This document shows, in pieces, positions 1-64,000 of a DNA stretch of 64,000 nucleotides. Under the pieces are notes generated by a model. It did no database searches. It was not told the DNA's origin and worked only from the letters and a program-made list of their open reading frames with translations. This stretch comes from Lactobacillus kefiranofaciens (GTDB taxonomy: Bacteria; Bacillota; Bacilli; Lactobacillales; Lactobacillaceae): assembly GCF_900103655.1 (NCBI RefSeq), contig NZ_FMXC01000002.1, forward strand, positions 62,001 to 126,000, given 5' to 3'. A program made the position numbers and the translations under genes. Positions within the stretch are counted from its first letter, which is position 1; each line of letters starts with the position of its first letter.

Positions 1-405
1 GATTACGTTTTGCTGTACATCCCTACTTAAATAGCCAGCTGCAAAGTAATTATTATTGCGCGCATCCAAGCCCGTGATCACCAAGGCCTCTTCTTTAACA
101 CCTTTAGCTAAAGCTTGCAGAGTTGAAATGCCAACTACTTCTTTGCTCAAAATGCTGGCAAACATCTTCACAGTCGTAATGCCAATCCGCAGACCAGTAT
201 ATGAACCAGGTCCAATAGCTACGGCAAAACGATCGATATCTTTTAAGGTTAAATTATTATCTTTTAAAATTTCATCAATTAATGGATCAAGGTGTTCACT
301 ATGATTGCGTTCATCTTGTTCGTTTTTTTCCACAATAACTTGTTGACCATCATTTAAGGCAACGCTCAAATGATTAGTAGCTGTAGAAACACTTAAGATT
401 TTCAT
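1..405 (-). CDS. tsaB: tRNA threonylcarbamoyladenosine biosynthesis protein TsaB (3' end outside window)
   Basis: Reading leftward from an ATG at 405, 135 codons stay open to the window edge, so the C-terminus is missing. The N-terminus MKILSVSTATNHLSVAL and the segment AVAIGPGSYTGLRIG are typical of TsaB, the ASKHA-fold partner of TsaD in the complex that makes the t6A37 modification of ANN-decoding tRNAs in the cytoplasm. TsaB is a scaffolding, non-catalytic paralogue of TsaD. It lies 24 bases downstream of the folate S-component gene, possibly on the same transcript. Identification is firm; only the missing end limits it. Confidence 0.9.
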   Translation of the reverse strand, partial: MKILSVSTATNHLSVALNDGQQVIVEKNEQDERNHSEHLDPLIDEILKDNNLTLKDIDRFAVAIGPGSYTGLRIGITTVKMFASILSKEVVGISTLQALAKGVKEEALVITGLDARNNNYFAAGYLSRDVQQNVI

Positions 406-429
406 TATCAATTCTCTTTCCGCTTTAAA

Positions 430-948
430 TTACTTTTTTATTTTAACACGAGAAACAGCTTGCAATACAAAGTAGATCACAATCATTTGAATCCAAGGCA
501 TGATCATCTCTTTCGGTAGACGCTGCACTAGAGCCGCATTAAAATTCAGCCCATACATGATATGCAGCCAAAGCGTATTCATCCCGATATTTACAATGAT
601 TGTAACTAAAATCGTTGAAGCAATAATTCGCCATATCTTGACCGGCTTATTATACAAAAACAGGGCATAAATTAGTGGCCCAGCCATTGCAGTCAATGTA
701 AAACCAATAAAAAAACCACCTTGATCGCCAAAAATAGCTGAGGCAATTAGATCACTAATGCCGCCTCCAATTGTCCCCCATAACGGACCAAATAAGTAGC
801 CTAACAAGACGCTCCCTACAAAACCTAGTCCTATTTTTACAATAGTCGGTCCAAATGAAATCTGTCCTAAAATAATCTTCATTGCGACAACCATACCCAA
901 AAAGACCATTTGTTGCAAATCCGTTTGCAAAATCTTCCTTGTATTCAT
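430..948 (-). CDS. folT: Folate-type ECF transporter S component
   Basis: A 172-residue, very hydrophobic protein with about five or six membrane segments. It has the FolT-family pattern VKIGLGFVGSVLLGYLFGP and a GGGISDLIASAIFG loop near residues 60-75. S components bind a vitamin in the membrane and dock onto the shared EcfA-EcfA'-EcfT module, which this window encodes at 50129-52603. The gene follows the acyl-ACP thioesterase gene by 43 bases and has no riboswitch in that gap. The substrate (folate) is inferred from family resemblance; another vitamin is possible. Confidence 0.75.
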   Translation of the reverse strand: MNTRKILQTDLQQMVFLGMVVAMKIILGQISFGPTIVKIGLGFVGSVLLGYLFGPLWGTIGGGISDLIASAIFGDQGGFFIGFTLTAMAGPLIYALFLYNKPVKIWRIIASTILVTIIVNIGMNTLWLHIMYGLNFNAALVQRLPKEMIMPWIQMIVIYFVLQAVSRVKIKK

Positions 949-991
949 TCCGCCATCCCCCTATAAAAAAAGTATAACTAACGTCATGTCT

Positions 992-1726
992 TTATGCCTT
1001 ACGCCAACCTAGTTCACAGACAGCTTTTACGGTTCCATCCTGTGCCTTAATAACATGATATGATTTAATATTATCATCTTCTACTAAGTTAATGCAAGAA
1101 TTAATTTTCTCGCCATAATGTACTTCTTTATCAAACTTAAGATCAATCGTATCTACTACATGGCTTTTTAAGAAATCGCGTTCAAGCAAATCAATAAACC
1201 AACTAAAATAATGACTATTAGTCACATGATGATTAGTATCTAAATCATCATAGCGAGTGCGATAGCTTCGCTGGGCTTGATAATTATCTAATGGACGCAG
1301 ACGCGGAAAACGAGGCATCTTCTTAAGTAGCGGTACGCCCCAGTCTGCCATCATTTTTTGATCAGCGGGAACCATATGACGCTTTTTCAAATCAAGCATT
1401 ACCCACTGACTCTTTACCGTAACCAATGGATTGCCAGCTTGATCTGCAACACCGAAATCACGATACTCAAAAAAGCGATTATAGCCACTAGCATTAGTAC
1501 TTAAAACTACTTGATCACCTGGCTGAGGCAAAGCCTTAATATTAAAATGATATTGCGTAACGACCCAACCTAACCCTCGCTTAACTAAATCATCAGTTCC
1601 AGCGCCGCCTTCATCTAATTGATGCTCAGAAACCTGCATCATTAGATCAACTAAAGAAGTTAACTTCAGTCGACGATTCTCATCACAATCTTTAAATTCA
1701 ATTTGATAGTTTTCAGTGTATTTCAT
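992..1726 (-). CDS. Acyl-ACP thioesterase (FatA-like, double hotdog)
   Basis: A 244-residue protein with two consecutive hotdog domains. The first begins with YQIEFKDCDENRRLKL, where thioesterases bind substrate around an Asp-rich strand. The second carries DDLDTNHHVTNSHYF at about residues 165-179, matching the Asn/His catalytic motif of the bacterial acyl-ACP thioesterase family. It should hydrolyse acyl-ACP to free fatty acid and ACP in the cytoplasm. The gene starts 2 bases after the rsmI stop, so the two are probably co-transcribed. The family call is strong; chain-length preference cannot be read from sequence. Confidence 0.85.
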   Translation of the reverse strand: MKYTENYQIEFKDCDENRRLKLTSLVDLMMQVSEHQLDEGGAGTDDLVKRGLGWVVTQYHFNIKALPQPGDQVVLSTNASGYNRFFEYRDFGVADQAGNPLVTVKSQWVMLDLKKRHMVPADQKMMADWGVPLLKKMPRFPRLRPLDNYQAQRSYRTRYDDLDTNHHVTNSHYFSWFIDLLERDFLKSHVVDTIDLKFDKEVHYGEKINSCINLVEDDNIKSYHVIKAQDGTVKAVCELGWRKA

Positions 1727-1728
1727 GT

Positions 1729-2580
1729 TTATCCTTGGTGATATTCATCATACAATTCATTTTTAGAAACATGATGCTCCTTAGCTACTTGCTTAATTGC
1801 ATCTTTCTTAGACTCGCCTTTTTTGACTAGAGTATTGACTAAATCAATTAATTCTGCCCAAGACAGTTGCTTAGGAGCTTCCGTATTTGGTGAAATCAAG
1901 ATTACAAATTCACCCCGCGGTGCATTTTTAGCAAAATAATCCGTTACTTCCTGCACCGTGCCGCGAATAAATTCTTCATGAATTTTAGTTAATTCACGTG
2001 CAGCCACAATTTGCCGATCGGCAGGCAAAACCGTGGCTAAGTTTTTCAAGGTCTTAGCTAAACGATGTGGTGCTTCATAAAAAATCGAAGTAGCTTTGGC
2101 TTTTTCCATTTGTTCAAAATATGTTTTCTGCTCCGACGACTTTCGTTGCAAAAAACCATAATAAGTAAACGGCTGATTAAAGCCTGATGCAATCAAAGCA
2201 GTTGAAAAAGCATTAGGGCCAGGAAGCGGCACAACGGGAATATCATGCTTAATGCACTCTTGCACTAGAATATAGCCCGGATCAGAAATTACCGGCATCC
2301 CCGCATCACTGATCTCCGCAATCACGTTGCCTTCCTGCATCAACTTGATCAATTCAGGCGCGCGTTCTTTAGAATTATATTTATGAAAAGAAATCATGTG
2401 ATTATGAACACCAATTTTTTCTAGCAGAATCCCACTTGTTCTCGTATCTTCTGCCGCAACATAATCTGCATTGGTCAAAACTTTCTTAGCCCGAATGGTA
2501 ATATCTTCTAAATTGCCAATCGGCGTAGGAACCAAATAAAGCTTGCCTTCATCTTTAGCATAGCTACTCTGACGTTTCAT
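1729..2580 (-). CDS. rsmI: 16S rRNA (cytidine(1402)-2'-O)-methyltransferase RsmI
   Basis: A 283-residue SAM-dependent methyltransferase of the tetrapyrrole-methylase fold. LYLVPTPIGNLEDITIRA opens the catalytic domain, and VAAEDTRTSGILL and LPGPNAFSTALIASG are RsmI signatures. The C-terminal region has a helical tail (ELIDLVNTLVKKGESKKDA) typical of Gram-positive RsmI. It 2'-O-methylates C1402 in the decoding centre. Its ATG overlaps the yabA stop, a frequent arrangement in Firmicutes. Confidence 0.95.
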   Translation of the reverse strand: MKRQSSYAKDEGKLYLVPTPIGNLEDITIRAKKVLTNADYVAAEDTRTSGILLEKIGVHNHMISFHKYNSKERAPELIKLMQEGNVIAEISDAGMPVISDPGYILVQECIKHDIPVVPLPGPNAFSTALIASGFNQPFTYYGFLQRKSSEQKTYFEQMEKAKATSIFYEAPHRLAKTLKNLATVLPADRQIVAARELTKIHEEFIRGTVQEVTDYFAKNAPRGEFVILISPNTEAPKQLSWAELIDLVNTLVKKGESKKDAIKQVAKEHHVSKNELYDEYHQG

Positions 2581-2930
2581 TATCTACCGTCCTTTTTTCT
2601 GCCCTTTTTTTCACCAAAATTGTCTAAAATATCAAGACAAAACATGCAATCTGCACTTGGATCACGATGTGAACCATAATACATATTACAAATATGGTAA
2701 CCAGAATCATAAATCTTCTTCAATGACTCCAATCCACTTTGTGTCTTGGTTTCTGGAGCAGGCTGATTCTCCGTTAACTTATCCAGCTTTTCATGGAGTA
2801 ACTGATTTTCCACTTTTAATTCAGTATTCTCCTTCAAAGTTTCTAAAATATCATTTTCAAGACTAGCAATCGTTTTAGTCATATTTTCGGTTGTTTCTTG
2901 TAATCGTTGTAGTTTTGAATATGGATCCAA
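2580..2930 (-). CDS. yabA: Replication initiation control protein YabA
   Basis: A 116-residue protein. Residues 1-55 are a heptad-rich coiled coil (KLQRLQETTENMTKTIASL), the tetramerisation region of YabA. A C-terminal zinc-binding segment with a Cys-containing YHICNMYYG and CMFC around residues 77-98 follows a linker. YabA binds DnaA and DnaN and holds back over-initiation. The neighbours holB upstream and rsmI downstream are the conserved Firmicute context. The final residues are very basic (GEKKGRKKDGR). Confidence 0.93.
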   Translation of the reverse strand: MDPYSKLQRLQETTENMTKTIASLENDILETLKENTELKVENQLLHEKLDKLTENQPAPETKTQSGLESLKKIYDSGYHICNMYYGSHRDPSADCMFCLDILDNFGEKKGRKKDGR

Positions 2931-2941
2931 TTAAAAAACAC

Positions 2942-3799
2942 CTACTTCCATCTTAAGGCAAGATAATCTAGTGCATTACGTAAGCTCACATTGCTTAGTC
3001 GCATCTTGTCAACTTCAATCAAATCTTTTAACATTTGCGCCGCATTTAACATTTTTCGCGTATCTGTCAAATCATGCTCAGCTAGCAACTTTAATCTAAC
3101 TAAAATATAGCGTTGCTCAGACATTAACTTAGCACCTTCAGATAATTTATGGACACTGACCAATGCTAAACTATTATGTTCTAACATTTCTTGATAAAAA
3201 TACTTGATCTCTTGATCCCATTTATCTAAGTTGCCTAATTCATCAATCTCGCTTTTGGTAAAACCATTTTCAAGCAAAATTGCAGTTTTACCGCTAGGCT
3301 TTTCACCATTATCAAAATTGATAATCTGAGTTCTAGAACGAACCGTCGGCAAAATTTGATCACTATTATTAGTAATTAAAATTGTGACTACTGGCGCCAC
3401 CGGTTCTTCCAATAGATTAAGCAGACCGTTGGCTGCAGCTAAAGTCATCTTCTGAGCTTCATTGATAAAGAAGAAGCGCCGCTTGCTTTCTACTGGGCTT
3501 TTAGCTAGTTCTTCTTTTAAAGGACGAACTTGATCGATTCCTAAAGTCTGCTTGCCTTGTGGCTCAACTAATAAAACATCCGGATGATTGCCTGATAGAA
3601 TCTGTCTGCAATTTTGGCAGCTACCATCTGGCTTAGTTTCACCAGTACAATTAAACAAACAGGCTAGCCAATAGGCCGTATTGAGTGCTCGATGCTCATC
3701 ACTATCCACGAAAAGATAACTATGAGCCAACTTTTTTTGTTCGTATGCCCTCTGTAGAAATTCAGCTTGTCTTGTTCCTATGTTTTTAATATCAATCAT
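2942..3799 (-). CDS. holB: DNA polymerase III subunit delta'
   Basis: A 285-residue AAA+ clamp-loader subunit. It has a C-x8-C-x2-C-type cysteine cluster (LFNCTGETKPDGSCQNC), LLNLLEEPVAPVVTILIT as the Walker-B/sensor region, and an SRT motif in PTVRSRTQIINF (trans-acting arginine). A P-loop is degenerate, as usual for delta'. It works with DnaX (encoded 2.3 kb upstream) and delta to load the beta clamp. ATG overlaps the stop of the upstream PII-like gene by one base. Confidence 0.93.
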   Translation of the reverse strand: MIDIKNIGTRQAEFLQRAYEQKKLAHSYLFVDSDEHRALNTAYWLACLFNCTGETKPDGSCQNCRQILSGNHPDVLLVEPQGKQTLGIDQVRPLKEELAKSPVESKRRFFFINEAQKMTLAAANGLLNLLEEPVAPVVTILITNNSDQILPTVRSRTQIINFDNGEKPSGKTAILLENGFTKSEIDELGNLDKWDQEIKYFYQEMLEHNSLALVSVHKLSEGAKLMSEQRYILVRLKLLAEHDLTDTRKMLNAAQMLKDLIEVDKMRLSNVSLRNALDYLALRWK

Positions 3800-4119
3800 T
3801 AGAAGCGTTTAAACTCATCAACTGGAACGACGAAACAAGTAGCACCGCCTACGGTAACCTTAAGCGGCTGCGTAATTTCATATCCGGTCGAAATCATGTG
3901 CGGTGTTGCTATCTCTTCTCTTGCACGTGATTCCTCTTTAATAATTTTCAAGACATCTTTTACTTTTTCATCTGCACATCCTACTAAAAATGTAGTATTT
4001 CCTTGACTTAAAAAGCCACCTGAAGTTGCTAATTTAGTAGCACGCACATTGTTTTTGACAAACGCCCTTTGCAAATTATTGGAATCTTCTTTTTGTACAA
4101 TAGCAATTACTAATTTCAT
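3799..4119 (-). CDS. darA: Cyclic-di-AMP receptor, PII-like (DarA/PstA/YaaQ)
   Basis: A 106-residue protein of the PII-like fold found between tmk and holB in Firmicutes. Visible family features are MKLVIAIVQKED at the N-terminus, the loop RATKLATSGGFLSQGNTTFLV around residues 27-47 and the C-terminal GGATCFVVPVDEFKRF. The family binds c-di-AMP as a trimer; its downstream partner is not settled. Despite one common name (PstA), it is not the phosphate permease subunit also in this window. Confidence 0.92.
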   Translation of the reverse strand: MKLVIAIVQKEDSNNLQRAFVKNNVRATKLATSGGFLSQGNTTFLVGCADEKVKDVLKIIKEESRAREEIATPHMISTGYEITQPLKVTVGGATCFVVPVDEFKRF

Positions 4120-4130
4120 CTAATCAGTCC

Positions 4131-4769
4131 TTAAAATATCTCTGGCATTCGCTGTTTTAGAGTAATGATTACCTGCTTAACTACCTGTTCAATTGGCTGA
4201 GTCGCATCAATAGTAACGAAGCGCTCAGGGTACATCTGCTTAATTTTTTGAAAGCCAGCGTAAACTTTTTTATGAAAAGCAAGATTTTCTTGTTCTAAAC
4301 GATCTTCCTGATCTGGACGCAGTTTTTTTATTCGACTAAGTCCTACTTCGGGAGCAACATCTAAGAAGAAAGTCAAATCCGGATCAAGCTTACCAGTAGC
4401 GAAATCGTTAATCTGCTTAACCTCCGCAATTCCTAGATCTCGACCTTCCCCTTGATAAGCTAAAGAGCTATCCACAAAACGATCAGAAAAGACAAGTTTT
4501 CCCGTCTTCAGTGCAGGGCGAATAATCTCTTCAACATGCTGACTTCTTGAAGCTGCATATAGAAGTGCTTCTGTTTTCGCATTCATTTCGTCATTAGCTG
4601 GATCCAAAATAATATCTCGAATCTTTTCCGCAATCTTTGACCCACCGGGCTCACGCGTCACAAGATATTGTGGTCTAAGTTCTGGGCCAATTTCAGCTAA
4701 TACTTCTTTTAAAACGGTACTTTTTCCCGCACCATCAGGGCCTTCGAAACTAACAAAATAACCTTTCAT
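4131..4769 (-). CDS. tmk: Thymidylate kinase
   Basis: A 212-residue dTMP kinase. [11 protein letters not shown] near residue 8 is the P-loop, [14 protein letters not shown] is the DRE/REPGG substrate motif, and [13 protein letters not shown] is the Asp-Arg-rich dTMP site. EDRLEQE lies in the lid region. The start was set at the ATG at 4769 because GGAGG sits 5 bases upstream. A further in-frame ATG four codons earlier overlaps that ribosome binding site and is unlikely to be used. It phosphorylates dTMP to dTDP and leads the tmk-darA-holB-yabA run. Confidence 0.95.
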
Positions 4770-4843
4770 AAAATCCTCCATAGGTCTATTTTACAGAAGT
4801 TTCACAAATATTAACAGTCCTAGAAATTTTTAATTAGACAAAT

Positions 4844-4868
4844 AAAAAAAGCCCCTTAATAGGACTTA
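4844..4868 (-). terminator. Intrinsic terminator after yaaL
   Basis: On the minus strand AAGTCC pairs with GGGCTT around a short A/T loop, followed by seven U residues. It lies just downstream of the yaaL stop and separates the dnaX-recR-yaaL transcript from tmk. The stem contains a G-U pair and is short. Confidence 0.6.
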
Positions 4869-4871
4869 ATT

Positions 4872-5108
4872 TTATTGCGTAATCGCATTAGTGATACCAC
4901 TAAATCTTGTGCCTCGATGACGAGCCTCATTATACAAAAAAGTATACTTAGCCTTTAAAATTCTACCTTGAATATAGTTATCATCTGACAGGTCTAATGT
5001 GTTTTGGTCTAAATCTTGTTCCCGGGCAATCTGGTTTTGCAGTTTTTCAATTTCTGCTACCAATTTTCGATCGCCAAGCTCTTGAATTTTTTCTTTGTTT
5101 CTAGCCAT
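4872..5108 (-). CDS. yaaL: YaaL family protein (DUF2508)
   Basis: A 78-residue, highly charged, mostly helical protein beginning [17 protein letters not shown]. It matches the small YaaL/DUF2508 family always found directly after recR in Bacilli. Function is not established. The start overlaps the recR stop, indicating translational coupling. A terminator follows at once. Confidence 0.85.
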   Translation of the reverse strand: MARNKEKIQELGDRKLVAEIEKLQNQIAREQDLDQNTLDLSDDNYIQGRILKAKYTFLYNEARHRGTRFSGITNAITQ

Positions 5109-5707
5109 TATAATGCCGTTCTTCCTTGTACTGCTCGCTTCAAGGTAATCGAATTAGCGTATTCAATATCACTACCCACAGATAATCCAGCTGCTAAGCG
5201 AGTTACCTTTATACCTGCAGGTTTAATTAATTTACTGATATACATCGCCGTTGATTCGCCTTCCGGAGTGGAATTCAGGGCTAAAATTATTTCTTTAACC
5301 TCGTCGTGTTTTTGCAAACGGGTAATCAAAGATTTAATATTGATCTCTTCTGGTCCAATTCCATCCATCGGTGAAAGCACGCCATGAAGCACATGATAGA
5401 GCCCATCATATTCGCCCATTTCTTCAAACGCCATTAAATCTTTAGGCTGTTCAACCACCATAATCGTTGTCTGATCTCGATTAGGATTAGAGCAAATATC
5501 ACAGATATCCTTTTCAGTAATATTACCGCAAATTGGACATTGGTGAATATCTTTTTTCACTTGAATTAAGGCTTTCGCAAAATCCTCAACATCTTCCTGC
5601 GGCATATCCATCGTATAAAAAGCTAACCGAGTAGCGGTTTTTTCACCGATGCCTGGCAACTTCATATAAGCATCAATTAAATGCGCAATTGGTAATGGAT
5701 ATTGCAA
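5108..5707 (-). CDS. recR: Recombination protein RecR
   Basis: A 199-residue protein with the full RecR layout. A helix-hairpin-helix ([14 protein letters not shown]) is near residues 18-31. A C4 zinc finger ([16 protein letters not shown]) is near 57-72. A Toprim domain ([19 protein letters not shown], then [16 protein letters not shown]) follows, and a C-terminal Walker-B-like [14 protein letters not shown] closes it. It loads RecA with RecF/RecO at single-stranded gaps. It begins immediately after ybaB, the standard dnaX-ybaB-recR operon. Confidence 0.96.
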
Positions 5708-6043
5708 TTACATCAAACCTTTCGTATATTTACCTAAACTAGCTTGAGTTGCTTCATCGATTTGAGCTAAACCCTTGTTAACCGCATCGATTACCAAATC
5801 TTGCAACATATCTGGATCATCTGGATCGATTGCTTCTTTATTAATCTTGATGTCTTTTAACTTACGATCGCCAGTAAAGGTAGCAACCACCAAATCATCG
5901 GCTGACTTACCAGTAAACTCTTGGGCAGTAATATTTTCTTGCTCTTCTGCCATTTGTGCTTGTAATTTCTTTGCTTGCTTCATCATCTGTTGCATGTTCA
6001 TGCCGCCAATGCCCATACCGCCAAAATTAGGTCTTCTACTCAT
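5708..6043 (-). CDS. YbaB/EbfC family nucleoid-associated protein
   Basis: A 111-residue protein with a Met/Gln-rich amphipathic helix ([15 protein letters not shown], residues 17-31) and the small alpha-beta dimer domain of YbaB/EbfC ([20 protein letters not shown]). Family members bind DNA as tweezers-like dimers. The position between dnaX and recR is diagnostic. Confidence 0.93.
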
Positions 6044-6056
6044 AATTCATATCTTC

Positions 6057-7850
6057 TTAATCTTTAATAGTTACAGTATCGCCAAAGAGTTCCTTTGCTT
6101 TATTAATTACTTGTAAATCATCTTTGGTTTCTGCTTCTTCTTTTACTTCAATTTGTTGCTTTTTCTTAGCTAGCAACTCATCCTTGTGACTTTGAACAAA
6201 TTCCTTTCTCACAGCTAGCCAATCTTCATCTGGAACTAAAACAATTCTATAAGAACGTTTGGCGAACTTTTCAATCAAATCTGTCAATTTATCCAAGAAA
6301 TCGCTATTAGTAGCATTTTCAAACCATAAAGTGTATTTGCACTTCATCACTACTTGATCTGGACTAGCAGCCACCGGCTCAAGCACATCAAGCAAAGCTT
6401 TCTCCGATACTGCTAATACAGATTGCAAGTCAGGCCAGACATTTTTAACCGTAGTTAAATCTGCACGCGTGGCGTTTTCAAGAACATGATAAACCTCTTT
6501 ACGGTTAATTGCCGCACTTTTTTTGATTCTTTTTTTAGTTTGCTTAACCGGCTGCTGCTCCGTCTTAACCAATGGTTTGCTTGGTGTTTTAGGCAGTGCC
6601 GTATCCAAATGAAACACTTGATTTTGCGCTACCGGTTGTTTAGCTAATTGAGCAACTTTTTGCGTTAAATCTACGATCTGTTTCTTTAAAGCCGCTAATT
6701 CCGCAGACATATCAGCATTGCCTTGAACTGGAGCCTTAGCTACTGTAGAAGCTACAGCCTTATCAGTTTTCTCAGCTTGAGGGCTGCTTGCTTCAACTAA
6801 AAATACTTCCAGTGGAATCTGTTGTTGATTAGTATAGCGTAAATCATTTAGAGCCTTGTTAGCCAAAGTGATCAAACGATAATAAGTTGCTGTAGGGATA
6901 TGTTTTATTTTGGTAATAAAATCTGCAGATAAAAAAGTATCCTTCGTCTCGTCACCAGTCTTAATCAGCATTAAGCTCTTAGTTGCCAAGTCAATCAATT
7001 CATCTAAGATATTCTTAGAGCTAGCTCCTTGATCTAATTCCTTCTGTGCTAACTTCAACGCGCTGCCGGCATCCTGGTTAAGCAAAGCTAACAAGATCTG
7101 TTCAATATTCTCTCTGGCTGCAAAACCGGTAATCTGCAAAGCATCGTTATAATTGACACTTTCTTTTTCATAGCTAAGCAGCTGATCTAGAATGCTAAGT
7201 GCATCCCGCATCCCACCATCAGCAACTTGCGCGATTACAGCCAAAGCTTTATCTTCATACTTAATATTTTCTTGTTCGAGAATATACTTCATTCTCTTTT
7301 CAAGGTCGCTTTTTGAAATTCGTTTAAAATTATACCGCTGCGTTCTCGAGATAATGGTAGCTGGCACCTTCTGCAGTTCAGTCGTTGCTAAAATGAAAAC
7401 AACATACTCTGGCGGCTCTTCCAAAGTCTTAAGCAAGGCATTAAAAGCTCCCATTGAGAGCATATGAACTTCGTCGATAATATAAACTTTATACTTACCT
7501 TCAGTAGGAGCGTATTTTACCTTATCACGAATCTCTCGAATTTCATCAACCCCGTTGTTGGAGGCTGCGTCGATTTCCATAATATCCGGCATTGAACCTT
7601 TATCCGCTGCAATACAATTGGCGCATTTATTACAAGGCTCGCCGTCTTGAAGATTAGTACAGTTTAACGCTTTAGCAAAAATTTTGGCACAGGAGGTCTT
7701 ACCCGTTCCACGAGGTCCCGCAAATAAAAATGCATGGGAAACTTTGCCTCGCTTGATCGCGTTCTTAAGAGTATCGGTAATTGCCTCTTGACCAATCACA
7801 CTGTCAAAAGTACGTGGCCGCCATTTACGATATAGCGCTTGATAAGCCAT
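6057..7850 (-). CDS. dnaX: DNA polymerase III subunits gamma/tau
   Basis: A 597-residue AAA+ clamp-loader ATPase. Walker A is GPRGTGKT at residues 45-52. A zinc module with CNKCANC lies near 76-82, DEVHMLS is Walker B, and RTQRYNF carries the sensor/SRC-type arginine. After domain III (to about 370) comes a Pro/Gln/Lys linker and a C-terminal tau domain that would bind the polymerase. Two A7 runs sit in the linker at 6518-6536, where a gamma-like product would end if slippage occurs. It heads the dnaX-ybaB-recR-yaaL operon, downstream of the SRP RNA. Confidence 0.96.
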   Translation of the reverse strand: MAYQALYRKWRPRTFDSVIGQEAITDTLKNAIKRGKVSHAFLFAGPRGTGKTSCAKIFAKALNCTNLQDGEPCNKCANCIAADKGSMPDIMEIDAASNNGVDEIREIRDKVKYAPTEGKYKVYIIDEVHMLSMGAFNALLKTLEEPPEYVVFILATTELQKVPATIISRTQRYNFKRISKSDLEKRMKYILEQENIKYEDKALAVIAQVADGGMRDALSILDQLLSYEKESVNYNDALQITGFAARENIEQILLALLNQDAGSALKLAQKELDQGASSKNILDELIDLATKSLMLIKTGDETKDTFLSADFITKIKHIPTATYYRLITLANKALNDLRYTNQQQIPLEVFLVEASSPQAEKTDKAVASTVAKAPVQGNADMSAELAALKKQIVDLTQKVAQLAKQPVAQNQVFHLDTALPKTPSKPLVKTEQQPVKQTKKRIKKSAAINRKEVYHVLENATRADLTTVKNVWPDLQSVLAVSEKALLDVLEPVAASPDQVVMKCKYTLWFENATNSDFLDKLTDLIEKFAKRSYRIVLVPDEDWLAVRKEFVQSHKDELLAKKKQQIEVKEEAETKDDLQVINKAKELFGDTVTIKD

Positions 7851-7867
7851 AGATTCTCTTCCCTAGT

Positions 7868-7899
7868 AAAAAAACTCCTAACCCTAAAAGAGCTAAGAG
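7868..7899 (-). terminator. Intrinsic terminator of the SRP RNA
   Basis: On the minus strand CTCTTAGCTC pairs with GGGTTAGGAG (10 pairs including G-U) around TTTTA, followed by seven U residues. It follows the small SRP RNA and precedes dnaX by about 17 bases. Confidence 0.85.
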
Positions 7900-7914
7900 C
7901 TTGTTAATTGTCTA

Positions 7915-7995
7915 ATAAAGGGCACATGCCCGAGCAACCTTAGTGCTGCTACCTTCCGGTCCTGACACAATTCAGAGGTCAAACATTGCCCACAA
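7915..7995 (-). ncRNA. ffs: Small (4.5S-type) signal recognition particle RNA
   Basis: The minus strand shows the universally conserved SRP helix 8: GTCAGGACCGGAAGGTAGCAGC at 7944-7965 (the GGAA tetraloop plus the asymmetric internal loop that binds Ffh). It is flanked by complementary arms starting GTGGGCAATG and ending GGGCATGTGCCC. The size is that of a short hairpin SRP RNA rather than the long Bacillus scRNA, and it sits between tadA and dnaX as in other lactobacilli. Exact ends are estimated from the pairing. Confidence 0.93.
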
Positions 7996-8044
7996 AATAT
8001 AATACCGTATTTTGCTGGTGTTTTCTAGTTTCTTGCATGAAAAA

Positions 8045-8551
8045 TTAATTATTTTCTGTTTTTTTAGCTAACTTCTGCGCCTTTTGCTTTTCACGAATCG
8101 CTCTAAAAAAATCCTTTAACATTTGCGCACACTGATCATGGAACAATCCTCGAATTGCATGGGGATGATGGTTAAATTTTTCTACCGTAAATAAATCAAT
8201 TACCGAACCACAGGCTCCAGCCTTAGGATCAAGCGCGCCAAAATAGACATCTTTGATTCTAGAATTGATAATCGCTCCTGCACACATGGGACAAGGTTCT
8301 AAAGTAACAAATAAACTACAGTCGATTAAACGCCACATGCCTAAATTCTTACAAGCCTCTTTAATAGCAATCATTTCAGCATGTTGTGTTGCATCTTCAT
8401 CGAGTTCTCGTCGATTATAACCGGTGCCAATTACTTTCCCCTCCGGATCAACAATAATCGCACCAATTGGGACTTCTCCTTGTTTTTCAGCCTTTCGGGC
8501 TTCTTTAATGGCTAATTGCATGTATTTCTTTTTATCATCGCTAGAAAGCAT
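8045..8551 (-). CDS. tadA: tRNA adenosine(34) deaminase
   Basis: A 168-residue cytidine-deaminase-fold enzyme. The zinc site is HAEMIAI (His-Ala-Glu) plus PCPMCAGAII (two Cys). VPIGAIIVDPEGKVIG is the typical N-terminal strand. It converts A34 to inosine in tRNA-Arg(ACG). The start is taken as the ATG at 8551, preceded by AGAGGTG; an in-frame GTG five codons earlier lies inside that ribosome binding site. Confidence 0.94.
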   Translation of the reverse strand: MLSSDDKKKYMQLAIKEARKAEKQGEVPIGAIIVDPEGKVIGTGYNRRELDEDATQHAEMIAIKEACKNLGMWRLIDCSLFVTLEPCPMCAGAIINSRIKDVYFGALDPKAGACGSVIDLFTVEKFNHHPHAIRGLFHDQCAQMLKDFFRAIREKQKAQKLAKKTENN

Positions 8552-8590
8552 TATTTCACCTCTCACTGACTGTTACGATCTCATTGTATC

Positions 8591-8621
8591 AAAAAAGAGC
8601 CGATCTTTTTGACCAGCTCTT
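8591..8621 (-). terminator. Intrinsic terminator after the 60-residue membrane gene
   Basis: An 11-pair stem on the minus strand (AAGAGCTGGTC with GATCGGCTCTT, including G-U pairs), loop AAAAA, then six U residues. It lies about 20 bases past the stop at 8642 and insulates tadA. Confidence 0.87.
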
Positions 8622-8641
8622 GAACTTATTCTTAGTGCTTA

Positions 8642-8824
8642 TTATAAAGTACCAATATTGCGATTTCTGAAGTTGTGGTAGAAAAAGATGCCTGACAAAA
8701 TAAGGTAAACTGCGGCAATACCTGCTGGAGCAGCAGTCTCATTATCACCAGAGATCATGCCTAACATAAATACGCCAATGATTACGATTAAAACAGCAAC
8801 AATATATTTCCAAGCTTTCTTCAT
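8642..8824 (-). CDS. Small membrane protein of unknown function
   Basis: A 60-residue product starting MKKAWKYIVAVLIVIIGV, with two membrane segments (about residues 5-25 and 35-53) separated by a short acidic loop (SGDNETAAPAG). The ATG at 8824 has GAGGAT about 8 bases upstream; an in-frame GTG six codons earlier lies upstream of that site and is less likely. It is a single-gene unit with its own terminator. No family was recognised. Confidence 0.7.
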   Translation of the reverse strand: MKKAWKYIVAVLIVIIGVFMLGMISGDNETAAPAGIAAVYLILSGIFFYHNFRNRNIGTL

Positions 8825-8959
8825 AGTTAATATCCTCTTCACATATTCACATACTATTCTTTATTCAATGTATATTATATGCAGTTCTTCCTATAAAAGA
8901 AAGTCTTTTTATAAACTCTAGTGCTACTCTCATAAGGATTTTAAGCATCTTTTATTTAT

Positions 8960-9580
8960 TTAATTTTTAGTAGATTTTAAGATATAATACCCTTTATCTC
9001 TTGTTAAAATTTCACAATTTCCATATAAATTGGCCATTAGCTTACGTGCACTAGGCTCGCCTTGCTTTTTCTGAATCACGACTAACAAAACGCCACCATT
9101 CACTAAATGCTCATTTGCGCCCAGTAAAATCTCATTTACAACTTTTTTACCTGCACGAATTGGTGGATTTGTTAATATTAAGCCAAACTTTTTATCATCA
9201 TCTATTTGCGTATAACAATCCGAGGAATAGATATTAACATTATTAATGTGATTACTTTTCGCATTCGCTTTAGCTAAATTAAGACCACGTTCATTGACAT
9301 CAACCATGTCTACAGTTTGTTTGGGCCAGAACTTGGCCGCAAACAGGCCTAAAGGTCCATAACCTGTTCCCACATCCAAAATATTCTTTTCGGGGAAAGC
9401 AACATCTTTCATTGCTTTAATCAACACGCCGCTGCCATAATCTATCCGCATCTTGGAAAAAACACCAGCATCTGTGGTAAACTTCAAATCAACATTATCC
9501 ACATGATAATCCACCACATGTTCATCATGCTTAGCCGTCGGATCAACCGCAAAATACATTTGATTTTTTTCTGCACTCAT
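8960..9580 (-). CDS. Class I SAM-dependent methyltransferase, RsmC/YbxB-like
   Basis: A 206-residue protein with the SAM-binding motif ILDVGTGYGPLGLFAA (residues about 67-82), the acidic loop DMVDVNERGL, and the catalytic NPPIR motif of N2-guanine methyltransferases. It corresponds to the single-domain YbxB type found in Firmicutes next to ribosomal genes (rplL upstream here). The likely reaction is guanine-N2 methylation of 16S rRNA, but the exact target base is not known from sequence. It overlaps the end of the channel gene by 4 bases. Confidence 0.85.
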   Translation of the reverse strand: MSAEKNQMYFAVDPTAKHDEHVVDYHVDNVDLKFTTDAGVFSKMRIDYGSGVLIKAMKDVAFPEKNILDVGTGYGPLGLFAAKFWPKQTVDMVDVNERGLNLAKANAKSNHINNVNIYSSDCYTQIDDDKKFGLILTNPPIRAGKKVVNEILLGANEHLVNGGVLLVVIQKKQGEPSARKLMANLYGNCEILTRDKGYYILKSTKN

Positions 9581-10445
9581 TTATTATCCCGCTCTTTTCT
9601 TTTTTCAAACCATTCTTTAAGCTTCTGGGTTTCAGATTCCTCACGTTTATTTTTTAACTCCTGAATCTCATTATGCATCTGCTTATTTTGTTCAGCCAAA
9701 TTTTTATTCTGTTCTTCAAGTTCATCCAACTTTTTTAAAATTAACTCAATATTATTATGCGTTCTTGAAGTAGTCGGCCCATTAGTCCGCCGCATAAAGT
9801 ATGAAGTAATTGATGACGTCAACATTCCTACAACTCCAATCCCTAAAAGCATCATAATCATCGTTACGAATTTACCTACAATGCTATGCGGTGGAATCGT
9901 TTTGCCAAAAATTGCATCATAACCTACAGTTGAAGCAGTAGACAAAGCCCACCAGAATGCGGTATCTAGCGATACGTGTTCAGTAATGCCAAATGCTTCA
10001 GCCCCAACTAACAAAAATGCAATTGTAAAGAAAATTACATAAAGCAAGCCATTAGTATGAAAAATATCCTTTAATTTTCCCATCAATCCGGCTAATCGAA
10101 TTAAACGTAATAAACGCAGATCAGAAACTAGACCAGATAAATTAAAAACATTGAGTCCCACAAACAAAAAGCCAATTGGAATAATACAATTGGAATAATA
10201 CTTAGCAAATCGTAAATATGAGTTTTAAAAAATTGCTTTTTATTCTTAGCTTCATAAAGTTGATGAAAATAGTCAATTGCAAAAAAGACTACGATCACAG
10301 AATTGACCCAAAACCATTTGCTCGACGGCTGATCAATACTGATTACTGCCGCAAAATCCAAAATGATTAAAAAGATGGATACAATGGATAATCCTGCCAT
10401 TAACCATTGATATGGCGTTAACTTATTTTTTATATTAATCATCAT
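9577..10445 (-). pseudogene. Voltage-gated-type potassium channel, frameshifted by a 14-bp tandem duplication
   Basis: Two overlapping reading frames (10445 down to 10128, then 10167 down to 9577) form one channel. The first encodes the N-terminal membrane segments. The second carries an arginine-spaced S4-like helix (SDLRLLRLIRLAGLMGK), the pore with selectivity filter STVGYDAIFG, the last membrane helix, and a cytoplasmic coiled coil rich in Glu/Lys/Asn. The break is an exact repeat of CAATTGGAATAATA at 10173-10200. Deleting one copy restores DLLSIIPIGFLFVGLNVFN and a single 284-residue protein. As sequenced, no full channel can be made; the C-terminal piece retains the pore but lacks the early voltage-sensor helices. 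Confidence 0.9.
10173..10201. repeat. 14-bp tandem duplication inside the channel gene
   Basis: CAATTGGAATAATA occurs twice with no spacer (10173-10186 and 10187-10200), and the next base continues the pattern. The length is not a multiple of three and is the sole cause of the frame break. Confidence 0.95.
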
Positions 10446-10460
10446 AAAATTAATTATACA

Positions 10461-10497
10461 AAAAAATAAGCTCTCCGCACATAGCAAAGAGCTTATT
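10461..10497 (-). terminator. Intrinsic terminator of rplJ-rplL
   Basis: A 14-pair minus-strand stem (AATAAGCTCTTTGC with GCGGAGAGCTTATT), loop TATGT, followed by six U residues. It lies between the rplL stop and the channel gene. Confidence 0.92.
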
Positions 10498-10520
10498 CTT
10501 AATGCCCAGTTGGGCTGTAA

Positions 10521-10883
10521 TTATTTAAGGGTTACAGTTGCGCCAACTTCTTCAAGCTTAGACTTGATGTCGTTAGCTTCGTCTTCTGAAACGCCTTCCT
10601 TAACGTTCTTAGGAGCGCCGTCAACAAGGTCCTTTGAGTCCTTAAGGCCAAGACCAGTGATGTCACGTACAGCCTTGATAACCTTAACCTTTTCTTGACC
10701 TGCTTCAGTCAATTCAACATCAAATGTTGACTTAGCAGCAGCAGCGTCACCAGCACCTGCAGCAGCAACTGGTGCAGCAGCTGAAACGTCAAATTCGTCT
10801 TCGATAGCCTTTACAAGGTCGTTCAATTCAAGGATTGAAGCGCCCTTTAAATCTTCAATAATCTTATCCTTATCTAAAGCCAT
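10521..10883 (-). CDS. rplL: 50S ribosomal protein L7/L12
   Basis: A 120-residue stalk protein. It has the N-terminal dimerisation helices ([20 protein letters not shown]), an Ala-rich hinge ([16 protein letters not shown]), and the C-terminal factor-binding domain with [18 protein letters not shown]. It recruits translational GTPases. Preceded by rplJ (47-base gap) with AGGAGGA upstream of the ATG, and followed by a strong terminator. Confidence 0.98.
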
Positions 10884-10930
10884 TATAAGTATCCTCCGAA
10901 ATTTAGAATTTAGATATTTATCTTCAATAA

Positions 10931-11449
10931 TTATTCAGCTGAACCTTCATCGTCAGGTTTAGCATCTGCAACAGCCTTAACAGCATATGCAACTTTGCGG
11001 ATTGGGTCTTGTAAGCAAGAAACAAGCATTGAAAGCAAACCTTCGCGACCTGGAATAGCAGCGAGTTCTTTGATTTCGTCCTTTGAAGTTAACTTACCTT
11101 CAAGCATACCACCCTTGATTTCGATAACGTCGAAGTCATCTTCGTACTTAGAAACGATACGTGCAGGTTCAGTAACGTCATCAGCATTATCGGTGTAGAT
11201 AACAGCAGTAGGACCTACGAAAGTATCATCAAGACCTTCGATACCAGCCTTAACAGCAGCACGTCTTAAGTAAGTGTTCTTGATAACCTTCATCTTAACG
11301 TCGTTATCACGAAGTTCCTTACGCATGTTAGTAACTTCTTCAACAGTTAAACCTAAGTAGTTAATAACTAAGATAGCCTTAGCAGACTTAAGTTCTTCTG
11401 CAAATGCATCAACGATCTTTTCCTTTGCAGCAATATCAGTTTTACTCAA
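10931..11449 (-). CDS. rplJ: 50S ribosomal protein L10
   Basis: A 172-residue protein with the L10 N-terminal RNA-binding domain ([32 protein letters not shown]) and the C-terminal helix that carries the L7/L12 dimers. It ends in an acidic tail ([11 protein letters not shown]). Expressed with rplL from a promoter and an autogenous L10 leader located immediately upstream. Confidence 0.98.
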
Positions 11450-11486
11450 ATTGTTTCACCTCCATAATTACATTAATAAATTCTAT

Positions 11487-11598
11487 AAGGCCTTTTAAAG
11501 CGAAAACTCCATGCCGAAAGACATGGAGCATTGAAATCTTCATTATCTTCTGGCCTCGGCGGGATTTTAAGGCGTCATGCCACCCGAGTCTTAGGTAG
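11487..11598 (-). promoter_or_regulatory. L10 leader (autoregulatory ribosomal protein leader)
   Basis: The region between promoter and rplJ is G/C-rich and structured compared with its surroundings. The minus strand holds CTAAGACTCGGG, GGTGGCATGACGCC and a stable hairpin CTCCATG/CATGGAG (loop TCTTTCGG) followed by TTTT. This fits the L10_leader element in which L10-(L7/L12) binding represses its own operon. An open frame of 66 codons across it is not a gene. Boundaries are approximate. Confidence 0.8.
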
Positions 11599-11613
11599 AA
11601 TTTACAGTTATTT

Positions 11614-11642
11614 AGTATAGCAGGGAAAACTAGAAATAACAA
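11614..11642 (-). promoter_or_regulatory. SigA promoter for rplJ-rplL
   Basis: Minus strand TTGTTA (11637-11642), a 17-base spacer ending in TGC (extended -10), and TATACT (11614-11619). It sits directly upstream of the L10 leader. Confidence 0.8.
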
Positions 11643-11702
11643 GAGGAAATTTACAAATTAACCCAACTTCTGTAAGATAATTAGAAAAGATTGGAGAAAA
11701 TC

Positions 11703-12077
11703 ATGACTAATCAAGAACGAAAAAATCGAATTTTAACTAAGTTACGCAATATTCTATTTTTATTGCTGGGAATTACAGTAATTTTTATAAGTATTCGCGA
11801 CATTATTAATGCTGGCGGCAAAATGAGTGCACTCGCCTCCAATTTACTGTGGATCATTTTAGCTATCGTAGTAGTTGCTCAATCTATCCTAAGCATTATT
11901 CAAAGCTTCAGTCCATTATCAACAAAAGCTAAAAGTTTTTTATTGATAGATTGGTTAATTATTGTTCTAGGAATTCTAATCGCTAATTTTGCTTATTTAC
12001 TGCAAAATAATCTCTGGTTAATCATTGGTGGGGCTATCTTTATTGCCGGTTGCATCCCTATCAAAGACAAAAAATAA
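11703..12077 (+). CDS. Four-helix membrane protein of unknown function
   Basis: A 124-residue protein: a basic N-terminus (MTNQERKNRILTKLRN), then four hydrophobic helices (about residues 16-36, 46-68, 77-97 and 100-118), ending in KDKK. The ATG at 11703 follows TTGGAG with suitable spacing; an in-frame TTG four codons earlier lies within that site. It is a monocistronic gene divergent from rplJ. No family recognised. Confidence 0.75.
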   Translation: MTNQERKNRILTKLRNILFLLLGITVIFISIRDIINAGGKMSALASNLLWIILAIVVVAQSILSIIQSFSPLSTKAKSFLLIDWLIIVLGILIANFAYLLQNNLWLIIGGAIFIAGCIPIKDKK

Positions 12078-12086
12078 AACCAAAAT

Positions 12087-12117
12087 AAAAAAATCGACTT
12101 TTTAGGTCGATTTTTTG
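12087..12117. terminator. Bidirectional terminator
   Basis: AAAAATCGAC pairs with GTCGATTTTT around a short loop, with A-rich and T-rich flanks on either side. It lies between the convergent ends of the four-helix membrane gene (plus) and the AEC transporter (minus), and can serve both. Confidence 0.85.
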
Positions 12118-12136
12118 TTTATTTTAAACTTGTTAA

Positions 12137-13318
12137 CTAATGGAATACGCCAGCAATAATTGGTAATAACCAAATCCAGAAGATACAACTTACTGCAAAG
12201 AAAACGGTTGAAACGGCAACTGAACTTGCCCCTTCCTTAACATAAATGTTGTAACGACTTGAAATGATAATACCTGAAAATGCAGGTGGCAAACCGGTTG
12301 CAAGGCAAAGCATTGAGATCTTAGTTGGATCTGAGCCCATGCCGCAAAGGTATGCAGCAAGAACAATGATTGCTGGAGTCAAGAACAAACGGAAGAAAGT
12401 GTTCCAAATAACTTCCTTATCAATTGAGAACTTAACAGTTGATAATGCCAAACCAGCGGCCAAAACAGCTACACCGGCATTTGCCTTAGCAATTAAATCA
12501 AAGGTTGGTGCCCATGAAGTTGGGATTCTAATGCCAATTAAAACCAAGATTACAGCAATTAATGGAGCTGCAGCAACTGGCTTTTTAATAGCATCAACAA
12601 TTGAACTCCAAGTTGAGTTCTTAGCAGCAGCCTTGCCCTTGCCAGCGCGGTTTTCAAATTCTGAATGAACTAAATCAATTTCACGTTGGATACCAACTTC
12701 CTTAAGTGCCTTAGCTTCTTCATCGCTAACTGGTACATCGTCAGGAACAGCAACCTTCTTAGTAGTTACTGCGCTAGTTCCTTTCTTAGGCAGCTTAACT
12801 TCGACTTGAGTAGAACCATTGCTCTTCTTATTAGCCACCTTGGACTTCAAAGCATTTTGACCTTTATTAATCAAAGATAAGCCTAACGGAATAGTAACCG
12901 CATTAACTACGATAGAAACAATTCCGATAACCAAATTAGTAGTTGCGTTATTCCCATAAATAGGATCAAGTACCGCAAAGCCTAAAAAACCGATGGTTGG
13001 TGAACCAGCAATCATCGCACAAATAGCAGCTTCTTGCGTTGATCTATGGAACATTAATTTATCCAAGTAATAACTCAGCATGAATAAACCAGTAACTCCA
13101 ACTAATGAGATCATTGTTAAAACGATATCTTGTGCAAACATTTTCCTAGTAGCTTTAACAATTGAAATGAACAAAGCAGCTGGCAAAGCAATGTTTAACA
13201 CTAACTTATTCAATCCCTAACGTTGATCATCGTCAAAGAATGTAAACTTACCACATACGTACCCCAATAACATGATAATCAAAATAGGTACGATGTCGTT
13301 TACCAAAATTGTAGTCAT
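12137..13318 (-). pseudogene. AEC family transporter (malate/auxin-efflux-carrier type) with internal stop
   Basis: Starting at the ATG at 13318 (upstream GGGGAAATT), the frame reads MTTILVNDIVPILIIMLLGY and reaches DDDQR, then a TAG at 13217-13219 (codon 34), then continues in the same frame as GLNKLVLNIALPAALFI to 12137. The restored protein would be 393 residues with about ten membrane segments in two five-helix halves separated by a charged cytoplasmic loop (residues about 160-230), as in the AEC family. One C-to-T change (CAG to TAG) explains the stop. Re-initiation at the TTG two codons later is conceivable but would drop the first membrane helix. Substrate unknown; organic acids are usual in lactobacilli. 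Confidence 0.88.
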
Positions 13319-13462
13319 AATTTCCCCCTTATGATAGACGATACATCCTTGCACTCTAAATAACAGGACATAAATTTAAAGTACTTTTTCGGTTCCTCCA
13401 CATTATGACTATCCTTACTTAAAAAGTAAAATATATATTTTTTAATTTATAAAGAAATATAC

Positions 13463-13484
13463 AAAAAAGGCATACACCCCTTTT
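13463..13484 (-). terminator. Terminator of the pst-phoU operon
   Basis: Minus-strand AAAAGG/CCTTTT stem with loop GGTGTATG, then a U tract, immediately after the phoU stop. The stem is only six pairs, so the call is moderate. Confidence 0.5.
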
Positions 13485-13485
13485 C

Positions 13486-14163
13486 TTAGATAGTTAAATT
13501 TTCTGTCGGATTACTCAATTCTTCCAATTCACCAGTAGTTTTGTAAATAACCCAACTGGCTAAATTAACAATATGATCGCCAATTCGCTCAAGTAATCTA
13601 GTTACTACAAAGTAACTTGATGAAGCCATTGCCCGTGAAGGATCGCCTTCAATCCCATCAACAATTAATTGGCGAGCACGCACATAATCATGATCAATAA
13701 TACTGTCTCGACTAGCAACATCGCGCGCCATTTTTTCATCATCTTGAACATAAGCTGTTAATACTTGAATCAGCATATGACGCACATTATGAGTCATGTT
13801 AGAAATAATTTCTTCTACTTCTGGAATTCTTGGATTTCCCTTTACTCTAATCGTTTCAAGCGCAATACTCATTGCATTTTCGCCAATCCGCTCTAAGTCA
13901 GTTGTAGCCTTTAAAATACTAATCACAACTCTAAAATCTGTTGCTACTGGTTGCTGCAAAGCCATTAATTTCAAAGCTTGCTTTTGAATATCAATTGATT
14001 CGCTAGGGATTTTCTCCTCATCATCAACCATTGACTTAGCTTTCTCCTTATTGTGATCAACAAACGCTCTTGTTGCATCATCAATATTGTCGTTAACAAA
14101 CACACCCATTTCCATGAATTGCGTGTTCAATTTTTTTAATTCATCTAAAAATATTTCGTGCAT
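13486..14163 (-). CDS. phoU: Phosphate transport system regulatory protein PhoU
   Basis: A 225-residue all-helical protein made of two three-helix bundles. The metal-binding repeats are visible as LKATTDLERIGENAMSIA (residues about 86-103) and VTRLLERIGDHIVNLA (about 190-205). PhoU modulates the PstSCAB transporter and PhoR signalling. It is the last gene of the pst operon, 18 bases after pstB. Confidence 0.95.
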   Translation of the reverse strand: MHEIFLDELKKLNTQFMEMGVFVNDNIDDATRAFVDHNKEKAKSMVDDEEKIPSESIDIQKQALKLMALQQPVATDFRVVISILKATTDLERIGENAMSIALETIRVKGNPRIPEVEEIISNMTHNVRHMLIQVLTAYVQDDEKMARDVASRDSIIDHDYVRARQLIVDGIEGDPSRAMASSSYFVVTRLLERIGDHIVNLASWVIYKTTGELEELSNPTENLTI

Positions 14164-14181
14164 CTTTATACCTCAAAAATT

Positions 14182-14937
14182 TTATCCAAAACGACCGTTA
14201 AGGTAATCACTTGTAATTTGTTTTTTAGGTGCAATAAACATTTCCTCAGTTGGACCAGCTTCGATTAAATCGCCATTCATTAGAAAAGCTGTCTGATCAG
14301 AAATTCGACCAGCCTGCTGCAAGTTGTGGGTCACCATAATGAAAGTATATTTATGCTTTAAATCCATTAGTGTTTCTTCAATTTCACTACTTGAAATTGG
14401 ATCTAGCGCACTCGTTGGTTCATCAAGCAACACTACTTTAGGTCTAACAGCCAAAGCACGAGCAATACAAATTCTCTGCTGCTGACCACCGGAAAATGCT
14501 TGAGCATTTCGCTTTAAGTTATCCTTGGTTTCCTTCCAAATAGCAGCCTGCTTTAAGCTTTCTTCAACGCGCTGATCAATTAATTCTTTATCCTTTACAC
14601 CAGCGATCTTTAGACCATAAGCTACATTATCATAAACTGAAAATGGAAATGGTGCTGGTTGCTGAAAGACCATGCCGACTTCTTTTCGTAATTCGACTAA
14701 ATCCATCTTAGAACTATAAATATCCTGCTTATCAAATTTGATTTCACCAGTGATCTTAATATTTTCGATATCGTCGTTCATCCGGTTCAAGCAACGCAAA
14801 AACGTTGATTTACCACAACCTGATGGGCCAATCAAAGCAGTCAATTCTTTTTCTTGAAAGTTAAGATTGATGCCATGCAATGCTTCATAGTCACCGTAAC
14901 TCAGATGTACATCTTTTGCTGAAATTATTGTTGTCAT
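14182..14937 (-). CDS. pstB: Phosphate ABC transporter ATP-binding protein (second copy)
   Basis: A PstB of about 251 residues: Walker A GPSGCGKS, the RCLNRMND motif specific to Pst[19 protein letters not shown] (Q-loop), signature SGGQQQR, and Walker B VVLLDEP. It couples ATP hydrolysis to phosphate import through PstA/PstC. The ATG at 14937 was chosen; a TTG at 14946 is also in frame and would overlap the stop of the first pstB. Tandem pstB genes are common in lactobacilli, and the roles of the two copies are not known. Confidence 0.95.
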
Positions 14938-14938
14938 T

Positions 14939-15733
14939 TTAACCAAAACTTCCCTGAATATAATCTTCAGTAATCTTTCCTTTAGGATTAGTAAAGATCT
15001 CGGCAGTAGAATTGTATTCTATTACATGTCCTAAATGGAAGAATGCCGTGTAATCGCTGATTCTTGAAGCCTGCTGCATGTTATGCGTTACCATGATCAT
15101 CGTATATCTGCTTCTGAGCTGCTTCAATGTATCTTCCAATTTTGAAGTAGAAACAGGATCTAGCGCACTAGCTGGCTCATCTAACAATAAAACTTCCGGC
15201 TTAACAGCTAAGGCTCTAGCAATACACAAGCGCTGCTGCTGACCACCGGATAAAGCCAATGCGCTTTTATCGAGCTTATCTTTTACTTCATCCCATAAAG
15301 CAGCGGCCCGCAAACTTTCTTCAACGATCCGATCGAGCTCATTTTTATCATTTTGACCGTCAGCCTTTAAGGCGTAGACAATATTTTCACGAATAGATTT
15401 TGGAAATGGATTAGGTCGCTGAAAGACCATGCCGATATTTTTCCGCAATTCGTACACATTGATATTTGGCTGATTGACATCTAAGCCATGGAACCAAATC
15501 TCACCGTTAATTTTAGCTACACGGTCATTCATGCGGTTGAGTGAACGCAAAAAGGTAGACTTGCCTGAGCCAGATGCACCAATCAAAGCAGTGATCGTAT
15601 GCTCTTTGAATTGTAAACTAGCATCAAATAATTTTTGTACTTTGCCACCATATAAGACTCTCAAGTCCTTGGTGGAAAGCTCTAAATCATCTTTAGCGAA
15701 GGTTTTAATATAACTTGGTTTTAAATCCTGCAT
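14939..15733 (-). CDS. pstB: Phosphate ABC transporter ATP-binding protein (first copy)
   Basis: A 264-residue PstB with Walker [39 protein letters not shown], signature SGGQQQR and Walker B VLLLDEP. It differs substantially from the adjacent second PstB, which argues for an old duplication rather than a recent one. Eight bases separate it from pstA. Confidence 0.95.
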
Positions 15734-15741
15734 TCTTTCAC

Positions 15742-16629
15742 CTACTTTGCTGCAGTTAATTTACGATACAACTTGTTGCCTAAGTACCGCGCACCTAAGT
15801 TAAAGACAATTACGACAATTACCAATAAGGCGGAAGTTGCGGCGGAAACAATTGTAGCATCAGGAATAATGCCTTCAGTATTAACTTTCCAAATGTGAAC
15901 GGCTAATGTTTCGGCTGGACGCATTACATTCAGCGGACTGGTTGGACTAAGCGGATTCCAGTCAGCGTAGTTAATGGTAGACCCACTTTGACCCGCCGTA
16001 TAAATTAAGGCAGCAGCTTCTCCGAAGATTCGGCCGGCACTTAAGATAATCCCAGTCAAAATACCAGGCAAAGCAGCTGGTAATACGATCCCACGAATAG
16101 TTTTCCAATTGGATAAACCTAAAGCTAGGCCCGCTTCACGTTGCTCCTGTGGCACACCTTTAATTGCTTCTTCGATATTGCTGGTTAAGATTGGCAAATT
16201 AAAAAATGTTAATGCCAAAGCACCAGAGATAATCGAAAAGCCTAAGCCGAATTGCACTACGAAGAGCAAGTAGCCAAATAAACCTACTACAATTGATGGC
16301 AAAGAACTCAAGATCTGGATAGTTGTTCTAATTAAATTGGTTATCCAATTATCTTTGGCATATTCAGCTAGATAAATTGCTGCTCCTAAAGCGATTGGCA
16401 ATGAAATGATGGTAGTAAGGATCAATAGATAAAGCGAATTGAACAATTGATCTCTTACCCCACCACCAGCTTGATATGATGATGCTTCAGAAGTTAAGAA
16501 ATGCCAGGACAAATGCGGAATACCAGATATCAAAATATTGCCGACAATACCAGCTAAGATCAAGACAACAATTCCTACCAGGATGTAAATGATGATAGTA
16601 GCCAGTTTGTCTCTCTTTTTTGCATCCAT
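15742..16629 (-). CDS. pstA: Phosphate ABC transporter permease PstA
   Basis: A 295-residue inner-membrane permease with six membrane helices. The BPD_transp EAA-type loop is GVPQEQREAGLALGLSNWKT. FGEAAALIYTAGQSG is the PstA-typical segment after it. It pairs with PstC to form the channel for phosphate. The ATG is 2 bases from the pstC stop. Confidence 0.95.
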   Translation of the reverse strand: MDAKKRDKLATIIIYILVGIVVLILAGIVGNILISGIPHLSWHFLTSEASSYQAGGGVRDQLFNSLYLLILTTIISLPIALGAAIYLAEYAKDNWITNLIRTTIQILSSLPSIVVGLFGYLLFVVQFGLGFSIISGALALTFFNLPILTSNIEEAIKGVPQEQREAGLALGLSNWKTIRGIVLPAALPGILTGIILSAGRIFGEAAALIYTAGQSGSTINYADWNPLSPTSPLNVMRPAETLAVHIWKVNTEGIIPDATIVSAATSALLVIVVIVFNLGARYLGNKLYRKLTAAK

Positions 16630-16630
16630 T

Positions 16631-17626
16631 CTACTTTTGTCCCTTCTTTCCGATTAATTTAACCAAGAAGTTAAATACCAATGACATGATTAACAGTAAG
16701 AGTGCCAATGACCACAATGCGTTGTTTGGCAAGGTACCCATAACCGTGTTTCCCATTTGACTGGTCAACTGACTAGTCAGTGTTGCGGATGGGCTGACCA
16801 AGTTGTATGGCATGAGGACTGCGTTACCGATAACCATTTGTACGGCTAAGGCTTCTCCGAAGGCTCTGGCCATCCCGAAGATTACCGCTGTTAAAATTCT
16901 TGGCGTAGCTACGCGCAAAACAACGTGATAAATCGTCTGCCAATGAGTTGCACCCAAGGCCATCGAAGCTTTTCTAAAATGATTCGGTACTGCTTTTAAA
17001 CTATCGACCGTTAAAGAAGTAATCGTTGGCAAAACCATAACGAATAAAACCAAGGTCGCCGCTAAAATACCAAAACCAGTGCCGCCAAATAGCGTTCTAA
17101 TTGCTGGAATAATCAGTGTTAATCCCAAGAAACCGTAAACTACTGAAGGGATACCAACTAATAATTCCGTTACTGATTGCAGGAAATTTGCTCCCTTTTT
17201 AGAAGAATATTCAGTCATATAAAGAGCAATCGCAATGGCAAATGGCGTAGCCACTAAGGCTGCAAGTAAAGTTACCGCAAATGAGGTAACGATCATCACC
17301 GCGGCACCGACATGATTCTTGCCTTCGCCTGGATCCCAATCCGTCGAGGTCAAAAAGTGAAAAATATTAACATGGTCATTCGTAAAAGTAGCTAGACCAT
17401 GATAGCCCACAAAACCGATAATTGAGACTACTAATATAATGATTAAACCAATTGCCAAATAAGTTAGACCCTTGCCCCAGTATTCTTGGTGGGTTTCTTT
17501 GGATGGCTTGGTTAGTTTATCAATGTTGACACTACTCGGACCGATTTTCTTTAATTTGACGTGTGGAACTTGCTGATCAGCAATCGCCTGATTAACAACT
17601 TCTTTTAATTTATCTTTATTGTCCAT
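16631..17626 (-). CDS. pstC: Phosphate ABC transporter permease PstC
   Basis: A 331-residue permease. A cytoplasmic N-terminal extension of about 55 residues (DKLKEVVNQAIADQQVPHV) is followed by six membrane helices, with the EAA loop AVPNHFRKASMALGATHWQ and ARAFGEALAVQMVIGN. The extension is longer than in E. coli PstC, as is common in lactobacilli. It heteropairs with PstA and lies 10 bases downstream of pstS. Confidence 0.94.
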   Translation of the reverse strand: MDNKDKLKEVVNQAIADQQVPHVKLKKIGPSSVNIDKLTKPSKETHQEYWGKGLTYLAIGLIIILVVSIIGFVGYHGLATFTNDHVNIFHFLTSTDWDPGEGKNHVGAAVMIVTSFAVTLLAALVATPFAIAIALYMTEYSSKKGANFLQSVTELLVGIPSVVYGFLGLTLIIPAIRTLFGGTGFGILAATLVLFVMVLPTITSLTVDSLKAVPNHFRKASMALGATHWQTIYHVVLRVATPRILTAVIFGMARAFGEALAVQMVIGNAVLMPYNLVSPSATLTSQLTSQMGNTVMGTLPNNALWSLALLLLIMSLVFNFLVKLIGKKGQK

Positions 17627-17635
17627 AAATTCTTT

Positions 17636-18448
17636 CTATTTAATAACTCGATTATTACTGTCACGGGCTACCTTCATATCTTTAATACTCAAATAGCCAA
17701 CTTTAGGAACAAGGTCATCTTGCACCTTTTTACTCAACATATACTTGATAAAAGACTTAGTCTCCTTATTTGGCTCGCCTTTAGTATACATATGCTGATA
17801 AGCCCATAGTTGCCACTTATTAGTGGTGATATTTTTATTAGTTGGCTTAACACCATCAATGCTTAGCTTTTGAATATTATTGCCGTTAGCATATGGGAAG
17901 GACAAATAGCTAATCGTTCCCGGTGTGGTATCAACGATTTTCTTAACTGCACCATTTGAATCTTGTTCTTGTGACTTAATAGCTTTTTGCTTAGGGAGAA
18001 CAATATCTTCAAAAGAGTCTCTGGTACCGCTCCCCTTAGAACGGTTAATGACAATAATTGGAACATTCTTACCACCAAGTTGCCGCCAATTCGTTAACTT
18101 ACCAGTAAAAATCTCTCGTAGTTGTTTCATAGAGACGTTTTTAACACCTACGCCTTTATTGACAATTGGTACGATACCAACAACCGCCACTTTATAGTCT
18201 TTAAGTTTCTTCGTATCGATGCCTTTTTTCGTCTCCGCAAAAATATCAGAGGTTCCAATCTGGACAGCGCCAGCTTGCACTTGACTTAAACCAGTACCTG
18301 ATCCCCCACCTTGAACAACAATATTGCTATTTGGATGGGTCAACCGATAATCATTACCAGCCTGCTCTGCTAGAAGCTGCAATGCACTGGAACCAACGAT
18401 AGTAATCTTAGAATTATTCTTAGCACAGCCAGTTACCAAGGCTAACAT
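17636..18448 (-). CDS. pstS: Phosphate-binding lipoprotein PstS; natural start appears out of frame
   Basis: From the ATG at 18448 the protein reads MLALVTGCAKNNSKITIVGS, then the PstS domain with VQGGGSGTGLSQVQAGAVQI and INRSKGSGTRDSFEDI (phosphate ligands). VTGC is a lipobox. The hydrophobic signal continues upstream in the same frame (GKILILVLLMLALVTGC) but has no ATG, GTG or TTG. The only ATG with a good ribosome site (AAGGA, 8 bases) is at 18492 and is one base out of frame across an A7 run; eight A residues would give MKKNSIGKILILVLL. As sequenced, only a truncated signal could be made from 18448. Mature domain intact. Confidence 0.85.
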   Translation of the reverse strand: MLALVTGCAKNNSKITIVGSSALQLLAEQAGNDYRLTHPNSNIVVQGGGSGTGLSQVQAGAVQIGTSDIFAETKKGIDTKKLKDYKVAVVGIVPIVNKGVGVKNVSMKQLREIFTGKLTNWRQLGGKNVPIIVINRSKGSGTRDSFEDIVLPKQKAIKSQEQDSNGAVKKIVDTTPGTISYLSFPYANGNNIQKLSIDGVKPTNKNITTNKWQLWAYQHMYTKGEPNKETKSFIKYMLSKKVQDDLVPKVGYLSIKDMKVARDSNNRVIK

Positions 18449-18482
18449 CAGCAGTACTAAGATAAGTATTTTTCCAATGGAA

Positions 18483-18489
18483 TTTTTTT
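18483..18489 (-). other. A7 homopolymer at the pstS start (frame-breaking)
   Basis: Seven A residues on the minus strand directly after ATG (18490-18492). One more A would join the ribosome-site-bearing start to the PstS signal peptide. It may be a mutation, a contingency/slippage tract or a sequencing error. Confidence 0.75.
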
Positions 18490-18524
18490 CATTAGCATTT
18501 TCCTTAAGTAAACGAATCCGATTT

Positions 18525-18553
18525 CATATAGACAATTAATGATACCATGTCAA
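18525..18553 (-). promoter_or_regulatory. Probable promoter of the pst operon
   Basis: Minus strand TTGACA (18548-18553), 17-base spacer, TATATG (18525-18530), about 33 bases upstream of the ATG at 18492. Any PhoP-type direct repeats were not clear to me. Confidence 0.65.
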
Positions 18554-18615
18554 AAAATACTAGGTCAATTATGTCCATAGCTTCTTAAGCCATAATTTAG
18601 TTTTTCGTGGGCAAA

Positions 18616-18645
18616 TAAAAAAGCCTCGCAAATGCGAGGCTTTTA
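18616..18645 (-). terminator. Terminator of rplK-rplA
   Basis: Minus strand AAAAGCCTCGC/GCGAGGCTTTT hairpin with a four-base loop followed by a U run, about 15 bases after the rplA stop. Confidence 0.92.
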
Positions 18646-18661
18646 TTAATCTATTTTAAGA

Positions 18662-19354
18662 TTAGTCCAAGTTTAATGGATCAAGCTTGATCCCAGGACC
18701 AAATGTTGATGAAACAGCAACACTCTTAATGTATTGACCCTTAGCTGAAGCTGGACGAGCACGCAAAATAACGTCACGTAAAGCGTCAAAGTTTTCAACT
18801 AATTGGTCTTCAGTGAATGATACCTTACCAATAGCAGTATGAATAGCTGCTTGACGGTCAACACGGTATTCTACTTGACCAGCCTTAACGTTCTTAACGG
18901 CCTTTTCGATGTCCATAGTAACAGTACCAGTCTTAGGGTTTGGCATTAAGCCCTTAGGCCCAAGAATACGACCTAAACGACCTACCTTAGCCATCATCAT
19001 TGGGGTTGCAACTACGACGTCAAAGTCTAACCAACCGTCTTGAATCTTTTGTACTAAGTCATCTGAACCAACGAAGTCAGCACCTGCAGCCTTAGCTTGA
19101 TCAGCTTGTGGACCTTCAGCAAATACTACAACGGTTTGGGTCTTACCAGTACCATTTGGTAAAACGATAGAACCACGAATTTGTTGGTCTGCTTGCTTAG
19201 GATCTACGCTTAAGTTGTAAGCTACGTCAACTGTAGCATCGAAGTTAGCATATGAAGTTTCCTTAACAAGTTTCATAGCTTCTGCTACTGAGTATAATTT
19301 ATTTGAGTCTACCTTCTTGGCAGCATCTAAATATTTCTTGCCATGCTTTGGCAT
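18662..19354 (-). CDS. rplA: 50S ribosomal protein L1
   Basis: A 230-residue two-domain protein. AVEYRVDR-type strands ([19 protein letters not shown]) and [19 protein letters not shown] are L1 signatures for 23S rRNA binding in the L1 stalk. It may also repress its own operon translationally. It follows rplK with a 77-base spacer and AGGAGG before the ATG. Confidence 0.98.
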
Positions 19355-19431
19355 GTGAATTCCTCCTTGTATATGTGGTCAAACGAGCTTCTCTTAACTC
19401 TCCCACCTAATGTGTTATCTAAATAACAGGA

Positions 19432-19863
19432 TTAGTCTTCGACTTCGATACCCATACTTCTAGCGGTACCTTCAACCATACGCATAGCAGCTTCAATATC
19501 AGCAGCGTTAAGGTCCTTCATCTTAGTCTCGGCAATTTCCTTGACTTGGTCTTTGGTTACCTTACCAACCTTCTTGGTATTAGGTTCGCCAGAAGCCTTC
19601 TTGATCTTAGCAGCTTGCTTTAAAAGTACTGGTGCTGGTGGAGTCTTAGTAATGAATTCGAATGAACGATCTTCATATACTGTAATAACTACAGGGATAA
19701 TCATGCCTTTTTGGTCAGCGGTTCTAGCATTGAAGTCCTTAGTAAAACCAACAATGTTAATACCAGCTTGACCCAAAGCAGGACCAACTGGAGGTGCAGG
19801 GGTAGCTGCGCCAGCTGGGATTTGTAACTTAACTACGTTAATAACTTTCTTTGCCACGGTCAA
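19432..19863 (-). CDS. rplK: 50S ribosomal protein L11
   Basis: A 143-residue protein. [20 protein letters not shown] at the N-terminus is the proline-rich switch helix region, and the C-terminal RNA-binding domain ends [14 protein letters not shown]. It forms the GTPase-associated centre and is required for RelA activation. AGGAGG precedes the start. Confidence 0.98.
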
Positions 19864-19984
19864 AACCTCCTTGATTCCGTGATGCGGTTAAAATGGAGAA
19901 TTTTTCTTTTTTCTCCTCCCACAATAATAAATGTACCGTATTATAATAACATCGTTTAGGTACAATTACAACTAAAAGATCAGA

Positions 19985-20542
19985 TTATTCGTTGACGTCT
20001 AACTTCTTAACTTGATCATAATCAAGTTCGGCAGTAGTAGCACGACCAAACATATCAACTGAAACATAAACCTTGTACTTATCTGGTTGAATATCAGTAA
20101 TCTTACCTACCATGCCGTTGAAGGCACCTTCTGTAATAGTTACTGATTCGCCAATGTCAAAATGAACAGTTGGCTTCTTAGCTGGTTGACCTTGATTCTT
20201 AAGCAAGCGATTTACTTCTTCTTCAAGAAGTGGTGAAGGCTTAGAACCACCACCATGTGAACCAACGAAACCAGTTACGTTAGGAGTGTTTCTTACGATG
20301 AACCAACTTTCATCGGTCATTACCATTTCTACTAAAACGTAACCTGGGAAAATCTTTTCTTCAACTTCTTGTTTTTTGCCGCGAACAGTTTCTACTTTTT
20401 CTTCCTCAGGAACCATTACACGAAAAATGTAATCTTGCATCCCCATACTTTGTGCACGTGACAATAAGTCTGACTTAACCTTATCTTCATAGCCAGAATA
20501 AGTATGTAAAACGTACCATTGCTTTTTTGCTGTTTCGACCAT
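19985..20542 (-). CDS. nusG: Transcription antitermination protein NusG
   Basis: A 185-residue protein with an NGN domain (KKQWYVLHTYSGYEDKVKSD, FPGYVLVEMVMTDESW) and a C-terminal KOW domain (GESVTITEGAFNGMVGKI). It binds RNA polymerase and modulates pausing. It lies after a terminator-like hairpin that separates it from secE. Confidence 0.97.
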   Translation of the reverse strand: MVETAKKQWYVLHTYSGYEDKVKSDLLSRAQSMGMQDYIFRVMVPEEEKVETVRGKKQEVEEKIFPGYVLVEMVMTDESWFIVRNTPNVTGFVGSHGGGSKPSPLLEEEVNRLLKNQGQPAKKPTVHFDIGESVTITEGAFNGMVGKITDIQPDKYKVYVSVDMFGRATTAELDYDQVKKLDVNE

Positions 20543-20570
20543 TTTGTTCTCCTTATAATTTTGGGTAAAT

Positions 20571-20592
20571 AAAAAAAACCTCCCACAGAGGT
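20571..20592 (-). terminator. Terminator or attenuator between secE and nusG
   Basis: Minus-strand ACCTC/GAGGT stem followed by eight U residues, placed between secE and nusG. A short stem, so partial readthrough into nusG is likely. Confidence 0.6.
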
Positions 20593-20649
20593 CCTTCTTT
20601 AGCTGTCAATATTGTAGCATATTTAGTAAATAATTGCTATTCTCAGCAA

Positions 20650-20817
20650 TTACATCATTTGGGTTAGCCAACTGAATAGCCAGTCAAGCGCACCTAAATA
20701 TGCCGCAAACAAAATAGAACTAGTAATAACAGTTACAGTATCATGTCTATTTTGCTTGGCGCTTGGCCAAGTAACTAATTTCATTTCATGACCAACGCTC
20801 TTAAAAAACTTAATCAT
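20650..20817 (-). CDS. secE: Preprotein translocase subunit SecE
   Basis: A 55-residue single-spanning SecE: an amphipathic N-terminal helix (MIKFFKSVGHEMKLVTWPS), the conserved VTWPS hinge, and one membrane helix. It clamps SecY (encoded at 56068-57363). The ATG at 20817 was chosen; an upstream in-frame start at 20862 would overlap rpmG and is not needed. It begins 8 bases after the rpmG stop. Confidence 0.93.
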   Translation of the reverse strand: MIKFFKSVGHEMKLVTWPSAKQNRHDTVTVITSSILFAAYLGALDWLFSWLTQMM

Positions 20818-20825
20818 TAACCTTT

Positions 20826-20975
20826 TTACCTCGTTTCTTTGTGCAATGTCTTCTTGCCGCAATGCTTACAGAACTTATTAAGTTCAAGTCGCTGAGTACG
20901 ATTCTTACTTGCGGTGATTGCGTAGTTGCGTGACCCACAAACACTGCAGGCTAAGGCTGCCTTTTTCACTGCCAT
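20826..20975 (-). CDS. rpmG: 50S ribosomal protein L33 (zinc-binding, C+ form)
   Basis: A 49-residue protein read directly from the minus strand: it begins [20 protein letters not shown] and ends [16 protein letters not shown]. Four cysteines (10, 13, 36, 39) form a zinc ribbon, marking the C+ paralogue. Gram-positive bacteria often carry a second, zinc-free L33 elsewhere. Position just before secE is the standard arrangement. Confidence 0.95.
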
Positions 20976-21165
20976 AATCTCACTTCCAAACCTTTTTATA
21001 AAAACACGTACTTATTGAGTATTTTATATGCTTCAAGCTAAGTCTGTCAATAATCTATTTTTTGCAATAACCAAAACTAATCGAAATCCATAAGAACGAA
21101 ATATTTTCATTAATCATTTTGCTTATCTATAATAAGCATGAATAGTTTTCAAAAAGGACTCCTCT

Positions 21166-22911
21166 ATGAATAAACATCCAGAATACTTATTAAACAAAAT
21201 TTCCGGTCCAAGTGACTTAAAGAAATTATCTATTCCAGAAATGGAACAACTAGCCCAAGAAATCAGAACCTTAATCCTTGAAAAAGACGCTGCTGAAGGC
21301 GGCCACTTAGGCCCAGACTTAGGAATCGTTGAAGCAACCATTGCTTACCACTATGTGTTTGATGCACCAAAAGATAAAATCGTGTGGGACGTTTCTCACC
21401 AAACTTATCCGCACAAGATGCTGACTGGTCGTGCCTTAGCCTGGCTTGATCCAGATCACTACGAAGATGTAACTCCTTACTCTAATCCTGATGAAAGTCC
21501 ATACGACTACTACGCAGTTGGCCACACCTCAACTTCTATTGCTTTAGCAACTGGGATGGCTAAAGCACGTGATTTAATGGGAAAGCACGAAAATATCATG
21601 GCCTTGATCGGGGACGGCTCAATGACTGGCGGGCTTGCCTACGAAGGTTTGAACAATGCAGCTATTGAAAAACACAACTTGGTTGTAGTGGTTAACGACA
21701 ACCAAATGTCGATTGATGAAAACGTCGGCGGTTTGGTTACTGCTTTGAAAAAGTTGCGTGACTCAAACGGTGAAACCAAAGAAAATCCATTTACGGCCAT
21801 AGGCTTTGACTATCGCTATGTCGCTGATGGCAATGATATTAAATCAATGATTGATACTTTTGAAGCTGTTAAAGACGTCGATCATCCAATTTTGCTTCAT
21901 ATTAATACTCTAAAAGGCAAAGGCTATCAACCTGCAATTGACCATGAAGAAGCCCACCACTGGGTAATGCCATTTGATCTTAAGACCGACAAAACTACGG
22001 TTCCAAGTAGTGACACTCCTACTGCTAATTCCGTTGCCTTAGATGTTATGAAAGAACATATCGAAAACGGTGAAAAAATCATGGCCATCAACGCTGCTAT
22101 TCCTGGCGTCTTCGGCCTTGATGAAATTAAAAACAACTATCCTGAAAACTACCATGATGTTGGTATCGCTGAACAAGAATCGGTTGCTTTTGCTGCCGGA
22201 ATGGCTAAGGAAGGCGCAGTTCCCGTTTTATTTGAAAACTCCACTTTCTTGCAACGTGCCTTCGACCAATTATCACATGATGTTGCCGCAAACGACTTAC
22301 CAGTAGTAATGATGGTTGCTGGTGGCGGCATGTCCGGTACTTCTAAGACTCACCTTGGAATTTTTGACCAAGTCATGATCTCCAACTTACCTAACTGGAT
22401 CTACCTAGCTCCAACCAATTTAGCTGAAGAAAAAGCCATGATGGAATGGGCTATTAAGCAAAAGAAGCATCCCGTTGCAATCAAGATGCCAACTAAGCGT
22501 GTGCCTGAAAATGGCGAAAGTATTGCCAGCGATTATTCAGAAATTAAGTATCAAATTAAGCCTGGCAAAGATGTCGCTATTTTAGCCTTAGGTGACATGT
22601 ACGACATGTTAGGTAAAGGCGTTGCTGATAAGCTTGGTGCCACTTTGGTTAACCCTGTTTCAGCTAACATTTTGGACAAAGATGCTTTGGATAAGTTAGC
22701 TGATAAAAACAAGGTAATCGTCACCCTTGAAGACAACGTACTTGATGGTGGCTTCGGTGAAAAGGTTGCTTCATACCTTGGTGACAAGGATGTGAAGGTT
22801 TTGAACTATGGTCAAAAACGTGTCTACACTGATCAAGTGCCTTTGAAAGAGATTTTGAAGGATAACCGGATGACGGTTGACCAAATTGTTAAAAATGTGA
22901 AGAACGCTTAA
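21166..22911 (+). CDS. DXS/transketolase-like thiamine-diphosphate enzyme
   Basis: A 581-residue enzyme with the layout of 1-deoxyxylulose-5-phosphate synthase: KIVWDVSHQTYPHKMLTGR and GDGSMTGGLAYEGLNNA (ThDP/Mg2+ motif) in the N-terminal domain. The pyrimidine-domain HDVGIAEQESVAFAAGMA carries the catalytic Glu, and a C-terminal transketolase domain follows. AAAAGGA lies 7 bases before the ATG. It is somewhat short for DXS (usually about 620), and lactobacilli make isoprenoids through mevalonate, so its product may instead serve thiamine or pyridoxal synthesis or another ketol transfer. Monocistronic, with a terminator. Confidence 0.85.
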   Translation: MNKHPEYLLNKISGPSDLKKLSIPEMEQLAQEIRTLILEKDAAEGGHLGPDLGIVEATIAYHYVFDAPKDKIVWDVSHQTYPHKMLTGRALAWLDPDHYEDVTPYSNPDESPYDYYAVGHTSTSIALATGMAKARDLMGKHENIMALIGDGSMTGGLAYEGLNNAAIEKHNLVVVVNDNQMSIDENVGGLVTALKKLRDSNGETKENPFTAIGFDYRYVADGNDIKSMIDTFEAVKDVDHPILLHINTLKGKGYQPAIDHEEAHHWVMPFDLKTDKTTVPSSDTPTANSVALDVMKEHIENGEKIMAINAAIPGVFGLDEIKNNYPENYHDVGIAEQESVAFAAGMAKEGAVPVLFENSTFLQRAFDQLSHDVAANDLPVVMMVAGGGMSGTSKTHLGIFDQVMISNLPNWIYLAPTNLAEEKAMMEWAIKQKKHPVAIKMPTKRVPENGESIASDYSEIKYQIKPGKDVAILALGDMYDMLGKGVADKLGATLVNPVSANILDKDALDKLADKNKVIVTLEDNVLDGGFGEKVASYLGDKDVKVLNYGQKRVYTDQVPLKEILKDNRMTVDQIVKNVKNA

Positions 22912-22927
22912 ACAGATAAATAAATTT

Positions 22928-22967
22928 AAAAAATCTCTTCGGGTAATTGTCCTGAAGAGATTTTTTT
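22928..22967 (+). terminator. Intrinsic terminator after the DXS-like gene
   Basis: AAATCTCTTCGGG pairs with CCTGAAGAGATTT (one G-U) around a six-base loop, then a run of T. Located about 17 bases after the stop at 22911. Confidence 0.9.
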
Positions 22968-23035
22968 ATAGCAAAATAAGTCGAGTAGTTTTCTAAATAA
23001 TCCGGCATAATACAACATGTAAGGAGGAATAAAAA

Positions 23036-23917
23036 TTGGAACAAATCGAAGCAGTTCAACGAATGCAGAATTACATCAAAAAGCATTTATCGGAAGAAAT
23101 TACGCTTACTGCATTATCCAAAGTCTCTTTGTATTCACCTTGGTATTCCTATCGCTTATTTGTTAATTATCTCAATATGACACCGGCAAAATATATCAGG
23201 CGTCTACGTTTAGCACAAACTGCTCTAAAATTACGCGATCAAAATTATAGAATTACTGACGTTGCATTAAGAAGTGGGTTTAAAAGCGTGGATGGTTATC
23301 AGCGCGCTTTTCAACGTGAATTTCACTGTAATCCTAGTGAATATGCTGCCTATCCTGTTCCAATTTATCTATTTAATCCTTATGGCGTGAAATTTAAGCC
23401 GAATAGATATAGAAAGGATATAGCCATGAACACGAAAAATATTTTTATCCAAGTTGTTGATAAACCTAAGAGAAAAATCATCCTCAAACGTAGCATTAAA
23501 GCCACTGACTACTTAGACTATTGTGATGAAGTTGGTTGCGATGTATGGGGATTGCTCAAGAGCATCAAATCTATCAGCGGAGAACCCGTTTGTCTATGGT
23601 TACCCGCTAAATACCGTAAGCCTGGTACTTCTGAATACGTTCAAGGAGTTGAGGTGGCTCCTGATTACAATAATCAAGTTCCTGAAGGCTTTGATATCAT
23701 CGAGCTTCCCGCAGCTAAATATCTCATGTTCCAAAGCGAACCTTTTGCTGAGGAAAATTGCGGTAAAACTATTGAAGAGGTCAGAACCGCAATTAAAAAA
23801 TACGATCCTAAGACAATTGGCTATGTTTGGGATAAAACAAATCCTAGAATCCAACTTGAACCAATCGGAACAAGAGGCTACATCGAAATGATGCCTATCA
23901 AGAAATTATCTGAGTAG
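23036..23917 (+). CDS. AraC family regulator with GyrI-like effector domain
   Basis: A 293-residue protein starting at TTG (AAGGAGG 8 bases upstream). Residues 1-105 are the AraC double helix-turn-helix (EEITLTALSKVSLYSPWYSY, then ITDVALRSGFKSVDGYQRAF and NPSEYAAYP). Residues about 130-290 form a GyrI/BmrR-like small-molecule domain (GVEVAPDYNNQVPEGFDII, then YIEMMPI at the end). This Rob/SoxS-like architecture usually senses drugs or hydrophobic ligands. It converges on gluconokinase with a 3-base gap; target genes are unknown. Confidence 0.88.
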   Translation: MEQIEAVQRMQNYIKKHLSEEITLTALSKVSLYSPWYSYRLFVNYLNMTPAKYIRRLRLAQTALKLRDQNYRITDVALRSGFKSVDGYQRAFQREFHCNPSEYAAYPVPIYLFNPYGVKFKPNRYRKDIAMNTKNIFIQVVDKPKRKIILKRSIKATDYLDYCDEVGCDVWGLLKSIKSISGEPVCLWLPAKYRKPGTSEYVQGVEVAPDYNNQVPEGFDIIELPAAKYLMFQSEPFAEENCGKTIEEVRTAIKKYDPKTIGYVWDKTNPRIQLEPIGTRGYIEMMPIKKLSE

Positions 23918-23920
23918 TTT

Positions 23921-25399
23921 TTATCTACTGATTTTTCTATAAGAAGCAGCCAAATCATTCCTAATTTCACAATAAAGTGGAAACAGCTTTTGATAAACAG
24001 CTACTTCTTTTTCATTCGGAAAATAAACCTTATCTTCTTGAGCAAATTGAACTATTTCATCAAGCTTTTTACTCCAACCTAATGCTTGTCGTGCTAAAAA
24101 CATCGCTGCTAACGTGCCACTTTGCTCTTCTTTCATTGTGACGATTGGAATATTAAAAATATTGGCACATAATTGCCTTACAAAATCACTTTTGAGAAAT
24201 CCACCAGTTGCGTTAATTGCAACTGGTTTTTTCGTATTTTTAATCAAACTAAAAGCCGCATCGTAAAGATTAAAAATAATACCTTCAATTACGGCCCGCG
24301 CCATTTCAGGCTTTTGATGCATGCGCGTTAAACCCACGAAAGATCCTCTGGCATTGGCATCCCAAATCGGAGCACGTTCACCACCTAAATAAGGCAAAAA
24401 AATCAGACTGCGACTGCCGGCTGGTGCGGTTTGAGCGACATCTAAGAAATCCTGTGGAATTTCATTAGCATCAAATAAGGTTTGTCGCGCCCAATTGAAG
24501 ACAATCCCACCATTATTTATCGGACCGCCCAATAGATAATGCTGTTTATCAACGGGATAACAGAAATAACTAGCATTTTGATCTATTTTAGGTTGAGCCA
24601 CGATAGTTCTAACTGCTCCTGATGTCCCAACATTTAGAGCAAAATGATCGCTATCAATTGCATTAACTCCAATTGTAGACAAGTAACCATCACTAGCTCC
24701 CAAAATAATTTTGGTATCTGTACTTATCCCCAGCTTTTGCACATATTCTGGGTAAACGGCAGCAATAACCTGTGTAGGCTTAACTATTTTAGGTAATTTA
24801 TTCTGATCGATTTCTAAAAGCTCTAAAAGCTCTTGATCCCAATCTAAGGTCTTTAGATTAAGCATCCCTATACCCGCAGCCATCGTTGTATCGGTGATCA
24901 ATTTTCCCGTTAAACGCCAAATCAAATATTCCTTGATACCACACCATTTTTCCGCATGGTTAAACAATTCCGGGCGCTCATTTTTCAGCCACATAAGTTT
25001 ATAGATCGGCGCCATCGGGTGCATGGGCATCCCAGTTTTTTCATAAATCTTGCGTGCTAAACCACTTTTTTTAGCTTTTTCCACTACTTTTGCACATCGA
25101 TTGTCCGCCCAGGTAATACTGTTAGTTAAAAGCTCATTATTTCTCCCTAATCCAATCAAGCTATGCATCTGACTCGACCATGAAATGGCCGCAATCTGTC
25201 CCTTCACTTTTTGCGCTAATTTAAAAATAGTATTTTGAACAGCATCAAAAATCAATTGTGGGTCTTCTTCGGCTTGATTCACTTCTTCTTGAATTAGCGG
25301 ATAACCATACCTGGCAGAAAATATATCTTTACCGTTCTCATCATAAAGAACGCCTTTAGTTGCCGTTGTCCCTACATCCATGCCAATAATATAATTCAT
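23921..25399 (-). CDS. gntK: Gluconokinase (FGGY family carbohydrate kinase)
   Basis: A 492-residue FGGY kinase: phosphate-1 motif GMDVGTTATKGVLYDENG at the N-terminus, AISWSSQMHSLIGLG, TWADNRC, and the FGGY-2 region ATGGFLKSDFVRQLCANIF with adenosine motif. It resembles Firmicute gluconokinases that feed 6-phosphogluconate to the pentose phosphate or phosphoketolase route, but no gluconate permease or dehydrogenase is adjacent, so the sugar specificity is inferred. Xylulokinase-like substrates cannot be excluded. Confidence 0.8.
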   Translation of the reverse strand: MNYIIGMDVGTTATKGVLYDENGKDIFSARYGYPLIQEEVNQAEEDPQLIFDAVQNTIFKLAQKVKGQIAAISWSSQMHSLIGLGRNNELLTNSITWADNRCAKVVEKAKKSGLARKIYEKTGMPMHPMAPIYKLMWLKNERPELFNHAEKWCGIKEYLIWRLTGKLITDTTMAAGIGMLNLKTLDWDQELLELLEIDQNKLPKIVKPTQVIAAVYPEYVQKLGISTDTKIILGASDGYLSTIGVNAIDSDHFALNVGTSGAVRTIVAQPKIDQNASYFCYPVDKQHYLLGGPINNGGIVFNWARQTLFDANEIPQDFLDVAQTAPAGSRSLIFLPYLGGERAPIWDANARGSFVGLTRMHQKPEMARAVIEGIIFNLYDAAFSLIKNTKKPVAINATGGFLKSDFVRQLCANIFNIPIVTMKEEQSGTLAAMFLARQALGWSKKLDEIVQFAQEDKVYFPNEKEVAVYQKLFPLYCEIRNDLAASYRKISR

Positions 25400-25423
25400 T
25401 GCTTTTCCTTTTATTTCTTATAC

Positions 25424-25451
25424 AAAAAAACAGCTACCGGAGAGTAGCTGT
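25424..25451 (-). terminator. Terminator after the 72-residue gene
   Basis: Minus strand ACAGCTAC/GTAGCTGT hairpin (8 pairs, loop TCTCCG), followed by seven U residues. Confidence 0.88.
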
Positions 25452-25507
25452 CATGGTGGTCAAACTTGCGTGACCACGGTGCGTAGAACATTGTTTTTTA
25501 GTCGGAT

Positions 25508-25726
25508 TTACTTCTTAAGATTTTCGTTAACGAAGGCTTCGATTTTATCGTCTGAGTCTTTCAAAAATGGAAGCATATCTTCTTCCGTCTTCATGGTATC
25601 TCTACCATTCTTTTCCATAAAGTAGTCCCAAAGGGCATCTCTAACTGGCATATCTGAATCACTCCAGTCAAAAGCTTCCTTCATGTGACGGTCTAACAAT
25701 GCAGTCTTTAAAATTTCGTCTGCCAT
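25508..25726 (-). CDS. Small acidic protein of unknown function
   Basis: A 72-residue, acidic, predicted helical cytoplasmic protein ([20 protein letters not shown] at the start, [14 protein letters not shown] at the end) with no signal or membrane segment. It has a strong AGGAGG-type site before the ATG (minus-strand TAGGAGGTAATTTAAG) and its own terminator, so it is a real single-gene unit. I do not recognise the family. Confidence 0.75.
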
Positions 25727-25793
25727 CTTAAATTACCTCCTAAAATATTCTACATTTTATATTATACCGCACTTTCTTTTTCTCATCTACAAA

Positions 25794-25822
25794 TTGACAA
25801 TCAAAAGTATGTAATGTAATAC
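25794..25822 (+). promoter_or_regulatory. Strong SigA-like promoter with overlapping inverted repeat
   Basis: TTGACA (25794-25799), exactly 17 bases, then TAATAC (25817-25822). The -10 lies inside ATGTA-6-TACAT (25809-25824), which could be an operator. It points at the degenerate small frame beginning at 25884. Confidence 0.6.
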
Positions 25823-25883
25823 ATCAAATTACGTTTTAATGAATTAGCTAGTATACTTTAATCAATTTAATTTTGGGGAGATA

Positions 25884-26064
25884 ATTACAACGAAAGCAAA
25901 AATTCTCAAATTATTATTAACAACATTTATCATGATCATAATTTGTCATTTATTTTAAAAATTTACGTCCAATAATGATGAGTTTTGGAGTATCATCCCT
26001 ATGTATTGGGCCAGTTTAGTATTATACGAATTTCAAATGAGTGCTACTGCATCTAGAAAGTTAT
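25884..26064 (+). pseudogene. Remnant of a small membrane protein gene
   Basis: Downstream of a good promoter and GGGGAG there is a frame that begins ATT instead of ATG and reads TKAKILKLLLTTFIMIII. It stops at TAA (25956-25958) and then continues in the same frame with EFWSIIPMYWASLVLYEF to about 26064, where the sigH gene begins on the other strand. Two membrane-like segments in one frame with a lost start and one stop suggest a decayed gene. This 339-base gap holds nothing else I can support. Confidence 0.4.
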
Positions 26065-26065
26065 G

Positions 26066-26614
26066 TCAAAAAAGAACTTTCCGCATTTTTCGTAAGGTGC
26101 GTGATCGCGCCCGAACTAGCTTTATTGCTTCAATCCCCAAATGATCGATTGCATATTCCATACTAATTTCTCCCAAAATTGTCTGTAAAGAGATTAATTC
26201 TAATCGCGATAAATTTTTGACAAAGGTATTGTATGTCTCATCCACCGGAATAGCTAAAGGCGACTGCATCGGTTCACTAATTTGACCATGCTCACGCACC
26301 ATTTCCCAGGAAACAGCCTCATGATTGATCTTTCTTCTGGTTGCCATTGTATATCTCACTAATGTTCTAGCATGATTAAATAACTTCGTTCGATAAAAGC
26401 TACAGAAATCGCCTTTTTTACTATTAAATACCAATGCGGTCTCATAACAAATAATCATTGCATCTTGCTGCCAATCTTTCCATTCATAATGACTAACATA
26501 GTAGTTTTTTACCACAGCACCAACTAATGGTTTATACAAGCTAAATAATTCTTCTAAAGCTTGACTATCTCCTGCTTTAACTTTCTTAATTAATTTTTTC
26601 TCTCTTGCTTTCAT
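26066..26614 (-). CDS. Sigma-70 family factor, SigH/ComX-like
   Basis: A 182-residue sigma factor. Region 2 covers about residues 20-95 (EELFSLYKPLVGAVVKNYYV, then YEWKDWQQDAMIICYETALVF, which resembles the core-binding and -10 recognition helices). Region 4 is poorly conserved and helical, and the C-terminus is basic (RARSRTLRKMRKVLF). Lactobacilli have this SigH-type competence sigma factor between rlmB and the rpmG-secE-nusG genes, which is the case here. It could direct late competence genes; whether it is ever active in this organism is unknown. Confidence 0.8.
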   Translation of the reverse strand: MKAREKKLIKKVKAGDSQALEELFSLYKPLVGAVVKNYYVSHYEWKDWQQDAMIICYETALVFNSKKGDFCSFYRTKLFNHARTLVRYTMATRRKINHEAVSWEMVREHGQISEPMQSPLAIPVDETYNTFVKNLSRLELISLQTILGEISMEYAIDHLGIEAIKLVRARSRTLRKMRKVLF

Positions 26615-26711
26615 TCATCTTCTCCCGTGTCTCGTTTAAAGAATACAAGTCGTACTCAGAGCACGATAAGAAAACGAATGTTTATTTAGAACAGCATATT
26701 TTTTGTGTATC

Positions 26712-26744
26712 AAAAAAGCAGACAGATAATTTTTTCTGTCTACT
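26712..26744 (-). terminator. Terminator of the cysS-mrnC-rlmB operon
   Basis: Minus strand AGTAGACAGA/TCTGTCTGCT (10 pairs, one G-U) with an eight-base A/T loop and six U residues, just after the rlmB stop. Confidence 0.9.
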
Positions 26745-26754
26745 CGATCAATTC

Positions 26755-27507
26755 TTATTTTAAAGGATATCTGCTGTTATAAGCTTGATAAAGCAAAACT
26801 CCGGTTGCAACACTAGCATTTAATGATTGTACATGGCCAATCATTGGCAAAGTAATTGTTTGATCCATCTGTTTTTTAAGTAAAGGCGCAATTCCCTTAC
26901 CTTCATTGCCGATTACCAAAACGGTCTTGCCTTTAGCATTCCATTGACGGTAGTCTACGCCAACCATATCCGTACCAAAAATCCAGTAACCACGTTTTTT
27001 CAAACTCTTAGTTGTTTGAACTAAATTATTTACTCGCGCAACTGGTACATAATCAATTGCTCCAGTAGATGTCTTAGCTACAACTGAAGTTAATCCGGTT
27101 GCGTGACGCTTAGGAATGATGATGCCATCAACGCCAGTAGCATCGGCTGAACGTAAAATTGAGCCTAAGTTATGCGGGTCTTCGATTGAATCTAACATTA
27201 ATAAAAATGGTTCTTTACTATCCTCATCAAACTTATCCAATAATTGATCTAGATCTGCATATTCAAAACTTGAAATTGCTAAAACTAAGCCTTGGTGATT
27301 GCCTCCATCAACTAAGCGATCAAGCTTATTTTTAGGTACGCTTTGTACAATCAGTCTTTTTTTCTTAGCAAGTGCATAAACTTGATTAGCAAATTCTTCT
27401 TGTACGCCATGTTGCAAAAAAACCTTATTGATTTTATCAGCATTTTGCGTCTTCAAATAATCAATTCCAGCATGACGCCCAAATACAAAATCTTTATTCG
27501 AAGTCAT
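26755..27507 (-). CDS. rlmB: 23S rRNA (guanosine(2251)-2'-O)-methyltransferase RlmB
   Basis: A SPOUT (TrmH-type) methyltransferase of about 250 residues. It has an N-terminal substrate-binding domain (FVFGRHAGIDYLK), then LDSIEDPHNLGSILRSADA, VIGNEGKGIAPLL and LPMIGHVQSLNASVATGVLL (the three SPOUT knot motifs). The ATG at 27507 lies inside the mrnC stop region with AAGGA close by; longer starts to 27540 would duplicate mrnC sequence. Confidence 0.95.
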   Translation of the reverse strand: MTSNKDFVFGRHAGIDYLKTQNADKINKVFLQHGVQEEFANQVYALAKKKRLIVQSVPKNKLDRLVDGGNHQGLVLAISSFEYADLDQLLDKFDEDSKEPFLLMLDSIEDPHNLGSILRSADATGVDGIIIPKRHATGLTSVVAKTSTGAIDYVPVARVNNLVQTTKSLKKRGYWIFGTDMVGVDYRQWNAKGKTVLVIGNEGKGIAPLLKKQMDQTITLPMIGHVQSLNASVATGVLLYQAYNSRYPLK

Positions 27508-27937
27508 AGTCCTTAATTCCATCCTCTTCCACAGTATCAATACACCACTTGCTAAGCTGAGCTACACGATCATTTTTATTTAATAAATCTAAATAACCTA
27601 ACATCGCTTCAAAGCCTGTTGATAATTGATAAGTCTTCAAACTAGTATGCTTAGCTTTAGTGTGCGTCTTAGCATTGCGACCACGACGAAAGGCAGTCAA
27701 TTCTTGATCTGTTAACATTTGTTCATCTTGCATTTTAGTAACTAAAGCAGCCTGTGCCTTAGCTGAAACATAGTGAGTTGCTTCTCGCTGCAATACTTGT
27801 GGCCTTACGATTCCGCCCTTTACTAGATGTCGGCGAATAATTACTTCATAAACTGCATCCCCTAAATAAGCTAAAGTTTGTCCATTTAACGTATCTGGAT
27901 TGATATTTTTTTCAGTTAATTTCTTGATTTTAGTCAC
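27494..27937 (-). CDS. mrnC: Mini-ribonuclease 3
   Basis: A 147-residue RNase III catalytic domain without a dsRNA-binding domain. [18 protein letters not shown] is the catalytic helix with Asp, and [14 protein letters not shown] plus [11 protein letters not shown]-like [15 protein letters not shown] are MrnC signatures. It matures 23S rRNA. It overlaps cysS by 8 bases and rlmB by 14. Confidence 0.95.
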
Positions 27938-29363
27938 GAGTCCACCTTGTCCCTTGAGGGGTATCTTGAATAGTAACCCCGATCTCTTTTAATTGATCAC
28001 GCAATTTGTCGCTAGTTGCCCAGTCCTTGTTGGCACGTGCTTCATCACGCTGTTTAACCAATTTTTCAATCTCATCGTCATTAGAACCGGTGCTTTGTAA
28101 GCAAAGTTTATTCGTATCAACACCGAAAACCAACAGCCAAGCCGTCAACTTATCCGCAAATCTTTGCAAATTCTTTTTATCTGCTTTTTCCGCATTGGCG
28201 TTGGCATTAATTATTGGAAGTAAGTCATAAATTGCAGTCAAAGCATTTTGAACGTTGAAGTCATCATCCATTGCAGCTACAAATTTTTGCTCAGTTTTAT
28301 CAATTGCCTGAGCTAATTCGGCTGATTCTTCACTAGCAGTATCATCAGTTAAGCGATAGTTAATGTTAGTCAAAGTATTTTTAAAGCGGTCCAAAATCGT
28401 TGTGGCTTGCTTCAAATTTTCTTCTGAGTAATTGATTTGCCGGCGATATTGCACACTAGCCATGAAGAAACGCAAAACTTGCGGATCCACTTCTTTTAAG
28501 ATGTCATGCACAGTAACAAAATTATGCAATGATTTGGACATCTTTTCTTGATCTTTACCGACTGTGACAAAGCCATTGTGCAACCAGTAATTAACAAACT
28601 TTTGCCCGGTTTCTGCTTCACTTTGAGCAATTTCATTTTCGTGGTGTGGGAACTCCAAGTCTTGGCCACCACCATGAATATCAATCGTCTTGCCCAAATA
28701 TTTAGTGCTCATGACAGAACATTCAATATGCCAGCCGGGACGGCCTTTGCCCCATGGTGAATCCCAAGCAATTTCATCGGGCTCTTTTTGCGCTTTCCAT
28801 AAAGCAAAATCGATTGGATCTTCCTTACGATTTTGTTCTTCATCATTAATATGCTCCGAAGCCCCTTCTTCAAGCTGTTCAATGTTTTGATCGCTTAATT
28901 CGCCATAATGCTTGAATTTTCTAGCGCGGTAATATACATCGCCGTCTGCTTCATAAGCGTAGCCTTTATCAATTAAAGTTTGAACAAACTTAATAATGAC
29001 TTTAATCTCATGTGTAGCGCGGGGATGTAGTGTTGCTGGTTCGATGTTTAACGCAGTCGTATCTGCTAAAAATGCATCAATGAACTTTTCCGCCAGTTTA
29101 GGTACCGTAGTGCCCTCAGCGTGCGCCTCATTAATCATCTTATCGTCTACATCAGTAAAGTTAGAAACATACTTAACCTTATAGCCCTTATATTCAAAGT
29201 AGCGTCTAATCGTATCAAAGGCAATCGCACTACGAGCATTCCCAATGTGAATATAGTTATACACAGTTGGTCCACAGACATACATGCTAATCTGTCCTGG
29301 AACTAATGGTTTGAATTCTTCTTTTTTGCGCGTCAGTGTATTATAGACTTTCACAGCTAACAC
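27930..29363 (-). CDS. cysS: Cysteinyl-tRNA synthetase
   Basis: A 477-residue class I synthetase. [16 protein letters not shown] holds the HIGH motif (as HIGN) and the first zinc ligand, [10 protein letters not shown] and [16 protein letters not shown] give the remaining zinc ligands, and KMSKSLHNF is the KMSKS motif. Full length for the family. No T-box was seen upstream. Confidence 0.97.
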
Positions 29364-29404
29364 TCATCCCTTCTATGAAAATAACTATTCTCATTTTAGC
29401 AGAA

Positions 29405-29441
29405 GAAAAAAGAAGTTGCAGTCTTCTGCAGCTTCTTCTTT
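29405..29441 (-). terminator. Terminator after gltX
   Basis: Minus strand AAGAAG-TGCAG / CTGCA-CTTCTT with a C-A mismatch and loop AAGA, then a T-rich run. It lies between gltX and cysS. Confidence 0.75.
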
Positions 29442-29458
29442 GTTAATTCTCTTTTTTA

Positions 29459-30958
29459 TTAAAGATTGTTGGCGCTCATTTGCTTCAAGGTTAAATCGAT
29501 GTGTTCTACCACACGCTTCTTACCTAAAAGTTCCATTGCTTCACCAATACCAGGTCCTACCATTGAACGGGTAGTAGCAATTCTGATTGGCATAAAGAGC
29601 TTTCTACCCTTAATACCTGTTGCATGACGAGTTGCTTGAATAGCATTCATGATTTGCACTGAAGTAAATCTTGGAATGAGGTCTAATTGCTTCTTGAATT
29701 CTTCAATTACGCCGCGACCATCATCATTCTTGATTTCTTCGATTTCTTCATCTGAAAGATCCTTAGCATCTTCAAAGAAGATCTTAGCCATGTCAACGAT
29801 TTGCTTAGTATATGACATTTGAACTGAGTAAATGTTAACCAATTGACGAACCCATTCCATCTTTTCTGGAGTTGGGTGTTCATCAATGAGGCCTGCTTCT
29901 TGCAAGTTGTTTAATGCTAAGTCAAGTAAGGTATCACGGTCAGCCTTCTTGATGTATTGGTTATTAATCCATTCAAGCTTCTTTTGGTCAAAAGCAGCAG
30001 GTGACTTAGACAAACGTGCAGGATCAAATTGCTTGATAAATTCACGCTTGTTGAAGATTTCGTTTTCACCCTTTGGTGACCAACCCAATAAAGTAATGAA
30101 GTTAAACATTGCTTCTGGCAAGTAACCAAGGTCACGATATTGTTCGATGAATTGCAAAACTGATTCATCACGTTTAGAAAGCTTCTTACCAGTTTCTGAG
30201 TTAATGATCAAAGTCATGTGACCAAACTTAGGTGGCTTCCAGCCAAGTGCTTGATAAACAACTAATTGCTTAGGAGTGTTAGAAACATGGTCATCACCAC
30301 GAAGTACGTGGGTAATCTTCATTAAGTGGTCGTCAATTACAACGGCAAAGTTGTAAGTTGGCATGCCATCACGCTTTTGAATAACGAAGTCGCCACCGAT
30401 GGTGTCCGATTCGAATTCAAGGTGACCCTTAACGATATCATCCCATGAATAAGTTTCCATTTCTGGAATGTGAATACGAACAACTGGCTTCAAGCCTTTA
30501 GCCTTAGCTTCGTCTTGAGCTTGCTTAATCTCATCGGCAGTCATGCCTTCATATTCATAAGTGTAGTGAGGTGCAATCCCTGCAGCACGTTGTTCTTCAC
30601 GTTGAGTTTCAAGTTCTTCCTCAGTCTTGTATGAGTAGTATGCCTTGCCTTCGTCAATTAATTGATCGATGTACTTTTGGTAGATTGCTTTTCTTTCTGA
30701 TTGACGATAAGGACCGTAGTCGCCACCCTTATCCGGACCTTCATCCCAGTCAATACCTAACCAGTGAAGGTTTTCCATCTGAGACTTGGAACCACCCTTA
30801 ACGTTACGCTTTTGGTCGGTGTCTTCAATTCTCAAGACCATCGTACCCTTGTTGTGACGAGCGAATAAATAGTTAAAAAGTGCAGTACGTGCGTTACCAA
30901 TGTGCAAGTGACCAGTTGGACTTGGTGCATATCTTACACGGATTTTTTCTTTAGCCAA
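29459..30958 (-). CDS. gltX: Glutamyl-tRNA synthetase
   Basis: A 499-residue class I synthetase. [19 protein letters not shown] holds the HIGH motif, KLSKRDES is the KMSKS equivalent, and the C-terminal helical anticodon-binding domain is complete. Lactobacilli usually use a non-discriminating GltX plus GatCAB for Gln-tRNA, which cannot be decided here. Confidence 0.97.
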
Positions 30959-31034
30959 AATTCATGCCTCTTTCAAAAATAGTATATACAAACAATTTTA
31001 GTTTACTCGTTATATAGTAAGAATTCAATTGGTG

Positions 31035-32411
31035 CTAACCAAAAACTAATTTTAACGCCTGTGGAATGCTGGAAACCGGAATAACCTCAATGCCTAAGCT
31101 GTTTAAACTAGCATGCATATTATGCCGCGGAATAAAAACACGCTTGAAGCCCACTTTAGCGGCTTCTTTTACTCGTGCTTCAATTTTATCAACGCGGCGA
31201 ACTTCGCCGGTTAGCCCTACTTCACCTACAAAACAATCTATAGGCGAAATTTCTTTATCAGTGTAGCTTGAAGCTACTGCCATTGTAATAGCCAAATCAA
31301 TCGCTGGTTCATTTAATTTAATGCCGCCAGTTGCAGTTAAATAAACATCCTGGTTTTGCAACATTAAATTGCCTCGTTTTTCCAGCACGGCCAATAATAA
31401 TGAAGCCTTATTGAAACTAATGCCTGAAGTCGTTCTTTTAGCATAGCCAAAAGCAGTTGGCGTTACTAATGCTTGAATTTCTGCAAGCAGCGGCCTAGTT
31501 CCTTCTAGAGAAACTACCACAGCTGAACCAGTAGAGTTTGGCAGTCTTTGATCAAGAAAAATCGATGATGGATTAGTTACTTCTTTTAAACCTTCATTTT
31601 CCATCTCAAACATGCCGATTTCGTTTGCGGCGCCAAAACGATTTTTCACAGAGTGCAAAATACGGTAAGAATGGTGTTCATCCCCTTCAAAATAGAGGAC
31701 AGTATCCACCATGTGCTCCAAAATCTTCGGTCCTGCAATCGCGCCTTCCTTAGTCACGTGACCAATGACAAACACGGTAATGGCGTCCATCTTAGCGATC
31801 TTCATGAGTTCGCTGGTCACTTCACGCACTTGCGAAGCTGAACCAGTCATTGAATCAAGACTAGGCTCATTCATGGTTTGAATCGAATCGATGACTACGA
31901 AATCAGGCTTTACATCGTTGATTTGTTCGCGAATATCATGCATGTCTGTTTCAGGATATAGCAACATATTACTTTGACCCACGCCTAAACGATCGGCTCT
32001 TAATTTAATCTGATTAGCTGATTCTTCCCCAGAAACGTAGAGCACCTTATATTTTTCCGATAAGTCGCTCATGATCTGCAACATCAAGGTCGATTTGCCA
32101 ATACCAGGATCCCCGCCAATTAAAACAAGCGAACCTGGGACGATGCCACCACCCAAGACGCGATTTAACTCCTCTGACTTAGTAGGGATGCGGTCTTCTT
32201 TTTCTGCCTTAACCTTGTCTAATTTAACTGGTTCATTGATACCCGTCTTTTTGATTAAACGGCTAGCAGTCGCTTTTGTAGAACGCTTTTGTACTTCTTC
32301 AGTTTCTTTTTCAAACTGATTCCACGCGCCACAATTAGGACAACGTCCCAAATAGCTGGCGGAAATATAGCCACAAGAATGACATTTATATTGTGTTTTT
32401 ACTCGTGCCAT
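31035..32411 (-). CDS. radA: DNA repair protein RadA
   Basis: A 458-residue protein. A C4 zinc finger ([20 protein letters not shown]) opens it. The RecA-like ATPase follows with Walker [13 protein letters not shown] and [15 protein letters not shown] (the RadA KNRFG motif), and the Lon-protease-like C-terminal domain includes [15 protein letters not shown]. It processes recombination intermediates. ATG overlaps the dut stop by one base. Confidence 0.97.
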
Positions 32412-32962
32412 TAATCATCTTCCTTTTCATTTGTTGAACCAAAACCACTGACTCTTCGGCGACTAATCGGGTCATCGTCATCAGTCTTGAGATATTTGAT
32501 AAAAATTCCCTGAGCAATCCGATCGCCTTTTTTAATATGTAAAGGCCGCACGCCATAGTTGATCATCTGCACGAAAATTTCGCCTTCATTATTAGGGTTG
32601 TTGTAATAATCTGCATCGATCACGCCAATCCCATTTGGCAAGGCTAAATTTCGTTTGAAAGTATTTGATGAACGATTAGCTAAAATCAATACTTCATCTT
32701 CTGGCATGTAAGCTTTAAGACCGGTAGGCACTAAAAATGATTTTAACACTTCATCGCCCATTTCATAATCACGCTCATAAAGCTGGTGACCGTTTCGAAT
32801 TAATCTAAAAATTCTCACGAAATTTAAGCGCCAAATACTGGGAATAATCACATCTGCCGCTGCCTCGATGTCATAGCCAGCACTGGCTAAAGTCTGTCTA
32901 CGTGGTAAATTAATGTCTTGATCCTGATATTTTTTTACTACTTCAAATCCGCGTGTCTTCAT
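32411..32962 (-). CDS. dut: dUTP diphosphatase
   Basis: A 183-residue trimeric-type dUTPase. SAGYDIEAA is motif 1, [17 protein letters not shown] is motif 2, [11 protein letters not shown] is motif 3, [11 protein letters not shown] is motif 4 and [10 protein letters not shown] is motif 5. About 30 extra residues ([20 protein letters not shown]) between motifs 1 and 2 mark the longer lactobacillar form. It cleaves dUTP to dUMP and pyrophosphate. Confidence 0.93.
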
Positions 32963-33096
32963 CTTGATAACTCCATTTACTACTTTTCTTTTAACAGATA
33001 TCTATTTTACAATGTTTTCAGCTAACAAAAAATATTTAGCCCTCTATTATTTATTACGCAAAAAAGTTTAATTATTTTTTTAAAGGTGAAAATTTT

Positions 33097-33411
33097 ATGT
33101 ATAATCCACAAGATCCCCATCAATTTTTTGAAACTTATGATAATAACGATGTTTTAGTATGTCGTTGGACAATGGACCAAATTGACCGCAAAGATGGAAC
33201 GGTCTGGGTAATGAACCACTTCTTTTTTGTTCCTACTGAAGATTCTAAAAAATCAATGCCAAGATTACTAGACGATGAAATGGACACTGTACTTGATATT
33301 GCTAAAGAAAGCGGCTACCCTATCTGGCCGCTAGATCCGCTGATCATCGACTATTTTGAAAAACATCCCGAATTTCACCAAATTTGGTACCATCGTCCGT
33401 TTAAAAGATAG
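33097..33411 (+). CDS. Small GNAT-like protein (COG2388/YjdJ type)
   Basis: A 104-residue protein. The C-terminal run IDYFEKHPEFHQIW is the typical ending of short COG2388-type N-acetyltransferases, and MDTVLDIAKESGYPIWPLDP matches the preceding helix-strand. The central acetyl-CoA loop is poorly conserved, so activity is uncertain. The gene is divergent from dut and lies 63 bases before pepC. No membrane segments. Confidence 0.65.
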   Translation: MYNPQDPHQFFETYDNNDVLVCRWTMDQIDRKDGTVWVMNHFFFVPTEDSKKSMPRLLDDEMDTVLDIAKESGYPIWPLDPLIIDYFEKHPEFHQIWYHRPFKR

Positions 33412-33474
33412 ACTACTTTCTTTTGATAAGTTAAAATATAATTGATGTTTAATTAATAAAGGAGGAATTTTTTA

Positions 33475-34824
33475 ATGACCAAAGAAATCAACAATGATAC
33501 GATTGCTAAATTTGAAAATGATTTAGCCAAGCATCCCGCTTTTAACGTTGCTAGTCATGCAGCTCAAGAAAACGGCATCTTCAAAGCTAGCCAAAATTTA
33601 CAATCCAAGATTGACTTAGACCCAACTTTCTCAATCGAAATTGATACGGGTAAACCAGCTGATCAAAAACAATCTGGTCGTTGCTGGATGTTCAGTGCTT
33701 TGAACACCATGCGCCACCCACTACAAAAGAAATTTAAGTTAAAGGACTTTGAATTATCGCAAAACTACACTAACTTCTGGGACAAATTTGAAAAGTCTAA
33801 CTGGTTCTTCGAAAATGTGATCGGTTCCGCAGATAAGCCACTTGGCGACCGCAAGGTTTCCTTCTTATTTGCTACCCCACAACAAGACGGTGGTCAATGG
33901 GACATGCTTTGCGGCATTATTGAAAAGTACGGTATTGTACCCAAGAGCGTTTACCCAGAAACTGCTAACTCAAACAACTCAAGTGCTTTAAACGACACCT
34001 TAAACACTTTGCTTCGTAAAGATGGTCTTGAATTAAGAGACTTAGTTAATGCTGGCAAGTCAGAAGATGAAGTACAAGCTCGCAAGGAAGAAATGTTAAA
34101 CGATGTCTTCCGCGTTCTTTCAATCTCACTTGGTGTTCCACCTAAGAAATTCAATTTCGAATACCGTGATGATGACAAGAACTACCACATCGACAAGGAT
34201 ATTACTCCTAAGGAATTCTTTGACAAGTACGTTGGCATGGATCTTGAAAATCATATTTCAACAATTAATTCACCAACTGATGATAAGCCTTTCCACAAGG
34301 TCTTCTCAGTTGAATACCTAGGTAACGTTGAAGGCGGTCGTCAAGTTCGTCACTTGAACTTAAAGGTTGATGAAATGAAAGATTTGATCATCAAGCAATT
34401 AAAGAGCGGTGAAGTTGTTTGGTTCGGTTCAAACGTAGTCAAGGATTCTGAACGTCGCGCTGGTTTACTTGACACTAACCTTTACCGTCGTGATCAATTA
34501 TTTGATGTTGACTTCTCAATGTCTAAGGCTGATAAGCTTGACTCAGGCGAAAGCATGATGGACCACGCAATGGTTATTACTGGTGTTGACATCGTTGATG
34601 GCAAGCCAACTAAGTGGAAGATTGAAAACTCATGGGGTGAAAAGCCAGGCTTTAAAGGCTACTTCGTAATGAGTGATTCATGGTTTGACTCATTTGTTTA
34701 CCAAGCAGTTATTAACAAAGATATTTTGCCAGAAGATCTTAAGAAGGCTTACGACGAAGGCAAGGATAATCCTATTCAATTATTGCCATGGGATCCAATG
34801 GGTGCTTTAGCATTTAAGTATTAA
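33475..34824 (+). CDS. pepC: Aminopeptidase C (bleomycin hydrolase family)
   Basis: A 449-residue papain-like cysteine aminopeptidase. The nucleophile lies in DQKQSGRCWMFSALN (Cys70), the His in DHAMVITGVDIVDG, and the Asn in KIENSWGEK near the C-terminus. Self-compartmentalising hexamers trim casein-derived peptides in lactobacilli. AAAGGAGGA precedes the ATG. PepG/PepW paralogues exist in the genus, so the exact subtype is less sure than the family. Confidence 0.92.
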   Translation: MTKEINNDTIAKFENDLAKHPAFNVASHAAQENGIFKASQNLQSKIDLDPTFSIEIDTGKPADQKQSGRCWMFSALNTMRHPLQKKFKLKDFELSQNYTNFWDKFEKSNWFFENVIGSADKPLGDRKVSFLFATPQQDGGQWDMLCGIIEKYGIVPKSVYPETANSNNSSALNDTLNTLLRKDGLELRDLVNAGKSEDEVQARKEEMLNDVFRVLSISLGVPPKKFNFEYRDDDKNYHIDKDITPKEFFDKYVGMDLENHISTINSPTDDKPFHKVFSVEYLGNVEGGRQVRHLNLKVDEMKDLIIKQLKSGEVVWFGSNVVKDSERRAGLLDTNLYRRDQLFDVDFSMSKADKLDSGESMMDHAMVITGVDIVDGKPTKWKIENSWGEKPGFKGYFVMSDSWFDSFVYQAVINKDILPEDLKKAYDEGKDNPIQLLPWDPMGALAFKY

Positions 34825-34851
34825 TAATTAGATTTATTCCACATAATTAAC

Positions 34852-34884
34852 AGACTAGGAATGTTTGACACTCCTAGTCTTTTT
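34852..34884 (+). terminator. Terminator of pepC
   Basis: AGACTAGGA/TCCTAGTCT (9 pairs), 11-base loop, then TTTT. Confidence 0.85.
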
Positions 34885-34967
34885 CATGAAAAGGCAAAAA
34901 ATTTGCTAGCAATTTAGATTTATTTTAATATTATGTAAGTATTTACAAAAAATAAGGTAGTTAATTT

Positions 34968-35810
34968 ATGAATATACTTATTGCTTTAATTCCAGCACTT
35001 GGTTGGGGAATTTTTTCACTTATTGCTGGCAAAATTAAAAATAGTCATCCTGCTAATGAGTTAATGGGGTTAGGAACTGGGGCATTAATAATCGGTATTA
35101 TTACAGCTATCATTCATCCAACCAGTTCCAACATTACAATTTTTTCGTTATCACTAATTTCTGGAATGTTTTGTGCACTTGGACAATCTGGTCAATTCAT
35201 TTCAATGAGAAATATCGGTATCAGTAAAACGATGCCATTATCAACAGGTTTTCAACTGATCGGTAATACTTTAATTGGGGCAATAATTTTTGGAGAATGG
35301 ACTAGCAGCTCTCAATATTTAATTGGTACTTTAGCTTTAATCTTAATTATCGTTGGTGTTAGTTTGACCGCCATCAGCAAAGATAAAAGCGCCAAACTCA
35401 AAATGAGAGATATTATTCTATTGCTCTTCACATCAATTGGTTATTGGATTTATTCATCATTTCCAAAAGCTATCACAGCCGATGCACAGACCCTATTTTT
35501 ACCACAAATGATTGGTATCTTTATTGGTAGTATTATCTTTTTGTTAGTATCTCGCCAAACCAAGGTATTAAAAGAAAAAGCTACCTGGCTTAATATCTTT
35601 TCCGGTTTTTCATTTGGGATCGCCGCATTCGCATATATCTTTTCAGCTCAATTAAACGGCGTTATTACTGCTTTTATTTACAGTCAACTTTGCGTAATAA
35701 TTTCTACTTTAGGCGGTATTTTCTTTATCGGTGAAAATAAGACTAAATCCGAATTAATTGCAACCTTTGTTGGCCTAATCTTAATTATCATTGGTGCTGC
35801 TATTCAATGA
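34968..35810 (+). CDS. GRP family sugar transporter (GlcU-like)
   Basis: A 280-residue membrane protein with about ten helices in two similar halves, beginning MNILIALIPALGWGIFSLIA. The second half of the repeat has FGIAAFAYIFSAQLNGVITAF. It resembles the glucose/ribose uptake GRP family in the EamA superfamily, proton-coupled sugar carriers of Firmicutes. The actual sugar is unknown. A terminator follows 16 bases downstream. Confidence 0.8.
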   Translation: MNILIALIPALGWGIFSLIAGKIKNSHPANELMGLGTGALIIGIITAIIHPTSSNITIFSLSLISGMFCALGQSGQFISMRNIGISKTMPLSTGFQLIGNTLIGAIIFGEWTSSSQYLIGTLALILIIVGVSLTAISKDKSAKLKMRDIILLLFTSIGYWIYSSFPKAITADAQTLFLPQMIGIFIGSIIFLLVSRQTKVLKEKATWLNIFSGFSFGIAAFAYIFSAQLNGVITAFIYSQLCVIISTLGGIFFIGENKTKSELIATFVGLILIIIGAAIQ

Positions 35811-35826
35811 ATACTAAAAATTAATG

Positions 35827-35856
35827 AAAGACTTCAGATTTATTCTGAAGTCTTTT
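35827..35856 (+). terminator. Terminator of the GRP transporter
   Basis: AAGACTTCAGA/TCTGAAGTCTT (11 pairs), loop TTTAT, then TTTCTT. Confidence 0.88.
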
Positions 35857-35992
35857 CTTCATTTCCTGCCAGTATTCTCAATCTTATAATGTTTAAAAAA
35901 TTCCAAGTGCATATTCTTGCTTTATCCAAAAATGAAACATACAGTGAAAGCCTATTTATTAGAGATGATCATTTACCTAGGAGGTAATAAAC

Positions 35993-36401
35993 ATGACAGA
36001 TTATTCAAAGAGATAATTGAAAGCTTTAGACAGAATTTCTAAGAAGATTAGTGAACGCTGAAAGTCACTTAGCTAAAATTGAAGATTCAGTACCTGACAA
36101 GCGTCATCTCGTACCGCACAACATGAAACTATTAAGGACATCAAGTCTATTCTGAAACATGCTAGAAAAGTTGGTGAATATGACGCCAAGATTGATGCTA
36201 AGGCTGATGAAAAAGAATATGTTTGCGTTGAGGATGAAGAAGGTTGTCATTAAGGACCTTGAAAAAGAATTCAAGGAACTTGATGAAAGACTTGATAAGT
36301 TAAGTGATACTGATGGTTACGATATTAAGCGTTACCGTGAAGAACATCACTCACTTGAAAAGGCTAAGGAAGTTTTAGCAAAAGCTGGTAAATTAGAATA
36401 A
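35993..36401 (+). pseudogene. Decayed gene for a small coiled-coil protein
   Basis: AGGAGG precedes an ATG at 35993. The coding trail jumps frames: MTDYSKR, stop, LKALDRISKKISE; then AESHLAKIEDSVPDKRHL in the +1 frame; then TAQHETIKDIKSILKHARKV; then MKKVVIKDLEKEFKELDERL to KAGKLE and the stop at 36401. Joined, this is a single charged, heptad-like helical protein of about 130 residues broken by one stop and at least three frame changes. The intact 80-codon frame at 36159-36401 only covers its end and is not an independent gene. No family known to me. Confidence 0.75.
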
Positions 36402-36421
36402 TTTATTCATTTCATAATAAT

Positions 36422-36465
36422 AAAAGAGCGTAAGTAGATATTTTGATCTACCTACGCTCTTTTTG
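36422..36465. terminator. Bidirectional terminator
   Basis: AAAAGAGCGTA-GTAGAT pairs with ATCTAC-TACGCTCTTTT (one A-C mismatch), loop ATTTTG. It sits between the decayed gene (plus) and mgtA (minus). Confidence 0.88.
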
Positions 36466-36472
36466 CATTAAT

Positions 36473-39151
36473 TTAAATCAGATATTTTTCTGACTTCATG
36501 TACCATTTCTTAACTACTGTAGTTAAAGCAATGTACAAAACTAACAAGATAAAGACAACAGCTAAGAAATAAACTGGAATTGGGCCAAACTTCATCGCCT
36601 TAGCAATCGGTGTAATAAATGGTAAAGCTGTTCCGATTACTGCCATGCTAATGGTTGACCAAGTAACAATTGCCGTTGCATGTTGCTTAATAAAAGGTAC
36701 TCTTGGATCTCTTAAAGCATGGATCACCATTTCTTGTGTCCAAAGAGATTCAATAAACCAACCAGCACTAAAGACAAGACTAAACAATAATTTTTGTGAA
36801 GCTGTTGCTCCTGCATAACTGGTACCCACAACTTGTGGACAAACTACAAAAAATAGAATTGCAAAAGTCAAAATATCAAAAATCGATGAAGTCGGACCAA
36901 AGTAAAACATAAACTTAGGCAACTTCTTAGTACTCCACTTTCTTGGTTCTGAAAGATAATGACGATTCATTGTATCAAATGGAATTGATAAACAACTGGT
37001 TCCGTACATCAAATCGAGAATTAGTAATTGAATTGGCAACATTGGCAAAAATGGTAAAAATGAAGATGCTACTAAAATTGATAAAATATTACCAAAATTA
37101 GATGAAAGTGTAATCTTGATATACTTCATTGCATTACCAAATACTTGTCGACCAATTTGAACTGCTCTTTCCAAGATTCGTAAATCTTTATGAAGCAAAA
37201 TAATATCTGCAGATTTTTTAGCGATATCCACAGCCGTGTCCACAGAAATTGAAACATCGGCAGCCTTCATAGCTGGAGCATCATTAATACCATCACCCAT
37301 GTAAGCTACGGTGTGCCCATCTTCTCTCAATACTTTAATAATCTTGGCCTTTTGCTGTGGTGATAGCTTAACGAAAACATCGCATTCTTGCACTATCTTC
37401 TTTAATTCAGCTGTAGTTTTATTTTCAAGTTCTTTACCTTGGTATACTTTATCAATATTCAGACCTACTTGCGCACCAACATTTCTCGTTACAGCTTCAT
37501 TATCACCAGTCAGAATCTTAACTGTAATTCCATCTTGTTTTAAAGCATCCAATGCCTCCTTAGCACTATCCTTTGGTGGATCAAGGAATGCTAAAAATCC
37601 GGCGAGAATCAATTCTTTTTCATCGGCTACACTAAATTCACCAACAGGAGCTGGATTTTTCTTGTAAGCAAGCAAAATAACTCTAAGACCATCACGATTC
37701 ATTTCATCAATCTTGTCTAAAATCTCTTTTCGCTGCGCTTCATCTAACGGTTTGATCTCCCCATCCTTTTCTACTCTATTAGAACATGCCAACATTTCTT
37801 CCGCAGCACCCTTAGTTACTAATAGATGCTCATTTTTCTTATTTTTAACAACTACACTCATCCGCCGACGTTTAAAATCAAAAGGAATTTCATCAATTTT
37901 TTGATAATTTTGCTTAATATTGTTAGTGTCTAATTCATCATCAGCTACATCAATAATAGCCTTATCCATCAAATCTTTCATGCCTGTTTGATAGTAACTG
38001 TTTAAAAAAGATAATTCCAAGACCTTCGGTTTTTCTTCTAAATTCAAATTGTAGTGACGTTCAAGCACAACTTTATCTTGGGTTAATGTTCCCGTCTTAT
38101 CAGTACACAAAATATCAGCTGAACCAAAGTTTTGAATAGAACTCATTCTTTTAACGATCGTTTCATGCTTAGCCATCTCTACAGAGCCTTTAACTAGGTT
38201 ACTAGTAACAATCACTGGCAGCATTTCTGGCGTTAAACCAACTGCAGTTGCAATTGCAAAGATTAAAGCATTTAACCAATCACCCTTGGTCAATCCATTA
38301 ATTAAGAAAACTAATGGCGCAATCACCGCAGTCATCGTTAACAGAATTTTAGAGATATTTTTAATTCCAATATCAAATGTAGTTTCTTTGTTTTTATTTT
38401 TAGCTAAACTACGAGCTAAATTGCCAAAGACAGTTTGATCGCCTGTCGCAAAAACAACGCCCATCCCCGATCCAGAAACAATATTAGTTCCTTCATACAA
38501 AACATTAGGATAATCCAAGTAACTATCTTCATCTTCCGGTTTTTGATCGGCAATTTTTTCTACAGGATTAGATTCACCATTAAGTGAGCTAGCAGAACAG
38601 AATAAGTCCTTACTACGCAACAATAGTAAGTCTGCCGGTACTAAATCACCTGCAGTTAAATTAATAATATCGCCGACTACTACCCCTTTAGTTGGTAATT
38701 CCTGATCTTTCTCGTCTCTTCTAATATTGGTTGTTACTGAAACCATATTCAAAAGACTTTCGACAGCATCACTTGTTCTAACGTTTTGAACAAAACTAGT
38801 AATTCCTGAAATCAAAATCATGACCAACATAATAATCACTGTACTCAAATCTTTTTGATTAGTTGGTACGAAAACATAATCAGTGAAAAAAGATAGAGTT
38901 GCTAAAATTACTAGCACTCCAGTAAAAGGTGTCAAAAAGGCATCAGCTAAAAAATGTAATTTAGGATGGTGTTCTTTGTTAGACACTTCATTAAACCCAT
39001 CGCGTTCTAGCCTTTTACGCGCTTCACTAGCAGTTAAGCCATTAACAGAAGCTCCTAATTCTGTTAACACCTTACTTTTATCCTCTCTAGCAATCCGTTT
39101 AGCTAAAGTCGCATCTGTTACCACACGATCTTTAGAGTTGATTTTCAGCAT
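36473..39151 (-). CDS. mgtA: Magnesium-transporting P-type ATPase (MgtA type)
   Basis: A P3B-type ATPase of 892 residues. It has an N-terminal cation-ATPase domain (LGASVNGLTASEARKRLERD), TAGDLVPADLLL and SLNGESNPVEK in the actuator domain, DKTGTLTQDKV (phosphorylated Asp), KGAAEEMLACSNR (nucleotide domain), GDGINDAPAMKAADVSI, and ten membrane helices. The start at 39151 has GAGGGAGAG upstream; a longer frame to 39211 would run into the leader terminator. Expression is controlled by the Mg2+ riboswitch upstream. Confidence 0.95.
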   Translation of the reverse strand: MLKINSKDRVVTDATLAKRIAREDKSKVLTELGASVNGLTASEARKRLERDGFNEVSNKEHHPKLHFLADAFLTPFTGVLVILATLSFFTDYVFVPTNQKDLSTVIIMLVMILISGITSFVQNVRTSDAVESLLNMVSVTTNIRRDEKDQELPTKGVVVGDIINLTAGDLVPADLLLLRSKDLFCSASSLNGESNPVEKIADQKPEDEDSYLDYPNVLYEGTNIVSGSGMGVVFATGDQTVFGNLARSLAKNKNKETTFDIGIKNISKILLTMTAVIAPLVFLINGLTKGDWLNALIFAIATAVGLTPEMLPVIVTSNLVKGSVEMAKHETIVKRMSSIQNFGSADILCTDKTGTLTQDKVVLERHYNLNLEEKPKVLELSFLNSYYQTGMKDLMDKAIIDVADDELDTNNIKQNYQKIDEIPFDFKRRRMSVVVKNKKNEHLLVTKGAAEEMLACSNRVEKDGEIKPLDEAQRKEILDKIDEMNRDGLRVILLAYKKNPAPVGEFSVADEKELILAGFLAFLDPPKDSAKEALDALKQDGITVKILTGDNEAVTRNVGAQVGLNIDKVYQGKELENKTTAELKKIVQECDVFVKLSPQQKAKIIKVLREDGHTVAYMGDGINDAPAMKAADVSISVDTAVDIAKKSADIILLHKDLRILERAVQIGRQVFGNAMKYIKITLSSNFGNILSILVASSFLPFLPMLPIQLLILDLMYGTSCLSIPFDTMNRHYLSEPRKWSTKKLPKFMFYFGPTSSIFDILTFAILFFVVCPQVVGTSYAGATASQKLLFSLVFSAGWFIESLWTQEMVIHALRDPRVPFIKQHATAIVTWSTISMAVIGTALPFITPIAKAMKFGPIPVYFLAVVFILLVLYIALTTVVKKWYMKSEKYLI

Positions 39152-39186
39152 TCTAATCTCTCCCTCTAAAAAATCGGCAAACAAAC

Positions 39187-39218
39187 AAAAAGGCCAACGC
39201 AAAAACTGCATTGGTCTT
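39187..39218 (-). terminator. Riboswitch-controlled terminator before mgtA
   Basis: Minus strand ACCAATGC/GCGTTGGC stem around AGTTTTT, then five U residues, positioned between the M-box and the mgtA ribosome site. In the Mg2+-bound state this hairpin should form. Confidence 0.8.
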
Positions 39219-39224
39219 AATTAT

Positions 39225-39395
39225 CAAGCGATTTATACTCGTCGTTCAGTTTTAACACTACGTAACGTGAAGTCTGTTCAACTAGCTGACTGGGGAAAGC
39301 CTTAACTCGACAGTGCCTGTTTAACCCGTTGGCATCTCTGGATCTTGCTGGGCGTCAGCGTATATTTACGTAGGAGTCTCACCTAACAGTTCATT
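39225..39395 (-). promoter_or_regulatory. M-box (ykoK) magnesium riboswitch
   Basis: The minus strand has the M-box core GTTAGGTGAGACTCCTACG at its 5' end (39371-39389), then ATATACGCTGACGCCCAGCA, AGAGATGCCAACGGG and later GTGTTAAAACTGAACGACGA, closely following the Bacillus subtilis ykoK leader in order and sequence. It lies directly upstream of an MgtA-type transporter and a terminator, so high Mg2+ should switch mgtA off. Ends approximate. Confidence 0.93.
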
Positions 39396-39485
39396 TGCTT
39401 TAATTATTTTTAACAGTGCTAGGGTAAGACAAAAAAATATTCTAATCAACCTCTTTAAATAAATCTTTAAAATTTTAATGAAAAT

Positions 39486-39529
39486 AGCCCTATCCATCCC
39501 CGTATTTTAATGCGGGGATGGATAGGGCT
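39486..39529 (+). repeat. Long perfect hairpin at the left of the tnpB element
   Basis: AGCCCTATCCATCCCCG (39486-39502) is perfectly complementary to 39513-39529, with a 10-base A/T loop. A 17-pair stem of this GC content is unusual here. It could be the element's left-end hairpin or an insulating structure. Confidence 0.85.
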
Positions 39530-39530
39530 C

Positions 39531-39557
39531 AAGCTGACCCTTAGGTCAGCTTTTTTT
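39531..39557 (+). terminator. Plus-strand terminator upstream of tnpB
   Basis: AAGCTGACC/GGTCAGCTT with loop CTTA, then T7 (39551-39557). No plus-strand gene lies upstream, so it likely blocks transcription entering the element, as known for the 5' stem-loop of IS200. Confidence 0.8.
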
Positions 39558-39630
39558 ATTATAATTTAGAGACATATGTTCCCTTTTCCGGTAAAATATA
39601 AATATTAAATCTACGAGGAGGTGAAAAAAT

Positions 39631-40965
39631 ATGAAGAGAATGAGTAGTTTGGCTTGTCACTTCGGCATTAAGTTGCGCTTTTATCCTAGTTCCAAGCAGA
39701 AGAAAATCATTAAACTAAACTATGATGCTCAACGCTTTGTCTACAACTCTTATGTAGGACGCAATCGGACTAATTATCATGCTCGACGTTTCTTAGCTAG
39801 TAGACAGTGCCAAGCGATGCCTTTTGTTTTTTCTGCTCTTAATCGCTATGAAACTGAGTTGGCAGAAACAGTGGCCGCTAATAACGAACTGCTGGCTAAG
39901 CCCAAGAATATCCGCAATGCTTACAGCTTCTTACGCGTTAAAGAAATAGATAGTCTAGCGCTGGCTAATACAATTCAAAACTATCAGAAGGCTTGGAACA
40001 ACTACCGCAAGATCGGACATGGAATACCGACTTTCCACAAGAAACGCAGCGACTGGTCATACCAAACCAACTGCCAATATCCTAAGCAGCTTGAAGCTTA
40101 TCTTGATAATGGAACTGCTAAGTTTATCGATGACAAACACGTTAAATTGCCTAAGCTGGGCGTTGTCCGCATTGCTGGTTTTAGAAAATTAATTGAAGCT
40201 CGTTTGCTTAATCATATTCCGACAAGAATTGGCACAGTGACGATCAAAAAGACCGCTGATAATCAGTTTTATTTATCAATGCAGCTAGGCAGTGACGTAT
40301 CTTTTGTCAAAGACCTGCCTAAAACGCAGAGTCAAATTGGCATTGATCTCAATCTTGATAATTTCTTGACTGAATCAAACGGGGCTATGGTGGCTAATCC
40401 ACGCTTTTACCGCAAAGCTAAAAAGAAGCTTGCCCATGCTCAACGCGTGCTCTCTCGCAGACAAAGACGAGCTAAGCAAGAAGGACGCAATTTGCGGACG
40501 GCAAGCAACTATCAGAAGCAGCGTCTGGCAGTTGCTAAACTGCACGACAAGATTCGCAGACAGCGTGCAGACTTCTTACAAGCACTCTCAACTGCATTAA
40601 TCAAAAACCACGATTTAGTAGTTGCCGAGGAGTTAAGAAGCAAGAACTTGTTAAAGAATCATGCCTTATCTCAAGCAATCTCTGATGTTGGCTGGCGCAG
40701 CTTTCTTAACATGCTGGCTTATAAGGCTCAGCTATATGGCAAAGAATTCCTGACTATTGATCCTAAATACACCACTCAGCGCTGTCATGCTTGTGGCAGT
40801 ATTATGGGACAAAATGGCTATCGAAAATTAACGCTTAGGGATCGGGAATGGGCTTGCCCGATGTGTCATACACATCATATCCGCGATTGGAATGCGGCAA
40901 TAAACATCTTGGAAAAAGGACAAAAGCTGTGGCAGAATCCTAAGACAAAAGAAAAAGCAGCCTAA
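39631..40965 (+). CDS. tnpB: TnpB, RNA-guided transposon-encoded nuclease
   Basis: A 444-residue TnpB/OrfB with an apparently intact RuvC active site: first Asp in QIGIDLNLDNFL (about residue 237), Glu in LVVAEELRSKNLL (about 335), and last Asp in HHIRDWNAAINILE (about 427). The zinc ribbon is CHACGS and CPMCHT (about 389 and 415). The N-terminal part (IKLRFYPSSKQKKIIK) is the usual TnpB start. AGGAGGTG precedes the ATG. It ends a few bases before the structured tail. It probably cuts DNA next to a short target-adjacent motif, guided by the RNA from the element's right end. Confidence 0.93.
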   Translation: MKRMSSLACHFGIKLRFYPSSKQKKIIKLNYDAQRFVYNSYVGRNRTNYHARRFLASRQCQAMPFVFSALNRYETELAETVAANNELLAKPKNIRNAYSFLRVKEIDSLALANTIQNYQKAWNNYRKIGHGIPTFHKKRSDWSYQTNCQYPKQLEAYLDNGTAKFIDDKHVKLPKLGVVRIAGFRKLIEARLLNHIPTRIGTVTIKKTADNQFYLSMQLGSDVSFVKDLPKTQSQIGIDLNLDNFLTESNGAMVANPRFYRKAKKKLAHAQRVLSRRQRRAKQEGRNLRTASNYQKQRLAVAKLHDKIRRQRADFLQALSTALIKNHDLVVAEELRSKNLLKNHALSQAISDVGWRSFLNMLAYKAQLYGKEFLTIDPKYTTQRCHACGSIMGQNGYRKLTLRDREWACPMCHTHHIRDWNAAINILEKGQKLWQNPKTKEKAA

Positions 40966-41147
40966 AAAAATTGCAGTCCGTTAGCAACTCACGGACTTAA
41001 AAGGCTTTGGTAATTAGGCGACCTCTGCTGGCAATAGTTGCAAGATTATCGTCGGCAAGTCAAGCCTGTATCTAAGCAAGCTGGTGTTCTGGTTAGCGCA
41101 AGCTAACGAGCCACCAAGCCTCAGAATTTATTCTGGGGTAGTTGACG
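40966..41147 (+). ncRNA. Candidate omegaRNA (reRNA) scaffold
   Basis: Sequence directly after tnpB folds into successive hairpins: AGTCCGT/ACGGACT (40975-40997), GTTAGC-GCAA-GCTAAC with a GNRA loop (41092-41107), and CCTCAGAA/TTCTGGGG (41119-41138), followed by TAGTTGACG. Position and hairpin series match TnpB guide RNA scaffolds, which overlap or follow the gene's 3' end. The guide would be the next approximately 16-20 bases, i.e. host sequence from about 41148. The start and exact right end are inferred. Confidence 0.7.
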
Positions 41148-41153
41148 AAAACT

Positions 41154-41185
41154 AAAAAACTTATTCACATTATCTGTGAATAAGT
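41154..41185 (-). terminator. Terminator of the kinase gene
   Basis: Minus strand ACTTATTCACA/TGTGAATAAGT (11 pairs), loop GATAA, then six U residues. Confidence 0.88.
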
Positions 41186-41192
41186 CAATTTT

Positions 41193-42128
41193 TTACCAAA
41201 TATGAAGCAACCTGGTTGAATCTAGCTTGCTTAAATTGAATTGATGCACGTGCTGCTTAGGATTCTCTGGAAATTCCTTAACAAAATCAGCCACGTTGTA
41301 AAGGCCAGTTTCATATGTCCAAACTCCCTTTACTTTTCTAATCGGATCCAGCATCTCATTTCTAATTGGATATGCCGAAATCAAAAAATGCTTGTGGTGG
41401 AACTTGAAAACAAAGTACGGCAGCTTGAACTGCTTAACTGCTTCTTCTTCCGTTTTTGCAATGGAGACTACATTGCGATACGTGCCGTATTTTTCAGTAA
41501 ATTTATTATTAAATGAAAAATAGAAGTTCGAGATATGCACATGTGGAAAATCCTCTTCATCCACTTTATCCGGCACAGCAATCACATGTGAGTACCGATC
41601 TAAATTGCTTTCTCTTTGTGATAAAGCATGTTCCATCTGATTAGGAACGATCTTGTGAGCCCAATATGGCACCTCAGGATGTGCTTCATATGAATGATAC
41701 ATCTGCTTAACTACTTCTGGCTTCACCCAGTCATAGTGCATTCTGGTTTGATTGCGTTTAAGCAGACTCTCCAAAGTGTTGTGCTGCATTAAATCCACAA
41801 CAAAACACTCATAATGATACTTATCTACCCATGGCTTAAAATGTTCAATTGCACTAGGAACGATATGCGTCCCATCCACAATCACGGTTTCACCATGTTC
41901 CATTTTGTGTTCAACAAGGTGATCCACCATTTGCTCAGTACGCACGGTTACGTGCCGCGGAATAACTTGGTGTAAAACATCCGCGTCCTCTTGATAATAA
42001 ACTGTCAAATCTGCCAATAGTAGCCTAATATGATCACGGCTGATCGCATAAGGCGTTAAGTGATGGCGAGCAATAAAAGAAGATTTACCGGAGCCAGGTG
42101 CACCTCGTAATAAAAATAATTTACGCAT
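41193..42128 (-). CDS. AAA/P-loop kinase, polynucleotide-kinase-like
   Basis: A 311-residue protein. The N-terminal 150 residues form a T4-PNK-type P-loop kinase: Walker A GAPGSGKSS at residues 9-17, AISRDHIRLLLAD (lid/substrate side), VIVDGTHI as Walker B/DxT motif. The C-terminal 150 residues (HVHISNFYFSFNNKFTEKYG, then FKFHHKHFLISAYP) are of unknown fold. No ligase or phosphatase neighbour marks an RNA-repair operon, so the substrate is open. It is monocistronic with its own terminator. Confidence 0.75.
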   Translation of the reverse strand: MRKLFLLRGAPGSGKSSFIARHHLTPYAISRDHIRLLLADLTVYYQEDADVLHQVIPRHVTVRTEQMVDHLVEHKMEHGETVIVDGTHIVPSAIEHFKPWVDKYHYECFVVDLMQHNTLESLLKRNQTRMHYDWVKPEVVKQMYHSYEAHPEVPYWAHKIVPNQMEHALSQRESNLDRYSHVIAVPDKVDEEDFPHVHISNFYFSFNNKFTEKYGTYRNVVSIAKTEEEAVKQFKLPYFVFKFHHKHFLISAYPIRNEMLDPIRKVKGVWTYETGLYNVADFVKEFPENPKQHVHQFNLSKLDSTRLLHIW

Positions 42129-42209
42129 TGCCTACTACTCCAAACTAAATATACTTGAAATCATTATTGATTTTACCATAGATGGATAGAAATCATTATT
42201 AAGAGTATT

Positions 42210-42237
42210 AAAAAAATGCACCGTAGTGCATTTTTTT
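42210..42237 (-). terminator. Terminator overlapping the phosphoglycerate mutase stop
   Basis: Minus strand AAATGCAC/GTGCATTT with loop TACG, then a U run. Confidence 0.88.
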
Positions 42238-42913
42238 AGCGTAAAATTTCTTTTTTAATAATATTTAATTGATCATCCATTGTATAAACAATCGGTTCTG
42301 CATTCGGCACCTCAAGTTTTACAATATCATGGTCATTAATCTGCTCTAGTTTTTTGATTAAAGCACGCAAACTAGAGCCATGAGCCACGATCAATTGATC
42401 TTCACCGTTCATTAGCCTACTAGCAATATGGTCATGATAATATGGCATTAAGCGATTTTGCGTTTGATGCAAGCTTTCTGCACGCGGCATTAAATGTTGG
42501 TCACACAACTTGTAACGCCGATCAATAATGGGCGAGCCTTGTGCGGGTGGCACCGAATCAAAACCCCGCCGCCACAGTAAGACTTGTTCTACACCAAAGA
42601 CTTTGCGCGAGATATCTTTGTTAAGACCTCTAAGAGCACCATAGTGACGTTCATTCAGCCGCCATGTCTTAGTCATCGGCAGCCATAATAAATTGCAGGT
42701 CTCGGCAACAATATTAGCCGTAACAATAGCCCGTGACAAAACGGAAGTATGGATATGCGTAGGAGCAAAATCTGAGATAGTATTAATCAATTCACCCGCT
42801 TGTCTGGCCTGCTCTTCACCTTTTTTAGTTAATGGAACATCATTCCAGCCTGTATAAACGTTGGCGGCATTGGCTACACTTTCGCCATGCCGAACTAATA
42901 CTAATTTTGCCAT
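42236..42913 (-). CDS. Phosphoglycerate mutase-like protein (2,3-BPG-dependent family)
   Basis: A 225-residue histidine-phosphatase-fold protein. The catalytic His lies in LVLVRHGESVANAANVYTGW (His9), ERHYGALRGLNK is the dPGM substrate motif, and the second His is in LIVAHGSSLRAL (about 181). RRGFDSVPPAQGSP diverges from the usual RRSYDxPPP. It looks like a second, divergent copy rather than the housekeeping glycolytic enzyme, so activity may be altered. It is followed (upstream in the genome) by a small membrane gene. Confidence 0.8.
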   Translation of the reverse strand: MAKLVLVRHGESVANAANVYTGWNDVPLTKKGEEQARQAGELINTISDFAPTHIHTSVLSRAIVTANIVAETCNLLWLPMTKTWRLNERHYGALRGLNKDISRKVFGVEQVLLWRRGFDSVPPAQGSPIIDRRYKLCDQHLMPRAESLHQTQNRLMPYYHDHIASRLMNGEDQLIVAHGSSLRALIKKLEQINDHDIVKLEVPNAEPIVYTMDDQLNIIKKEILR

Positions 42914-42925
42914 TCTAAGATTCCT

Positions 42926-43108
42926 TTATTTGATTAAACTTCTGACAATCATTACAATTCCGCCAATAGTAAAAATAATACCCAAAATCATAAAGGCTGC
43001 AATGCCAAACTTATTATTGGGTTGGTGGCGCCTGTTAAAAGCATAGGACATATCATAAATTCCCATGATTAAAACGATTACTGCTGTAAAAATATTAACA
43101 TTAAACAT
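42926..43108 (-). CDS. Small two-helix membrane protein
   Basis: A 60-residue protein with two membrane helices (about residues 3-20 and 36-57) joined by a basic loop (NRRHQPNNKF). It has GGTGAAAA before the ATG and lies 8 bases after the CDF gene and 12 before the mutase-like gene, so all three are likely one transcript. No family recognised. Confidence 0.75.
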   Translation of the reverse strand: MFNVNIFTAVIVLIMGIYDMSYAFNRRHQPNNKFGIAAFMILGIIFTIGGIVMIVRSLIK

Positions 43109-43116
43109 TTTTTCAC

Positions 43117-44016
43117 CTAATTTTCGTTATTGCCACGGCCAGGAACAATCATCTTATCATTACGTCCGCGTTCGCATTCTGCCTGCAAAGTAACGTGATT
43201 GATGCCCAGTTCTTGCTTAAGCTTTTTACCAATTTTTTGATATAAGTTCTCCAATTCATCCGCATGCAAATTGCGATCCACATTGATATGGGCGTCCATC
43301 ATGATGAAATCGTCACTATAGCGCCAAACATGGACGTGGTGAATATTTTGGACGACTGGAAAAGATAAAACAATTTTATTCACTTCAGCTAAGTCAACAT
43401 CAGGATTAGACTCCATCAAGACGTTGGCCGCCTTCATCGTAATCTCGTAAGCTTCATGCAAAACAAACAGCGAAACCAAAATGGTTAAAACCGGGTCAAG
43501 CCAAGTCACATTCCAAAAGTAAATGAAAACCGCACCGATTACTACGGCAACACTGGATAAAGCATCGCTCAACATATGAATAAAAGTAGAGCGAACATTT
43601 AGATTGCCCTTTGCATCTCGATGCATCGCCAACATTGAAATTACATTAGCTAACAGACCAATAATGGAAACCACTAGCATGATTCCGCCATGAATATGTT
43701 CCGGCTTCCAGAAGCGCTGGATTGCTTCCACAAACAATACAACACTAATGACAATTAGGATAACCCCGTTAGTAAAAGCAGCCAAGATCTCGGCTCGATC
43801 ATAGCCAAAAGTTTTCTTAGTATTGCGACTTCTTCTACTAATCAAATGAGCTACAAAGGACAAGATAATTGCCCCGACATCACTCAGGTTGTGCACCGCA
43901 TCTGACAGCAATGCTAATGAACCTGACAAAATACCACCCAAAAATTCAGCGATGGTAATAACAACATTTAGCAATGTGACAAACACATAGCGTTTAGTTG
44001 TATGATCTTTATTCAT
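43117..44016 (-). CDS. Cation diffusion facilitator family metal exporter
   Basis: A 299-residue CDF transporter: six membrane helices, SLALLSDAVHNLSDVGAIIL (HxxxD metal site in helix 2), STFIHMLSDALSSVAVV (second HxxxD in helix 5), and a cytoplasmic C-terminal domain with VHVWRYSDDFIMMDAHINVD. Such proteins export Zn2+, Co2+ or Mn2+ against H+; the metal is not determined. The ATG at 44016 has GAGAGGAAAA upstream. A longer frame to 44190 overlaps the preceding gene and is not credible. Confidence 0.92.
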   Translation of the reverse strand: MNKDHTTKRYVFVTLLNVVITIAEFLGGILSGSLALLSDAVHNLSDVGAIILSFVAHLISRRSRNTKKTFGYDRAEILAAFTNGVILIVISVVLFVEAIQRFWKPEHIHGGIMLVVSIIGLLANVISMLAMHRDAKGNLNVRSTFIHMLSDALSSVAVVIGAVFIYFWNVTWLDPVLTILVSLFVLHEAYEITMKAANVLMESNPDVDLAEVNKIVLSFPVVQNIHHVHVWRYSDDFIMMDAHINVDRNLHADELENLYQKIGKKLKQELGINHVTLQAECERGRNDKMIVPGRGNNEN

Positions 44017-44044
44017 AAATATTTTCCTCTCGTTATCAGTGTAC

Positions 44045-44077
44045 CAAAAAAGGCCCCGCTTATGCAGTAGGACTTTT
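44045..44077 (-). terminator. Possible weak terminator
   Basis: Minus strand AAAAGTCC against GGGGCCTTTT with one mismatch and a 12-base loop, then T6, directly after the phosphatase gene. Confidence 0.4.
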
Positions 44078-44758
44078 CTATAGTTTATTCGCATCCATAT
44101 TGTAATCAACAATCTCAAATTTTCCATTGTCATGCAAGATACCACGAGTAACGCTACCATTATTAGGAAAAAGAATGTCGTGGTTGCCATCGCTTTGATC
44201 CCAGTACTTGATTGCGAGTGTCTTAATAAAATCGCCGTGGCTGACTAACAACACTCTTTGTTCATTCTTAGTCAAATCGCCTAAAACTTGAATTGCGCGG
44301 ACCATTCTTTCATCAAGTTCATCTTTATCTTCAGCCAAATGACGGGGATCTGCCTTTTTAGCAGCCTCACGGAATTTGCGCAAACCCACTTGATTGATAA
44401 TTTTGGCAACATCATCTTCATGTCCTATGCCTGCTGCCATTGCGACTTGATCCCAGGTTTTATTAATATCGTCACCCTCAAAAGTACCAAAGAAGACTTC
44501 CCGAAACTCAGGCAGCTTTCTGATCTTGCCAATATCTGAAACCACATTAGCATTCTTCATCAAGTGAACGGTATCAATTGCTCTCTTTAGGTCCGATGAA
44601 TACATGTTATCAAAATGCACCTGACTCAAAGCACTAGCTGTTCTCTTTAAATCATTAATCCCCTTAACAGTTAAAGGAGAATCGCACCAGCCTTGCACCT
44701 TATTCAATTGATTAAACATCGTCTCACCGTGGCGAACTAAATAAACTTCTGTTGCCAT
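44078..44758 (-). CDS. Histidine phosphatase family protein
   Basis: A 226-residue protein. The catalytic RHG is in EVYLVRHGETMFNQLNKVQG (His9), and the second His in RVLLVSHGDFIKTLAI (about 175). Unlike the neighbour at 42236 it lacks the dPGM substrate motifs, so a phosphatase role (PhoE/CobC-like) is more likely than a mutase. Substrate unknown. Confidence 0.88.
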   Translation of the reverse strand: MATEVYLVRHGETMFNQLNKVQGWCDSPLTVKGINDLKRTASALSQVHFDNMYSSDLKRAIDTVHLMKNANVVSDIGKIRKLPEFREVFFGTFEGDDINKTWDQVAMAAGIGHEDDVAKIINQVGLRKFREAAKKADPRHLAEDKDELDERMVRAIQVLGDLTKNEQRVLLVSHGDFIKTLAIKYWDQSDGNHDILFPNNGSVTRGILHDNGKFEIVDYNMDANKL

Positions 44759-44800
44759 TAAATTCTCACTCCCTTTGCATTACTAAATATTGTATCAAAT

Positions 44801-45554
44801 TTAGCGCAGATACGCTGTATAAAAGAAGTAGCCAGCTTGAATAAATGCTAAAGTCGCAATAAAAATCCTAACCGGTTTTTCGGGTACATGACGTAAAATG
44901 ATAGGCCCAATGTAGCCACCAATAAACATTCCGATTGCTAGGGGAATAGCCTGCAGCCAATAAATGTGCGAGGTAAAGATATAGATAATAAGAGCAACTA
45001 GGTTGGCGAAACCACAAATTACATTCTTAATCGCGTTAATGACAATAAATTTTTCACCAGCAATATAAGTTAACAATACTAAGACAATGACGCCACCAGC
45101 TGCACCAAAATAGCCTGTATAAGCACCCATGATTAGCAAGGCAATAAAGTAAAGAATCTTTAACCCAAGTGGCTGTTTTTTAGTATTCAGAACATGCTGC
45201 TGGCCTGAAACGATGATCATGATCCCGGAAAATGCAATGAAGAATGGCACCGCTTTTTCAAAAACACTAGAAGGAAAGGCAAGCAAAGCCATGCAGCCCA
45301 TAATTGAACCGATAACGGTAAAAATGGTGTAGAACCAGACCTGTTTCCAATGTCCTTTCAATTCTTTAGTTGAAGAAATAGTCGCACCTAAGCTGTTCCA
45401 AATTAGCGCTGCGTCGTTAGTAACGTTGGCAAAAACTGGTGCCCACCGCCAATAAAACTGGGTATGAAGCTAGCGAGGCCATTGAAGCAATTGAAGATAA
45501 CAATCCACCGGCCACGCCACCAATTAATAGAAATATTACTGTCCAAATCGTCAT
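44801..45554 (-). pseudogene. TauE/SafE family anion exporter, frameshifted
   Basis: From the ATG at 45554 (GGAAGGGC upstream) the frame gives MTIWTVIFLLIGGVAGGLL and the typical SLASYPVLLAVG, then runs out of frame into TSFCQRY and a stop. The correct continuation, APVFANVTNDAALIWNSLGA to KELKGHWKQVWFY, is in another frame ending at 44801. The break is at about 45435-45445 and is equivalent to one extra base (or two missing). Restored length is about 250 residues with eight membrane helices, as expected for sulfite/organosulfonate-type exporters. Confidence 0.87.
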
Positions 45555-45626
45555 TTGCAAGCCCTTCCTTTAAGTTGTGTAGTTTATTATAATTTTTATG
45601 GTTATTAACGTAAAGGAAGTGATTAA

Positions 45627-46286
45627 ATGTCCACATTTGATACATTAGTTTTTATCCCCGAAGGCAGCCTTTTAAATGAAAAGTTGGCCGAGAAAAACGC
45701 TTTGCGTCAAACTTTGAAGCAATACGACTTAGATTGGGGACCGGCAGAAAGGTTGAAATATACCAGCCTGCAAAAGCAATTCAAGATTTTGTCCCACGAC
45801 GATCAAATTAATTTGGCTCTATCTACCTTTTTAAAAGAAGATCATGAAAAGACGCGCGCGATTTTTGATGAAAAGATGAAAGAGCAAACTCACCTCGTTA
45901 AAGGTGCGACTGATTTTCTGGATGAGGTCACTGGATCGCTTAACTTGATTTTGCTGGCTAAAGAAACTAAAGCCCAGATCGAACCACGCTTAGCTCCTAG
46001 TGAACTTCTTAGTTCATTTGACGCGGCCTATTTTGCAGATGATTTTAAAGAAAAGTTGCCTAGCAAAAATATTTTTTCCCAAATTCTAAAAGAGCATCCC
46101 GAGATTGACCCGGATAATGTTTTAGTCATTGGTACGAATTTAGATGAAGAAATTCAAGGCGCTGAAAACGCCAACTTAAAGTCATTATGGCTAACGCCCA
46201 AGAAAGACAAGATTCCGATTTCACCTCACCCTACTCTGCACCTGAGCAAATTATCGGACTTATTGTTTTACCTAGATATCAATTAA
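45627..46286 (+). CDS. HAD-superfamily protein lacking catalytic residues
   Basis: A 219-residue protein with the sequence layout of YjjG/YfnB-type HAD hydrolases. LVFIPEGSLLNEK corresponds to motif I, SLNLILLAKETKAQI to motif II, EKLPSKNIF to motif III, and NVLVIGTNLDEEIQGAENAN to motif IV. The nucleophile (DxD in motif I) is replaced by IPE, the motif II Ser/Thr by Ala, and the motif IV Asp (GDs) by GTN; only the motif III Lys may remain. The reading frame, GTGATT ribosome region and length are intact, so it looks like a retained non-enzymatic protein rather than random decay. Downstream gene: DJ-1 family, 38 bases away. Confidence 0.75.
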   Translation: MSTFDTLVFIPEGSLLNEKLAEKNALRQTLKQYDLDWGPAERLKYTSLQKQFKILSHDDQINLALSTFLKEDHEKTRAIFDEKMKEQTHLVKGATDFLDEVTGSLNLILLAKETKAQIEPRLAPSELLSSFDAAYFADDFKEKLPSKNIFSQILKEHPEIDPDNVLVIGTNLDEEIQGAENANLKSLWLTPKKDKIPISPHPTLHLSKLSDLLFYLDIN

Positions 46287-46323
46287 CCCTTATAATGAAA
46301 TTAACAGGAAGGATGATTTTTTA

Positions 46324-46908
46324 ATGGCAAAAGTTGTTGTAGTATTCGCAGATGGCTGCGAAGAAGTTGAAGGCTTAAGCGTTGTTGACGTATTGCGTCG
46401 TCTCGGCGTTGACTGCGATATGGTTGGTTTAACTAGTAAAGATGTTGATGGTGACCACCACATTAAGTTAACTTGCGACAAGGTCGTCAATGATAGCTTG
46501 CTTGATTATGATTTAGTCGCATTCCCAGGCGGCATGACTGGCTCAGCTAACTTGCGCGATAATGAAAAGTTACGTGACTTGATGGTTAAGCGTCACGAAG
46601 CTGGTAAGTGGGATGCCGCAATGTGTGCTGCTCCACGTGCTTTGGCTCGTTACGGCGTATTAAAGGATGCTGACTTTACTTGCTATCCTGGCATTGAAGA
46701 TGAATGCTTGAAGTATGATAAGAGTGCTAAATTTAGCGAAAAGATCACTGTAACCGATAAAGAACATAAAATTTTAACTAGCCGTGGTCCTGCTACCGCT
46801 TGGGCATTTGCTTATGCTATCGCTGAAGTCCTTGGTGTTGACACTAAACAATTAAAGCACGGTATGCTTTATGACTACTTAGCTGACAATATTCAAGATA
46901 GTTTATAA
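46324..46908 (+). CDS. DJ-1/PfpI family protein
   Basis: A 194-residue flavodoxin-like protein. DGCEEVEGLSVVDVLRR carries the conserved Glu, and DAAMCAAPRALARYG carries the nucleophile-elbow Cys; LTSRGPATAWAFAYAIAEVL is the typical end. Members of the DJ-1/YajL/ThiJ group act as chaperones, glyoxalases or deglycases; which applies is not known. AGGAAGGA precedes the ATG; it may be co-transcribed with the HAD-like gene. Confidence 0.9.
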   Translation: MAKVVVVFADGCEEVEGLSVVDVLRRLGVDCDMVGLTSKDVDGDHHIKLTCDKVVNDSLLDYDLVAFPGGMTGSANLRDNEKLRDLMVKRHEAGKWDAAMCAAPRALARYGVLKDADFTCYPGIEDECLKYDKSAKFSEKITVTDKEHKILTSRGPATAWAFAYAIAEVLGVDTKQLKHGMLYDYLADNIQDSL

Positions 46909-46916
46909 ACATGAAG

Positions 46917-46946
46917 AAAAGCTCCGAACTTTTCGGAGCTTTTTTA
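46917..46946. terminator. Bidirectional terminator
   Basis: AAAAGCTCCGAA/TTCGGAGCTTTT hairpin with a very short loop, between convergent genes for DJ-1 (plus) and DUF3021 (minus). Confidence 0.9.
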
Positions 46947-47366
46947 TTTTTCCTTCAATTTTTGATTTATTTCCTTAACGTCTTGATATAATTGCCAAAA
47001 ATATAAGCCATAAGCAATCAGATACATTAAGACGAAAGCTCCAGTAACTACTAAGAAAAACTTAATCGATAAGAAAAAATCATTAATTACTAATTCGAAA
47101 GCAAAATATGCAATATAACAAACAAAGAAATTTACAATAATTTGCTTTCTTAATGACCATTGCGTTTGCTCAAAAACTAATCCAGCCAAGTTGAAAAATG
47201 CACCAATCGCAAAAGTAGCAATCAACCAAAAAATTAAGCTAGTAAACGAAACTTGAACATGTTGCCAATTTTCTCCTGTTTGAAGCATGGTTTCTACTAC
47301 ATACCAAACCATTCCAATTCCAATACCGATCATTCCACTTACTAAAAACGATGTTACTCTTTTCAT
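46944..47366 (-). CDS. DUF3021 family membrane protein
   Basis: A 140-residue protein with four membrane helices (about 10-28, 40-62, 72-92 and 100-122) ending in a basic tail (QDVKEINQKLKEK). The four-helix pattern and coupling to an upstream LytTR gene (overlap of 4 bases) are characteristic of DUF3021 proteins. These are thought to hold the partner regulator at the membrane; no direct proof is visible here. Confidence 0.85.
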   Translation of the reverse strand: MKRVTSFLVSGMIGIGIGMVWYVVETMLQTGENWQHVQVSFTSLIFWLIATFAIGAFFNLAGLVFEQTQWSLRKQIIVNFFVCYIAYFAFELVINDFFLSIKFFLVVTGAFVLMYLIAYGLYFWQLYQDVKEINQKLKEK

Positions 47367-47797
47367 AATCCTAACCTTTCCTTCAAATCTTTAATTTTTC
47401 TTCTAGAAATTTGTACCCGTATCTGATTTTTCATAATGACATCAATATTGCCGCCATCCATAATCTCCAAATGATCAATTTTCCGATAATTAATAATTGC
47501 ACTTCTTGATGCTGTTAAAAAATCATGTGGTAAGACATTCTTAATTTGATACAGCCGTCCTTTATAACGATAATTTTGAGCTTCGTCATAAATTACAGTC
47601 TGTTCACTCTCAACTTGAATCAAATAAATGTTTTCAAACTTCACGGGAACAATTTCATCATCCTGGTTGCACCAGACCATGTCTTGTTCACCACTTAGTT
47701 CCTTGCCTAATTGGCTGAATTTATCCGTCATCTTTTTTAACCAAAATTCAGCATGTTCTTCTGGTAACTGATTATCAATGTTAAATTTTACCTTCAT
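47363..47797 (-). CDS. LytTR-type DNA-binding regulator without receiver domain
   Basis: A 144-residue protein. The C-terminal half is a LytTR domain (DEAQNYRYKGRLYQIKNVLP, FLTASRSAIINYRKIDHLEI, and IRVQISRRKIKDLKERL). The N-terminal half is unlike a response-regulator receiver, so it is not a classical two-component partner. It forms a LytTR/DUF3021 regulatory system, some of which control bacteriocins or autoregulate. AGGAGGAAAAAGG precedes the ATG. Confidence 0.9.
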   Translation of the reverse strand: MKVKFNIDNQLPEEHAEFWLKKMTDKFSQLGKELSGEQDMVWCNQDDEIVPVKFENIYLIQVESEQTVIYDEAQNYRYKGRLYQIKNVLPHDFLTASRSAIINYRKIDHLEIMDGGNIDVIMKNQIRVQISRRKIKDLKERLGL

Positions 47798-47911
47798 CCT
47801 TTTTCCTCCTTTCTTGTTTATTAGTGTAGCTGGAAAAATATTTTAAATTTAAGAATTTCGGTGAATGGTTAATTCTTGTGGGTAAACGGTGGAAAAGTAC
47901 GTTTGGAAGAT

Positions 47912-47941
47912 AAAAAAAGCATCCCAAATTGGGATACTTTT
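47912..47941 (-). terminator. Hairpin, near copy of the rpsI terminator
   Basis: AAAAAAAGCATCCCAAAT is shared for 18 bases with the hairpin at 48326. Here the stem is GTATCCCAATTTGGGATGC on the minus strand with T7 after it. It stands upstream of LytTR and downstream of the small plus-strand gene. Confidence 0.75.
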
Positions 47942-48081
47942 AGAAAACTTGGTGACCAATTGTGACCATTTTATAGATTATTTTAATAAATTTCATCTTT
48001 CAAGACTGTAAGTTGAACAGCTTCTTAACTTAATATACAATACCGATAAAAACAATATTATTTTTATTAGGAGGTAGAGGC

Positions 48082-48261
48082 GTGCTTAAAAACAAATTAA
48101 ATATATATTTAGTAATCCTTGTAATTATTTCAACCTCAGTCAATTTATGGTGTACTTGGACAAGTAACTCTAAAGAATTGAAATTATTTTTATGTATTGT
48201 ATGTCTCATTGGCTGGGGAATATACACATATGAAACTATAAAATCAAAAAAGAAAAAGTAA
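48082..48261 (+). CDS. Small two-helix membrane protein (GTG start)
   Basis: AGGAGG lies 6 bases before GTG at 48082. The 59-residue product begins MLKNKLNIYLVILVIISTSV and has two membrane helices (about 6-23 and 36-50), three cysteines, and a basic tail (KSKKKK). It is on the plus strand between two almost identical terminator hairpins. It could be an immunity-like or toxin-like peptide or simply an orphan; no family recognised. The flanking region (47798-48081 and 48262-48325) holds nothing else clear. Confidence 0.6.
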   Translation: MLKNKLNIYLVILVIISTSVNLWCTWTSNSKELKLFLCIVCLIGWGIYTYETIKSKKKK

Positions 48262-48325
48262 TTATAGTTAATCATATGTAATATCCATAAATGATTATTA
48301 ACTTACATTTAATTAAAGAATGTAC

Positions 48326-48356
48326 AAAAAAAGCATCCCAAATCGGGATGCTTTTT
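48326..48356 (-). terminator. Terminator of rplM-rpsI
   Basis: Minus strand AAAAAGCATCCC/GGGATGCTTTTT with an A/T-rich loop, then T7, about 22 bases after the rpsI stop. Confidence 0.92.
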
Positions 48357-48378
48357 GTATAAACGTAAAATCCAAAGA

Positions 48379-48774
48379 TTAACGCTTTGAGAATTGAGAA
48401 GCTTTACGGGCTTTCTTCAAACCTGGCTTCTTTCTTTCCTTCATTCTTGGGTCACGGGTTAAGAAACCTGCCTTCTTAAGTGGGCCACGAAAATCTGGGT
48501 CCACTTCAAGAAGAGCACGTGCAACACCGAGACGGATTGCTCCAGCTTGGCCTGAGAAGCCACCACCGTTAACATTAACGTGGACGTCGTATTGACCGTC
48601 AGTTTCAGTTAATGTTAAAGGTTGCTTCAAATCTTTAACCAAGTTAGGGAATGGAATGTATTGATCAACATCTTTGTCGTTAACAGTGATCTTACCGTTA
48701 CCTGGTACTAAACGAACACGCGCAACTGAATCCTTGCGGCGACCAGTACCTGTGTATGCAGCTTGTTGTGCCAT
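48379..48774 (-). CDS. rpsI: 30S ribosomal protein S9
   Basis: A 131-residue protein with [20 protein letters not shown] at the N-terminus, [19 protein letters not shown], and the basic C-terminal tail ending [11 protein letters not shown] that reaches the P-site tRNA. It follows rplM by 15 bases. Confidence 0.98.
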
Positions 48775-48789
48775 TATTTAACCTCCTAA

Positions 48790-49233
48790 TTAAATTAACT
48801 TGTTGATATCTAACTTTTCAGGCTTTTGTGCTTCATGCTTGTGATCTTCACCAGCATAAACGTGCATCTTCAAGAATTCTTGGTGACCAAGAGTATTCTT
48901 TGGAAGCATGCCCTTAACTGAGATTTCAACCATCTTAACTGGGTTATTAGCAAGCAACTCACCGTATGAAACAGCTTTTAAACCACCGCGCCATTCTGAG
49001 TGGTGGTAGTAGATCTTGTCTGAAGCCTTTTTACCAGTTAACTTAATCTTTGAAGCGTTGATAACAATAACGTTATCACCGGTATCAACATTAGGTGTGT
49101 ATTGAGGCTTATTCTTACCTCTCAAAATAGTGGCTACAGCTGCAGAAAGACGACCTAAAGATACGTCAGTTGCATCAATAATGTACCACTTACGTTCGAT
49201 TTCACTAGATTTTGCTAATGGTGTAGTACGCAA
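48790..49233 (-). CDS. rplM: 50S ribosomal protein L13
   Basis: A 147-residue protein: [40 protein letters not shown], and [14 protein letters not shown] are L13 signatures. It is the first of the rplM-rpsI pair, with a leader region upstream and truA 104 bases further up. Confidence 0.97.
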
Positions 49234-49239
49234 TTTAAA

Positions 49240-49325
49240 TTCCTCCGTTTACTTGCAGTTTGAAAACAATAAGTTTCCGGGGCCTATCGTGGACAAACAT
49301 ACTATACTAGAGTACGTCCTTTTGC
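49240..49325 (-). promoter_or_regulatory. rplM leader/promoter region (possible L13 leader)
   Basis: Between truA and rplM the minus strand has TATAGT (a -10-like hexamer, preceded by TAG) and a short GC-rich stretch ATAGGCCCCGGAAAC before the AGGAGG site. Position matches the L13 autoregulatory leader, but I could not confirm its fold. Confidence 0.4.
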
Positions 49326-49337
49326 AATAAAAGTCAA

Positions 49338-50126
49338 TTATAAATACCGGTCTTGACGATATTTTTGTGGTACATCATCATAAAAAACATGATAAAGATA
49401 TAATCCACTAGCATGGGCTGTTTGACGAACTTCCTGTCTATCCTTAGCTGCAATTACTCTTTTTAGATCATGCAATGGACGACGCTCATTGCCAATTTCT
49501 AGTAATGCGGCTACCATGATTCGTACCATATTATATAAAAAACCTGAACCGATAAAATCAAAAATTACCTCATTTTCCTTTTCGTCTTTGGTAATATTTA
49601 CATAATAAATTGTTCTGACTTTATCTTCAATTTGACCACCACTAGCTGCAAAACTAGTAAAATCATGTTTTCCTAATAAGTCACGTCCAGCTTCCTGCAT
49701 TTTTTTCACATCAAGCGCATAAGGAAAATGTCCCGTGTAAAAACGTTTAAAAGGATTGACAAAATGATCCAAACTGACACGATAACGATACCATTTTCCT
49801 TTAATCGAATACCGTGCATGAAAATTTTCATCAACTATTTGACAATCAGTAAAAATAATATCAGTAGGCATCATGGAATTAAGCGCTAAAATCATTTTAT
49901 TGGCTGGTATTGCCTTTCCTGGGTAATCAAAGTGAATTACCTGCCCTAGTGCATGAACGCTCGCATCGGTCCGGCCAGAGCCTTGTACGATAACTCGTTG
50001 TCCTTTAGTCATCTTCTTAAGAGCATCTTCAACAGTTCCTTGGACTGTACGTTGATCTGGCTGCAATTGAAAGCCATGGAATAAATGTCCATCATAAGAC
50101 ATTGTCATTTTATATCTTGTCAACAT
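49338..50126 (-). CDS. truA: tRNA pseudouridine(38-40) synthase TruA
   Basis: A 262-residue enzyme. [19 protein letters not shown] holds the catalytic Asp, and [20 protein letters not shown] is the second TruA motif. It isomerises U38, U39 and U40 in the anticodon arm. It is the last gene of the ecfA1-ecfA2-ecfT-truA run, starting 2 bases after ecfT. Confidence 0.96.
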
Positions 50127-50128
50127 AA

Positions 50129-50923
50129 TTAATGGTTCCTAAAAATCAATAATAATACTACTAACAATATGAAATATGCTAAGTCAAGCAAATCATATTT
50201 TGACCATCTTAAAACTCGATATTTTGTCCGTCCTTGGCTACCGCGATAACCGCGTGATTCCATTGCAGTTGACAAATCTATCGCTGTCTCCAATGAATGA
50301 ATAAACAATGGTACCAAGATAGGCGTAATTGCCTTAGCTCGCTTAATCAATCCACCATCATTAAAATCAGCTCCGCGAGACCTTTGAGCATTCATAATTT
50401 TAAAGGTTTCATCAAACAACGTTGGAACAAATCTTAATGCAATAGAGATTACCAAAGCAATTTTATCTACAGGTACTTTAAATATTTTCAATGGCTTTAA
50501 TAACCACTCCATAGCGTCTGCAATTTCAAGGGGCATCGTAGTTACTGTCATTACTGTGGAAATAAGAATAATTAGCGTAAAACGAATAAAAATATAAATT
50601 GCATTAACAATCCCATAACTAGACAATGTAAAAATCCACCACTGCCAATAAACTTTTCCACCAGTCATAAAAAATAATTGTAATAAAGCCGTGAAAAAAA
50701 TCAAACCAATTAATGGTTTAACTCCATTCCAAAACACCCGTACTTTAAGCTTAGTAGTAAAAACCGCTAAAAAACAAAACAGCGTAATTATTCCATAACT
50801 AATAGGGTTATTAGCCAAAAGAATGGTAAAAATAAATAAAATAGTGATTAATAACTTCCCCCGAGGATCCATCTTATAAATTAGAGCATTCCCTGGGATA
50901 TATCGTCCCACAATTATTTTACT
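50129..50923 (-). CDS. ecfT: Energy-coupling factor transporter transmembrane protein EcfT
   Basis: A 264-residue membrane protein with five or six helices and the two ATPase-coupling motifs ([11 protein letters not shown] and [11 protein letters not shown]; Ala-Arg-Gly/Ser-Arg-Gly). The start is the GTG at 50923, which overlaps the ecfA2 stop, with GGGGTG 5 bases upstream. It scaffolds any of several S components, including the FolT-like protein at 430-948. Confidence 0.95.
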
Positions 50924-51776
50924 CACTTGCTTCACCCCACAAATTATCTTTAATCTCATTAGCTAATTGTTCAAGCGTTAATGGATTTTTTTCAAAATTA
51001 AAATTAGATAAACTTGACGCAAACAGACTAGGAGTAGGTTCATCTAGATAATGCCTTTTGAGCCAGTTCTTGTCCGCAAAAACTTCTTCTGGCCGAGCAT
51101 GCTTGATTAATTTACCATTCTCCATCACTAAAACATCATCTGCATATTCAGCCACATCATTCATATTATGTGTTACTAAAATCACAGTATGACCCGCTTT
51201 TTGATAGTCAACAAATAGTTGCATCATTTCTCTGCGAGCCCGTGGATCTAATCCTGCTGCTGGTTCATCCAAACATAATACTTGTGGCTCTATGGCCATT
51301 ACTCCAGCAATGGCTACTCGACGCATCTGACCACCGGATAGTTCAAACGGAGAATTAGATATTATGCTTTCTGATAAACCAACTTTTTTTAGCCATTTTA
51401 ATGCTTTCTTCTTAGCCTCTACTTCACTAGCGCCAAAATTCTTAGGACCAAACTCAACATCTTCAAGTACAGTATTCTCAAATAATTGAGCTTCTGGAAA
51501 TTGAAACACTAAACTAACTTGTTTACGTAGATTTTTCAAATTTTTATTACTAGTACTTGACGTAATATGATATCCAGCAATGTCAATTGTTCCTGTACTC
51601 GGCTTTAACAAAGCATTAAAATGCTGCATCATGGTGGATTTACCACTACCAGTATGACCTATTAATGCCACAAAACTATGATCAGCTATTTCAAAAGAAA
51701 CATTGTCTAACCCCTTTTTCTCCATTGAAGTCCCCGGAGAATATACATAATCTACTTTTTCAAATTTAATTGACAT
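50919..51776 (-). CDS. ecfA2: ECF transporter ATP-binding protein EcfA2
   Basis: A 285-residue ABC ATPase. Walker [11 protein letters not shown]-loop [10 protein letters not shown], signature [11 protein letters not shown], Walker [14 protein letters not shown]. The pattern matches EcfA' (A2). It overlaps ecfA1 by 25 bases and ecfT by 5. Confidence 0.96.
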
Positions 51777-52603
51777 AGATATTGTTTCAACTCATCTTTC
51801 GTCTTTACATTCTGCGGAATTTTAATGCCTATTTGATCCAATTTACTAATTAATTTTTCAGTAAAGGGAATATCTAATCCTATCTCTCGCAGCATTTCAG
51901 TTTTACTAAAAACCTCTGCTGGAATATCTTGTGCTAATATTTGACCATCATTTAAAACAAGAACTTCATCTGCTAAATTAGCTTCTTCAATATCATGAGT
52001 AATTGAAATAATCGTTAACTTTTTCTCCAACATTAACTTTTTAATAATTCCTAGTATCTGCTCTCGTCCATTCGGATCCAACATTGAAGTTGATTCATCG
52101 AAAATAATAACGTCAGGCTCTACAGCTAGAATTCCAGCAATCGCTATTCTTTGTTTTTGACCACCAGATAAATTTGCAGGTTCTGCATTAATATAGTCCA
52201 ACATTCCTACATCGGATAAAACTCGTTGAACCCTATCTAACATTTGGTCTCTTGGAACTCCACGATTCTCTAATCCAAAAGCGACATCATCACCAACAGT
52301 CGCACCTACAAATTGATTATCAGGATTCTGAAAAACTATCCCAACTTTTTCCCTAATATTCCAAACATTCTGGGGTGTAAGTTTTATTCCTTCTACCTTA
52401 ATTTCACTTTTTTCATTTTGATCAGGAATAAGCAATCCGTTAATTAGTTTAGAAATAGTTGATTTACCACTACCATTATGACCAATTAAAGCTGTCCATA
52501 ATCCCTTTTTTATTCGGAAACTAACATCATGCAAAACAGATTTTTTCGCATCTGGGTATGTGAACGACACATTCTTAAATTCAACGGCACTATTGTCTGC
52601 CAT
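51752..52603 (-). CDS. ecfA1: ECF transporter ATP-binding protein EcfA1
   Basis: A 283-residue ABC ATPase. Walker [11 protein letters not shown]-loop [10 protein letters not shown], signature [11 protein letters not shown] and Walker [14 protein letters not shown]. Begins at the ATG at 52603 (MADNSAVEF), with a GGGGGGAG site upstream; an in-frame earlier start (52627) would absorb that site. Confidence 0.96.
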
Positions 52604-52660
52604 TTTTTTCACTCCCCCCCTTATCAATTACTTAATAGTAATTGTAACAGAAAAAAGAGC

Positions 52661-52690
52661 AAAAAAAATCACCCATGAAGAGGGATGATT
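52661..52690 (-). terminator. Terminator of the ribosomal/rpoA/rplQ cluster
   Basis: Minus strand AATCATCCC/GGGTGATT with loop TCTTCAT, then eight U residues. It separates rplQ from ecfA1. Confidence 0.85.
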
Positions 52691-52789
52691 CTAATCATCT
52701 AAGCTAGACTAAGCTTGCGCCATCATCTTTACGCTTATTCTCACTTTCATGGATAATTCTTAATACGTATTAAGTTGTGATTATTTGAA

Positions 52790-53173
52790 TTAAACTAATT
52801 CAAGAATAACCATTGGAGCAGCATCACCCTTACGAGCAATAGCTAACTTCAAAATTCTGGTGTAACCACCATTACGGTCTTTGTAACGAGGTGCTACATC
52901 GCTGAACAATTTTTGTAATGCTGACTTAACAACAACAGTATCTTTTTCTTCGTGAATATCTGCTACTTCGTCACGCACAAATGCTGCAGCCTTTCTTCTT
53001 GAAGCTAAATCGCCGCGCTTGCCTAAAGTGATCATCTTTTCAGCAGTCTTACGAACTTCTTTAGCACGAGTTTCAGTAGTCACAATGCGTTCTTTCATGA
53101 TTAATTGAGTAGTCATTTCTCTAAGCATTGCTTTTCTGTGAGCACTATCGCGACCTAATTTACGGTATGCCAT
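52790..53173 (-). CDS. rplQ: 50S ribosomal protein L17
   Basis: A 127-residue protein with [20 protein letters not shown] at the N-terminus and [20 protein letters not shown]. It follows rpoA by 25 bases and ends the alpha operon. Confidence 0.97.
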
Positions 53174-53198
53174 GGATTTGCCTCCTTTATTTGCCTAC

Positions 53199-54137
53199 TT
53201 AGTCTTCTTGACGAAGTGAAAGACCTAAGTCGGTTAATTTATTCTTAACTTCTTCCAATGATTTACGTCCTAAGTTACGTACACGCATCATATCTGATTC
53301 TGACTTATCAGTTAACTCTTGTAGAGTGTTAATGCCGGCACGTTTAAGGCAGTTATATGAACGAACAGAAAGATCAAGCTCTTCAATTGTCATTTCAAGC
53401 TTCTTTTCTTTCTTATCGTCTTCCTTCTCCACCATTACTTCGCTGAATTTAGTATTTGCATCAGCTGATTCAAACACTTTAAAGTGTTCAACTAAAATTT
53501 TAGCAGCAAAACTAAGGGCGTCATTAGGCTTGATTGAACCGTCAGTCCAAATCTCAAAAGTGAGCTTGTCAAAATCATCTCTCTTACCAACACGAGTAGA
53601 CTCAACTTGGTAGTTAACCTTCTTAATTGGTGAGAATAGAGAATCAACAGGAATAACTCCAATTGGCATGTCATCACTCTTATTGTCACTTGCAGTTACA
53701 TAGCCTCTACCATTCTTTACGGCAAGTTCCATATGCAAGTGTCCACCTTTAGCAATGGTACAAATGTATTGATCCGGATTCAAGACTTGAACGTCTGCAT
53801 CAACTTTAAGATCATCAGCAGTTACTGTGGCAGGACCTTCAACGTCTAATTCAATAACCTTTTGTTCATCTGAGAGAGACTTTAATTCAAGTTTCTTTAA
53901 ATTCAGAATAATCTTAGTTACATCTTCTCTGACGCCAGGAACTGTTGAGAACTCGTGTAAAACGCCATCAATTTGCACATAAACAAGTCCAGTACCTGGA
54001 ATAGAAGTAAGTAATACTCTTCTCAAAGAATTACCTAAAGTAGTACCAAAGCCTCGCTCAAGTGGTTCAACAACAAACTTACCGTAAGAATCTTCTTGTT
54101 CAACAACGGTAATATTTGGTTTTTCAAATTCAATCAT
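53199..54137 (-). CDS. rpoA: RNA polymerase alpha subunit
   Basis: A 312-residue protein. The N-terminal assembly domain has [20 protein letters not shown] and [18 protein letters not shown]. The linker is Glu/Lys-rich ([12 protein letters not shown]). The C-terminal DNA-binding domain has [18 protein letters not shown] and [14 protein letters not shown]. It lies between rpsK and rplQ as in other Bacilli. Confidence 0.98.
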
Positions 54138-54182
54138 TACTGGGCCCCTTTCAAAACGTAACGTCCTATATCAAGGACAATA

Positions 54183-54572
54183 TTAAACACGACGACGTTT
54201 TGGTGGTCTGGAACCATTGTGGGGAACTGGCGTAACGTCACGAATTGCAGTAATTTCAAGACCAGTTGCTTGAAGTGATCTAATAGCAGATTCACGACCA
54301 GCACCAGGCCCTTTAACAGAAACTTCTACATGCTTCATACCTTGGTCCATTGCACTCTTAGCCGCTGCCTCAGCTGCCATTTGAGCTGCAAATGGAGTAG
54401 ACTTACGACTACCCTTAAAGCCCAATGCACCAGCTGAAGACCAAGCAACTGCATTACCTTGAACGTCAGTAATCATGACTAAAGTATTATTAAACGTTGA
54501 GTGAATGTGAGCCACACCGCTTTCAACATGCTTCTTCACACGACGCTTACGTGCTGTTTTCTTTGCAGGCAT
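54183..54572 (-). CDS. rpsK: 30S ribosomal protein S11
   Basis: A 129-residue protein with [39 protein letters not shown] and the C-terminal [19 protein letters not shown]. The ATG at 54572 has GGAGGTTT 5 bases upstream; a TTG one codon earlier is less favourable. Confidence 0.98.
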
Positions 54573-54596
54573 CAATAAACCTCCTTATAAATAAAA

Positions 54597-54947
54597 TTAA
54601 CGGTTTCTCTTAGTACCCTTGCGAGTACGCGCATTATTCTTGGTATTTTGACCACGAACTGGAAGTCCACGGCGGTGACGAATACCACGATAAGAACCAA
54701 TATCAACTAAGCGCTTAATGTTCATGCTTACTTCACGACGTAAGTCACCTTCAACACGGTACTTGTCAACTTCAGCACGAAGTTTTTCTTGATCTTCAGG
54801 AGTTAAATCCTTTGAGCGAACATCTTCTGATACACCAGAATCTGCGCAGATCTTCTTAGCAGTTGCATCACCAATACCGTAAATGTATGTTAATGCAACA
54901 ACAATTCTCTTGTCTCTTGGTAAGTCAACACCAGCAATACGAGCCAT
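54597..54947 (-). CDS. rpsM: 30S ribosomal protein S13
   Basis: A 116-residue protein: [20 protein letters not shown], helix-two-turn-helix region, and [20 protein letters not shown] near the C-terminus. Contacts P-site tRNA and the A-site finger. Short spacing to rpmJ (26 bases) and rpsK. Confidence 0.98.
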
Positions 54948-54973
54948 AACCTACACCTCCTCTTATTCTACTA

Positions 54974-55090
54974 TTAACCTTGACGTTGCTTGTGCTTAGG
55001 ATTTGCAGAGCAAATCACCATAACACGGCCATGTCTTTTAATAACTTTACAATGTTCACACATTGGTTTAACAGATGGTCTAACCTTCAT
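54974..55090 (-). CDS. rpmJ: 50S ribosomal protein L36
   Basis: A 38-residue protein: [20 protein letters not shown] at the start and [11 protein letters not shown] at the end. Zinc ligands are Cys11, Cys14, Cys27 and His33, so this is the zinc-binding form. It lies between infA and rpsM. Confidence 0.97.
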
Positions 55091-55106
55091 GTTTCCCTCC
55101 GTTATA

Positions 55107-55328
55107 TTACTTTATAAACCGATACGTAATTCTACCTTTAGTCAAATCATATGGAGACAATTCAACAGTTACACGATCTCCAGGCAAAATACGAATGTAG
55201 TGCATCCTAATCTTGCCGGAAACATGAGCTAAAATAGTAGCTCCATTTTTCAATTCGACTTTAAACATAGCATTAGGTAAGGTATCTACTACCTTACCCT
55301 TTACTTCAATGACATCATCTTTTGCCAA
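55107..55328 (-). CDS. infA: Translation initiation factor IF-1
   Basis: A 73-residue OB-fold protein, beginning [20 protein letters not shown] and ending [11 protein letters not shown]. It binds the A site of the 30S subunit. Situated between adk and rpmJ. Confidence 0.98.
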
Positions 55329-55400
55329 AGTTGTTCCTCCGCAATTAAACAGTCATACTTTGAAATTATAACACGGATAAAAAATTATACAAATTTTTCT

Positions 55401-56057
55401 TTACTGATTATTACTCAATACCGCATCAATATCTTCAAAGACTTTTTCTGGAGCTTGTTCACCATTAATTACAGTAAGCAAACCTTTCTTTTGATAAAAG
55501 TCTTTCAAAGGTGTATTCATCTTTTCATTAACTTCAAGACGATTCTTAACTACTTCTGGCTTATCATCTTCACGTTGGTAAAACTCGTGACTACCACAAC
55601 GATCACAAGTACCTTCAACTTTAGGTTTCTTAGAAATCTTGTTGTAAGTTGCGCCACATTTTTTACACATATAACGAGCTGATAAACGCTTGATCAAAGT
55701 ATCTTCATCAACTTCAAGCGCAATGACATTTGTTAAAGGCTTCTTTAAACGCTTAGTAATTCCTTCCAAGAGTTCTGCTTGCACGGTAGTTCTTGGAAAA
55801 CCATCTAAGATAAAACCTTCTTTAATATCAGGTTGACTTAAACGTTCTTCAACCAATTTAGCAGTAACTTCGTCAGGTACTAAATTACCTTTATCAATGT
55901 AGCTTTTAGCTTCAAGACCAACTTTAGTCTTATTAGCCATTGCTTCCCTAAACATATCTCCAGTTGAAATATGAGTTAAGTGATATTTATCGACGATTCT
56001 CTCTGATGCTGTACCTTTACCAGCACCCGGTAAACCTAAAAGAATTAAGTTAATCAT
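55401..56057 (-). CDS. adk: Adenylate kinase
   Basis: A 218-residue enzyme. GLPGAGKGT at residues 7-15 is the P-loop, [13 protein letters not shown] the AMP-binding region, and the lid has a four-Cys zinc site ([10 protein letters not shown] and CDRCGS) typical of Gram-positive adk. It converts ATP and AMP to two ADP. Its start is 10 bases after the secY stop. Confidence 0.98.
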
Positions 56058-56067
56058 TTATCCGTTC

Positions 56068-57363
56068 CTATCTGATGAATCCAACATATTCTCTTTTCAT
56101 TAACAAGCCGTTAATCTGACGAGATAACTCAAGAACAACCCCAATTACAATTAAAAGGCTTGTTCCGCCTAAACCAATGGAACTTGGAAGATTCCAAAAG
56201 TTAGTGGCCAATTGAGGTAATAAAGCAACTAAACCTAAGAATATTGAACCTACCGTTGATAATTTAATCAACATTTTGGAAACATAATCCTGTGTATCTT
56301 TGCCCGGCCAAACGCTAGGAATATAAGCACCCTGTTTTTGTAAGTTTTCTGCTAGCTTCTCAGGGTTAACCTGTACGAAAGCATAGAAGAAAGTAAATAA
56401 GATAATTAAAAGAGTGTAGATAATAACACCAGGAGTAGTTTGTAAGCTAAAAATTTGGTTCATTACCTTAAACCATTGCTGATCGCCTTGGGTTCTTTGA
56501 AAGGCCATTAAAATTGTTGCCGGTGTAACAATAAAAGAACTGGCAAAAATAACTGGAATAACTCCAGATACATTAACCTTTAATGGTAGAAAACTTTCAG
56601 AACCACTAATCGTCGCTCTTCTAGTATATTGAATTGGAATACGACGATCAGCTTGTTCAACCCACGTAACCAATTGGGTTACGATTAAGATTGCAACTAT
56701 AACCGCGATGAAGAACAAAATACCTTGCCAACGATCACTGGCACTATTATTAATAATTTCCTCTTTGTAGATTTGATATAAACCACTAGGTAATCTAGCA
56801 ATAATCCCGGCAAAAATAATTACTGAAACACCATTACCTAATCCTTTATCAGTAATTTCATCACCCAACCATGTTAACAACATAGTCCCGGCAGTCATGA
56901 TAATAGCAATTTCTACATAGGTTTGTGGTGTTTGATTCTTAACCAAACCCATTTGAGTCAAAGCGTTGAAACCTAATGTAATACCAATACTTTGGACAAA
57001 GGCAACAACTAAAGTCAAATACCTTGTCACTTGATTAGTTTTACGTCGTCCAACTTCACCCTGTTTTCCCCATTCAACTAATGTTGGTACAATATCCATC
57101 TGTAACAGCTGAATAACAATTTGTGCCGTAATATACGGGGAAACACCTAGAGAAAATATTGAATAGTTATCTAATCCACCACCAGATACAGTATCCAGCA
57201 TTGGAACTAAACCAGTTTGAGCAACCTGTGTGATCGCCTTCACATTAATACCAGGAACGGTAATATTAGCGCCGATCCGGTATAGCAAAAGAATAAAGAG
57301 CGTGAAATAAATTTTATTTCTAATTTCTTTATCCTTAAAGGCGTTCTTCAAGGTCGAAAACAT
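56068..57363 (-). CDS. secY: Preprotein translocase subunit SecY
   Basis: A 431-residue channel with ten membrane helices. FLLLYRIGANITVPGINV (helix 1), the plug region after it, GISVYITAQI-like LGVSPYITAQIVIQLLQM, and the cytoplasmic loop RRIPIQYTRRA before the ribosome-contact region are clear. It works with SecE (20650-20817), SecG and SecA. The ATG overlaps the rplO stop. Confidence 0.98.
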   Translation of the reverse strand: MFSTLKNAFKDKEIRNKIYFTLFILLLYRIGANITVPGINVKAITQVAQTGLVPMLDTVSGGGLDNYSIFSLGVSPYITAQIVIQLLQMDIVPTLVEWGKQGEVGRRKTNQVTRYLTLVVAFVQSIGITLGFNALTQMGLVKNQTPQTYVEIAIIMTAGTMLLTWLGDEITDKGLGNGVSVIIFAGIIARLPSGLYQIYKEEIINNSASDRWQGILFFIAVIVAILIVTQLVTWVEQADRRIPIQYTRRATISGSESFLPLKVNVSGVIPVIFASSFIVTPATILMAFQRTQGDQQWFKVMNQIFSLQTTPGVIIYTLLIILFTFFYAFVQVNPEKLAENLQKQGAYIPSVWPGKDTQDYVSKMLIKLSTVGSIFLGLVALLPQLATNFWNLPSSIGLGGTSLLIVIGVVLELSRQINGLLMKREYVGFIR

Positions 57364-57803
57364 TAGATCACCTCAACAGTTCCGCCAGCGGCTTCAACTG
57401 CTTTCTTAGCAGCTGCGGAAACTTTATTAACTTTTACAGTTAACTTAACCTTTAATTCACCGTTGCCAAGTAACTTAACACCTGATAATTCTTTCTTTAC
57501 CAAGCCATTTCCCTTAAGAGTTGCAACAGTTACTTCACTGCCGTCTTCGAACTTATTTAAGTCATCTAAATTTACGATTGCGTATTCTTTACGGTTTATA
57601 TTCTTAAAACCACGTTTTGGCATAGTTCTGAATAATGGCATTTGACCACCTTCAAAACCTAAACGGGTATGACCGCCTTGACGAGCTAATTGACCCTTTT
57701 GACCACGGCCAGAAGTCTTACCGTAACCACTTGAAGTACCACGACCAACACGTTTTCTAGCGCGACGTGAGCCTTCAGCAGAATGTAATTCATGAAGCTT
57801 CAT
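57363..57803 (-). CDS. rplO: 50S ribosomal protein L15
   Basis: A 146-residue protein. The Gly/Arg-rich N-terminus ([20 protein letters not shown]) penetrates the subunit, and a globular C-terminal domain follows (GGTVEVI end). Located rpmD-rplO-secY, with 23 bases to rpmD. Confidence 0.98.
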
Positions 57804-57826
57804 TAATTTGGCACCTCCTTGATATC

Positions 57827-58012
57827 TTATTTAGTAATCTCTTCAACAGAGATTAAGTGAGCAATTTTCAATAATGCACCACGAGTAGCAGCGTTGTCTG
57901 GAAGAACAACAGTACTATCTACTCTACCCAAACCAAGAGCTTTAACAATTTTTCTTTGTTCAGGTAGACGGTGAGCAGCACTTCTAATTAAAGTAATCTT
58001 TAAATCAGTCAT
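57827..58012 (-). CDS. rpmD: 50S ribosomal protein L30
   Basis: A 61-residue protein: [20 protein letters not shown] followed by [20 protein letters not shown]. Absent from some bacteria but usual in lactobacilli. Confidence 0.97.
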
Positions 58013-58028
58013 CTATGATCTCCCTAAT

Positions 58029-58535
58029 CTAAGCTCTTTCAGGTTGACGAAGTTTTTCAACTTCTTCGCTAGTTCTAAGCTTCTTCAAACCATCAATAGT
58101 TGCACGAACAACATTGATTGGAGTATTAGAACCAAGTGATTTTGAAGTTACGTCTGAAATACCAGCCATATCCATAACGATACGTACGGCACCACCAGCA
58201 GCAACACCAGAACCAGCTTCGGCAGGCTTCAATAAAATATTACCTGAACCGTAGTGACCAATAACTTCATGAGGAATAGTAGTACCAACTTTAGGCACGT
58301 TGATCATTTTCTTCTTACCGTCTTCTACAGCCTTACGGATTGCTTCTGGGACTTCTTGAGCTTTACCAGTACCAAAACCTACACGGCCTTTCTTGTCGCC
58401 AACAACAACAAGAGCAGCAAATCTCATGCGACGGCCACCTTTAACAACCTTGGTAATACGGTTGATAGCGACTAATTGATCTTCGATATCGTCTTTATTT
58501 CTGCGATTATTACGAGAATCATTGCGGTTTGCCAT
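58029..58535 (-). CDS. rpsE: 30S ribosomal protein S5
   Basis: A 168-residue protein: N-terminal Asn/Arg-rich extension, [20 protein letters not shown] (double-stranded RNA-binding-like), and [20 protein letters not shown]. It is part of the mRNA entry channel. Confidence 0.98.
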
Positions 58536-58551
58536 GTGTTAATCTCCTTTC

Positions 58552-58914
58552 CTAGAATTCTAATCCGTTTTCACGAGCAGCATCAGCTAATGCTTGAATA
58601 CGGCCGTGGTATAAATAACCACTTCTATCAAATAATACAACAGTAGAAATGTTCTTAGCCTTTGCAGCTTCAGCAATAGCCTTACCTACAGCAGTAGCTT
58701 GTTCTACCTTAGTTGCATCTTCTGATATATTTTCATCCAAACTTGAGGCGCTTGCAAGCGTAACACCCGCTACGTCATCAATTAATTGAGCGTAGATGTT
58801 TTCATTTGAACGAAAAATGCTTAAGCGTGGGCGCTCAGCAGTACCAGAAATCTTGCCACGAATACGTCTGTGGCGCTTTAAGCGTAACTTGTTTTTATCT
58901 GGTTTAGAAATCAC
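58552..58914 (-). CDS. rplR: 50S ribosomal protein L18
   Basis: A 120-residue protein that binds 5S r[41 protein letters not shown] and [20 protein letters not shown]. Confidence 0.98.
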
Positions 58915-58940
58915 AATTTCACCTCAAAAATAACTAACTA

Positions 58941-59471
58941 TTACTTACCAGTCTTACCTTCCTTACGACGTACGTATTCATCAACATAACGAATACCTTT
59001 ACCTTTATAAGGTTCAGGTGAACGTACGGCGCGGATTTCAGCTGCAAATTGACCAACATCTTGTTTTGAAACACCTGCAACTTCAACATCAGTTGCAGAT
59101 GTAGTCTTTACAGAAACACCTTCTGGTACGGTCAATACAACTGGATGAGAATATCCAACGTTCAAAGTAATCTTGTTGCCTTGTGCTTGTGCACGATAAC
59201 CAACACCAATTAACTTCAAATCTTTCTTGTAGCCATCAACTACGCCTTCGATCATTGAAGCCAAATTAGCTCTTTCAGTTCCGTGAAGTGCTTTATCATT
59301 TTCACTTGAACGTGAGAAGTTAATCTTGCCATCTTTTTGTTCAAAAGTAATCTTTGGATCGAAGTATCTAGTTAATTCACCCTTAGGGCCCTTAACAGTA
59401 ATGTTGTTGCCTTCCTTGGTAACAGTAACACTGTCAGGGACTTCAATAGTCTTTAAACCGATTCGGCTCAT
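58941..59471 (-). CDS. rplF: 50S ribosomal protein L6
   Basis: A 176-residue protein made of two homologous domains. Its C-terminal signature [20 protein letters not shown] binds 23S rRNA near the sarcin-ricin loop. Confidence 0.98.
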
Positions 59472-59495
59472 TGATTGTTCTCCTTTCTGTCAGTA

Positions 59496-59894
59496 TTACC
59501 AAATGTAGGCAATTACTTCGCCGCCAACGTTCTTTTGTCTTGCTTCTTTGTCAGTAATAACACCGGAAGAAGTAGAAACGATGGCAATACCTAAACCATT
59601 GAGAACTTTAGGTAAGTCTTCAGCGCTTACGTAATTTCTAAGACCTGGCTTAGAAATACGCTTCAAACCTGAAATGACACGTTCTCTATTTGGACCATAT
59701 TTCAAGAATACCTTGATAACGCCTTGCTTGTTGTCATCTGCAACTTCGTAATCACGGATGAAACCTTCACGCTTCAAAATTTCCGAAATAGACTTTTTAA
59801 TGTTTGATGCAGGAATTTCAACTGAATCGTGTTTTGCCATGTTGGCATTTCTGATTCTAGTCAAGTAATCTGCGATTGGATCTGTCATGACCAT
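59496..59894 (-). CDS. rpsH: 30S ribosomal protein S8
   Basis: A 132-residue protein: [20 protein letters not shown] and the C-terminal [24 protein letters not shown] lies 9 bases before the ATG at 59894; a second ATG two codons on has poorer spacing. S8 is a known translational repressor of spc operons in enterobacteria. Confidence 0.98.
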
Positions 59895-59924
59895 TTAAGC
59901 TATCCTCCTAACCGTATCCTAATC

Positions 59925-60110
59925 CTACCAACTAGCCTTTTTAAGACCAGGGATTTGACCCTTGTGTGCTAATTCTTTTAAGCAAATACGGCATAAACCG
60001 AATTTACGGTATACAGAGTGTGGACGACCACATCTCTCACAACGCGTATATTCGCGTGAAGAGAACTTAGCAGGACGACGATTTCTGATTTTTTGTGATG
60101 TTTTAGCCAT
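59925..60110 (-). CDS. rpsN: 30S ribosomal protein S14 type Z
   Basis: A 61-residue zinc-binding S14: CERCGR and CRICLK form the CxxC-x12-CxxC pair. Short zinc-containing S14 usually coexists with a longer zinc-free paralogue in Firmicutes. Confidence 0.97.
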
Positions 60111-60122
60111 TAATGTCCTCCA

Positions 60123-60665
60123 CTATCTTGCAAACGGCATACCAAATTGACTTAAAAGCTCACGAGCTTCTTCATCAGAATTGGCAGTAGTTACGATAAC
60201 AATGTCTAACCCTCTAGTACGGTTAACCTTATCAAAATCGATTTCTGGGAAAATCAATTGTTCCTTAACACCTAAAGTGTAATTACCACGTCCATCAAAT
60301 GAACGAGTGGATACACCACGGAAGTCACGAACACGTGGAAGTGAAACATTGATTAATTTGTACAAGAATTCATACATTCTATCACCTCTAAGTGTTACCT
60401 TAGCACCGATAGACATACCTTCACGTAAACGGAAGTTAGCAATTGACTTCTTAGCCTTGGTGATTAATGGCTTTTGACCAGAAATCAAAGTTAATTCCTC
60501 AACAGCTTCATCCAAGTTCTTGGCATTAGAAACAGCGTCACCAACACCCATGTTTAAAACAATCTTGTCGATCTTAGGAATTTGCATAGATGAAGTATAA
60601 TTAAACTTGTCTGCCAATGCAGGAACTACTTTTTCTTTGTATTCTTTAGCTAAATAACTTGCCAT
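60123..60665 (-). CDS. rplE: 50S ribosomal protein L5
   Basis: A 180-residue 5S rRNA-binding protein: [40 protein letters not shown] and [17 protein letters not shown]. Confidence 0.98.
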
Positions 60666-60679
60666 GTGTGTCCTCCCTC

Positions 60680-60913
60680 CTACTTATCTTCTTTTTTACT
60701 AATAACCTTAACGTTTGATGCATGAATTGAACCTTCTGATTCAACTACACCACCATTAGCGTTAGTTTGTGAAGGCTTTTGGTGCTTCTTGATCTTGTTA
60801 ACGCCCTTAACAACTACGCGGTTCTTTTTAACGTTAACAGAAAGAACAGTACCTTCTTTACCTTTATCTTTTCCGGCAATAACTTTTACTTTGTCACCAA
60901 TTTTAACGAACAT
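60680..60913 (-). CDS. rplX: 50S ribosomal protein L24
   Basis: A 77-residue KOW-domain protein ([20 protein letters not shown]). It initiates 50S assembly. The protein is shorter than E. coli L24 (104 residues), as in other lactobacilli. Confidence 0.97.
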
Positions 60914-60932
60914 CAGTGCACCTCACTATCAA

Positions 60933-61301
60933 TTATAAGACTTCAGGAGCAAGAGAGACGATCTTCATAAAGTCTTGCTCACGTAACTCACGTGCAACTG
61001 GCCCAAAGATACGAGTACCACGTGGGCTCTTATCTGCATTGATAATTACGCCAGCATTTTCGTCGAACTTGATGTATGAACCATCTTCACGACGTGCACC
61101 TGATTTTGTTCTAACAATTACAGCTTTTACAACGTCGCCCTTTTTGACAACGCCACCTGGTGTTGCTTGCTTAACAGTACATACCACGATGTCACCAATG
61201 TTACCAGTTTTACGCTTAGATCCACCTAAAACTCTAATAACTAAAAGTTCTCTGGCACCAGAGTTATCAGCAACTTTTAAACGGGATTCGTTTTGAATCA
61301 C
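60933..61301 (-). CDS. rplN: 50S ribosomal protein L14
   Basis: A 122-residue beta-barrel protein: [20 protein letters not shown] and [20 protein letters not shown]. Confidence 0.98.
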
Positions 61302-61332
61302 TGTGTAATCCTCCCCTCACTAAATCCGCAAA

Positions 61333-61599
61333 TTAAACAGATTTCTTAACAATCTTTACTAAACGGAAGCGTTTCTTACGAGATAATGGACGGGTTTCCA
61401 TGATACGTACAGTATCGCCAACTTTAGCTTCGTTATTTTCGTCTTGTGCGTAGTACTTCTTTGAGTATCTAAAACGCTTGTTGTAAACAGGGTGGTTCTT
61501 GTAAGTATCAACAACAACTACAATAGTCTTGTCCATTTTATCAGAAACCACACGACCTTGATATACGTGACGACGATTTCTTTCGTTTGTTTCGCTCAA
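61333..61599 (-). CDS. rpsQ: 30S ribosomal protein S17
   Basis: An 88-residue OB-fold protein: [20 protein letters not shown] and [20 protein letters not shown]. Confidence 0.98.
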
Positions 61600-61617
61600 G
61601 TTAATAGCTCCCTTCCA

Positions 61618-61815
61618 CTAATTGTTTTCTAACGCTTTTTCGCTCAGAATAGTCTTAATTCTGGCGATATTCTTGCGGACTTTGCTCAAACGAGCGGTAT
61701 TTTCTAATTGACCCGTTGCTTGTTGGAAACGCAAATTAAAGAGTTCTTCTTTGTATTGCTTTTCTTTTTCTAACATTTCATCAGTGGTTAATGCTCTGAT
61801 ATCTTTAGCCTTCAT
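61618..61815 (-). CDS. rpmC: 50S ribosomal protein L29
   Basis: A 65-residue two-helix protein ([20 protein letters not shown] and [20 protein letters not shown]). Starts at 61815, inside the rplP stop region, with AGGTGG upstream; an earlier in-frame GTG (61827) overlaps that site. Confidence 0.97.
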
Positions 61816-62245
61816 TAGATTCGCCACCTACTTCCGAACTTTTAGTTACAAACTTAGTCTTGATTGGCAACTTAGTTGAAGCAAGTCTTAAAGCTTCACG
61901 AGCAACTTCTTCAGAAACGCCACCAATTTCAAATAAAATCTTTTCTCTCTTTACTACAGCTACCCAACCTGCAGGTGCACCTTTACCAGAACCCATACGT
62001 ACACCTACACCTTTAGCAGTGTATGACTTTTGAGGGAAAATTCTAATCCAAACTTTACCGCCACGCTTCATGTAACGTGTCATAGCAACACGGGCTGCTT
62101 CAATTTGACGGTTAGTGATCCAGTGTGATTCAAGGGCTTCAAGACCGTATTCACCAAAGGCGATATACTTACCACCTTTAGCAGCACCACGCATCTTACC
62201 ACGGAATTCACGACGGTGTTTTACTCGCTTTGGTACTAAAGGCAT
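61805..62245 (-). CDS. rplP: 50S ribosomal protein L16
   Basis: A 146-residue protein: [20 protein letters not shown] and [20 protein letters not shown]. It organises the A-site tRNA region. Overlaps rpmC by 11 bases and adjoins rpsC. Confidence 0.98.
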
Positions 62246-62919
62246 TATCTATTTCCTCCCTTCGCTGGCTTTGAAGCTGGCTTATTCTTACGAGTTGGTA
62301 AGATTTCGCCACGATTGATCCAAACTTGAACACCAATTTCACCATAAGTAGTGAAAGCATTTACCCAAGCGTAATCAATATCAGCTCTCAAAGTTTGTAA
62401 TGGAACACGACCTTCTGTGTGCCATTCTCTTCTTGCCATGTCGGCACCGTTCAAACGACCTGAGGTTTGAACCTTGATACCCTTGGCACCAGCACGCATA
62501 GATCTTTGGGTAGCTTGACGCATAGCACGTCTGAAAGCAATACGAGCTTCAAGTTGACGAGCAATACCGTCTGCTACTAATTCAGCATCAAGATCTGGTT
62601 TCTTAATTTCAACAATATTAATGTGAACTTGCTTACCAGTTAAAGCGTTTAATTGTTTTCTTAAAGCTTCAACTTCAGAACCACCTTTACCAATTACCAT
62701 ACCTGGCTTAGCAGTATGAATTGAAATGTTAATTCTGTTAGCTGCACGTTCAATTTCAACAGTGGATACTGAAGATTCCTTCAATTTTTCTGAGATAAAC
62801 TTTCTGATACGAAGGTCTTCGTTTAAAGTTTCTTTGTATCCTTTGTCAGCATACCATTTTGATTTCCAATCACGGATGACACCGAGACGAAAACCGTTTG
62901 GGTTAATCTTTTGACCCAT
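62245..62919 (-). CDS. rpsC: 30S ribosomal protein S3
   Basis: A 224-residue protein: [22 protein letters not shown] domain with [19 protein letters not shown], and the C-terminal domain with [20 protein letters not shown]. It lines the mRNA entry tunnel with helicase activity. Confidence 0.98.
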
Positions 62920-62932
62920 TAATATACCTCCC

Positions 62933-63286
62933 TTAATCGTTCTTTTCTGAAACTACTACAACTACGTGACTGGTTCTCTTGTTAATTGGAGAAGCCATAC
63001 CCTTAGCACGGGGACGGAATCTCTTTAAAGTTGCACCTTCGTTTACGTACGCTTCTGATACGTAAAGGTTAGCACTTTCAAGATCGTAGTTGTGTTCTGC
63101 GTTAGCAATAGCTGAACGTAAAACCTTTTCAACGATTGGGGAAGCAGCTCTAGGCGTAAATTCTAAGATTGCTAATGCTTCAGCAACGCTCTTGCCACGA
63201 ATTAAGTCAACGACTAAACGAGCTTTTCTTGGAGCGATGCGAACAGTTCTTGATTCAGCCTTAGCTGAACTAATTTGTTCTGCCAT
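62933..63286 (-). CDS. rplV: 50S ribosomal protein L22
   Basis: A 117-residue protein: [20 protein letters not shown] and the beta-hairpin that lines the exit tunnel ([19 protein letters not shown]). Confidence 0.98.
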
Positions 63287-63305
63287 TTAGATGTTTCTCC
63301 TTCCT

Positions 63306-63593
63306 CTAAGCTTGTGTTGTGGTGGCTTTATCTTCAGTGGATCTGTGTCCATGGAAAGTTCTCGTTGGAACAAATTCACCTAATTTATGACCAACCATGT
63401 CTTCAGTAATATATACTGGAACGTGTTTTCTACCATCGTAAACAGCTATAGTCAAACCAACAAAGGAAGGGAAAATAGTTGAACGACGTGACCAAGTCTT
63501 AATGACTTGCTTCTTATCTGCATCTGCTTGTGCATCAACCTTCTTTAATAATGATGCATCAGCAAAAGGACCTTTTTTAATACTACGGCTCAT
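63306..63593 (-). CDS. rpsS: 30S ribosomal protein S19
   Basis: A 95-residue protein: [40 protein letters not shown] and [12 protein letters not shown]. Confidence 0.98.
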
Positions 63594-63611
63594 TAATTAA
63601 CCCTCCTTCTA

Positions 63612-64000
63612 TTACTTGCTACCCTTACGGTGACGAATGATTAACTTCTCGCTGGCCTTCTTGGTATTTCTAGTCTTAATACCACGTGCCTTCTTACCCC
63701 ATGGAGTCATAGGTTGTGGACGACCAACTGGAGCCTTACCTTCACCACCACCATGTGGGTGATCGTTAGGGTTCATTACAGAACCACGTGATTGTGGACG
63801 CTTGCCCAACCAACGCTTACGACCAGCTTTACCTAATTGGATCAATGAATGTTGTTCATTACCAACAATACCAATAGTAGCACGACAAGTTGACAAAATC
63901 TTGCGAACTTCGCCACTTTGCAATCTTACTAAAGTGTAGTTACCATCATTACCCAAAATTTGAGCTGAAGCACCAGCACTTCTAACAAGTTGACCACCTT
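63612..64000 (-). CDS. rplB: 50S ribosomal protein L2 (5' end outside window)
   Basis: The last 129 codons of L2, open to the window edge ([20 protein letters not shown] at the edge). [19 protein letters not shown] is the peptidyl-transferase-centre signature, with the catalytically important His in the HPHGGG loop. The C-terminus reads RHRKGSK. The gene continues past 64000. Confidence 0.97.

What the first reader, a model, noticed from the sequence alone, without database searches (positions are those of the whole stretch)
39470..41185. Stand-alone TnpB with a likely omegaRNA between the Mg2+ transporter and a kinase gene
Seen: an intact RuvC triad (GIDLN, VAEEL, RDWNAA), a complete zinc ribbon and a downstream series of hairpins (one with a GCAA tetraloop) immediately after the stop. 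Known: TnpB of IS200/IS605 elements is an RNA-guided nuclease using RNA from the right end. Inference: the guide would start near 41148 and read the host sequence leading into the kinase-gene terminator. There is no tnpA, so transposition would need help in trans.
Basis: partly seen in the sequence, partly recalled or inferred. Interest (0 to 1): 0.6.

Follow-up and report, generated by a model that had tools for sequence, protein, structure and literature searches.

The report
Transposase-less TnpB jumping element, Lactobacillus
This is a small mobile DNA element in a Lactobacillus genome that carries an intact RNA-guided DNA-cutting gene and its likely guide RNA but has no transposase of its own, a known kind of element whose exact ends, target motif and relationship to complete sister copies could be fixed here.

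Summary
Window 39631-40965 encodes an intact 444-aa TnpB, related to ISDra2 TnpB (PDB 8h1j, E 2.7e-41), followed by a conserved, structured right end. It belongs to the IS200/IS605 family; an annotated ISLjo5-family element has the same ends and target. "Stand-alone" needs a correction. This is the tnpA-less form of a family that also has tnpA-plus copies with the same ends; its own genome holds family tnpA fragments cut by contig ends. Seven complete tnpA-less copies share one homologous 5' cassette but do not group on the tnpB tree. In one genome two copies have identical cassettes (0/130 differences) but different tnpB (83/1513), and one of those tnpB genes nearly matches a tnpA-plus copy (11/1513), so cassettes probably recombine. 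Two oddities of this copy: its left-end hairpin is fully paired, where 20 of 23 left ends have a mismatched block, and guide bases 13-20 fall in a host terminator stem. No expression or cleavage data. New member of a known kind.

The parts
39474..39478 (+). TTTAA target pentanucleotide, predicted TAM
   Evidence: TTTAA precedes the left end in 14 of 14 BLAST-anchored left ends printed; gap-free empty-site alignments of a sister copy place the following T inside the element
39479..41146 (+). IS200/IS605 element, tnpA-less isoform, ISLjo5-like, 1668 bp
39486..39529 (+). left-end palindrome, fully paired in this copy (16 of 16 pairs); mismatched block in 20 of 23 left ends compared
   Evidence: position
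39531..39557 (+). intrinsic-terminator-like hairpin plus T-run, part of the 5' cassette shared by tnpA-less copies
39569..39597 (+). promoter-like hexamers (GAGACA-17-TAAAAT, 9 of 12); weak evidence
   Evidence: 8 sites found in the region against 4.0 +/- 1.8 in shuffles
39631..40965 (+). tnpB, 444 aa, intact RuvC triad and zinc ribbon
40966..41146 (+). right end and predicted omegaRNA scaffold (181 nt, 8 helices, with compensatory changes)
41118..41138 (+). terminal right-end hairpin (also the expected TnpA recognition hairpin)
41147..41166 (+). predicted guide, first 20 nt, host DNA
   Evidence: junction fixed; guide role inferred from ISDra2
41154..41194 (.). bidirectional intrinsic terminator of the convergent kinase-like gene; overlaps the guide
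   Evidence: similar hairpin next to the same gene in L048 and L056

Best explanation
The feature is a complete, probably nuclease-competent, tnpA-less member of the IS200/IS605 family, in an ISLjo5-like Lactobacillus lineage. Shown by sequence: both ends, the TTTAA target, an intact TnpB under purifying selection, and a structured right end with compensatory changes. Inferred from characterised TnpBs: TnpB binds RNA from its own 3' end, takes the host sequence from 41147 onward as guide, and cuts DNA that carries TTTAA next to that sequence. In the genome as held no such site was found, but excision of the element would create one, so the nuclease would act on the empty donor site and favour copying the element back. 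Excision itself would need TnpA from a sister copy acting on the shared ends.
For: Ends and target: 15 of 15 BLAST-anchored right ends printed finish GTTGAC and diverge directly after; 14 of 14 left ends follow TTTAA. The joined flanks of the G020 copy align without a gap at the junction to 9 of 9 homologous loci examined (L130-L138; 28 of 75 genomes had some match). TnpB resembles ISDra2 TnpB (8h1j, E 2.7e-41) with the catalytic residues aligned. Pairwise dN/dS of the window copy is 0.066-0.092 against 13 copies, with dS 0.82-1.11; at codons identical in 12 other in-group copies it has 22 synonymous and 2 nonsynonymous changes. Right-end fold: 97.0% of cells paired over 18 distinct sequences; 37 cells changed on both sides against 12.4 +/- 3.1 in shuffles (0 of 500 as high), at most 9 when the partner is slid. 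Trans supply: a tnpA of this family lies beside a matching left end at G000:C36, 105 aa visible, with a 28-aa fragment at C82. TTTAA plus 16 guide bases, up to 3 mismatches, finds in the own genome only its own right-end junction (2 mismatches, both in the motif) and one 3-mismatch site.
Against: No expression, processing or cleavage data. Only one genome of the species is held, so the empty site of this very insertion was not seen. Both tnpA fragments in the own genome are cut by contig ends, so an intact TnpA there is unproven. The left-end hairpin is fully paired, unlike 20 of 23 left ends, which may impair TnpA recognition. Folded together with scaffold and terminator, guide bases 13-20 are predicted paired in the terminator stem (unpaired probability 0.12 at base 13, then at most 0.01), and bases 4-7 pair within the rest of the transcript (0.01-0.07; still 0.10-0.19 with the guide cut at 16, 20 or 24 nt); either could weaken targeting. 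Two of the five covariation measures were not exceptional (21 of 500 and 150 of 500 shuffles reach them). mgtA was not found in the stretch held beside the kinase gene in 19 of 19 relatives' loci, so the two flanks may not derive from one original insertion, in which case the guide would match no donor site.
Confidence: 0.85

Rival explanations
1. A locked relic: TnpB and RNA are intact but this copy can no longer move, because its left-end hairpin became a perfect palindrome and tnpA is gone; TnpB persists from recent constraint or by serving other copies.
For: Fully paired left arm in the window and in L050, nearly so in L047, against a mismatched block in the other 20 of 23 left ends, the diverged L053, L101 and L141 included; no tnpA in the element.
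Against: L050 has the same closed hairpin in a complete tnpA-plus element; the window TnpB is under constraint. That TnpA needs an unpaired block is recalled from IS608/ISDra2 work, not tested.
Confidence: 0.3
2. An element at a rearrangement junction: left and right halves come from two insertions joined by recombination between copies, so TTTAA and guide never belonged to one donor site and the RNP has no natural target.
For: In 19 of 19 relatives' loci with the kinase gene no mgtA was found in the stretch held beside it (mostly about 1.5 kb, only about 80 bases in L048); in L060 and L061 mgtA lies beside other genes; tnpA-less and tnpA-plus copies look recombined.
Against: pepC, the kinase gene's neighbour in other species, still lies 6.4 kb from it on the same contig, so a simple gain of genes between them explains the order as well.
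Confidence: 0.2
3. A nuclease-dead TnpB-derived regulator (TldR-like) using its guide to repress a host gene.
For: TnpB-derived regulators exist (TldR, seen only as a search listing with the start of an abstract).
Against: RuvC residues intact; the guide has no second match with TTTAA within 2 mismatches in the own genome; element ends intact.
Confidence: 0.03

Closest known systems
ISLjo5-family element of Lactobacillus johnsonii (NZ_CP040855.1, L141)
   Same: same TTTAA target, same left-end core, right end ...GGGGTAGTTGAC, tnpB of like length
   Different: carries tnpA divergent from tnpB; 74.7% DNA identity over 75% of the query
ISDra2 of Deinococcus radiodurans (TnpB 8h1j)
   Same: TnpB family, RuvC triad, right-end RNA; right end TTGAC (the ISDra2 end is recalled)
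   Different: TAM TTGAT (PMC8612924, passages including the abstract) against TTTAA here; ISDra2 carries tnpA (recalled)
IS1341 group (tnpB only between IS ends)
   Same: tnpB alone between left and right ends; the cassette interior (39531-39611) is left uncovered in the BLAST matches to tnpA-plus copies and shares no exact match over 11 nt with their tnpA region, so it would pass the 20-bp rule of PMC9956272 (passages)
   Different: ends and tnpB are shared with IS605-type copies of the same genus, so here it is an isoform, not a separate lineage
IS605 elements and PATE-like sequence of Halanaerobium hydrogeniformans (PMC7290912, passages)
   Same: many copies, a single intact tnpA, proposed trans mobilisation, an ends-only derivative
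   Different: those are described as decayed copies; here tnpA is cleanly replaced by a shared cassette
SisTnpB7 of Sulfolobus islandicus (PMC11043419, passages)
   Same: functional TAM TTTAA; guide starts directly after the conserved right-end bases
   Different: archaeal; right end UUCAC rather than UUGAC

Membership tests
TnpB RNA-guided nuclease | OrfB_IS605 / TNB domains, RuvC D-E-D, zinc ribbon | tested here: met
TnpB RNA-guided nuclease | guided double-strand cleavage next to a TAM | not testable with these tools
   needs an assay
TnpB RNA-guided nuclease | omegaRNA from the right end | tested here: inconclusive
   conserved fold with compensatory changes; no transcript data; no Rfam family matched
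IS200/IS605 family | insertion 3' of a fixed tetra/pentanucleotide without target duplication | tested here: met
   TTTAA in 14 of 14 left ends; gap-free empty-site alignments in 9 of 9 loci for a sister copy, not for the window copy itself
IS200/IS605 family | subterminal hairpins at both ends | tested here: met
IS200/IS605 family | Y1 HUH TnpA in the element | tested here: not met
   absent in the window copy; present in sister copies sharing both ends. Filed as a non-autonomous isoform, not as an autonomous member
IS1341 group | tnpB only between IS ends, no tnpA-derived sequence over 20 bp | tested here: met
   longest exact match 11 nt; no BLAST match over the cassette interior in tnpA-plus copies
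IS1341 group | a lineage separate from IS605 | tested here: not met
   tnpA-less copies need at least 4 label changes on the tnpB tree; whether the group requires this is itself open in print (PMC9956272, passages)
TldR | loss of RuvC catalytic residues | tested here: not met
   the defining feature is recalled

The most novel reading that the evidence does not exclude
The tnpA-less form is not decay. It is an exchangeable 5' cassette (left end, terminator, promoter) that repeatedly replaces left-end-plus-tnpA on the same tnpB/omegaRNA module by recombination between resident copies, and such copies move in trans. IS1341-type and IS605-type elements would then be interconvertible states of one population, and TnpB-only copies a stable life style selected for the nuclease.
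Probability: 0.45. Interest if true: 0.5.

Novelty: new member of a known kind. Interest (0 to 1): 0.32.

Why it matters
Many genomic tnpB copies have no transposase beside them (recalled; in this genome 14 TnpB matches over cut-off against 2 Y1 transposase matches), and it is stated in print to be unclear whether tnpB-only (IS1341) elements are autonomous or decay copies (PMC9956272, passages). Trans mobilisation, cassette exchange and the benefit of TnpB to a non-autonomous copy could be tested there. It also adds a predicted TTTAA-TAM TnpB with a mapped right-end scaffold of 181 nt.

Tried and rejected
Structure: the AlphaFold2 model from a 4-sequence alignment was poor (mean pLDDT 44.7, pTM 0.24). 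It was not used and no fold search was run. Rfam at E up to 1 gave no omegaRNA family over 38000-43000; Ref1C and STnc430, which overlap the flanks or the 5' part, and STnc150 lie far below their gathering scores and are treated as chance. No relative was found in phage records by distant blastn or in viral contigs by peptide patterns. The L092 empty-site alignments (3 of 3 shown) had gaps around the junction and are inconclusive; the L049 set carried the proof. The join with the T left outside the element was not run as an alignment; it would add one base at the junction. The empty site of the window insertion was looked for beside the kinase gene: 19 loci compared, of which 6 were read at the junction, and the intergenic sequence was too different to read an empty site. 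A nuclease-dead regulator was considered and rejected on the intact triad. Domestication could not be tested with one genome per species. A paper search for 'transposase in trans' with TnpB gave none.

Rows dropped before counts. RNA alignment A1 uses 20 of 24 right ends listed (L097 and L098 dropped for N, L104 and L105 because contig ends cut them). Most rows of A1 were chosen by a right-end motif, so conservation of GTTGAC rests, which was anchored by BLAST. The dN/dS range leaves out L053 and L101 (dS saturated) and L093 (TnpB broken); one search leaves out L098 (N) as well. The tree has 18 rows, without L047 and L099. The pair counts use the 7 complete tnpA-less copies; L099 is cut by a contig end. 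L051 and L100 share one insertion site in two species and are not independent insertions.

Full report
What was checked. The ORF at 39631-40965 is an intact TnpB. RuvC residues D239, E333 and D419 and the zinc ribbon at 385-412 (positions) align with ISDra2 TnpB, PDB 8h1j, E 2.7e-41. The 181 nt after the stop fold better than all 200 shuffles.

Ends. The window element hits other copies in the genus (16 of 75 genomes, the own one included, at E <= 1e-10). Outside Lactobacillus none of 16 genomes of other genera matched; plasmid records of other Lactobacillaceae genera match at 65-67% over about 40% of the element among the rows listed. Anchored by BLAST, 15 of 15 right ends printed finish GTTGAC and then diverge, and 14 of 14 left ends follow TTTAA. 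The base after TTTAA is usually T, so its owner was tested. The joined flanks of the G020 copy, which lies in what reads as a HAD-family gene, align without a gap to 9 of 9 homologous loci examined when that T is counted to the element; the other join would carry one extra base. The same test on a second copy (L092) was inconclusive. Hence element 39479-41146, target TTTAA 39474-39478, guide from 41147 (length). An annotated ISLjo5-family copy in L. johnsonii has the same target and ends.

Right-end RNA. Over 18 distinct right ends the 51-pair consensus is 97.0% paired, with 37 cells changed on both sides against 12.4 +/- 3.1 in shuffles and at most 9 in slid controls. Seven of the nine pairs with double changes lie in internal helices 3-5, away from the terminal hairpin that also serves as a transposon end. 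This favours an RNA function but does not prove a transcript. Two measures are weaker: the number of pairs with double changes was reached by 21 of 500 shuffles and the number of pair types by 150 of 500.

Two isoforms. Ten copies of 2.05-2.11 kb carry tnpA divergent from tnpB: seven tagged by a TnpA motif, and L053, L096 and L101 by the TnpA matches. Seven copies of 1.65-1.70 kb lack it and share one homologous 5' cassette: left end, a terminator-like hairpin and a promoter-like stretch; an eighth, L099, is cut by a contig end. The cassette interior is left uncovered by the BLAST matches to tnpA-plus copies and shares no exact match over 11 nt with their tnpA region. The label needs 4 changes on the tnpB tree, and starred branches force 4; 63 of 500 label shuffles need as few for the tnpA-less rows, so the label is not clearly clustered. 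In genome G045, copies L094 and L095 have 0 of 130 differences in the cassette but 83 of 1513 from tnpB to the right end, while L094 differs from the tnpA-plus copy L096 at 11 of 1513. Exchange of cassettes by recombination explains this most simply; repeated independent loss leaving the same cassette is less likely. No formal recombination test was run. A 236-bp ends-only copy that keeps the right-end scaffold is in G007 (L047).

TnpA in trans. Of 13 genomes given, 11 have a TnpA match at E <= 1e-10; G007 and G023 have none (G023 is 57% complete). G007 holds two complete tnpA-less copies, so either TnpA was lost there or its assembly lacks it; this is a point against a resident helper in every host. 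In the own genome the family TnpA is visible only as fragments at contig starts C36 (105 aa) and C82 (28 aa), each beside a matching left end.

Selection. Pairwise dN/dS of the window TnpB is 0.066-0.092 against 13 copies. At codons identical in 12 other in-group copies it has 22 synonymous and 2 nonsynonymous changes; four other copies treated alike give similar ratios. Both measures are approximate, since dS is near 1 and such codons are biased to constraint.

Peculiarities of this copy. Its left-end hairpin is perfectly paired, as in L050 and nearly in L047, while the other 20 of 23 left ends compared, the diverged L053, L101 and L141 included, have a mismatched block. This looks like a template-switch correction of a quasi-palindrome and may hinder TnpA (inference). 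The guide enters the convergent gene's terminator: with the terminator transcribed, bases 13-20 are predicted paired in its stem, and bases 4-7 are paired with or without it. The own genome holds no match to TTTAA plus 16 guide bases within 2 mismatches other than the element's own junction.

Mechanism. Shown: ends, target, intact constrained gene, structured right end, sister copies. Inferred from ISDra2 (PMC8612924, passages including the abstract) and from the report that TnpB processes its own mRNA (PMC10278001, abstract and one section): TnpB would cut the empty donor site at TTTAA plus guide and so favour retention of the element.

Verdict. A well-defined but ordinary kind of element. 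The interesting part is the apparent cassette exchange between tnpA-plus and tnpA-less copies, which bears on the open question of where tnpB-only elements come from (PMC9956272, abstract and passages).

Noticed in passing
window 39230-39397: M-box magnesium riboswitch (129.2 bits, gathering 44) upstream of the Mg-translocating P-type ATPase 36473-39211.
   Followed up: partly
own genome G000: 15 matches to the TnpB zinc-ribbon family, 14 over cut-off, but only 2 to the Y1 transposase family (a third, 28-aa TnpA fragment at C82): many TnpB copies here seem to have no tnpA of their own, contig breaks aside.
   Followed up: no
window 39486-39529; L050; L047: Left-end quasi-palindrome closed to a perfect or near-perfect palindrome in 3 of 23 left ends, from three genomes, which suggests recurrent template-switch correction.
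   Followed up: partly
L059 (G008), beside the kinase gene: A left-end-like relic of this element family lies next to the orthologous kinase gene in another species.
   Followed up: no
window 33475-41192: pepC and the kinase gene are neighbours in L058 and, read from the sequence, in L057 and L020; here a transporter-like gene, mgtA and the TnpB element lie between them.
   Followed up: partly
   Followed up: no
L051 (G008) and L100 (G078): A tnpA-plus copy sits at the same site in two species, with identical sequence in the flanking bases printed.
   Followed up: no
G007:C10:329-734: M-box matches directly abut sequence from the far side of mgtA, as if mgtA had been deleted between them.
   Followed up: no
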